IMG/VR virus record: IMGVR_UViG_3300020394_000098
Coordinates: 1 to 28,427 of that record
DNA length: 28,427 nucleotides
Origin: a virus
Reading direction: 5' to 3' (one strand)
Numbering within the stretch: the stretch's first letter is position 1; the number at the start of each line of letters is the position of its first letter. A program made the position numbers and the translations under genes. This document shows, in pieces, positions 1 through 28,427 of this stretch. The notes under the pieces are model-generated. The model was given only the letters and a program-made list of their open reading frames with translations. It was not told the origin of the DNA and ran no database searches.

Positions 1-2
1 TA

Positions 3-494
3 TCTATGACTGCATTAATAGGAACACCAATATCTTATAGTGCATGGCATAGAACACATCACAAAACATCAGATACTATTTATGATCCACACAGTCCAAA
101 GTGGATGACTTATTTTGATATTATATTTAAAACACATTCTCATAAGTTTGATGTAAGGAAAGCTGGTAACAGATTAAAAAACAAATGGCAATACTTTCTA
201 ACGAAACATGAAACAGTATTAGTTTATACATTCAATGCTATTTTATTTTTAGCATTACCTATTAATGTGTTTATGATGTGGGTTATTGCAGTTTCTATGT
301 CAAAGTTTTGGATGGTATTTGGTACAGGGATTATGTGCCATGGCTACGATAAAGGTATACCTACAAATATACCTTGGATGTATCCACTTATATTTAATGA
401 TTGTAATCATGAAGATCATCATAGATCACCAAAGTTACAACCATTAAGGTTTGATCCCTGGGTTTGGATTATAAAAAAATTGAGGTGGACATGA
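3..494 (+). CDS. Fatty acid desaturase, 5'-truncated (first of a tandem pair)
   Basis: C-terminal 160 or so residues of a membrane fatty acid desaturase (di-iron family), which introduces a double bond into acyl chains. The reading frame is open to the left edge, so the methionine at base 6 is internal: by comparison with the next gene about 70 residues carrying the first histidine box (HxxxxH) lie outside the window. Visible are the second box HRTHH (residues 15-19 from that methionine), hydrophobic segments in the middle, and a third box HEDHH near the C-terminus. The stop overlaps the start of the second desaturase as ATGA, so the two are translationally coupled. Family assignment is firm; substrate and regiochemistry cannot be read. 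The two proteins are clearly different in sequence, so this is not a recent duplication. Confidence 0.85.
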   Translation, partial: SMTALIGTPISYSAWHRTHHKTSDTIYDPHSPKWMTYFDIIFKTHSHKFDVRKAGNRLKNKWQYFLTKHETVLVYTFNAILFLALPINVFMMWVIAVSMSKFWMVFGTGIMCHGYDKGIPTNIPWMYPLIFNDCNHEDHHRSPKLQPLRFDPWVWIIKKLRWT

Positions 495-1243
495 ATCATG
501 CGAGAGGTGTTCAATTACTTGCACTTATAAATCATATTATTGCTATAGCTGGATGTATTTACTTTCCGGAGTATATTGTCTATGGATTAATAGCCTGGAT
601 GTTTGTAAATATATTTAGCACTAACATAGCTATACATAGATTTATGTGCCATAGAAGTTTTACAACAACACCGATAAAAGAAAAGTTTTTAAAATACATA
701 ACGATCATAGCGGCATTTGGTAGTCCACTATCCTGGACTGCAATGCATAGATATCACCACATGTATAGTGGTAGTGCTAAAGATAATGAATCACCTGATC
801 GTATTGGATACATAAGAGCCTGGCTAACTTTATATGATCCTATTGTAGTGCCTAAAGGTATGGTAAAAGATATTCTAAAAGATAAAGATTATATGTTTAT
901 AACTAAACATTATTGGACTTTATTATTTACCTGGATCATAACTTTATATGCTATAGATCCAATGTTAGGAATCTTTGCATTTTCTTTTCCGGCTGCATGT
1001 GTATACCAGGCGGCTGGTGCATTTGGTGTGATACCGCACATGAAACAGTTTGGCTACATAGTAGTTAAACCTAATAAAGATTGCACTGCAGTCAATTCAC
1101 CATTAACAAGTTTAATTAGCTGGGGTGAAGGATGGCATAACTATCATCATACAAGATCTAAAGATTATAGGCATGGCCATAAATGGTGGGAACTTGATCC
1201 ACCAGCATTTGTAATAGAACATTTATTTTTAACAAAACAATAA
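491..1243 (+). CDS. Fatty acid desaturase (acyl-CoA delta-9 type), complete
   Basis: A 250-residue membrane desaturase with all three histidine boxes: HRFMCH at 49-54, HRYHH at 86-90 and HNYHH at 216-220, separated by two hydrophobic blocks. These ligate the di-iron centre that, with oxygen and an electron donor, desaturates acyl chains. I chose the ATG at 491, not the in-frame TTG at 464, because it has GAGG at good spacing and overlaps the previous stop. Length is short for the family (bacterial members are usually about 300 residues or more) but no catalytic box is missing. The pair lies downstream of the virion genes and upstream of membrane/lysis genes, so late expression is likely. Remodelling of the host membrane during infection is inference. 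Confidence 0.9.
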   Translation: MNHARGVQLLALINHIIAIAGCIYFPEYIVYGLIAWMFVNIFSTNIAIHRFMCHRSFTTTPIKEKFLKYITIIAAFGSPLSWTAMHRYHHMYSGSAKDNESPDRIGYIRAWLTLYDPIVVPKGMVKDILKDKDYMFITKHYWTLLFTWIITLYAIDPMLGIFAFSFPAACVYQAAGAFGVIPHMKQFGYIVVKPNKDCTAVNSPLTSLISWGEGWHNYHHTRSKDYRHGHKWWELDPPAFVIEHLFLTKQ

Positions 1244-1261
1244 CTTAACAGGAGAAATATT

Positions 1262-1396
1262 ATGCCAATGGGTAAAGGTACATATGGTTCAAAAGTAGGT
1301 AGGCCTAAAAAGTCTATGTTAAAAGGTAAGCAAAAAACATTACCGGCTGCATTAAAGAAAAAGATAATAGCCTCTAAAATGAAAAAGAAAAAGTAA
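1262..1396 (+). CDS. Tiny basic lysine-tailed protein
   Basis: A 44-residue protein with no recognised domain. It begins MPMGKGTYG, is rich in Lys and Gly, and ends in a run of lysines. AGGAGA sits at ideal distance from the ATG, and the stop overlaps the next start (taATG), so it is very probably translated. Similar short G-K-rich peptides with lysine tails are, from memory, common in marine phages near late genes. A nucleic-acid or capsid-associated role is a guess from charge only. A second lysine-tailed protein lies at 4288-4434. Confidence 0.7.
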   Translation: MPMGKGTYGSKVGRPKKSMLKGKQKTLPAALKKKIIASKMKKKK

Positions 1397-1626
1397 TGAA
1401 AGATGCTAATGAGTTAAATTTAGAAGTCGAAAAAGTTAAATCGACTATCTTGCTTGTAAAAAAAGATATAGAGATTATAAAAAATAATCACCTCTATCAT
1501 ATCGAGCAAGACATAAGAGAACTAAATAATGCTCTAAATGAAATGAAAAAAGTAACCTGGGCGGTTGCTTTGATAATATTTACTCAATTATTAATAACAG
1601 TAAGAATGTTAATGGTAGGTGGCTAA
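1396..1626 (+). CDS. XhlA-like membrane protein: coiled coil followed by one TM helix
   Basis: 76 residues. Residues 5-52 form a charged heptad-rich segment with a coiled-coil pattern, followed by one membrane helix at about 54-74 and a very short tail. This is the topology and size of haemolysin XhlA-type proteins, which accompany holins in some phages. The start overlaps the previous stop and the gene is followed at once by a multi-TM protein, as expected for a lysis pair. Function is inferred from topology and context only; no catalytic motif is present. Confidence 0.65.
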   Translation: MKDANELNLEVEKVKSTILLVKKDIEIIKNNHLYHIEQDIRELNNALNEMKKVTWAVALIIFTQLLITVRMLMVGG

Positions 1627-2066
1627 TGGGATTTTTAACAGGTGAAGTTGCTAATTTACTTTTGAGTTCGGCTATGGGATCCATAATGCAGATCATGGGA
1701 AGTAAAGCTAATGCACAAGCTGAGATGATGAAACAACTTACTGCTAATCATAAACTAGAAGAGATTAGTAGAGATAAAGTTAGAGATAATACTAATTCAT
1801 TTTTTATGATGACAAGAAGAATTGTTGTTTTAGCGGCAATATTCTCTATCATCATTGTTCCTTCATTAGCACCTATTATTTTTGATGTACCAATTTATAT
1901 ACAAACAGAAGTACAATCAGGTAGTGATTGGTTAATCTTCGATACAAGATCAACAGAATATGTTTGGCAAGAAGTAAATGGGATTCCAATACTAGAATGG
2001 CATAAACATATCATGATCAGTATTGTATCTTTATACCTGGGATCTAGCATAAGTAAAGCAAGATGA
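1626..2066 (+). CDS. Holin-like membrane protein
   Basis: 146 residues. A weakly hydrophobic N-terminus (about 1-27), a polar Lys/Glu-rich segment (30-57), a strong TM helix at about 65-88, a polar loop, and a second TM-like stretch at about 128-142. The arrangement resembles the three-TM holins of marine phages and gene transfer agents, though I cannot confirm homology. It overlaps the XhlA-like gene by one base and the next gene by four, so all three are probably translated together. Holins permeabilise the inner membrane at lysis; this role is inferred from topology and position. Confidence 0.55.
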   Translation: MGFLTGEVANLLLSSAMGSIMQIMGSKANAQAEMMKQLTANHKLEEISRDKVRDNTNSFFMMTRRIVVLAAIFSIIIVPSLAPIIFDVPIYIQTEVQSGSDWLIFDTRSTEYVWQEVNGIPILEWHKHIMISIVSLYLGSSISKAR

Positions 2067-2671
2067 AATACTTAAAAGCTGGATTAGTATTATTGGGTAT
2101 GATTGTATTACTCAGTATAGAGCAAGTAATATTAGCTGATGTAACTTCATCTAATAACACATCAAGCAATACAAGTACCAGTGGAAATAATACAAGTATC
2201 GTAGGTTACGAGCAGCAATCTACAACCAATTACAATTCAGGTTCAAATCCAGTAACCAATAGTACTTCCACTACAAATTCTACGACCAACAATAATAATA
2301 AAACACCGGCTGCACCGGCCAATGCACCATCAACTCAGATCTATTCATCTCAGAGTTGTACGATTGCATATAGCGGTGCATTAAGTACAGTGACTTTTGG
2401 GATCGCTGGATCTAGTTACTACCATGATCCATATTGTGAGAGGAGATTACTAGCAACTACCCTGGATAAAATGGGTTTACGAATTGGTGCCTTGTCATTG
2501 TTATGCCAGGATCCAAATGTTCGTAGAGCCTTATATGATGCTGCGAGTTACTGTCCAATAAATGGAAAGATCGGTAAAGAGGCTAAAGCAGAATGGGATA
2601 AATTAAATGCTGATGTCACAGACCAGGTAGATCAATACAGAATTTATAAAGAAAGTTTAAAAAATGATTAA
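2063..2671 (+). CDS. Secreted or envelope protein with Ser/Thr/Asn linker, function unknown
   Basis: 202 residues. An N-terminal signal sequence (hydrophobic 6-22, possible cleavage after ILA at about 25) is followed by a low-complexity Ser/Thr/Asn stretch (about 28-90). The C-terminal half is a compact, probably conserved domain with at least five cysteines (SCTIAYSG, DPYCERR, LLCQDP and SYCP motifs). The cysteines suggest disulphides outside the cytoplasm. It overlaps the holin-like gene upstream and the next secreted gene downstream by eight bases, giving a block of exported proteins. A spanin-like or envelope-modifying role is possible, but no motif proves it. Confidence 0.65.
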   Translation: MKYLKAGLVLLGMIVLLSIEQVILADVTSSNNTSSNTSTSGNNTSIVGYEQQSTTNYNSGSNPVTNSTSTTNSTTNNNNKTPAAPANAPSTQIYSSQSCTIAYSGALSTVTFGIAGSSYYHDPYCERRLLATTLDKMGLRIGALSLLCQDPNVRRALYDAASYCPINGKIGKEAKAEWDKLNADVTDQVDQYRIYKESLKND

Positions 2672-4055
2672 AAGATTTTTATCAGCATGTTTGTTTTTAA
2701 CTCCTCTTTTCGTACATGCTGAGAGTTTAACTACCGACAGTTTGATCTTAAATGGAAATTTTGAATCAGGGAATTTGAATCATTGGACTACAGAAGGAAA
2801 TGTAGCAGTATTCAATGATTGTTGTAGTTTAAACAATTCAACTAAAGATGTGGAGATCGGTAAGTCAGGATCATTATCACAATCATTTACCCTCATTAGC
2901 GATAACATAACTCAACCTATGTTAGATAATAATCCGAGTACCTTGATCTCCACATTGAATGTTCAAAATGGTGAATGTACTGGTACTGGATGTTGGGCTG
3001 GATCAGGCCGAGGTGGTTATGATAGTTTCACTGTTCGATTACAATTTAGAGATAGTGATAACAATGTCCTGGCTACTGCAAGTAATACTAGAACAGATCC
3101 AACTAAGATCATAGGATCTACATTCAGTGATCAATTAACTTACAGTGGTACCGGTGCAAGTATCGGTAACATAAAATTAAGTGGTTATGATGCTGCACAA
3201 GAGAATGGATATGGTGGAGTTAATTTCGACGATATCGAAGTCGTGTTAAATTATAACAGTGAATATGTTACTGAAGTCCAGGCCGCAGCTATAACTGAAA
3301 GTGTAGAAGAGTTGAACCAGGTATTAGAATTATTTGAAGAAGTAGTGCCTGAAGAAATTATTGCAGAAGAAATTTTTATAGAAGAGTTTGAAGAGTTAGC
3401 AATAGAAATCGTAGAACAGAACATCACACAAATTCAAATAGAAGAGGCTATTGCTATAGAAGAAGAAATTATCCTGGCGGTAATGGAACCTGAACCTCAG
3501 ATCATAGAGCCTGAGATCGTAGAAGAATTATCTACAGAAGTAGAAATAGTAGAATCTATTGAAGAGGAAATTTATGCAGAAAGTATTGAGCCTGAAACCA
3601 CATCTGAAACAGAAGAGGTTGAACAGACTGAATCAACAGAACTCAGTTCAGAGCCAATGTCTGATAATCCGGAAGAAGTCGAAACTACCGAAAACGATAA
3701 CGACAGTAGGGATACTGAAGTTACAGTAACTATAGATGACATTGCAGATAAAGTTGCAGCTAAAATAGATGATGTAAATAAAAGAGTAGCAGTTACACAA
3801 ATGATCGTAGCTAAGATCATGATGGGTAAAAATAATAATGCTATTACAAGTTACTCACAGTTTGGTAATGAGATCTTCGAGAATCAATTAGAGATACCGC
3901 AGATGTCATTAACAAATGCATACACCAGGGAACTGGAAAAAGATGATCGTGTAATATCATCACCGGTATTTTATAAATACCAACAAGAAGTAGACCAGGC
4001 CAATGCGGATCTGATCAGAGCAAAAGAACATTTAAGAAATATACGAGGTTATTAA
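2664..4055 (+). CDS. Secreted protein: lectin-like domain plus Glu-rich stalk
   Basis: 463 residues. Signal peptide at 1-19 (cleavage after HA). Residues 30-200 contain the NGNFESG...W motif opening and a GGVNFDDIEV ending typical of beta-sandwich, carbohydrate-binding-like modules. Then comes a long strongly acidic stretch (about 205-365) made of Glu with Ile/Val/Pro repeats, and a C-terminal alpha-helical domain (about 365-463) ending in a charged coiled-coil-like segment. I do not recognise the whole protein. The module order suggests an exported binding head on an extended stalk. Membership in the late membrane/lysis block suggests action at the envelope or display on the particle; neither is demonstrated. 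Confidence 0.65.
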   Translation: MIKRFLSACLFLTPLFVHAESLTTDSLILNGNFESGNLNHWTTEGNVAVFNDCCSLNNSTKDVEIGKSGSLSQSFTLISDNITQPMLDNNPSTLISTLNVQNGECTGTGCWAGSGRGGYDSFTVRLQFRDSDNNVLATASNTRTDPTKIIGSTFSDQLTYSGTGASIGNIKLSGYDAAQENGYGGVNFDDIEVVLNYNSEYVTEVQAAAITESVEELNQVLELFEEVVPEEIIAEEIFIEEFEELAIEIVEQNITQIQIEEAIAIEEEIILAVMEPEPQIIEPEIVEELSTEVEIVESIEEEIYAESIEPETTSETEEVEQTESTELSSEPMSDNPEEVETTENDNDSRDTEVTVTIDDIADKVAAKIDDVNKRVAVTQMIVAKIMMGKNNNAITSYSQFGNEIFENQLEIPQMSLTNAYTRELEKDDRVISSPVFYKYQQEVDQANADLIRAKEHLRNIRGY

Positions 4056-4056
4056 T

Positions 4057-4284
4057 ATGGGTGTAAAAGAATGGTTAGGTATAGGATCACTAGCGATTAC
4101 TCTACTTGGGTTCGCAATATTCCAGGGTAAGCTGATCGAAAGAGTTGATTTACTAGAGGCTAAATCTATGCCGGATATCAAACCATTAGAAAATCAGATC
4201 CAAATTAATAATGCTGAGATCAAAGTATTACAAACACAAGTTAGACAATTAGAATTAGAAAATAGTAATCCACTAGGGAGATAA
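4057..4284 (+). CDS. Small TM plus coiled-coil protein (i-spanin-like topology)
   Basis: 75 residues: a TM helix at about 8-25, then a heptad-patterned polar segment (26-70) rich in Leu/Ile/Glu/Gln. This N-in topology with a periplasmic coiled coil is that of inner-membrane spanin subunits such as Rz, or of the gp18.5 protein that in T7 lies between the two terminase genes. Starts two bases after the previous stop. The protein is shorter than typical Rz (about 140-150), so a small structural membrane protein is an equal alternative. No partner lipoprotein (o-spanin lipobox) was seen embedded or downstream. Confidence 0.5.
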   Translation: MGVKEWLGIGSLAITLLGFAIFQGKLIERVDLLEAKSMPDIKPLENQIQINNAEIKVLQTQVRQLELENSNPLGR

Positions 4285-4287
4285 GAT

Positions 4288-4434
4288 ATGCCAAGTAAAA
4301 GACCAGGCCTTTATGCAAACATTAATCGTAGAAAGAAATTAGGGATCTCTAGATCTAAAAAGAAATCTACAATTACACCTAAAGCATATGCAAATATGAA
4401 AGCTGGGTTTCCTAAAAAGAAAAAGAAAAAATAA
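4288..4434 (+). CDS. Tiny basic protein with GLYANI motif and lysine tail
   Basis: 48 residues beginning MPSKRPGLYANINRRKK and ending in six lysines. The GLYANI...K-AY...K pattern recurs, from memory, in small proteins of many marine and cyanobacterial phages whose function is unknown. GGGAGATAAG upstream of the ATG is a good ribosome site, and the stop overlaps the next ATG. Highly basic, so DNA binding is possible but unproven. Confidence 0.7.
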   Translation: MPSKRPGLYANINRRKKLGISRSKKKSTITPKAYANMKAGFPKKKKKK

Positions 4435-4520
4435 TGTCACCACAAATTTGCACTTTAAATTATGGAATAAGTGTTTTTTGTTTGATGTTAATTTTATATA
4501 TAGTTTTCAAAGATGACTGA
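4434..4520 (+). CDS. Putative 28-residue single-TM peptide
   Basis: A very short frame starting in the stop of the previous gene (taATG) and ending inside the start of the small terminase gene (ATGACTGA overlap). It encodes about ten polar residues, one hydrophobic helix (about 11-25) and a charged tail FKDD. In T7 the holin gene 17.5 lies immediately before the small terminase gene 18, so this peptide occupies the holin position. There is only a weak purine-rich ribosome site, so translation could be coupled. It could also be chance, since the frame is short. Confidence 0.35.
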   Translation: MSPQICTLNYGISVFCLMLILYIVFKDD

Positions 4521-4722
4521 TAAAACAACAAAAGATAAAGCAGATGAGATCGTGGATATGCTAATAGACCAGGCACACAAAAGATTAAATTCATCAGAAC
4601 CACTATCAGCAAGTGAAATGAAAGTATGTTTGGATATCTGTAAGACATATTCATCAGGGATCATGGCTGATCCTAACCTGGATCTTCTTAAAGATCTCCC
4701 ATTTGAGCATGATGGCACTTAA
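4513..4722 (+). CDS. Terminase small subunit (T7 gp18-like)
   Basis: 69 residues, mostly helical. The pattern (leucine-rich first helix, a PLSASEMKVCLDICK stretch, then PNLDLLKDLPF near the C-terminus) is that of the short small terminases of T7-like marine phages. It recognises concatemeric DNA and works with the large subunit in packaging. Position one gene before the large terminase matches T7 order (18, 18.5, 19). Shorter than T7 gp18 (89 residues). ATG at 4513 is the only good start. Confidence 0.7.
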   Translation: MTDKTTKDKADEIVDMLIDQAHKRLNSSEPLSASEMKVCLDICKTYSSGIMADPNLDLLKDLPFEHDGT

Positions 4723-4730
4723 ATTTTAGG

Positions 4731-4745
4731 GGTACCTAGGGTACC
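4731..4745. repeat. GGTACC-TAG-GGTACC palindrome pair
   Basis: Two copies of the palindrome GGTACC separated by three bases, just after the small terminase stop. This makes both a direct and an inverted repeat in otherwise AT-rich spacer. It could be a protein-binding site. GGTAC also occurs in the phage promoter core, but the rest of that promoter is missing here. Confidence 0.45.
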
Positions 4746-4770
4746 ACTCATGTCATTTAAAAGCGATTTT

Positions 4771-4797
4771 GGCCTATTGTAGGCCTTCCATTTTTCA
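4771..4797 (+). terminator. Possible Rho-independent terminator before the terL block
   Basis: A perfect 6-bp stem GGCCTA/TAGGCC with a 3-base loop, followed by TTCCATTTTTC. The stem is short and the T-tract interrupted, so strength is doubtful. Alternatively it is an mRNA-processing hairpin protecting the following transcript, which starts with an AAAGGAGAG ribosome site at about 4800. Confidence 0.4.
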
Positions 4798-4811
4798 TAA
4801 AAGGAGAGAAA

Positions 4812-5066
4812 ATGTCTATAAAACGAGGATCTGAAACTTTTTCAGGATTTAATAAACCAAAAAGAACACCAGGCCACAAAACTAAAAGTCATGCAGTTTT
4901 GGCTAAGTCAGGTGGTAAAACTAAACTAATTAGATTTGGTCAAAAAGGTGTTACCGGTGATAAAGGTAATACTGCAAGATCAAGATCATTCAAGGCCAGG
5001 CATGGTAAGAATATTGCTAAAGGAAAAATGTCAGCCGCATACTGGGCTAACAAAGTTAAATGGTAA
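4812..5066 (+). CDS. Small basic conserved phage protein between terS and terL
   Basis: 84 residues, strongly basic, with the motifs KTKLIRFGQKG, SFKARHGKNIAKG and a C-terminal AAYWANKVKW. I recognise this family as recurrent in marine podoviruses and cyanophages next to terminase genes, but its function is not known to me. AAAGGAGAG precedes the ATG. It overlaps the large terminase start by seven bases (AAATGGTAA), so expression is coupled with packaging. Charge and neighbours suggest a DNA-packaging or nucleoprotein role; this is inference. Confidence 0.75.
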   Translation: MSIKRGSETFSGFNKPKRTPGHKTKSHAVLAKSGGKTKLIRFGQKGVTGDKGNTARSRSFKARHGKNIAKGKMSAAYWANKVKW

Positions 5067-6727
5067 CTAAAAAATCTAAACTACCAGCTAAACTAAAAGT
5101 CTTTAAAAACTTTTTATACTTAGCCTGGAAACATTTACAACTACCGGATCCAACTCCAATGCAATATGAGATAGCAGACTATCTACAATATGGATCTAAA
5201 AGAATTTGTATCCAGGCATTTAGAGGTGCCGGTAAATCTTGGATCACATCTGCATTTACAGTATGGAATCTATTGATGGATTGTGATCGTAACATCCTGG
5301 TAGTATCTGCTAGTAAAACTAGAGCAGATGATTTCAGTACATTCACACAAAGACTGATCCAGGAACTTCCGATCTGTGAACATTTGAAACCTAATGAAAA
5401 TCAAAGACAATCTAAAGTGTCTTTTGATGTAGGTGGTGCCAGGGCATCTCATGCACCATCTGTAAAATCTATGGGTATAACCGGACAACTTACCGGATCA
5501 AGAGCAGATCTAATTATTGCTGATGATGTTGAATCAGCTAACAACTCTCAAACACAACTGATGAGAGATCGTTTAAGTGAAACAGTAAAAGAATTTGATT
5601 CAATCATAAAACCTGAAGTAGGTAGGATTGTATTCCTGGGAACACCACAAACTGAAATGTCGATCTACAACTCACTAGAGGATCGTGGATTTAAAACTCA
5701 GATATGGCCTTCCAGGTATCCTGAAGAAAAAGCTAAGATCAACTATGGTATTAAACTAGCTCAATCATTGATCAATAATGATCGTAAGTTAGTACCTGGA
5801 GATCCTGTGGATCCAAAAAGATTTGATCATGAAGATCTAATGGAAAGAGAGGCCTCATATGGCCGATCAGGATTTGCATTACAATTCATGCTAGATACAA
5901 CTCTATCAGATGTCGATATGTATCCATTGAAACTAAATGATCTAATGATCATGTCAGGGATTGATTCCTGGGATGAGGCACCAGGTAAAGTACAGTGGGC
6001 TAGTGGGATCGAGCAGATCAAAGCACTAGATCCTGAGTTACCTAATGTAGGCCTCAAAGGTGATTACTATGTAGCACCAATGTATTCCAGTAATGAATAT
6101 TATCCATTTGAAGGATCTGTGATGGCGGTGGATCCAGCCGGTAGAGGTAAGGATAAGACCGCATATGCAATCGTAAAGATGCTTAATGGGATCTTGTATC
6201 TTACTGATGTAGGATCTTTTGATGGCGGCTATGATGAAAAGACATTAGCTGATCTAGCACTGGCTGCTAAATCCCAGGATGTCAATGAGATAGTCGTAGA
6301 GAGTAACTTTGGTGATGGCATGTTTAATAGGCTATTAGAGCCAATTCTGAGCCGATTATACCCTTGTACTTTATCTGAGGTACGATCATCTGTTCAGAAA
6401 GAAAAGCGGATTATAGACACTCTAGAGCCTGTAATGAACCAACATAGGTTGGTCGTAAACCAGGAACTTATATACAGAGATTTTGATCTTGAAAGAGATC
6501 ACCAATTATTTTATCAGATGTCCAGGCTAACTAAGGTTAAAGGATGTCTAAGACATGATGACCAAATAGATGTCTTAGCCATGGCAGTCCAGGTATGGAA
6601 TGAGGCCATAGGAAGAGATGTAGATGAGGCATTGGATAGTGCTAAAGAAGAGAGACTACAAGAGGAACTTGATAGATTCTTAGATCATACGATTGGTCGT
6701 AAGACTAGAGATTCCTGGATCCATTGA
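5060..6727 (+). CDS. terL: Terminase large subunit (T7 gp19-like)
   Basis: 555 residues (T7 gp19: 586). The packaging motor ATPase and nuclease. Walker A FRGAGKSW at about 54-61, Walker B LIIADD at about 151-156, and the C-terminal RNase H-fold nuclease starting at VMAVDPAGRG (about 356) with a later RHDDQIDVLAMA segment. Both activities look intact. ATG at 5060 overlaps the stop of the small basic gene. The gene is unusually dense in GATC (about 34) and CCWGG (about 15) by hand count. It is followed by a phage promoter and structured noncoding DNA, as expected if the genome end lies just downstream, as in T7. Confidence 0.95.
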   Translation: MVTKKSKLPAKLKVFKNFLYLAWKHLQLPDPTPMQYEIADYLQYGSKRICIQAFRGAGKSWITSAFTVWNLLMDCDRNILVVSASKTRADDFSTFTQRLIQELPICEHLKPNENQRQSKVSFDVGGARASHAPSVKSMGITGQLTGSRADLIIADDVESANNSQTQLMRDRLSETVKEFDSIIKPEVGRIVFLGTPQTEMSIYNSLEDRGFKTQIWPSRYPEEKAKINYGIKLAQSLINNDRKLVPGDPVDPKRFDHEDLMEREASYGRSGFALQFMLDTTLSDVDMYPLKLNDLMIMSGIDSWDEAPGKVQWASGIEQIKALDPELPNVGLKGDYYVAPMYSSNEYYPFEGSVMAVDPAGRGKDKTAYAIVKMLNGILYLTDVGSFDGGYDEKTLADLALAAKSQDVNEIVVESNFGDGMFNRLLEPILSRLYPCTLSEVRSSVQKEKRIIDTLEPVMNQHRLVVNQELIYRDFDLERDHQLFYQMSRLTKVKGCLRHDDQIDVLAMAVQVWNEAIGRDVDEALDSAKEERLQEELDRFLDHTIGRKTRDSWIH

Positions 6728-6749
6728 TTCCTTCTATCAATACAAAGAG

Positions 6750-6801
6750 CCTTGCAAACCTATAAAAAATTAATAGGTACATGTTTAGATGTAGTGCAAG
6801 G
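6750..6801. repeat. Nested inverted repeats enclosing a phage promoter
   Basis: Outer arms CCTTGCA (6750-6756) and TGCAAGG (6795-6801) are perfect 7-bp complements. Inner arms ACCTAT (6758-6763) and ATAGGT (6773-6778) are perfect 6-bp complements, and the inner right arm is the start of the phage promoter core. Position directly after terL matches the right end of T7-like genomes, where a late promoter is linked to concatemer processing. Confidence 0.6.
6774..6789 (+). promoter_or_regulatory. Phage RNA polymerase promoter, copy 1 (after terL)
   Basis: Core TAGGTACATGTTTAGA. It matches the copy at 7708 in 15 of 16 bases and the copy at 19054 in 14 of 16. All three are in short spacers on the + strand at module boundaries, and the length and AT-rich 5' flank suit a single-subunit phage polymerase. 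This copy is placed like the T7 phi-OR promoter at the genome end. Confidence 0.7.
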
Positions 6802-6918
6802 GTGGGTGAGATAGAAGTCATAACTCTAAGAGTAACACTAAGTGATCTTAGAGATAACATGGGTGTATCATAGATACTTCACTCCACCTAGTCACTCTCA
6901 GAGTAGTTATGGTACACC
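6801..6918. other. Structured noncoding DNA with overlapping dyads
   Basis: Several competing inverted repeats occupy this spacer. CATAACTCTAAGAGT (6819-6833) pairs imperfectly with ACTCTCAGAGTAGTTATG (6894-6911). TCTAAGA pairs with TCTTAGA about 15 bases on. GGTGG-GTGA (6801-6809) pairs with TCAC-T-CCACC (6879-6888). GGTGTA (6862-6867) pairs with TACACC (6913-6918), and GTATC/GATAC form a small hairpin around 6870. No gene is seen. It lies where terminal repeat or packaging signals would be expected. Confidence 0.45.
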
Positions 6919-6936
6919 TAGATCTAAAGGTTCAAT

Positions 6937-7098
6937 ATGACAACACTATTACTACTACTACTATGTCTTATAGCAGCAGCTACACATTTCAGACCTGATC
7001 TACTCTATAAGGTAAGAACTACATATCTTAGACCGGAGATCAGTATCTTTGAGTTGATCATATTGGTAATCATAGGATTAATATTGGTGACATGGTAA
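6937..7098 (+). CDS. Small membrane protein with two hydrophobic segments
   Basis: 53 residues: a leucine-rich hydrophobic start (MTTLLLLLCLIAAA), a basic loop (17-32) and a C-terminal TM helix (about 36-52). The stop overlaps the ATG of the HExxHH gene, so the two are coupled. No family recognised. The ribosome site is weak (AAAGG about 8 bases upstream). Could be a small anchor for its neighbour; this is speculation. Confidence 0.5.
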   Translation: MTTLLLLLLCLIAAATHFRPDLLYKVRTTYLRPEISIFELIILVIIGLILVTW

Positions 7099-7451
7099 TG
7101 GCACCTAGATCCTTCGCCAAGTTTCCAGGAAGTGTGACTTTAGGGTTTACTAAGATCCAGTTGATCCTGGTAGATCCTGAGATCACTAAAGAGATCGGTG
7201 AGCAGCAAGGATGTTACATTGGATCACCACCTTACAAGATCTATCTAGATCGTGAGATCATATCTTCAGGTGGAGTAGATGCAGCTAATCTAGTTATCCA
7301 TGAGATCATGCATCACATATACTCCATATCAGAATGTGATGATAAAACCTCAGAAGAGATCCTGGTCAATACTATGGCCAATGGAATCACTGAGTTGATC
7401 TACAGATCTGAACTATCAGCCTGGTTACGACAACAACCAAATATTTTATAA
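7098..7451 (+). CDS. HExxHH protein, putative minimal zinc metallopeptidase
   Basis: 117 residues. The helix VIHEIMHHIYSI (about residues 70-81) contains HExxH, the zinc-binding and catalytic signature of zincins. A downstream Glu-rich helix (SEEILVNTMANGITEL) could supply the third ligand. Small HExxH proteins of this layout occur in many phages with unknown targets; ImmA/IrrE-type relatives cleave or relieve repressors. I start at ATG 7098, which overlaps the previous stop, rather than the in-frame ATG at 7092. The gene sits between terL and the early region, an unusual place for a structural protein. Peptidase activity is inferred from the motif alone. Confidence 0.6.
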   Translation: MAPRSFAKFPGSVTLGFTKIQLILVDPEITKEIGEQQGCYIGSPPYKIYLDREIISSGGVDAANLVIHEIMHHIYSISECDDKTSEEILVNTMANGITELIYRSELSAWLRQQPNIL

Positions 7452-7754
7452 AAAAATATGAGAGGGTTATCGTATAGGCTGCGGCCAAGTTACCCCATTT
7501 GGATCTGATAGGGGTGGGGTGGGTTCATCTTGTCACTGCCTGGTGACATAAAAAGTCTACAGGCCAATGTTTCTGCGGCCTACAGAGGGATATCATATCT
7601 CCGGATCAGGCTATATTAGCATTTGCTTATGAAGATTTGATGATTTCGGCTTGTCTTTCTACCGGGGTGTTTCTGTTTTTTTCGAGATATATCAATCATT
7701 TAGTAATTAGGTACATGTTAAGACACACAAAGCATTTACACAGGTGGAGTGAAT
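7452..7754. other. 303-base noncoding region with serial hairpins and G-runs
   Basis: No convincing gene. It holds ACCCC (7492-7496)/GGGGT (7511-7515), with GGGG-T-GGGG-T-GGG at 7511-7523, which is striking in such AT-rich DNA. Next come a perfect 6-bp stem TGTCAC/GTGACA (7531-7548) and TCTACAGGCC/GGCCTACAGA (7556-7586), which has a 2x2 internal mismatch. A short GATAT/ATATC palindrome lies at about 7590, followed by a T-rich tract (7670-7682) and then a phage promoter. Candidate roles are terminal repeat or packaging site, a structured RNA, or the left genome end. Confidence 0.5.
7708..7723 (+). promoter_or_regulatory. Phage RNA polymerase promoter, copy 2 (early genes)
   Basis: Core TAGGTACATGTTAAGA, one base different from copy 1. 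It lies about 30 bases upstream of the ATG at 7755 and would drive the small-gene block 7755-8480, which is closed by a strong terminator at 8500-8554. Confidence 0.7.
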
Positions 7755-8105
7755 ATGAGTACAAAAGATAAACAATGGATCATAGATGATACAAATGGTG
7801 ATCATAAGATCGTACAGATAGATCAGTATGGTGATCGTGTAGATCACATAAAGAGGCCGGATCAACTGGAGTTGGATCTTAAAGAGATCTGCGAGATCAG
7901 GTACAAACCAACCAACTACAAACTATTCGAGATCACTGGGATCAATAGAGCCGAGGCAGTACATAATGCCAAACTCATGATCTGTAGTCTCAAATCAGAC
8001 TGGGATGATCTAGAGCCTAGTCAGAAAACTCAGCCATACATGATTAGGCTGATGGATATGTTGAAGGACTGGGAACACATAGATTTCCAGGTGGTGGATG
8101 TATGA
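7755..8105 (+). CDS. Early protein of unknown function
   Basis: 116 residues, charged, mixed alpha/beta, no signal or TM segment and no motif I recognise. The in-frame GTG at 7749 is less likely than ATG 7755, which has AGGTGGAG at good distance. First gene after phage promoter 2. The stop overlaps the next ATG (ATGA). The residues HNAKLMICSLK and YMIRLMDMLKDW suggest amphipathic helices, perhaps protein binding. Early phage proteins of this size often redirect host functions, but nothing here shows which. Confidence 0.6.
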   Translation: MSTKDKQWIIDDTNGDHKIVQIDQYGDRVDHIKRPDQLELDLKEICEIRYKPTNYKLFEITGINRAEAVHNAKLMICSLKSDWDDLEPSQKTQPYMIRLMDMLKDWEHIDFQVVDV

Positions 8106-8254
8106 CTAAACTCAATGAAGATGCAGTGGCTAAGATCAATGCAGAGATAGCTAGGTTGAAACATAAGATCAATATCGAGTTCAACCAAAGTAAAATGAAA
8201 GAACTAACCAGGGAGAGAGATGGCTTACAAAAACATACAAGATCGAATAGATAA
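8102..8254 (+). CDS. Small coiled-coil early protein
   Basis: 50 residues, mostly a single charged helix with heptad-like spacing (KINAEIARLKHKINIEF). It overlaps the previous stop by four bases and the next gene by 35. Overlap of that length and the absence of a clear ribosome site make it less certain than its neighbours, but the ATGA junction supports translational coupling. No function assigned. Confidence 0.45.
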   Translation: MTKLNEDAVAKINAEIARLKHKINIEFNQSKMKELTRERDGLQKHTRSNR

Positions 8255-8480
8255 CAATAGTGTTACTGATCTAGAAATGGATCGTACTGCTATGTGTGAG
8301 TTTCTTAAAAATGAGCTAACCAGGGATGAGCTGGAACACTTCAAAGATCTATGTGAGAAACTCATTGATCATAAATTGCTGAAACTGGAGACTGCATTTT
8401 GGCTGATCTTATTGTGGAAAGAGATCTATGCCAGGGATCATAAGATCCTGTATAAAGAACCTGATCAGACTAAAGATTAA
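8220..8480 (+). CDS. Early protein of unknown function
   Basis: 86 residues, acidic and helical. GGGAG precedes the ATG. The segment LKLETAFWLILLWKEIY (about 54-70) is amphipathic to hydrophobic, but its charged residues make a true TM helix doubtful. No helix-turn-helix could be made out, so it is not an obvious repressor. Last gene of the block; the transcript would end at the terminator beginning 20 bases after its stop. Confidence 0.6.
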   Translation: MAYKNIQDRIDNNSVTDLEMDRTAMCEFLKNELTRDELEHFKDLCEKLIDHKLLKLETAFWLILLWKEIYARDHKILYKEPDQTKD

Positions 8481-8499
8481 CTTTTCCTCATAAAAGTTG

Positions 8500-8554
8500 G
8501 CCGGTACATATCACTAAACTCCACAAAATAATGGGTATGTATCGGCTTTTTTTT
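8500..8554 (+). terminator. Strong Rho-independent terminator
   Basis: Arms GCCGGTACATA (8500-8510) and TATGTATCGGC (8536-8546) form an 11-bp stem with one G-U pair. It is extendable by two pairs (8511-8512 with 8534-8535) and followed at once by eight T (8547-8554). It separates the early block driven by phage promoter 2 from the host-type promoter at 8567. Confidence 0.8.
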
Positions 8555-8565
8555 GATCATCAAGG

Positions 8566-8580
8566 GTTTACAGGATAAAC
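8566..8580. promoter_or_regulatory. Operator-like dyad over the -35 element
   Basis: GTTTA-cagga-TAAAC, a perfect 5-bp dyad covering the -35 hexamer of the promoter at 8567. The same half-site recurs in the second dyad at 8595-8606, which suggests a dimeric regulator binding twice. The binding protein is unknown. Confidence 0.45.
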
Positions 8581-8595
8581 ACCGGTAGCTATACT
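8567..8595 (+). promoter_or_regulatory. Host sigma70-type promoter for the integrase/RNAP block
   Basis: TTTACA (8567-8572), a spacer of exactly 17 bases, then TATACT (8590-8595). This is a near-consensus vegetative promoter, placed just after a terminator and ahead of two small genes, integrase and the phage RNA polymerase. It fits as the first promoter used on infection, before phage polymerase exists. Confidence 0.7.
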
Positions 8596-8606
8596 GTTTG
8601 TAAACA
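8595..8606. promoter_or_regulatory. Operator-like dyad after the -10 element
   Basis: TGTTT-GT-AAACA, a 12-base dyad with 5-bp arms, immediately after and touching the -10 hexamer, over the expected transcription start. It shares the GTTT/AAAC half-site with the dyad at 8566-8580. Confidence 0.45.
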
Positions 8607-8617
8607 CAGGAGTAACA

Positions 8618-8773
8618 ATGTACGAACTTTATTACACACATCCATCTGATCCAACTAAAGATATTTGTGAAGATGGATTTAAAACAAAAGAACAGGCTTA
8701 TAATTGGATCATGAGCCTAATACCTAATAAAGATGCAGATTGTGTCCACATCAAAAGGAGTAACAATGGCTAA
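8618..8773 (+). CDS. Small early protein of unknown function
   Basis: 51 residues, first gene after the host-type promoter. ACAGGAG sits at good distance from the ATG. Composition is soluble and acidic; a helix around residues 24-33 (TKEQAYNWIM) resembles a small domain of the type that reads TY-P-SKEEA-NW, but no function follows. Its stop lies inside the next gene's start region (8-base overlap). As the first host-transcribed gene it is a candidate regulator or takeover protein; no DNA-binding motif is evident. Confidence 0.6.
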   Translation: MYELYYTHPSDPTKDICEDGFKTKEQAYNWIMSLIPNKDADCVHIKRSNNG

Positions 8774-8969
8774 ATTATTATCATTACAATCAATTATAGA
8801 AATGCGAGATTCTCTACAGATCCAAGTAGATAAGTATTCTAAATATGATCGGTCATACGATCTTCTACAATACATCTCAGATCGTAAAATTCTCAAATTT
8901 CTAAATCAAAGAATTAACAGTATGTCCAGCAGTCGGACTGTTAATGCAGATGATTCTGCAGCAAAGTAA
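8766..8969 (+). CDS. Small early protein of unknown function
   Basis: 67 residues. ATG 8766 chosen because AAAGGAG stands at ideal spacing, rather than the in-frame ATG at 8733. Basic, helical (LLSLQSIIEMRDSLQIQV..., KILKFLNQRINSM), with a Ser/Asp-rich tail. Not a recognised helix-turn-helix, though its size and basic charge would allow an excisionase- or repressor-like role beside the integrase. Assignment open. Confidence 0.6.
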   Translation: MAKLLSLQSIIEMRDSLQIQVDKYSKYDRSYDLLQYISDRKILKFLNQRINSMSSSRTVNADDSAAK

Positions 8970-8975
8970 CTGGAC

Positions 8976-8993
8976 TGAGATCAATAGATCTCA
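8976..8993. promoter_or_regulatory. Perfect dyad upstream of integrase
   Basis: TGAGATC-AATA-GATCTCA, a 7-bp perfect inverted repeat with a 4-base centre, in the spacer between the small early gene and integrase. There is no T-run, so it is not a standard terminator. It could be an integrase arm, excisionase or repressor site. Confidence 0.45.
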
Positions 8994-9036
8994 TAGTGAC
9001 TGCACTAACAATGTAAATATTATATTGTGTAATCTT

Positions 9037-9075
9037 GTGTGTAGGCTATGGGTTTCCGGATCCATAGCCGCACAC
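9037..9075. other. Long hairpin in the integrase leader (attenuator or attP candidate)
   Basis: GTGTG (9037-9041) pairs with CACAC (9071-9075) and GGCTATGG (9044-9051) pairs perfectly with CCATAGCC (9062-9069), around a 10-base loop. No T-tract follows. The integrase ribosome site (CCGGAG) begins about 8 bases later. It could control integrase translation or be part of the attachment site; no tRNA 3' end is recognisable here. Confidence 0.5.
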
Positions 9076-9097
9076 CAAAACCAACCGGAGTAACACC

Positions 9098-10135
9098 ATG
9101 TCAGTAAGAAAAAGAAATAAAGGTTATCAGATTGATATAAGTCATGCTGGTAAGAGATATAGATTCAATATTAATGGTGATATGCATGATGCATTGATCA
9201 CCGAGCAGCAATGTAAAAAAGAACTGGATCAGGGAAGATCCATAGATAAATTTATGAAGGTTCCTGATCATACAGTTGGATACATATTCGACAAGATCAA
9301 AGATGATTACAAAAGTACCAGGGAACTCAATAAGGCCTGTAATGTGATCAGAGATATTGGATCTGATCTAAACATATCTGATCTAGATCAAGATCGTATT
9401 GAGGATATGACCAGGCTATGGAGATCAAGCATGAATAATTCAAATGCTACGATCAACAGGAAACTTTCAGTGATCAGTAAGATCATTTCATTTGCACATA
9501 AAAAACAATACATCAAGTACAAACCACAGATCACCTGGCATAAAGAAGGTGTAGGTAGACTTAGATATTTAGTAGGTGATGAAGAGTATAATCTTTGTAA
9601 GATCCTAAGATCATGCGGCCACAATCAAATGGCTGATATGATCATAGTTGCATGTGATACTGGCCTCAGATTCTCAGAGTTGATCAGAATAGATCGTGAT
9701 CTTGATCTCAAAGATGGATATGGATGTTACAGAACAGATTGCAGCTACTTAACATGTCACTCATCAAAAAATGATACGACCAGGACAATACCATTGACAC
9801 ACAGATCTTACATGATCTTGAAATTACATGGAAAGAAACCATTTGCTAGTATGACTGAGACCAGGAAAAACAGGGAATGGAATCTTGCAAAAGAGATGAT
9901 GGGATTGTCTGATGATCGACAATTCACTTTCCATTGCACCAGGCATACATGTGCAAGTAGGTTAGTACAAAATGGCATACCGCTACAGGTAGTACAAAAA
10001 TGGCTAGGCCATAAGACATTGAATATGACATTGAGATATTCACATTTAGACACCAGGAATTTTATTGAAGGTAAAGAGGTACTAGAACGACAAGGTGACA
10101 ACACCTATAAAAGTGGGTTAGTATCTATACAATAA
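9098..10135 (+). CDS. int: Tyrosine-family site-specific integrase
   Basis: 345 residues. N-terminal SAM-like core-binding region at about 60-150, catalytic domain from about 160. The catalytic set is visible: Arg191 in TGLRFSEL, His279 and Arg282 in HCTRH, His305 in GHK, and nucleophile Tyr314 in LRYSHL. It would recombine attP with a host attB, in pelagiphages usually inside a tRNA gene. The gene is intact. Position just upstream of the phage RNA polymerase is the signature of integrase-carrying pelagiphage podoviruses. CGGAG precedes the ATG. Rich in GATC (about 26) and CCWGG (7) by hand count. Confidence 0.95.
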   Translation: MSVRKRNKGYQIDISHAGKRYRFNINGDMHDALITEQQCKKELDQGRSIDKFMKVPDHTVGYIFDKIKDDYKSTRELNKACNVIRDIGSDLNISDLDQDRIEDMTRLWRSSMNNSNATINRKLSVISKIISFAHKKQYIKYKPQITWHKEGVGRLRYLVGDEEYNLCKILRSCGHNQMADMIIVACDTGLRFSELIRIDRDLDLKDGYGCYRTDCSYLTCHSSKNDTTRTIPLTHRSYMILKLHGKKPFASMTETRKNREWNLAKEMMGLSDDRQFTFHCTRHTCASRLVQNGIPLQVVQKWLGHKTLNMTLRYSHLDTRNFIEGKEVLERQGDNTYKSGLVSIQ

Positions 10136-10248
10136 AATATAAAATGGTGGTGGTGTGTACTGTAGGCTTAAAATCATAAACAATACCTATCTTAAAACGA
10201 GGCTACTAGCTATGCACCATCCACTTAATTACAGATCGAGGTGTTTGT

Positions 10249-12708
10249 ATGGCGACAACAGAGAGTGACATTGATCAATTATTCAAAAAGCAATTAGAAC
10301 TAGAAGAGAGAATGATCCACAAAGGTTTGGATCGGTACCACAAAACAACCAACAAATCCAAAGAATCAGGTAACGAGAGCCTTACTGTTTATGGTAAGAA
10401 ATTACTTAAAACAAGTATTGATAAATTCGAGGCCGCTATTGATAAAGAGTTCAAACAAAATTTATCTACTAGAGGTGCAACACCATTTGCCAGGAAGTTA
10501 TGTGAGGATATTGATACCAGGACACTAGCAGTCATAGCAACTAAGAAGATCATAGATGGGATATCATTCAAAAGAAAACGAACAGGCCTGGTCATCAAGT
10601 TAGGCGGCAAGGTTGAAGATGAGGCATATTTTAGAGCCTACGAGCAGTTCAATAAAACACTTTTCAAAACAGTAGATAAAGATCTAAACAGTAGATCTAA
10701 TAACTATGAATACAGAAGGTACAAACAATTAAAACAATCACAACGATCAGGATTCACCTGGAATCATTGGACAGTAAATGATAAGACACATGTCGGATCT
10801 ACATTGTTAGAGTTGTTTATATTGTCTACTGGTTTTTGTAGATTAGAAAAAGTCAATGACAATAAAGTGAGGCATAATTTCAGACAGGATACATATGTAA
10901 CACCGACTGATAAGTTATTAGAATGGATTGATAAATGTAACGAGTTTAACGAGTACCTGGATCCGGAATATTTACCGACAGTGATCATACCTAGGCCATG
11001 GAAAAAAGGAATGTCGCAAGGTGCTGGGTACATACATGAAAGGATCAGGCCGATCATGTTAGTTACTGGCCATAACATTACATCACATAGAAACTATCTC
11101 AAAGAATTAGAACTAGCTGATATGCCTGGTGTTATTGATGGGATCAATGCGGTACAAAACACCATGTATAAAATTAATAAGGATGTGTATTGGACTGCAG
11201 AGGCTATTTACCGAGATGATAAATTTAACCAGGGATCTCCAATAGTCACTTCAGCACACATGGATCTACCCAATAAACCACATGATATTGATACAAATCC
11301 TAAAGCATTGAGTAAATGGAAAGCAGAGGCTACGATTATACATACACTTAATGCAAAACTTAGATCCAAAAGATTACAGACTGCAAAAATTTTACATGTA
11401 GCTAAAGAATATATGGACTATGATCAGATAGGATTCCCATGTAATTTAGATTTTAGATCCAGGTTGTATTATGTACCGGCATTTTTGAATCCACAGGGAA
11501 ATGATCTTGCAAAATCTCTATTAAGATTTGCTGAAAAGAAACCTATAGGATCAGAAGGTTACAAATGGCTATGCATACACATAGCAAATTGTTATGGATA
11601 CGATAAGGTTAGTCTAGATGATCGTATAAAATGGGTTGAAGATAATCATGATATGATCCTGGAATCTGCTCATGATCCGATCAATGGTGATAGAACTTGG
11701 ATGAAAGCAGATAAACCATTTCAATTCCTGGCCGCAAGTATCGAATACAATAGAGTAAAACGATATGGCCTGGAATATGAATCAGATCTACCGATCCATA
11801 TTGATGGATCATGTAATGGCTTACAACATTTCAGTGCCATGCTGCGAGATCAGGAAGGCGGCATAGCTACCAACCTAACAGATACAGAAACACCGGAAGA
11901 TATTTATCAGATCGTATGCGATAAAGTTATTGATAAATTGAAACAGAGTGATGATCCATTAGCAAAACTTTGGTTAGCATTTGGTATAGATCGTAAGGCC
12001 ACAAAGAGATCAGTGATGGTGTTACCATATGGCGGCACTAGATATTCATCTGTAGAATTTATTGATGAATACTTAGCAGATCGTATAGAGAAGGGAGATC
12101 ATAATCCATTCGATAATCGTGGTGAGGCCTGTAAATTTTTAGGTTACATGATCTATGATTCAATAGGTGATACTGTGAGTAAAGCGAGAGAGGCAATGGC
12201 CTGGTTACAAAAGATTGCAAAGATGGTAGCCAAGTTAAATTCTGCAGTCGAATGGGAAACACCGCTAGGCTTTCCGATCAGACAAGCATATTACGATACG
12301 ACTGATCTTGTTGTCAGAACTAAAATGATGGGTAGGATCAGAGTTAGATCAACCACAGATAAGATCAATAAAAGAAAACAAGCAAATGGTATCAGTGCAA
12401 ACTTGATCCATAGCCTGGATGCTACATGTTTATATCTATCAATAGATCATGCGAGAGAGAAAGGTGTTACGAGTTTTTCAATGGTGCATGATAGCTATGG
12501 TACTCATGCATGTGATGTAGCGGCCATGGGTGAATCGACTAGAGCCGCATTTATAGAACTTTATGGTAGTAATGATCCACTTGAAATGTTGAGAGATCAA
12601 CTGATCAAGCTGCTACCTGAGAAGGATCATAAAAAAATACCGGATCTACCGAGCAAAGGAGATTTAGATCTGAACAATCTTAAAAAAGCTAAATACTTTT
12701 TCTGCTAA
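10249..12708 (+). CDS. T7-like single-subunit DNA-directed RNA polymerase
   Basis: 819 residues (T7 gp1: 883). Transcribes phage middle and late genes from dedicated promoters. Seen: DFRSRLYYVP before the palm, motif A with catalytic Asp519 in HIDGSCNGLQHF, motif B with Lys586 in ATKRSVMVLPYGG, and motif C with Asp748 in VHDSYGTHA. The C-terminus ends in KYFFC, like the T7 -FAFA foot in being aromatic. The motif A to B distance is about 27 residues shorter than in T7. GAGGTG precedes the ATG. A 113-base spacer separates it from integrase, with no phage promoter, consistent with transcription by host polymerase from 8567. Confidence 0.97.
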   Translation: MATTESDIDQLFKKQLELEERMIHKGLDRYHKTTNKSKESGNESLTVYGKKLLKTSIDKFEAAIDKEFKQNLSTRGATPFARKLCEDIDTRTLAVIATKKIIDGISFKRKRTGLVIKLGGKVEDEAYFRAYEQFNKTLFKTVDKDLNSRSNNYEYRRYKQLKQSQRSGFTWNHWTVNDKTHVGSTLLELFILSTGFCRLEKVNDNKVRHNFRQDTYVTPTDKLLEWIDKCNEFNEYLDPEYLPTVIIPRPWKKGMSQGAGYIHERIRPIMLVTGHNITSHRNYLKELELADMPGVIDGINAVQNTMYKINKDVYWTAEAIYRDDKFNQGSPIVTSAHMDLPNKPHDIDTNPKALSKWKAEATIIHTLNAKLRSKRLQTAKILHVAKEYMDYDQIGFPCNLDFRSRLYYVPAFLNPQGNDLAKSLLRFAEKKPIGSEGYKWLCIHIANCYGYDKVSLDDRIKWVEDNHDMILESAHDPINGDRTWMKADKPFQFLAASIEYNRVKRYGLEYESDLPIHIDGSCNGLQHFSAMLRDQEGGIATNLTDTETPEDIYQIVCDKVIDKLKQSDDPLAKLWLAFGIDRKATKRSVMVLPYGGTRYSSVEFIDEYLADRIEKGDHNPFDNRGEACKFLGYMIYDSIGDTVSKAREAMAWLQKIAKMVAKLNSAVEWETPLGFPIRQAYYDTTDLVVRTKMMGRIRVRSTTDKINKRKQANGISANLIHSLDATCLYLSIDHAREKGVTSFSMVHDSYGTHACDVAAMGESTRAAFIELYGSNDPLEMLRDQLIKLLPEKDHKKIPDLPSKGDLDLNNLKKAKYFFC

Positions 12709-12738
12709 TAGATCCATCAACAATATAGGAGAGTGCCA

Positions 12739-13383
12739 ATGGCCAAATATAGAAGAGAGACAACACCGCAAGGTGTCGCATATTATCCCTGGTTATCTAA
12801 ACCTGATGTAAAGTTTGGTTCGGATAAAGGTGGTAATTATAAGTGTGATGTATTTATTGATAACAAAGATGCAAAACCACTTATGAAAATAATTGATGAT
12901 ACTTTGAGTGAATATCATCTTTACATGGAAAAAACTGAAGGTAAAAAATTTGCATTGAATGATGTACCTTATGTGATCCATGGAGATAAAACTAGAGATC
13001 CTAATAATGTAATACCACAGGGATCAGTTATGTTTAAGATCAAACAATATGGAATGTTAGGCGGTAAACCATTCAGGCCTATTGTTGTTGATGCTAAAGG
13101 TAAACCCATGCTGGATGCTAATGGTGACAATATAACTGTATTTGGTGGATCGAAAGTTAGAGTATCTTGTGATCTATTCACATATGCAGTGGGTAATAAT
13201 TTAGGTGTGACACTTAAACTGGTTGGAGTACAAGTCATTGAACTCCAGGATTCTGCAGAACCTGATCTAAGCAAGTTAGGTTTCAAGGAAGAGGAAGGCT
13301 ATTCGCATAGCCAGGAAGATCTAACATTTGCAGCAGAGGATACCAGTGACAAGAAAGAAAAAGAAAGTAACGACTTCTTATAA
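12739..13383 (+). CDS. Single-stranded DNA-binding protein (T7 gp2.5-like)
   Basis: 214 residues. An OB-fold protein in the gp2.5 position right after RNA polymerase and before endonuclease I. N-terminal GVAYYPWLSKPDVKF is typical of marine gp2.5 homologues. The C-terminal tail (about 175-214) is acidic and ends NDFL, matching the acidic aromatic-ended tail by which gp2.5 contacts polymerase and helicase. ATG 12739 chosen with AGGAGAG upstream over the in-frame GTG at 12733. Overlaps endonuclease I by about 38 bases. Confidence 0.85.
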   Translation: MAKYRRETTPQGVAYYPWLSKPDVKFGSDKGGNYKCDVFIDNKDAKPLMKIIDDTLSEYHLYMEKTEGKKFALNDVPYVIHGDKTRDPNNVIPQGSVMFKIKQYGMLGGKPFRPIVVDAKGKPMLDANGDNITVFGGSKVRVSCDLFTYAVGNNLGVTLKLVGVQVIELQDSAEPDLSKLGFKEEEGYSHSQEDLTFAAEDTSDKKEKESNDFL

Positions 13384-13771
13384 ATTTAGATCAGGCCTGG
13401 AAGAGCATGTAGCTGATCAACTGGATCAGCTATGTGTTTTATTTGAGTATGAAACATTAGTGATCAAGTATACAAGACCAGCCAAGATCCATAGATATAC
13501 ACCGGATTTCATTTTACCAAATGGAATCATTATAGAAACGAAAGGAAGATTTTTAACTAAGGACAGACAGAAACATTTATTAATAAAAAAACAAAACCCT
13601 GATTTAGATATAAGATTTGTATTTTCAAATCCTAATCAGAAGATCAGTAAAACAAGTAAGACCACTTATGCCAAGTGGTGTGATTCAAAAGGATTTTTAT
13701 ATGCAAAACAAACAATACCAACGACATGGCTTAAAGAAAAAAGTAGGACTAAAACAAAGATCAAAAACTGA
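13346..13771 (+). CDS. Endonuclease I, Holliday-junction resolvase (T7 gp3-like)
   Basis: 141 residues (T7: 149). Resolves branched DNA during replication and packaging and breaks down host DNA. The family's active-site pieces are all present and in order: FRSGLE, YTPDF, ETKG, followed by KHLLIKKQNPDLDIRFVFS and the C-terminal PTTWLKE that mirrors T7 PAEWIKE. I start at GTG 13346 because AGAGGA lies just upstream; the TTG at 13328 has no such support. Both neighbours overlap. Confidence 0.92.
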   Translation: MTRKKKKVTTSYKFRSGLEEHVADQLDQLCVLFEYETLVIKYTRPAKIHRYTPDFILPNGIIIETKGRFLTKDRQKHLLIKKQNPDLDIRFVFSNPNQKISKTSKTTYAKWCDSKGFLYAKQTIPTTWLKEKSRTKTKIKN

Positions 13772-14093
13772 AACCATATTAATTACCAGTAGTGATACAC
13801 CTGATCATTTAGATATTACAGTACAACAAATCCATGCACAAAATAGTAACCAAGGAATCTTAGGCCATAAAGATCATTTCATTATTACACTTGATGGAAA
13901 AGTACATAAAGGTAGAGATCAAGATACTGTTGGATTTGGTGTAGATCATACAACTATATCAATACTTATGATCGGTAAAGATAACTTTACAGAAACACAG
14001 AAAACATCATTAAGAATTTTAGTAAAAAAATTAAAAGATCAATACAGTAATGATCTTAAATTACAAAACAAAACTAACATAACGAGAGTATGA
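13701..14093 (+). CDS. T7 lysozyme (gp3.5) homologue lacking amidase active site
   Basis: 130 residues, in the gp3.5 slot. VGLKQRSKTETILIT aligns with T7 VQFKQRESTDAIFVH, HFIITLDGKVHKGRDQDTVG with HFIIKRDGTVEAGRDEMAVG, and ISILMIG with IGVCLVG, so homology is clear. The zinc ligand His17 is Thr here and Tyr46 is Asp. The C-terminal block with His122, Lys128 and Cys130 is absent, as the protein ends NKTNITRV. Hence no amidase is expected. T7 gp3.5 also binds and inhibits T7 RNA polymerase through its N-terminus, and that KQR segment is kept. The ATG at 13701 has AGGA upstream. The role as RNAP regulator is inference. Confidence 0.75.
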   Translation: MQNKQYQRHGLKKKVGLKQRSKTETILITSSDTPDHLDITVQQIHAQNSNQGILGHKDHFIITLDGKVHKGRDQDTVGFGVDHTTISILMIGKDNFTETQKTSLRILVKKLKDQYSNDLKLQNKTNITRV

Positions 14094-15664
14094 ACCAGGA
14101 AGATAGCACATTCGTAACTCATGAATCATGTCCGAGCTGCGGATCTAAAGATAACCTGGCCAGGTATTCAGATGGACATGCATATTGTTTTGGATGCGGC
14201 TACAGAGAGAAGGGAGAGAGTGAAATGAAATTAGTTGAGGAAAATAAAGTTTATCAATCAAACGAGCAAGTAGATGATCTTGAATACAAAGCAATAAAAT
14301 CTAGATCACTTACTATAGAAACTTGTAAAAAGTATGGATATAAAATTGGATCATTCAAAGGTGAGTTAGTACATGTAGCAACTTACGATAAAGGCATATG
14401 TAAATTAAGATTTGCAGATAAAAGATTTTCCTGGATAGGTGATTCTAAATCTGTTGGCTTGTATGGTGAACATTTATTTAGATCAAAAGGAAAAAGAATT
14501 ACGATCACAGAAGGTGAGATAGATTGTCTATCTATCTCCCAGGTGTATGGAAATAAATGGCCGGTAGTATCATTAAAGAATGGTGCTAATGCCGCAGTAA
14601 GAGATGTATCTAGATCCCTGGAGTTTCTATCAGGATTTGAAGAAGTCATAATTTGTTTTGATCAAGATGATCCAGGACAGAAGGCCGCTAGATCAGTAGC
14701 AGAATTATTTGAACCAGGCAAAGCAATGATAGCCAGGCTACCAATGAAGGATGCTAATGAGATGTTAGTTGCTAACAAGACTAAAGAATTATTAGATTGT
14801 CTATGGGATGCAAAGATCTACAGGCCGGATGGAATTGTAGATGCATATGATCTACTTGATGATGTATGTAATAAACAAAAAGTAGATTCTATTTCTTATC
14901 CATTCAAATCTATAAACATTCTTACACATGGATTAAGGAAAGGTGAGTTACTTACAGTGACTGCTGGAACTGGTATTGGTAAGTCACAATTCTGTAGAGA
15001 GTTGGCCTATCACCTGATCAAAGAGAATAAAAAGATAGGTTACATTGCATTAGAAGAGAACCTTAGAAAAACTGCAGAAGGTTTAGTTAGCCTGGACATG
15101 AACATACCATTACACATAGCTAGTGAAATTGATAAAGATCAAGTTACAAAATCATTTGATAGATTATTTAAAAATAACAATGTACTTTTTTACAATCACT
15201 TTGGATCCCTGGAGTATAACAATCTATTAGCTAAAGTTAGGTACCTGATCAAAGCAATGGGATGTGAATATATTGTATTAGATCATATATCAATAGTTGT
15301 ATCAGGATTGAAAGAAGGTGATGAGAGAAGATCTATAGATAATGCAATGACAGGATTGAGATCTTTAGTAGAAGAAACTGGAGTTGGATTGATCCTGGTC
15401 AGTCATTTAAAAAGACCATCAAATGAAAGAGGACATGAGGAAGGTGCAGTTACATCACTATCACAACTTAGAGGATCAGCCGGTATTGCACAACTGAGTG
15501 ATATGGTTATTGGCCTGGAACGAAATCAACAATCATCTGATAAAAGTAATCAGACAACAGTAAGAATATTAAAGAATAGATTTAGCGGAGAAACTGGAGT
15601 GGCTTGTCAATTAAAGTACAACCCTACCACTGGTAGACTAACCGAGTTATTTAATGAATTATGA
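14090..15664 (+). CDS. Primase-helicase (T7 gp4-like)
   Basis: 524 residues (T7 gp4A: 566). Primase half: zinc ribbon with Cys14, Cys17, Cys33 and Cys36, TOPRIM motifs ITEGEIDCLS and VIICFDQDDPG. Helicase half (RecA/DnaB type): Walker A TAGTGIGKSQ at about 288-300, Walker B YIVLDHISIVV, and LILVSHLKRP. Synthesises primers and unwinds the fork with DNA polymerase. ATG overlaps the previous stop; the stop overlaps the next start by 11 bases. All catalytic motifs look intact. Confidence 0.95.
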   Translation: MNQEDSTFVTHESCPSCGSKDNLARYSDGHAYCFGCGYREKGESEMKLVEENKVYQSNEQVDDLEYKAIKSRSLTIETCKKYGYKIGSFKGELVHVATYDKGICKLRFADKRFSWIGDSKSVGLYGEHLFRSKGKRITITEGEIDCLSISQVYGNKWPVVSLKNGANAAVRDVSRSLEFLSGFEEVIICFDQDDPGQKAARSVAELFEPGKAMIARLPMKDANEMLVANKTKELLDCLWDAKIYRPDGIVDAYDLLDDVCNKQKVDSISYPFKSINILTHGLRKGELLTVTAGTGIGKSQFCRELAYHLIKENKKIGYIALEENLRKTAEGLVSLDMNIPLHIASEIDKDQVTKSFDRLFKNNNVLFYNHFGSLEYNNLLAKVRYLIKAMGCEYIVLDHISIVVSGLKEGDERRSIDNAMTGLRSLVEETGVGLILVSHLKRPSNERGHEEGAVTSLSQLRGSAGIAQLSDMVIGLERNQQSSDKSNQTTVRILKNRFSGETGVACQLKYNPTTGRLTELFNEL

Positions 15665-15866
15665 TGAAGAATTTGAAACAGAACAGGAATATATTGAATA
15701 CATTTGTAAAGCTGCAATTACAAAAGTAGAACTACAAAATGAAAAAACATTGATTATTCCTGTTAGAAGTGAAGAAGAGATGGAAGAGTTATCCATGAGA
15801 TTGTGGAGTGTGTATGATGATCGAGATGATATACATATTTATTTTGAATTAAAGACAATACATTGA
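15654..15866 (+). CDS. Small acidic protein between helicase and polymerase, unknown
   Basis: 70 residues, strongly acidic with a predicted short alpha/beta fold (TLIIPVRSEEEMEELSMRLW). No TM or signal. Overlaps the helicase end by 11 bases and lies eight bases before DNA polymerase, so it belongs to the replication operon. No family recognised. Confidence 0.6.
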   Translation: MNYDEEFETEQEYIEYICKAAITKVELQNEKTLIIPVRSEEEMEELSMRLWSVYDDRDDIHIYFELKTIH

Positions 15867-15873
15867 GGAGTAA

Positions 15874-17610
15874 ATGAAATACATATTAGATTTAGAGTGT
15901 GATAATTTTTTAGATAAAGTTACCAAGATACATTGCATAGTTATGAAAGATATAGAAACTAATAAAATCTATACTGATCTTGATCAATGTTTAGATCTTT
16001 ATCAAAAAGCAGAACTTATAGTAGGTCATAATGTTATGGCTTTCGATTGTAAAGTTATAGAAAAAATTACAAACATTAAAACCCAGGCCGAACTATTCGA
16101 TACATTAGTTGCTGCTAGATTAGTTTGGTCACATATCAAAGAATATGATTATAAAAATATTCATACAGGATACCCACAAAAATTAGTAGGCCGCCAAAGT
16201 TTAGAGGCCTGGGGATATAGATTAAAATTAAATAAAGGTAAAGCACCTGAACAATGGGATGAGTTTACAGAAGAGATGTTAGAGTATTGTATTTTAGATG
16301 TGGAAGTAACTCATGTTTTATATAAAAAGATTTTAGAAAAAAATTATTCAAAAGAATCATTGGATCTAGAACACAAAGTACAAGAGGCATGTGTAGGTAT
16401 GATGATGAATGGAATAGAGTTCGATACTACTAAAGCTAGAGAACTTTACAGTGAACTATCAGATGAGAGAACTAAATTAGAAAAACAATTATCAGAGTAT
16501 TTTCCATCCTGGGAAGAGACTGAAGAATTTATACCTAAAGTAAATAATAAAAGCAGAGGTTATGTCAAAGGTAAACCATTTACAAAAAGAAAAATTGTAG
16601 ACTTCAATCCTAATTCCAGGGATCACATAGCTATGAGATTGAAAGCACAACGAGGATGGGTGCCAACAGAATTTACACCGGATGGTAGGCCTAAAGTAGA
16701 TGATTCTGTGTTGGCCGCATTAGACTGGAGTGAGGCTAAATTTTTAGCCAGGATGTTTATGATCCAAAAAAGATTAGGCCAACTAGCAGAAGGTAATAAT
16801 GCATGGTTAAAATTAGAAAACAAAGGAAGGATCTATAGCACAATAAATACCAATGGTGCAGTTACCGGTAGAGCAACTCATGCTACACCTAACTTAGCAC
16901 AAGTTGTAAGTGTAAATGCAGAGTATGGAGATAAGTGTAGAGAATTATTCAAAGCAAAAGATGGATGTCTTTTAGTTGGTGCTGATATGTCACAGTTGGA
17001 ACTTAGAATGTTAGGCCATTACATGTATCCATATGATGATGGTGAGTATGCTAATGATGTTGTCAATGGTGATATACATACCAGGACATTACAAGCATTA
17101 GAACTTAAAGCTAATCAAAGACCACTAGCTAAAAAATTTATATATACATTTTTGTATGGTGGCGGTGCAAAAAGAATTGGCGAGACTATGAATAAGACAC
17201 CAGCAGAAGGTAAGAAATTAAGAGATATGTTTTTGGAGAAGATCCCAGCATTACACATGTTGATCCAGGATGTGCAATCAGCAGCAGAAACTAATGGTGA
17301 TATAAAAGCACTAGATGGTAGAAGAGTATTTGTTAGATCTACACATGCTGCATTGAATTGTTTACTTCAATCATCAGGTGCAATCGTATCTAAATATTGG
17401 ATAGATAATCTTAGATCACATTTGAATGAGGATATAAAACTTGTTGGATGGATCCATGATGAAGTAATCCTGGAAGTAAAAGAAGATCTTGCAGATCAAG
17501 CTAAGATCATGGTAGTCCAGGCTATAGAAGATATTACAGATCGTATAGGATTAAGAGTACAACTAACCGGAGATAGTAGAATTGGTAGAAATTGGAAAGA
17601 GATCCATTGA
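15874..17610 (+). CDS. DNA polymerase A (T7 gp5-like) with shortened thioredoxin-binding loop
   Basis: 578 residues (T7: 704). Proofreading exonuclease residues Asp6 and Glu8 (DLE), Asp58 (HNVMAFD) and Asp142 (LDVEVTH). Polymerase motif A with Asp371 (GADMSQLELR), motif B AKKFIYTFLYGGG with Tyr424 at the E. coli Phe762 position, and motif C HDE at 528-530. The C-terminus GRNWKEIH mirrors T7. Between the thumb segment FPSW and FNPNSRDHI only about 30 residues occur where T7 carries its long thioredoxin-binding insertion, so thioredoxin clamping may be reduced or different. GAGGAG precedes the ATG. Confidence 0.96.
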   Translation: MKYILDLECDNFLDKVTKIHCIVMKDIETNKIYTDLDQCLDLYQKAELIVGHNVMAFDCKVIEKITNIKTQAELFDTLVAARLVWSHIKEYDYKNIHTGYPQKLVGRQSLEAWGYRLKLNKGKAPEQWDEFTEEMLEYCILDVEVTHVLYKKILEKNYSKESLDLEHKVQEACVGMMMNGIEFDTTKARELYSELSDERTKLEKQLSEYFPSWEETEEFIPKVNNKSRGYVKGKPFTKRKIVDFNPNSRDHIAMRLKAQRGWVPTEFTPDGRPKVDDSVLAALDWSEAKFLARMFMIQKRLGQLAEGNNAWLKLENKGRIYSTINTNGAVTGRATHATPNLAQVVSVNAEYGDKCRELFKAKDGCLLVGADMSQLELRMLGHYMYPYDDGEYANDVVNGDIHTRTLQALELKANQRPLAKKFIYTFLYGGGAKRIGETMNKTPAEGKKLRDMFLEKIPALHMLIQDVQSAAETNGDIKALDGRRVFVRSTHAALNCLLQSSGAIVSKYWIDNLRSHLNEDIKLVGWIHDEVILEVKEDLADQAKIMVVQAIEDITDRIGLRVQLTGDSRIGRNWKEIH

Positions 17611-18091
17611 TAACATTGGTAAAAATTATATTACATTACCATTGTCAGGTAGGATTTTAAAAAAAGGTGACAAGCAAAGAGGATTATATTTTATAGGGTA
17701 TGTCAAAAACAAATACTCATTAAAAGAAAAATGGTGTACTCCTGATGCCTGGCTACATCTAAATATTAGAGAAGTAAGAAGAGGTGCCAAAGGTAGAGCA
17801 AAGAAAAGAGGAATGGAATTTAATGTATCTATAGAATATTTAAAAAGTATATTTCCTAAAGATCATTTATGTCCGGTGTTTAATTGTGAGATGTCATTTT
17901 GTAATACAGATAAATGGAGATCAGCATCAATGGATCGTATAGACACAGATAAAGGATATATAGTCGGTAACATACAATGGATATCAGTCAAAGCAAACAC
18001 AATTAAAAATAATGCACATCCATATGAATTAATGAGATTAGCAAATTACACAGTCAAACAGTATAAGGAAAGAAAAAATGTCAAAAAGTAA
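17582..18091 (+). CDS. Free-standing HNH endonuclease (homing type)
   Basis: Up to 169 residues. The C-terminal half carries an HNH pattern: CPVFNCEMSF, then SMDRIDTDKGYIVGNIQWISVKANTIKN, typical of phage HNH nucleases acting as mobile selfish genes. It sits between polymerase and exonuclease, a common insertion place. The start is uncertain: no in-frame ATG precedes the conserved region, so TTG 17582 (overlapping polymerase), ATT 17606 or TTG 17642 may be used, or the protein was trimmed at its 5' end. There is no interrupting intron in the neighbouring genes. Confidence 0.8.
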   Translation: MVEIGKRSIDNIGKNYITLPLSGRILKKGDKQRGLYFIGYVKNKYSLKEKWCTPDAWLHLNIREVRRGAKGRAKKRGMEFNVSIEYLKSIFPKDHLCPVFNCEMSFCNTDKWRSASMDRIDTDKGYIVGNIQWISVKANTIKNNAHPYELMRLANYTVKQYKERKNVKK

Positions 18092-18839
18092 ATTATTAAT
18101 AGATGGTGATATCATTGCATATCAAATAGCAAGTCAAATAGAAGAGCCAATACACTGGGGTAATGATCTATGGACACTACATAGTGATTTCAATATGGCT
18201 AGAAAAATATTTGAAGAGTACATACTTAGTCTAAAAGAGAATCTGTACTTGTCAGATGTATTAATATTTCTTAGTGATCGAGAAGAAAACTTTAGAAAAA
18301 AATTAAGTGAAGATTACAAAGCAAACAGAGGTGATAGAAGAAAACCATTGTGTTTATTCGAGATGTTTAAATATTTAAAATCAGAACACAATGCTATAAC
18401 TGAGCCAAGATTAGAGGCTGATGATTTATTAGGTATATATTCTACAAATCCTGAGAATAAAAATAGTATTATAGTTTCTTTAGATAAGGATCTTAAAACG
18501 ATACCAGGTAAGTTATCACCTGATGGTCATAACATATACAAGATTACTAAACCCCAGGCCATTTATAATCATGCAATACAAATACTTACTGGTGATACTA
18601 CAGATAATTACCCAGGGTGCAAAGGTATAGGAACTAAAACTGCAGCTAAATTATTACAACCTGTAGAAGGATCTAAGTCTATGGATCCATACTGGGATAT
18701 TATTTTAAAAACATACACTAAGGCCGGATATACAGAACAAGATGCAATTACACAAGCAAGGATAAGTTACATACTACAATGGGAAGATTATGACTTCAAA
18801 AGTAAAAAAATCAGAGCCTGGAAACCAGGACATAGTTAA
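18078..18839 (+). CDS. 5'-3' exonuclease (T7 gp6-like, FEN family)
   Basis: 253 residues. Removes RNA primers and degrades host DNA to nucleotides. FEN-family acidic motifs are visible: LLIDGDIIAY at the N-terminus, EADDLLG, VSLDKDLKTIPG, and the helix-hairpin-helix approach GDTTDNYPGCKGIG followed by TKTAAKLL. Length is somewhat shorter than T7 gp6 (300). AGGAAAG lies upstream of the ATG. Overlaps the next gene by 50 bases. Confidence 0.92.
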   Translation: MSKSKLLIDGDIIAYQIASQIEEPIHWGNDLWTLHSDFNMARKIFEEYILSLKENLYLSDVLIFLSDREENFRKKLSEDYKANRGDRRKPLCLFEMFKYLKSEHNAITEPRLEADDLLGIYSTNPENKNSIIVSLDKDLKTIPGKLSPDGHNIYKITKPQAIYNHAIQILTGDTTDNYPGCKGIGTKTAAKLLQPVEGSKSMDPYWDIILKTYTKAGYTEQDAITQARISYILQWEDYDFKSKKIRAWKPGHS

Positions 18840-19056
18840 TAAACCATTTCATTACAATGGTGGTGATATCGAATGTATCTATGCTATCAAAGCATCAATG
18901 TCACATGATGCATTTTGTGGATACTTAAAAGGTAATATACAAAAATACATATGGAGATATGAGACTAAACATAGTGATAATCCAATAATAGATCTATCTA
19001 AAGCTGAGTGGTACTTAAAATTTCTTATTTGTGCAGTAGATGATAAGCAAAATTAA
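18790..19056 (+). CDS. DUF3310 protein (domain of T7 gp1.7 nucleotide kinase)
   Basis: 88 residues containing the DUF3310 signature: KPFHYNGGDIECIYAI, GYLKGNIQKYIWRYE, then LSKAEWYLKFL. In T7 gp1.7 this domain belongs to an unusual nucleotide kinase acting on dTMP/dGMP; here only the domain is present (T7 protein is 196 residues), so activity is uncertain. Last gene of the replication block. Its stop codon is part of phage promoter 3. Confidence 0.8.
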   Translation: MTSKVKKSEPGNQDIVNKPFHYNGGDIECIYAIKASMSHDAFCGYLKGNIQKYIWRYETKHSDNPIIDLSKAEWYLKFLICAVDDKQN

Positions 19057-19069
19057 GTGCATGTTTAGA
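19054..19069 (+). promoter_or_regulatory. Phage RNA polymerase promoter, copy 3 (structural module)
   Basis: Core TAAGTGCATGTTTAGA, 14 of 16 identical to copy 1. It overlaps the stop of the DUF3310 gene and stands 10 bases before the next ATG, exactly at the switch from replication to virion genes. Confidence 0.65.
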
Positions 19070-19078
19070 TAATAAATC

Positions 19079-19267
19079 ATGAGTATTTTAAAGAAAAACG
19101 AAAATGATCTACCTGTTACTACAGATGATCTAATAAAATTTCTAGATAAAACATTTCCTACCAGGACACCACAACCTAATGAAAGTCTTAGTGAGATAAT
19201 GTACCGATCAGGACAACGATCAGTGATTGATTTTTTAAAACAAAAAGCAAACGACAACGAGGTATAA
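19079..19267 (+). CDS. Small conserved protein ahead of the portal gene
   Basis: 62 residues with the pattern DDLIKFLDKTFPTRTPQPNESLSEIMYRSGQRSVIDFLKQK. Proteins of this pattern lie upstream of the portal gene in many marine T7-like phages; function unknown to me. First gene behind phage promoter 3. The leader is only about 10 bases, with no good Shine-Dalgarno, so translation may start near the transcript end. Confidence 0.65.
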   Translation: MSILKKNENDLPVTTDDLIKFLDKTFPTRTPQPNESLSEIMYRSGQRSVIDFLKQKANDNEV

Positions 19268-19273
19268 ATATAA

Positions 19274-19492
19274 ATGTGTAGATCAAGTAGACCAGCACCA
19301 GCAGCACCACCACCACCAGCACCGGTTCCACCAGTTGCTGCGGTTTCAGAGCAAATTCCTGAATTAGATCTAGCTATCGAAACTGATAGTGATAAAGATC
19401 TAAAGAAAAAGAAAGCAAAAAGGACTGGTAAAAAATCGCTAAGATCAGATATAGCTATGACAGGTACATCAGATCTCAATATACCTAACTAG
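19274..19492 (+). CDS. Proline-rich small protein, probable T7 gp7.3-like tail protein
   Basis: 72 residues. N-terminal MCRSS is followed by a Pro/Ala run (about 8-25), an acidic middle, then a basic stretch and GKKSLRSDIAM...SDLNIPN. The C-terminus resembles that of T7 gp7.3 (GKKSL...GINI), a small virion protein needed for adsorption, and gp7.3 also precedes the portal gene. CGAGG is upstream of the ATG. Similarity is limited to the tail and gene position. Confidence 0.6.
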   Translation: MCRSSRPAPAAPPPPAPVPPVAAVSEQIPELDLAIETDSDKDLKKKKAKRTGKKSLRSDIAMTGTSDLNIPN

Positions 19493-19500
19493 GATAATAC

Positions 19501-21087
19501 ATGGCATCAGAAAACATTAAGAAGGAATACACAAAACTAGAGGCTAAAAAAGAACAATTTGTAGATCGAGGCAGAGAATGTTCCGAACTTACGATTGCAT
19601 CTTTATTACCGCCTGAAGGATTTTCAGATTCATCAGATCTCTATACACCATATCAATCAGTCGGTGCTAGAGGTGTAAATAATTTGGCCTCTAAATTGTT
19701 ATTACTTTTACTACCACCTAACGAACCCTTCTTTAGATTAACTACAAGTAATAAGATTAATCAAGAGTTAGAAGAGGATGAGGCACTACGAACAGAAGTA
19801 GAACGATCCCTGGCTAAAATTGAAAGAGAAGTTATGAGGTTTATAGAAGAATCAGCATTGAGAGTATCTTTGTTTGAGGCCTTAAAACACCTCATAGTTA
19901 CCGGTAATGTATTAGTATCTATACCTAAAAACAATCAAATGAAGATCTACAATATAAATCAATATTGTGTAGAGAGAGATGCTGATGGTAATTTACTAAA
20001 AATAATTATTAAAGAATCAATATCACCAATGGCACTTGATCCTGAGATCAGACAGTTATGTGAGATAGATGGTGAGAAAGGTTCAGATCTAGACTTGTAT
20101 ACTAAAATCTGTAAAGAACTTGATGGTAATTTTCATGTCTATCAGTGTTGTAACGATATAATTATTCCTTCTAGTGTAGGTAAATATAAAGAAGAAGATC
20201 TACCTTTCATGGCATTAAGAATGGTTAGGGTTGATACTGAAGATTATGGTAGATCATATGTAGAAGAGTTCCTGGGAGATCTTAAATCATTAGAAGGATT
20301 ATCTCAGTCATTATTAGAATCATCAGCCGCATCAGCCAAAGTTGTATTTATGGTAAAACCAAATGCAGTTACTAAGAAAAGAGATCTAGTAGAATCAGCT
20401 AATGGAGATATCATAACAGGACACCGAGAAGATGTATCAACATTACAGGCCGATAAACAATATGATCTCCAGGTAGTAGAGAGAGTTATAAATACTCTAA
20501 ATGAAAGATTAGCATTTGCATTTCTACTTCAATCAGGTGTGATCAGAGATGCTGAAAGAGTTACTGCAGAAGAGATTAGAAAATTAGCTAATGAATTAGA
20601 ATCATCATTAGGCGGCCTATACTCATTATTGTCACAAGAATTTCAATTACCTTTAGTTAATTTATTAATGAAGAGATTAGGATCGAGTGGATCTATTCCT
20701 AAATTACCTAAAGGTGCTATAAGTCCAGTGATCATAACTGGTGTAGCGGCACTAGGCCGAGGTAACGATCTAGCAAAACTAAGAGCATTTTTAGAAGATG
20801 TAGGTGCATTAGCACAGATCAATCCACAGGCTACACAGATGTTAAATATTAACGATCTGATCATGAGAATTGCAACATCACATGGAATAGATACTGAAGG
20901 ATTATTAATAGATCAGGAAACTATTGATGCACAGAATCAAGCTGAGATGCAAAATCAAATGGCACAAACAATTACACAGGGTGCAACTCCAGCAGTAGCA
21001 TCCGGTATGGTTCAGGGTATCCAGGAAGGTACATTGGATCCACAAGCAATTACACAAGGTATGCAAGGTATGATGGGAGATCAGTAA
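19501..21087 (+). CDS. Portal (head-tail connector) protein, T7 gp8-like
   Basis: 528 residues (T7: 536). Forms the dodecameric ring through which DNA enters and leaves. Recognised by the N-terminal RGRECSELTIASLLPPEG and YTPYQSVGARGVNNLASKLLLLLLPP segments, the RVTAEEIRKLANELESSLGG helix and the Gln/Met/Gly-rich C-terminus. Starts eight bases after the gp7.3-like gene and is followed after one base by the scaffold gene. Confidence 0.95.
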   Translation: MASENIKKEYTKLEAKKEQFVDRGRECSELTIASLLPPEGFSDSSDLYTPYQSVGARGVNNLASKLLLLLLPPNEPFFRLTTSNKINQELEEDEALRTEVERSLAKIEREVMRFIEESALRVSLFEALKHLIVTGNVLVSIPKNNQMKIYNINQYCVERDADGNLLKIIIKESISPMALDPEIRQLCEIDGEKGSDLDLYTKICKELDGNFHVYQCCNDIIIPSSVGKYKEEDLPFMALRMVRVDTEDYGRSYVEEFLGDLKSLEGLSQSLLESSAASAKVVFMVKPNAVTKKRDLVESANGDIITGHREDVSTLQADKQYDLQVVERVINTLNERLAFAFLLQSGVIRDAERVTAEEIRKLANELESSLGGLYSLLSQEFQLPLVNLLMKRLGSSGSIPKLPKGAISPVIITGVAALGRGNDLAKLRAFLEDVGALAQINPQATQMLNINDLIMRIATSHGIDTEGLLIDQETIDAQNQAEMQNQMAQTITQGATPAVASGMVQGIQEGTLDPQAITQGMQGMMGDQ

Positions 21088-21088
21088 G

Positions 21089-21838
21089 ATGGTAGAGCAA
21101 GTAGTAATAAATAAAGATACACCAGCAGATCCGGCAACACAGGAAACTGCTGCGGAAACAACTACTGAAGAAGTAGTAGCTGAAGAGCAGCCAAGTGAGG
21201 CTGGTCAAAAAATCCTGGGTAAATTTGATACACAAGAAGATTTAGAAAAAGCATATAAAGCATTAGAATCTAAAGTCGGCCAGGCCAAAGAAGAACCTAA
21301 AGAAGATGAGGGTTTAGAAATTGAAGAGACTGCTGAAAAAACAGTTGAGGCTGCTGGATTAGATATGTCTGCATTAGAAAAAGAATATGCAGATAATGGA
21401 GAACTATCAGAAGATTCATTAGTTAAATTAGAAAAAGTTGGAATATCAAGAAGTGTAGTAGCTAATTACATTGAAGGAGTACAAGCATTATCAGTCAATA
21501 TAGAAACTGATATTAAAAGTTTGGCCGGTGGTAATGAAGGTTATAAAGAAATGATAGCCTGGGCTAAAGATAATTTAAGTAAAGAAGAAATAGTAGCATA
21601 TAACAATATTGTTAATGAAAGAGATGCCGAGGCAACCAAGATGGCGGTTCGAGGATTGATGGCTAGAAAAAATAGTAGTGCAGAACCTAATCTAGTTAGA
21701 GGTAAACAATCTACAACTACAGATAAATACGAATCTATGGCACAGGTAACTGCTGCTATGTCTGATCCTAGATATGAGAAGGATCCAGCATATAGACAAG
21801 AAGTTGAACAGAAGATCGCAAGATCTGATGTTTACTAA
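21089..21838 (+). CDS. Capsid assembly scaffolding protein (T7 gp9-like)
   Basis: 249 residues, very acidic in the first 110 (Glu/Thr/Ala-rich), with a helical middle and a basic C-terminus (KDPAYRQEVEQKIARSDVY) that in scaffolds binds the capsid protein. Located between portal and major capsid, as in T7. Sequence identity of scaffolds is always low, so the call rests mainly on composition and position. Confidence 0.88.
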   Translation: MVEQVVINKDTPADPATQETAAETTTEEVVAEEQPSEAGQKILGKFDTQEDLEKAYKALESKVGQAKEEPKEDEGLEIEETAEKTVEAAGLDMSALEKEYADNGELSEDSLVKLEKVGISRSVVANYIEGVQALSVNIETDIKSLAGGNEGYKEMIAWAKDNLSKEEIVAYNNIVNERDAEATKMAVRGLMARKNSSAEPNLVRGKQSTTTDKYESMAQVTAAMSDPRYEKDPAYRQEVEQKIARSDVY

Positions 21839-21846
21839 TTATTACA

Positions 21847-21965
21847 TTCCATCTTATTGGAAGTAGTAAGACCGGACAATAAACTAAAAGGAAATAACTT
21901 GATCTTCTGCGGAAGGCAATCTTGCTGAAATAATTTTAGATAAAGTCGGTTGATTAATTTTAACC
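21847..21965 (+). promoter_or_regulatory. Leader of the capsid gene with two hairpins
   Basis: The 149-base spacer between scaffold and capsid holds TTCCA/TGGAA (21847-21862, loop of six) and GGTTGA/TTAACC (21948-21965, one G-U pair, followed by ATTTTATTT). The second ends just before the AGGAG ribosome site. They may be mRNA-processing or stabilising structures, or a weak terminator. TTTTAGATAA at about 21935 shares only the 3' part of the phage promoter. Confidence 0.35.
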
Positions 21966-21987
21966 ATTTTATTTAGGAGATAAAATA

Positions 21988-22965
21988 ATGGCAAATGCAA
22001 CACCAGCTAGTATCGGTAGAGTAAATGCTAGTGGATCCGAAGATGCTTTGTTTCTCAAAGTATTCGCTGGAGAAACTATCACTGCTTTTGAAAGAGCTAG
22101 TGTAACTGATGGCCAGGAAATGGTCAGATCTATATCATCAGGTAAATCAGCAACTTTCCCAGTAATGGGTAGAACAACTGCTGCTTACCACACACCTGGT
22201 GCAGAGATCACAGGAACAGATGTAAACCACAATGAGAAAGTTATTACAATTAACGATCTATTAGTTTCATCTGCTTTCCTATCAAATATTGAAGAGGCTA
22301 AAAATCACTGGGATGTGAGATCTGCTTACTCAACAGAAATTGGAAGAGCCTTGGCTTTCCAAAAAGATAAACATGTACTACAAACAATCGGCCAAGCATC
22401 ATTAGGATCAGCTAATGTTACTGGCGGAGATGCTGGTACAACAATTACAAACACCGGAATCGCCAATGCAACTGCATCTACTGCAGCTAATGCAATGATT
22501 GATTCTTTATTTGATGCAGCTAGTGCATTAGATTCTCACTATGTACCTAAAGAAGGCCGAGTTGCTTTCATTAGATTAGAAGAGTATTACAAACTAGCTA
22601 ATGCAACAAATGCGGTTAATGTAGACTTCACACAAGGTAGTAATGGTGGAGTTGATACTGGTAAGGTAATGTCCATTGCTGGTATTAGACTTATACCTAC
22701 ACCTCACTTTGTCGCATCTAATGTGAACAGTGGTGTGGATCAAGGATCTGCTACACAAGGTGGATCTAACCCACAAGCGGTTAATCTATCAAACTATGTT
22801 TGTTTAGTATCTCATCCTTCAGCAGTTGGAACTGTAAAACTTATGGATCTAGCAGTTGAATCTGATTACGATATTCGCAGACAAGGTACTTTAATGGTCG
22901 CTAAATATGCTATGGGGCATGGTGTATTAAGACCGGAAAGTGCAGTAGGCATTAAAGAGGCATAA
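21988..22965 (+). CDS. Major capsid protein (T7 gp10A-like)
   Basis: 325 residues (T7 gp10A: 345). HK97-fold shell protein. Diagnostic segments: LFLKVFAGETITAFERASV, GKSATFPVMGRTTAAYHTPG, LAFQKDKHVLQTI and a C-terminal DYDIRRQGTLMVAKYAMGHG. Preceded by AGGAG and followed by a long hairpin at the position of the T7 T-phi terminator. No frameshift product comparable to gp10B was sought successfully. Confidence 0.97.
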   Translation: MANATPASIGRVNASGSEDALFLKVFAGETITAFERASVTDGQEMVRSISSGKSATFPVMGRTTAAYHTPGAEITGTDVNHNEKVITINDLLVSSAFLSNIEEAKNHWDVRSAYSTEIGRALAFQKDKHVLQTIGQASLGSANVTGGDAGTTITNTGIANATASTAANAMIDSLFDAASALDSHYVPKEGRVAFIRLEEYYKLANATNAVNVDFTQGSNGGVDTGKVMSIAGIRLIPTPHFVASNVNSGVDQGSATQGGSNPQAVNLSNYVCLVSHPSAVGTVKLMDLAVESDYDIRRQGTLMVAKYAMGHGVLRPESAVGIKEA

Positions 22966-22980
22966 ACCCTCTAACCCCAC

Positions 22981-23014
22981 GATAGCAGTCAGTAGTTACT
23001 CCCTGGCTGCTATC
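22981..23014 (+). terminator. Hairpin after the capsid gene (T-phi position)
   Basis: GATAGCAGTCA (22981-22991) pairs with TGGCTGCTATC (23004-23014): 11 bp with one G-U, loop of 12. No T-tract follows, unlike T7 T-phi, so a processing or stabilising hairpin is equally likely. It would lower expression of the tail genes relative to capsid if it terminates partially. Confidence 0.6.
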
Positions 23015-23033
23015 ACCAACTATAAGGAAATTT

Positions 23034-23636
23034 ATGACAACACAGATTACACTTACATCAGAACTACAAGCAATTAATACAATGTTATCTATTATTGGTG
23101 AGGCACCAGTATCAAGTATTACAGAAAATATTGGTGCAGATGTATCTATTGCTAAACAGATCTTAGATGAATCTTCAGTAGACATACAATCCAAAGGTTG
23201 GAACTACAATACTGAATTAAGTTATCCACTACCATTAGATTCAGATAGTAAAGTTCCTGTACCTACTAATTGTGTTTGGCTAACAACCAGGCCTAGTGAC
23301 AATACAAGTCAAGTAGTAATTAGAAATGGATTTTTATACGATAAAGAAAATAGAACATTTACATTTTCAGGTACACAAAAAGTAGATATGATTATTCTTT
23401 TACCATTTGAGGAACTACCTCAATTTGCAAGAAGATATATTATTACTACTGCTGGTAGAAGATTCCAGGCCAGGTATCTTGGATCAAAAGAATTAGCTGG
23501 GTTTACTCAACAAGATGAGCAAGATGCATTAGTAAATTGTGAACAGTTAGATGCAGCTAATGAAAAACAAAATATATTAAGCACTGGAACTCCAAATAGA
23601 ATAATATTTAGAAATGCAACTAGAAGGAATTATTAA
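23034..23636 (+). CDS. Tail tubular protein A (T7 gp11-like)
   Basis: 200 residues (T7: 196). Forms the adaptor ring between portal and nozzle. Typical opening SELQAINTMLSIIGEAPVSSI, then ILDESSVDIQSKGWNYNTE and LPFEELPQFARRYIITTAGRRFQARYLGS. AAGGAAA precedes the ATG. Its stop overlaps the next ATG by one base (taATG), giving coupled production of the two tail tube proteins. Confidence 0.95.
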   Translation: MTTQITLTSELQAINTMLSIIGEAPVSSITENIGADVSIAKQILDESSVDIQSKGWNYNTELSYPLPLDSDSKVPVPTNCVWLTTRPSDNTSQVVIRNGFLYDKENRTFTFSGTQKVDMIILLPFEELPQFARRYIITTAGRRFQARYLGSKELAGFTQQDEQDALVNCEQLDAANEKQNILSTGTPNRIIFRNATRRNY

Positions 23637-26077
23637 TGTCTGTAATATCCTCATCCATTCCTAATCTGATCAATGGAATATCTGAACAGAATCCAACACA
23701 AAGAAATCTCAATCAAGCAGAGGCACAAGTCAATGCTCAATCATCAATCGTAAAAGGTTTACAAAAAAGGCCACCATTAGAGTGGGTTGATAATCTTTTA
23801 CCTTCACAAGTATTTTCTACTAACACCGCTATCCATCCTTATGTCAGGGATGATTCAAACAAATTTTTTATAACTGCTTTTAATGGCGGCATGAAAGTCT
23901 TTGATATTGATGGCACTGAAAAAACTGTGACTATAAGTAGTGGTGGAAGTTATTTAACATCTACAGATCCTAAAAATAATTTTAAATTTGTAAGTGTTGC
24001 TGATACAACTTTTGTTTTAAATACTACCAAAGTTCCGGCTATGACTGGCACAACTACTGCAGCTAAAGTTGAAGAGGCATTAGTTTATGTAAAACAATCT
24101 AACTATGGTAGAACTTATAGCATTACACTAACTCATCCAAATATGAATGGCGGTAATCCTTTGACAAGTTCATTTGCTATGCCGAATGGTGACAATGTGG
24201 CAACACAAGGATTCCTAAGAGATACTGCAAAAATAGCAAACATCTTAATTACAGGATCAGGTGGATCTCCAGGCACACATTCCGGAACCGCACTAAACAA
24301 TGCAGCTATATCTAATCATTTTACAATCACACAATACAATTCTGTAATACATATTAAACCTACAGATAACAATGCTGCATTTACAATATCAACATCTGAT
24401 GGTGCTGGTGATAGTGCTATGTATACGATCAGAGATTCAGTTAATGATTTTACTGATCTACCATATTATGCACCTACAGGTGCCATAGTAAAAATTACTG
24501 GTGATGAAGGTTTAACAACAACTGATTATTTTGTTAAGTATGAAGGAGTTGGTGTATGGACAGAGTGTGCCGCACCTGGCATACAAACGACTATAGATCC
24601 TACAACTATGCCGCACAAATTAGTTAGAGCAACTAACAATACATTTACATTCCAACAATGTTCCTGGGATATAAGAAATTGTGGTGATGATAATACTAAT
24701 CCTGTACCTTCATTTATTGGATTCAATGTTAATAATATTACTTTTCATAAAAATAGATTATGTCTACTGGCTGATGAAAATATAATCATGAGTGAGGCTG
24801 GTAGTTATTTTAATTTCTTTAGTCAAACAGTTGCAGCAGTATTAGATACAGATACGATAGATCTTGCAGCTACATCAAATGAAGTATCAGTGTTAAAACA
24901 TGCAATACCATTTAATGAAGAATTAATATTATTTAGTGATCTAGCACAATTTAAAGTTGATAGCGGTACTAATGCACTATCACCAGCAGATGCGGCTATC
25001 ACATTAACAACAAGATTTGAAAACAAACCTAGTGTAACACCAGTAGGTGCCGGTAATTATTTATACTTCGCACAATCCAGGGGAGATAAAGTTTCACTGA
25101 GAGAATATTATGTGCAGCCGGATACTACTAACTATGATTCTATTGATGTGACTGTAGGTGTACCAAGTCTAATTAGTAGTAATTGTTATTCAGTTATAAG
25201 TAATACTATTGAAAATACATTACTAGCATTAGTAGATGATGGTGCTGATAATAACAATGCACCATACAATGCTAATTCAAATGTTAATCCAACACTTGCT
25301 AACAGAGTATACATTTATAAATACTTTTGGAATGGTAATGAAAAAGTACAATCGGCCTGGTCATATTGGGAGTTTCCAAATGTTCAGATCATAGGTGCAT
25401 TTTCAAATGAATCTAATGTCTACATTATTGCTAATGAACGACAACAGGCTAATTTATATAAAATAGATCTTAGAAATTTAGAAGATTCAAATTTGAATAT
25501 GAATATATATCTAGATCAAAGATGTAAATTAAATGGATCATATGATGCAGCTACAGATCTTACAACATTTACTACACCATACACAGTCAAAACTGGATTA
25601 CAATGTGTTAATGCTGCAACAGGATCTGATGTCAGTATCAATTCACAATCAGGAACTACAGTTACTGTCAAAGGTAATGTAGCAAGTGCATATTTTGGAT
25701 TTGAGTTTACAAGTCTTTACACTTTATCTACTCAGTATTTAAGAGAACCTGGAAAGACTGGTGGCCTGGCCGCTATAACTTCAGGAAGATTACAAGTAAG
25801 GACTATGAGTTTTGATTATAGTAATACTGGATTTTTCCAGGTAGTTGTAGATCATGATAATAGATCAGCTAAGACTTATAGTTTTAATGGTTACATTATT
25901 GATAGTTCAACTGCTTTGATTGATCAACCAGTATTAGATACCGGTACATTTAGAGTACCTGTCCAGGCACAAAATACTCAACATTCTGTAACTATTAAAT
26001 CATCTTCTTACTTACCAGCAAATATTGTATCTGCTGAGATGGAAGGATTTTATTTCAGGAGATCAAGTCGTGCATAG
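23636..26077 (+). CDS. Tail tubular protein B, nozzle (T7 gp12-like)
   Basis: 813 residues (T7: 794). Hexameric beta-propeller nozzle of the short tail. Opening SSIPNLINGISEQNPTQRNLNQAEAQVNA is characteristic, as are the FHKNRLCLLADENIIMSEAGSYFNFF and LREYYVQPDT segments and the C-terminal AEMEGFYFRRSSRA. Complete. GATC and CCWGG are also above expectation here (about 18 and 6 by hand count) but far less than in terL. Confidence 0.96.
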   Translation: MSVISSSIPNLINGISEQNPTQRNLNQAEAQVNAQSSIVKGLQKRPPLEWVDNLLPSQVFSTNTAIHPYVRDDSNKFFITAFNGGMKVFDIDGTEKTVTISSGGSYLTSTDPKNNFKFVSVADTTFVLNTTKVPAMTGTTTAAKVEEALVYVKQSNYGRTYSITLTHPNMNGGNPLTSSFAMPNGDNVATQGFLRDTAKIANILITGSGGSPGTHSGTALNNAAISNHFTITQYNSVIHIKPTDNNAAFTISTSDGAGDSAMYTIRDSVNDFTDLPYYAPTGAIVKITGDEGLTTTDYFVKYEGVGVWTECAAPGIQTTIDPTTMPHKLVRATNNTFTFQQCSWDIRNCGDDNTNPVPSFIGFNVNNITFHKNRLCLLADENIIMSEAGSYFNFFSQTVAAVLDTDTIDLAATSNEVSVLKHAIPFNEELILFSDLAQFKVDSGTNALSPADAAITLTTRFENKPSVTPVGAGNYLYFAQSRGDKVSLREYYVQPDTTNYDSIDVTVGVPSLISSNCYSVISNTIENTLLALVDDGADNNNAPYNANSNVNPTLANRVYIYKYFWNGNEKVQSAWSYWEFPNVQIIGAFSNESNVYIIANERQQANLYKIDLRNLEDSNLNMNIYLDQRCKLNGSYDAATDLTTFTTPYTVKTGLQCVNAATGSDVSINSQSGTTVTVKGNVASAYFGFEFTSLYTLSTQYLREPGKTGGLAAITSGRLQVRTMSFDYSNTGFFQVVVDHDNRSAKTYSFNGYIIDSSTALIDQPVLDTGTFRVPVQAQNTQHSVTIKSSSYLPANIVSAEMEGFYFRRSSRA

Positions 26078-26552
26078 AGTACCTACAGTTAGACCAGCTC
26101 AAATTACAGATGCAGTACATCTAGCTAAAGATCTGAAACCATTAGATCAATTAGAGATCAAGTATTCACATGATGATACACCGCTTGATGCATTGTTAAG
26201 CTGCTTTCATCAACAGGATGCAGAGAACTACACAATCGTAGATCATAATGGTGTTGTCTATGGAATGTTTGGTGTTAATTCAGATCCTGAACTAGAAGGC
26301 TATGGTGTTATATGGTTATTATCATCAGCTAAATTACAAAAGTTTCCAGTATCATTTTTTAAAGAATCTATTAAATGGATAAAAAGATTACATAAAAATT
26401 ATGATCACATTTATAACTTTGTTTATGAAAAAAATTGGCAATCATTGAAGTGGTTGCAGCTATGTGGATTCAAACCTATAGCAACAAAGAACATAGGAAA
26501 ATACAATAAACCATTTATTTTAATCATGAGGTCAAAAGAACAAGATGTGTGA
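26070..26552 (+). CDS. T7 gp13-like protein (GNAT-fold, virion assembly)
   Basis: 160 residues. The opening VRPAQITDAVHLAKDL, the central VVYGMFGV...GVIWLLSS and the later YNFVYEKNWQSLKWLQLCGFKP match the GNAT-like fold of T7 gp13, needed for assembly of the internal core. I start at GTG 26070, which has AGGAGA at good spacing; the frame is open to 26025 but lacks a better start. Overlaps the nozzle gene by eight bases and the next gene by eight. Acetyltransferase activity is not implied. Confidence 0.82.
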   Translation: MHRVPTVRPAQITDAVHLAKDLKPLDQLEIKYSHDDTPLDALLSCFHQQDAENYTIVDHNGVVYGMFGVNSDPELEGYGVIWLLSSAKLQKFPVSFFKESIKWIKRLHKNYDHIYNFVYEKNWQSLKWLQLCGFKPIATKNIGKYNKPFILIMRSKEQDV

Positions 26553-27096
26553 ACCAACAACAATAGCATTAGCATCATTTGGATTAAGTGTTGTTCAACA
26601 ACAACAACAATACCAGGCCGCAAAAGATCAAGCAGCAGCACAAGAGATCAGGAATAAAGAGGCTAGGAAATCTGCTAACAGAGCTTATCTTGCTGATTTA
26701 GCAAAATTAGATCGTGAAAAACAAAATGAACTTAGAGATGCTGCAGCAGAAAAAGAAGGTTTAGAATTAGAAAATATTAAAAAACAAGATGAGGCTTTAT
26801 TAGCTGGATTAGAAAAAGGTAATGCGAATGTAGAATCTTTGTTAAGAGATGTTGGATTTGAATATCAATCTGAGTTTAGCAAAATAGATCGTGAAGTTTC
26901 TGATATTAATATTAATAATATATTTGGCCAGGATGATGCATACAGTGCATTTAGAAGATCATATAGTAAGATCCCTGATGTGGTCAAACCAAGTTCATTA
27001 GGATTAGCTATAGGTGTAGCTGGATCCGCATTAGGTACATATGCTGATTATCAATCAGGTTCATATGGTAAAAGTAAATCAAGTGATATAGATTAG
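26545..27096 (+). CDS. Internal virion protein, T7 gp14-like
   Basis: 183 residues (T7 gp14: 196). Begins MCEPTTIALASFGLSVVQQQQQYQAAK, followed by a long Ala/Glu/Lys helix (about 25-100) and a Gly-rich hydrophobic stretch near the C-terminus (GLAIGVAGSALGTYADY). In T7 gp14 is ejected and forms the outer-membrane part of the DNA channel. Order gp13-gp14-gp15 is preserved. Confidence 0.85.
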   Translation: MCEPTTIALASFGLSVVQQQQQYQAAKDQAAAQEIRNKEARKSANRAYLADLAKLDREKQNELRDAAAEKEGLELENIKKQDEALLAGLEKGNANVESLLRDVGFEYQSEFSKIDREVSDININNIFGQDDAYSAFRRSYSKIPDVVKPSSLGLAIGVAGSALGTYADYQSGSYGKSKSSDID

Positions 27097-27108
27097 AGGA
27101 AAACAATA

Positions 27109-28427
27109 ATGGCATTTCAGAAAGGTTTTTATGGTGTAACTTATGCACCTGAAGATACTAGCAGTAAGCAGTTAGTATCGGCACTTGGAACTTTAAATAA
27201 AAGTCTACAGAAGTATGGTAGCTATGTAGGTGAAGAGCAAGATAAAGAAGTTATGGCCGCAGCAGAAAAAGCTGCTAGAGTTGATAACTTTAAATCATAT
27301 CAAGATGGTGTCGATAAAGGTGAGATAGAAAATACTAAATCAGATTTCTTTATTGCACACTACGATAACATCAAAGGTGCTAATGCTGGATCAGAATATC
27401 AAATTAAAAAAGGAATAGCATACCAGGAGTTTTGGGCTAATCAAACAAACTCAGATGAAGATGATGCTGATGGATCAGGATACTTGGCCTGGTCACAACA
27501 ATATGATAAAGAAAATTTAGATCAATATTCTAATACCAGTACATTCTTTCAAAAGTCATTAGATAAATCTATTGCTGCAGTCAATCAACAACTAGGATCA
27601 AGATATGCTGCAGACAATTCAAAAAGAATAAAAGAAAAATATTCATTAGAGTTTATTACCAGGAATGAAGATCTTATTAGAAATACTCCATCTGATGAAT
27701 TATTTGCAAGTCTAACAAATTTAGATCAAACATCTGATCAGTTCAGAGCATTAAGTAAACGAGAACGAAAAGGATTAGTATTACAAGCATTTAAAAATGT
27801 AATATCAGAAAAAGCTAGATTAGGTGAAATAGAATCTGATTACTTCAAAGCAATAGAACTTGCTGAAGATCTTAGAGATTTTAAAGGTGCTAATGGATTT
27901 ACATATCTTGATGGTAAAGATGCAGAAGAGTTTGATAAATACATACAGACTTTAAGAACTGAACAGGTCAAACATGATGAGAATATAATTCGTATGGAAT
28001 TTGGAAAACAGATTGATGACATAGTGGAAGGCCAAGCTAAACAGTTATGGGGTGATATGACTTCTACATTTAATAATGTGGGTGGTGAAGGTGCAGATAA
28101 AGCAACGATAGCATACGAAGAATATAATAAACGAGCTAAAGATCTTTTAGTCAAGAACCAAGGCACCAATGAATTTTCACCACAAGAATTACAAACTGAA
28201 TTATTACAACTAAGAAGGCAAGTAGAAGAAAAATATAACAACATAGTTGATATTGATAGAGAGTTAGTGCCATTTAATTTAGATATGGAAAATAGATTTA
28301 ATATTAGAAAAGATCAAAATGAACTCAAAGGAATGTTGAGAGAAATGAGACTTTTAATGAAACCACCTGAAGTAGATGTAACTAATATAGAAACTCCACA
28401 ATCGCCTTTAACATTTCAAGAGGCAAT
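27109..28427 (+). CDS. Internal virion protein, T7 gp15-like, 3'-truncated by window
   Basis: At least 439 residues; the frame is open to the right edge (T7 gp15: 747). Starts MAFQKGFYGVTYAPEDTSSKQL with AGAGGA upstream. Mostly charged helices (for example LEFITRNEDLIRNTPSDELF, ELLQLRRQVEEKYNNI), no signal or TM. By position it is the gp15 core protein that travels into the cell with DNA. The remainder, gp16 and the tail fibre are outside the window. Confidence 0.85.
   Translation, partial: MAFQKGFYGVTYAPEDTSSKQLVSALGTLNKSLQKYGSYVGEEQDKEVMAAAEKAARVDNFKSYQDGVDKGEIENTKSDFFIAHYDNIKGANAGSEYQIKKGIAYQEFWANQTNSDEDDADGSGYLAWSQQYDKENLDQYSNTSTFFQKSLDKSIAAVNQQLGSRYAADNSKRIKEKYSLEFITRNEDLIRNTPSDELFASLTNLDQTSDQFRALSKRERKGLVLQAFKNVISEKARLGEIESDYFKAIELAEDLRDFKGANGFTYLDGKDAEEFDKYIQTLRTEQVKHDENIIRMEFGKQIDDIVEGQAKQLWGDMTSTFNNVGGEGADKATIAYEEYNKRAKDLLVKNQGTNEFSPQELQTELLQLRRQVEEKYNNIVDIDRELVPFNLDMENRFNIRKDQNELKGMLREMRLLMKPPEVDVTNIETPQSPLTFQEA

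Follow-up and report, generated by a model that had tools for sequence, protein, structure and literature searches.

Two overlapping desaturase genes in a T7-like phage

The window, that is, the whole stretch of DNA analysed, is the complete 28,427-bp IMG/VR record IMGVR_UViG_3300020394_000098. At its left end lie two consecutive genes, A and B, whose products carry the histidine boxes of fatty acid desaturases (Table 1). The first base of the record falls inside gene A, and it is because the record begins there that neither the start of A nor the gene preceding it, named G, lies within the window. The missing 5′ part of A, which the original prediction had proposed to recover, was found in an overlapping contig, IMGVR_UViG_3300030451_001894 (L004), which is 100% identical to window positions 1–1592 and reaches 1,045 bases further left. 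In that contig A is intact, box 1 included, and is preceded by the open reading frame for G, which follows the end of a tail-associated protein. The possibility that A is a broken remnant is ruled out by this complete copy together with the intact A genes found in relatives.

Table 1. Features of the desaturase locus and neighbouring genes (window positions unless L004 is indicated)
Feature	Position	Strand	Remarks
G	L004: 348-845		165 aa; outside the window; GNAT fold by predicted structure
Desaturase A, complete copy	L004: 847-1539		GTG start; 230 aa; box 1 HRWSAH
Desaturase A, part in window	3..494	+	Open at 5′ end; start cut off by contig end
A, box 2 (HRTHH)	48-62
A, extra conserved His	339-341
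A, box 3 (HEDHH)	408-422
A stop (TGA)/B start (ATG) overlap	491..494	+	ATGA, 4 nt; suggests translational coupling
Desaturase B	491..1243	+	Complete, 250 aa; ATG at 491, stop ends at 1243
B, box HRFMCH	635-652
B, box HRYHH	746-760
B, extra conserved His	1037-1039
B, box HNYHH	1136-1150
Small basic gene	1262..1396	+	44 aa; directly after the cassette, outside it; DNA matches Pelagibacter phages only
Two small genes with hydrophobic segments	1396..2066	+	Follow the cassette; flank the accessory region
Terminase large subunit	5060..6727	+	82% identical to Votkovvirus S28C10
Single-subunit RNA polymerase	10249..12708	+	56% identical to AP013540 RNA polymerase

The description of the carrier as a T7-like phage was borne out. 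Its RNA polymerase, DNA polymerase, terminase and structural genes are mostly 50–82% identical to those of Votkovvirus S28C10 (Autographiviridae), and its RNA polymerase, terminase, DNA polymerase, connector, capsid and tail proteins align in order with those of AP013540, a phage that does not carry the pair. The terminase served both for classifying the phage and for choosing relatives to compare. As judged from its genes, the phage is thus assigned to the Autographiviridae as a Votkovvirus-like, T7-type member. The second of the two small genes with hydrophobic segments is common to carriers of the pair and to AP013540. When carriers were searched for an RNA polymerase, only 2 of 26 matched, a low figure largely explained by fragmentary records and by carriers of other phage types.

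An integrase gene was also observed (window 9098-10135). It shares 50% identity with the AP013540 integrase, which adjoins a tRNA gene; a tRNA search of the window returned none, and the integrase attachment site was not located there. The gene at window 26070-26552, between tail and internal virion genes, is 78% identical to a putative acetyltransferase of AP013540.

When positions 1–2000 of the window were compared with annotated phages at the DNA level, only five Pelagibacter phages matched, at the small gene after B. Pelagibacter phages accounted for 35 of the 108 records matching the first 8 kb, and the best named isolates were likewise Pelagibacter phages; a SAR11 host is therefore likely. 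None of the annotated phage isolates carries both A and B. Apart from Mosig, the only annotated phage matches came from Acinetobacter phage MD-2021a (L192, CAKLQH020000002.1); its record was dropped as phage evidence, since its desaturase gene is surrounded by bacterial chromosomal genes; these include btuB and baeSR, and the record looks like a bacterial contig filed as phage.

A and B resemble SCD/DesC-type membrane desaturases

B matched the Pfam family FA_desaturase (PF00487) with 50.9 bits (2.4e-13; curated cut-off 29.7), and a B profile matched stearoyl-CoA desaturases of the PDB at 2e-14. Its GEGWHNYHH stretch aligns with the GEGFHNYHH of acyl-CoA desaturases. A scored lower against PF00487, with 17.0 bits for the part in the window and 17.3 bits for the complete protein, both under the cut-off; many of its orthologues in other records exceed it. 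An AlphaFold2 model of complete A (pLDDT 91.6, pTM 0.89) was matched by VIA to SCD1 (4ymk) over 227 of its 230 residues (Z 18.1, rmsd 3.4), the other matches, to AlkB (Z 8.3) and Scs7p (Z 4.9), being far below. A Foldseek search with the same model returned nothing significant (best E 1.5).

Both proteins carry the HX4H/HX2HH/HX2HH set of boxes. The three boxes of A are invariant in 51 aligned relatives, and the alignment of B comprised 15. Throughout A, B and the phage paralogues C, D and E the box histidines are invariant, as is one additional histidine; the context of the third box is altered in A. By predicted fold in the case of A, and by sequence in that of B, the two are assigned to the SCD/DesC-type membrane di-iron desaturases. 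Folds and boxes place both nearest to acyl-CoA desaturase, A being divergent and its acyl substrate putative.

The pair is conserved, often with a GNAT-fold partner

A census of B yielded 80 IMG/VR contigs, partly redundant between samples, with ∼54 distinct A and ∼53 distinct B sequences. The order G-A-B was found in 44 of them, G-A-B-C in eight and G-A-E-B in one, so that G followed by A and B is present in 53 contigs, some with a third desaturase. A further 14 have A-B with C2 and/or D, and three have E-B; the rest show A-B (seven, six of them cut on the left and one cut inside B) or a partial B alone (three, cut). A desaturase gene lies directly upstream of B in all 77 contigs that have sequence there. 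In 64 contigs A and B overlap by exactly 4 nt, and G mostly lies 0–1 nt from A. A search of viral contigs with a profile of A gave 363 related stretches, the best 80 of which were retrieved. The tandem arrangement read from the histidine boxes thus stands, with a complete A recovered and the adjacency recurring in dozens of contigs.

In one T4-like contig (IMGVR_UViG_3300048023_000188; L038/L137), a fifth, separate desaturase was observed ∼24 kb from the A-B-C2-D set (10672-11283, minus strand; 427-aa open frame; PF00487 E 1e-30).

Sequence searches with G against Pfam, the PDB and PHROGs gave scattered, weak matches and none that was meaningful. Its structural model (pLDDT 94) has a GNAT fold according to Foldseek (8.3e-6) and VIA (Z 11.2 to 3exn, rmsd 3.4 over 143 residues). 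The canonical R/Q-x-x-G-x-G/A CoA-binding loop of GNAT proteins is absent, and a conserved NNSKAW-like stretch is found in its place. G is thus modelled as a GNAT-fold protein with a putative acyltransferase role; since it lacks the canonical loop, acyltransferase activity is not claimed. A profile of G detected 59 loci: A lies behind G in 54, the contig end cuts two, and three have no A. In L170, L184 and L185, G is present with neither A nor B behind it, which provides a useful contrast for G alone. The 205-aa neighbours in L075 and L145, GNAT-like by eye, have no Pfam match and were set aside.

A and B belong to separate virus-only clades under purifying selection

A tree was built with a small sample of bacterial desaturases. 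The close relatives of A formed one virus-only clade in it (support 100/99) and those of B another (94/90), while D, E and two types of C each fell in clades of their own. The A clade consists of strong matches to the A profile; three distant, weak matches fall elsewhere in the tree. A and B are only ∼21% identical, which agrees with the original prediction that the two proteins differ clearly in sequence and which, together with the separate clades, rules out a recent tandem duplication.

Pairwise dN/dS values were 0.08–0.36 for A and 0.04–0.15 for B, indicating purifying selection. Given these values (0.04–0.36 overall) and the adjacency of A and B in dozens of contigs, a chance association is excluded. 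L007 and L035 have near-identical A genes (dS 0.07) and strongly diverged B genes (dS 1.47), a pattern that points to recombination between the coupled genes, the pair being nonetheless kept.

A recent acquisition from a host was rejected as well: no close bacterial A was found in 84,980 genomes, and plasmid matches to B reach only 29% identity. The search of those genomes, which involved no direct comparison with SAR11, yielded just 13 bacterial A-like loci, all distant (27–37% identity). A bacterial case of tandem desaturases was seen on a Streptomyces plasmid (L190, NZ_CP033582.1): a pair of acyl-CoA desaturase genes in head-to-tail overlap, with the gene for an acyl carrier protein behind them.

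The cassette lies behind tail fibres on different phage backbones

In T7-like carriers the gene order is tail fibre, second tail-associated gene, G, A, B, small genes and terminase. The same G-A-B block is found behind tail fibres in contigs whose genes are otherwise different, among them contigs that have a RecE-like exonuclease alongside an SSB-like gene, and others that have different virion proteins; between such backbones A is mostly 78–95% identical. By Mantel test, the identities of A and B go together (r 0.63, p 0.001); those of A do not follow the terminase (r 0.07, 14 contigs), whereas B and G follow it weakly (r 0.44). The pair is carried by three of 15 comparable T7-like relatives, the latter being terminase relatives that either have a recognisable tail fibre in view or carry the pair; the cassette is therefore accessory. 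The non-carrier AP013540 has a different gene set at the same site: Votkovvirus S28C10, with a backbone like that of the window, holds a SPRY-domain gene and a hypothetical gene there. Gene order and sequence comparison thus indicate that G-A-B is an accessory, mobile cassette located at the tail-fibre end on unrelated phage backbones.

The T4-like carriers, whose nearest pelagimyophages are Mosig and HTVC008M, carry one or two desaturases in addition to A-B; their A-B-C2-D set lies between a uvsW-side gene and gp55, away from the tail fibres and with no G, so that a link to recognition does not hold for every carrier. In addition, the region behind the tail fibres is variable in these phages, and position alone may reflect a permissive place. 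More distant members of the family are found in phages rich in radical-SAM-like genes. Genes for aspartyl/asparaginyl beta-hydroxylases (PF05118) were seen beside or near desaturase genes in larger phages (L143, L145, L148, L092, L093 and Mosig, L107).

Possible function of the cassette

The maintenance of the pair across many phages makes a joint function likelier than a single chance acquisition, and supports the two genes acting together. In this respect the original interpretation holds, as two intact, coupled enzymes are kept together; nothing was found that links the pair to the membrane-fluidity or cold-host purpose that it suggested, and the position of the accessory cassette at the tail-fibre end is just as suggestive of a role in the envelope or in host recognition.

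The reading that we favour, at roughly even odds (about 0.5), is that the desaturases of the G-A-B cassette remodel the envelope of the infected cell through successive oxidations of acyl chains, in connection with host recognition or exit. A and B would be made during infection, late as judged by gene position, and would sit in the host inner membrane, using O2 and electrons from a host donor; no Fer2 ferredoxin that might serve as a phage-borne donor was detected in 23 carrier records, mostly fragments. The acyl chains of host lipids would be oxidised by the two in succession: B would act as a delta-9-type desaturase, while A, the divergent second enzyme, would desaturate or hydroxylate either another position or the product of B; the altered context of the third box in A suggests another position, chain or product. 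The changed chains would then alter the envelope, which might, for instance, hold back re-adsorption or competing phages or make lysis easier. The linkage to tail fibres favours a change of the envelope connected with recognition, exclusion or exit. The weakest step of this scheme is the role of G, which may be the transfer of an acyl or acetyl group within the pathway. Host-recognition islands of pelagimyophages hold surface-modifying genes, for which avoidance of coinfection has been proposed as a possible role (PMC7029224). In a bolder version, which we regard as improbable, G-A-B would be an acyl-modification pathway exchanged along with tail fibres, in which the two desaturases, working in series, produce an unusual acyl chain and G, as a non-canonical GNAT-fold enzyme, puts it on a host surface molecule or a virion protein and so changes recognition; if true, this would be the analogue, based on lipid, of O-antigen conversion.

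The first alternative, possible though on the unlikely side, is that these are membrane-fluidity auxiliary genes raising unsaturation for the benefit of host membranes, phage membrane proteins or lysis, with no tie to recognition. This is the standard reading of viral desaturases, applied to those of cyanophages and polar-brine phages (PMC7300359, PMC7678222), and it fits both the delta-9 type of B and the T4-like carriers that keep the set away from the tail fibres; however, it leaves unexplained why two very different desaturases are retained jointly, as well as the regular GNAT-fold partner and the tail-fibre position in other carriers.

An improbable alternative, by analogy with bacterial pathways, is that one special carrier-bound acyl chain is modified serially by two to four desaturases, G attaching the product to a virion protein or a surface molecule. 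Polyyne pathways, which require all three of their desaturases (PMC8406139), the tandem desaturases beside a carrier protein in Streptomyces and the very presence here of two to four distinct tandem desaturases with a GNAT-fold protein would fit such a scheme. Against it, the clustering of neighbouring genes brought to light no recognisable acyl ligase, carrier protein, thioesterase or rubredoxin, and the CoA-binding loop of G is not canonical. Lastly, the desaturase superfamily contains non-acyl enzymes, and A is divergent, under the Pfam cut-off in this phage and altered around its third box, with related genes in larger phages and Mosig adjoining Asp_Arg_Hydrox genes, but action of one or both enzymes on a non-lipid substrate, as hydroxylase- or ketolase-like proteins, is very unlikely given the box set, the clear lead of SCD1 among the fold matches of A and the acyl-CoA desaturase-like GEGWHNYHH of B.

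Relation to known systems

The cyanophage lipid desaturases (vFAD) that Roitman et al. are said to have described in 2018 (ISME J 12:343; cited in PMC11480375) are reportedly delta-9 enzymes, with one vFAD gene per genome, on cyanomyophage-type contigs. Compared by description only, they resemble the present case in being SCD/DesC-type desaturases encoded by marine phages, and differ from it in that a coupled, distinct pair with a GNAT-fold partner occurs here, in T7-like and other phages.

Viral desaturases, also in multiple copies, have already been described (PMC7300359, PMC10405475, PMC11480375), including those of pelagimyophages (PMC7029224, PMC11480375). Two Arctic cryopeg-brine phages have five desaturase genes each, under purifying selection and in clades with no microbial members (PMC7300359, PMC10405475), features shared with the genes studied here; unlike the T7-like phage, these have genomes of 222–230 kb and predicted Pseudomonas hosts, and neither a GNAT-fold partner nor a tail-fibre linkage is reported for them (PMC7300359, PMC10405475). 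The FA_desaturase of Pelagibacter phage Mosig EXVC030M (QOI69044) also belongs to a SAR11 phage, is 28–30% identical to A and B and lies in a neighbourhood of hydroxylase and tail fibre genes. However, it is a single desaturase outside the A and B clades, and in Mosig a 111-bp ORF is all that lies in the slot between the uvsW-side gene and gp55, with no A-B-C-D. Bacterial polyyne triads (e.g. pgnE/F/H, PMC8406139) likewise encode several different desaturases together, which act jointly; they need an acyl-AMP ligase, a carrier protein, a thioesterase and usually a rubredoxin (PMC8406139), whereas none of these accessory genes was recognised beside the phage cassette. The literature searched, the coverage of which was incomplete, contained no description of a conserved, tail-fibre-linked G-A-B cassette across phage groups and no paper on tandem desaturases in podoviruses.

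When phages carry genes for lipid modification, the usual report is of a single auxiliary metabolic gene that is taken to aid membrane fluidity. The conservation in unrelated phages with probable SAR11 hosts of a pair of distinct desaturases (up to four), often with a GNAT-fold gene, argues for a defined biochemical pathway, and the position of the cassette argues for a link to host recognition. Together they provide a testable hypothesis, namely that phages may remodel the envelope of some of the ocean's most abundant cells.

Follow-up and report, generated by a model that had tools for sequence, protein, structure and literature searches.

A conserved operator-like dyad over the -35 of an early host-type promoter in a T7-like phage of probable temperate ancestry

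The window analysed in this work is a whole virus record of 28,427 bases (IMGVR_UViG_3300020394_000098; coordinates count from its base 1) with a G+C content of 35%. The record is linear and, as it measures 28 kb and the relatives about 40 kb, part of the genome is missing from it. On the + strand the small genes 7749, 8102 and 8220 are followed by a terminator, a promoter, genes 8618 and 8766, the gene of a tyrosine integrase (9098-10135, 345 aa, intact frame; Pfam PF00589, 1.3e-20) and, adjoining the latter, that of a T7-type single-subunit RNA polymerase (10249-12708; Pfam PF00940, 1.6e-113). The T7-type polymerase and the gene order are features of Votkovvirus-like Autographiviridae, and the nearest named relatives by polymerase identity are all Votkovvirus (S28-C10 55.9%, HTVC119P 53.8%, HTVC200P 53.2%). 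Metagenomic contigs L004/L018 (related loci carry the prefix L) are closer, with 80% identity in the polymerase and 58% in the integrase. A nucleotide search of GenBank phages for relatives yielded no match, an Rfam search returned no family at gathering scores, and a prophage search of genome contigs by integrase gave 62 pattern-matching stretches, none of which was confirmed. At the left end of the window there is a fatty acid desaturase gene, an unusual cargo (464-1243; Pfam PF00487, 2.6e-13), which a second ORF (6-494) resembles by eye.

The predicted terminator occupies 8500-8554 on the + strand. Its stem is formed by GCCGGTACATATC (8500-8512) and GGTATGTATCGGC (8534-8546), 13 pairs including G-U, which enclose a long loop and are followed by eight T (8547-8554). 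The folding energy is -20.5 kcal/mol (z -5.3) and none of 200 shuffled sequences folded equally well; the 13-bp terminator with eight T named in the first-pass annotation is thus present, far beyond chance. A mechanical terminator scan had passed over it because the loop is longer than 8 nt. A terminator-like hairpin occupies the equivalent place in every one of the nine loci folded (z -4.3 to -5.7), and five or more T in a row, ending at a fixed distance before the dyad called O1 below, are invariant in ten of ten loci. Directly upstream of the terminator, beginning at the 8220 stop codon, is a small + strand hairpin (8477-8500; core AACTTTT-CCTCAT-AAAAGTT, 8479-8498) with CCTC in its loop. 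Exactly one CCTC occurs in the 190 nt upstream of O1 in each of the ten loci, right in front of the terminator, and in six of them a stem of at least 6 bp surrounds it, compared with 0-17% of the CCTC words in the same loci. ACTCC in the terminator loop was considered as an anti-Shine-Dalgarno seed and set aside as a curiosity; it is present in the window, L018-L020, L001 and L054 and missing from L022, L023, L050 and L053.

Candidate promoters of the phage RNA polymerase, TTARGTRCATGTTWAGA, are located at 6773, 7707 and 19053, and for this reason the terminator seems to be the end of the 7707 unit, which it would close ahead of the host-type promoter. With up to three mismatches this word has five matches in the window against 1.1 expected, the two additional ones being weaker. 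Similar words stand after the terminase or before early genes in several relatives. The possibility that the TTTACA at 8567 belongs to a promoter of the phage polymerase was ruled out, as the candidate phage promoters differ from it in sequence.

Downstream of the terminator the + strand carries a predicted sigma-70-type promoter, TTTACA (8567-8572) and TATACT (8590-8595) separated by 17 bp, with 10 of 12 hexamer positions matching. The TTTACA-17-TATACT that had been claimed is there (8567-8595), although the 10/12 match would be unconvincing without the relatives: promoter-like sites in the interval 7000-10000 are rarer than in shuffled sequence (6 against 12.8 expected) and not enriched. The comparison with related loci strengthens the assignment. 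The -35 and -10 hexamers are conserved within the 16-18 bp spacing of sigma-70 promoters, and TANNNT follows TTTACA after 17-18 bp in eight of the eight main loci, where about 0.04-0.12 would be expected per locus. Two dyads had been reported, one over the -35 and one over the start, and both exist in the window (GTTTA-N5-TAAAC at 8566-8580 and TGTTT-N2-AAACA at 8595-8606). Taken alone they are borderline, since 8552-8617 contains three five-base dyads where 0.6 would be expected (P about 0.06); once the relatives are counted, the first dyad is far beyond chance.

In its full extent the first dyad is a 19-bp operator candidate, O1 (GGGTTTACAGGATAAACAC, 8564-8582, unstranded), identified by its conservation over the -35. 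Ten loci were anchored on it (the window, L018, L019, L020, L022, L023, L050, L053, L001 and L054); L021 (covering the L022 stretch), L129/L141 (found later; they differ from L053 by one base near O1), L049/L139 (equal in length to L001 and treated as one record with it) and re-fetched loci of the same contigs had been left out before counting. The consensus is GKGTTTACA-N4-AAACAC. In the eight closest loci the GTTTACA and AAACAC columns reach 2.0 bits and the N4 centre 0.09-0.70 bits; these eight loci form about five close groups (L018-L020 and L022-L023 among them), so that the independent observations are nearer five and the conservation of O1 partly reflects descent. L001 and L054 do not have TTTACA (they read TTTTAG and TTTTAT, with TATGAA at the -10 place), and the 19-bp symmetry is kept in them as GTGTTT-N7-ATACAC. 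The outer bases covary, L001 having TTGGTGT-N11-ACACCAA (G..C) and L054 AGTGT-N11-ACACT (A..T). A conserved dyad thus overlaps the promoter elements, and its half-sites are fixed while the -10 varies, which is the opposite of the pattern that would speak against an operator.

There is one exact copy of O1 in the window. T6-gap-O1 was matched by 12 IMG/VR records: nine from this phage group, one unrelated contig (L144) and two representing one G+C-rich sequence. In this unrelated G+C-rich sequence (L145:931, L149:57) a T run precedes GTGTTTACAGGATAAACAC, whose four central bases are identical to those in the window. O1, in either of its two forms, is present in each of the 11 loci where the 8220 family was found, an association confounded by descent. 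A loose search for O1 in the HTVC119P-type group, where the 8220 gene was not found, gave nothing convincing. No description of O1 was found in the literature searched, which lay largely outside subscription journals.

The first gene behind the promoter (8618-8773, + strand, 51 aa; from the ORF list and comparison with relatives) occupies a position in which relatives have different genes, 83 aa in L004 (2291-2542), another one in L019/L020 and 230 aa in L029 (3149-3841), as if this slot were a cargo-gene site. It is followed by a small conserved gene of 67 aa (8766-8969, + strand), which comparison with Pfam and the relatives placed in no known family. A highly conserved non-coding block (8975-9076, unstranded) comes next, consisting of the near-dyad AATGTAA-ATA-TTATATT, then TTGTGTAATCTTGTGTGTA, and a hairpin at 9036-9076. 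From 8967 onwards the sequence aligns closely with L005 and L020 (both to 9072), L022 (to 9070) and L018 (to 9054). The part 8975-9041 is more conserved than the neighbouring proteins, and its TCTTGTGTGT recurs antisense in the tRNA-Leu gene of L005, L018, L020, L022 and L027. The hairpin is strong (z -3.3); at its place the relatives have, by eye, a hairpin of different sequence. No long T run follows it or the hairpin in the integrase-polymerase gap. Judged from strand and spacing, one polycistronic transcript would extend from the promoter to the polymerase gene. Downstream of the block hairpin the relatives continue with a MarR-like gene and tRNA-Leu, the window directly with the integrase.

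A complete antisense tRNA-Leu(UAA) just before the integrase was found in 20 of the 33 loci examined (e.g. L001-L006), several of the 20 being near-duplicates, and all 20 have a MarR-like gene just before the integrase as well (HMM from nine relatives, E 2e-50 or better). Neither was found in the window: the best match of the MarR HMM has E 14, and no tRNA gene was detected in the 28.4 kb. In the same 20 loci (L001-L006, L027, L029, L031, L032, L034, L036, L039, L040, L044, L045, L047, L048, L053 and L054) the gap between integrase and polymerase repeats 11-12 bases of the tRNA-Leu(UAA) anticodon arm, around GACTTAAAATC, and L067 has a 10-base version. GACTTAAAATC is the anticodon-loop word of this tRNA, and the same gap in the window contains GGCTTAAAATC (10165-10175, + strand), one base off it and an attP-core candidate. 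The combination of tRNA and gap core in these marine T7-like relatives looks like tRNA-dependent lysogeny with the gap as candidate attP; the window has the core-like word and no tRNA. The L038/L060 and L043 lineage has an integrase, whose frame continues into the polymerase frame, and neither MarR-like gene nor tRNA in the approximately 2.3 kb or 4.5 kb upstream.

The second dyad, TGTTTGTAAACA (8595-8606, unstranded), was found by the five-base dyad scan at the likely transcription start. The relatives examined do not have it. It is peculiar to the window phage, its half-sites are not conserved, and the description of the two dyads as paired operators fails on this point. At its place L018, L019, L020, L022, L023 and L050 carry another dyad, O2 (AGTGTA-N5-TRCAYT; a fraction of at most 0.004 of 500 shuffles was as good), and L053 a weaker form (0.048 of shuffles as good). 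O2 after O1 is therefore strong in six of the ten loci, or seven if L053 is counted; it was not found there in the window, L001 or L054, the last two of which do have the MarR-like gene. The 100-nt stretch scored for the window was placed 2 bases off, with no material effect. The same form stands upstream of the MarR-like gene in L018, L005, L020 and L022 (at most 0.002 of shuffles as good), where, as in all these scores, the P values are partly circular because the consensus was derived from the same sites. Upstream of the MarR-like gene it was not convincing in 13 of the 17 loci scored, L034 being too short to score; of 18 loci scored upstream of the polymerase, the window included, only L031 and L047 gave good values. 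O2 as a universal MarR operator is only partly borne out by these counts (4/17 loci before the MarR-like gene), and the proposal is confined to the closest relatives, in which it is a probable MarR operator.

A protein that could bind O1 was sought among the window proteins. The products of 8618, 8766 and 8220 had been put forward as candidate repressors, and none of them resembles a DNA-binding repressor: the 8618 and 8220 products are acidic (pI 5.5 and 5.2) and have no convincing family match, and the 8766 product is basic with no family match. The AlphaFold model of the 8220 family has four helices (mean pLDDT 78) and its best PDB match is no better than E 1.7; as an acidic protein with no significant PDB fold match, it is unsupported as the O1 binder. 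A screen of 18 window proteins, integrase and polymerase set aside, revealed no helix-turn-helix protein, and no cognate repressor was recognised among them. Part of the genome is missing from this 28-kb record, and a repressor gene elsewhere in the genome is therefore possible.

We propose that 8480-8617 serves a marine, Votkovvirus-like T7-type phage as its early control region. The intrinsic terminator would shield a host-RNA-polymerase promoter from upstream transcription, and the promoter would drive the variable small gene, the 8766 gene, the integrase and the phage RNA polymerase. As O1 lies over the -35, a dimer bound to it should exclude host RNA polymerase, and in this way the phage polymerase would be withheld. 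In temperate relatives O2, downstream of the -10, probably answers to the phage MarR-like repressor. The window phage appears to have lost the MarR-like gene, tRNA-Leu and O2 and to have kept the terminator, the promoter, O1, the integrase and the attP-like core; what is present, how far it is conserved and what is absent from the 28.4-kb record were observed directly. Promoter activity, repression, the nature of the binder and impaired lysogeny we infer from sequence. The most apt description of the region is a conserved early host promoter that bears an operator, in a T7-like phage of temperate ancestry, and we hold the account as a whole, with the loss of the MarR arm included, to be moderately probable. 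The earlier reading of the promoter as repressor-controlled and as feeding integrase and RNA polymerase is supported by the fixed half-sites of the first dyad, and the genes concerned all lie on the + strand. Its further suggestion, that this may be the lysogeny switch, stands in so far as the control region is related to one and is doubtful otherwise, the MarR-like gene, tRNA-Leu and O2 being missing; the switch is probably incomplete in the window phage.

How O1 is used allows several readings. A working switch, in which an unrecognised phage repressor on O1 (and the second dyad) shuts the integrase-polymerase operon in the prophage, would fit the conserved O1, the intact integrase and the retained attP-like core, but we regard it as unlikely, because the window lacks the MarR-like gene, tRNA-Leu and O2, the protein screen gave no helix-turn-helix candidate and the second dyad is not conserved. 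O1 could instead be bound by a host regulator, rather than a lysogeny repressor, so that early transcription of the phage would depend on the physiology of its host. Its persistence despite the loss of the MarR arm, its single exact copy in the window and the dissimilarity of the conserved phage proteins beside it, the acidic 8220 family among them, to known DNA-binding proteins point in this direction, whereas its restriction to the subclade with the 8220 gene does not, and we entertain the idea tentatively. With similar reserve one may picture a phage turning from temperate to virulent, with the MarR-like gene, O2 and the tRNA-Leu that tRNA-dependent lysogeny requires gone together, O1 as the older operator and the lytic gate set by a possibly host-encoded O1 binder.

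That O1 is itself a MarR operator and the window copy a relic is suggested by the half-sites of O1 and O2, which both start with GTG, and by L001 and L054, which have the MarR-like gene and O1 and no O2 after it. The dyads differ in length, however (GTGT-N11-ACAC and GTGY-N7-RCAC), and the conserved columns are undecayed in the window despite the gene loss, which makes this reading quite improbable. Finally, O1 overlaps the -35, and promoter-like sites and short dyads taken alone are at or near chance level, so it could be an extended promoter element with symmetry by chance. Against this, AAACAC is as fixed as the -35 although it falls within the spacer, for which sigma-70 has no sequence requirement, and two loci without TTTACA (L001, L054) keep the dyad; we consider a mere promoter element very improbable.

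T7-like phages that infect SAR11-type bacteria are very abundant, and it is still debated whether they are temperate and how the decision is taken. Under the preferred account, an operator-bearing promoter kept after loss of the MarR arm, the conserved operator over a promoter leading to the phage RNA polymerase would be a concrete DNA target in the search for the decision protein. A relative such as the window phage, with O1 and without the MarR arm, would separate the two controls and allow the supposed descent of virulent T7-like phages from temperate ones to be tested. In phage lambda a dimer-type dyad lies over the -35 of PR, the promoter that starts lytic expression. The window has such a dyad in the same position but, unlike lambda PR, a single site and no recognised repressor.

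In LUZ100 a host promoter is reported to drive a co-transcribed MarR-like gene and integrase, and the polymerase is proposed to be under MarR control (PMC10134795); in HTVC022P, MarR, polymerase and integrase are reported to be expressed early (PMC12753301). The window resembles this MarR-integrase module of LUZ100 (PMC10134795) and pelagiphages in having a host-type promoter before a tyrosine integrase and a single-subunit polymerase; tRNA-Leu and the MarR-like gene are shared by its relatives only, in which lysogeny control would be consistent with the LUZ100 proposal. It is unlike LUZ100 in having neither MarR-like gene nor tRNA-Leu, and in that O1 covers the -35 of the early promoter, the LUZ100 operator being proposed beside the polymerase promoter (PMC10134795). 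Control by MarR has been proposed for T7-like phages before; what is new here is O1, together with the joint loss of MarR, tRNA and O2. With tRNA-dependent lysogeny, described for actinobacteriophages (PMC10865867, mycobacteriophages), the relatives share the integrase, the anticodon-loop core and a complete phage-borne tRNA of that isotype, whereas the window keeps the core without the tRNA. Among Votkovvirus, HTVC119P and HTVC200P have the terminator but, unlike the window, no O1, and S28-C10, again unlike the window, keeps the dyad without TTTACA; with all three the window shares the order early genes, integrase, RNA polymerase, SSB and endonuclease, and a polymerase that is 53-56% identical.
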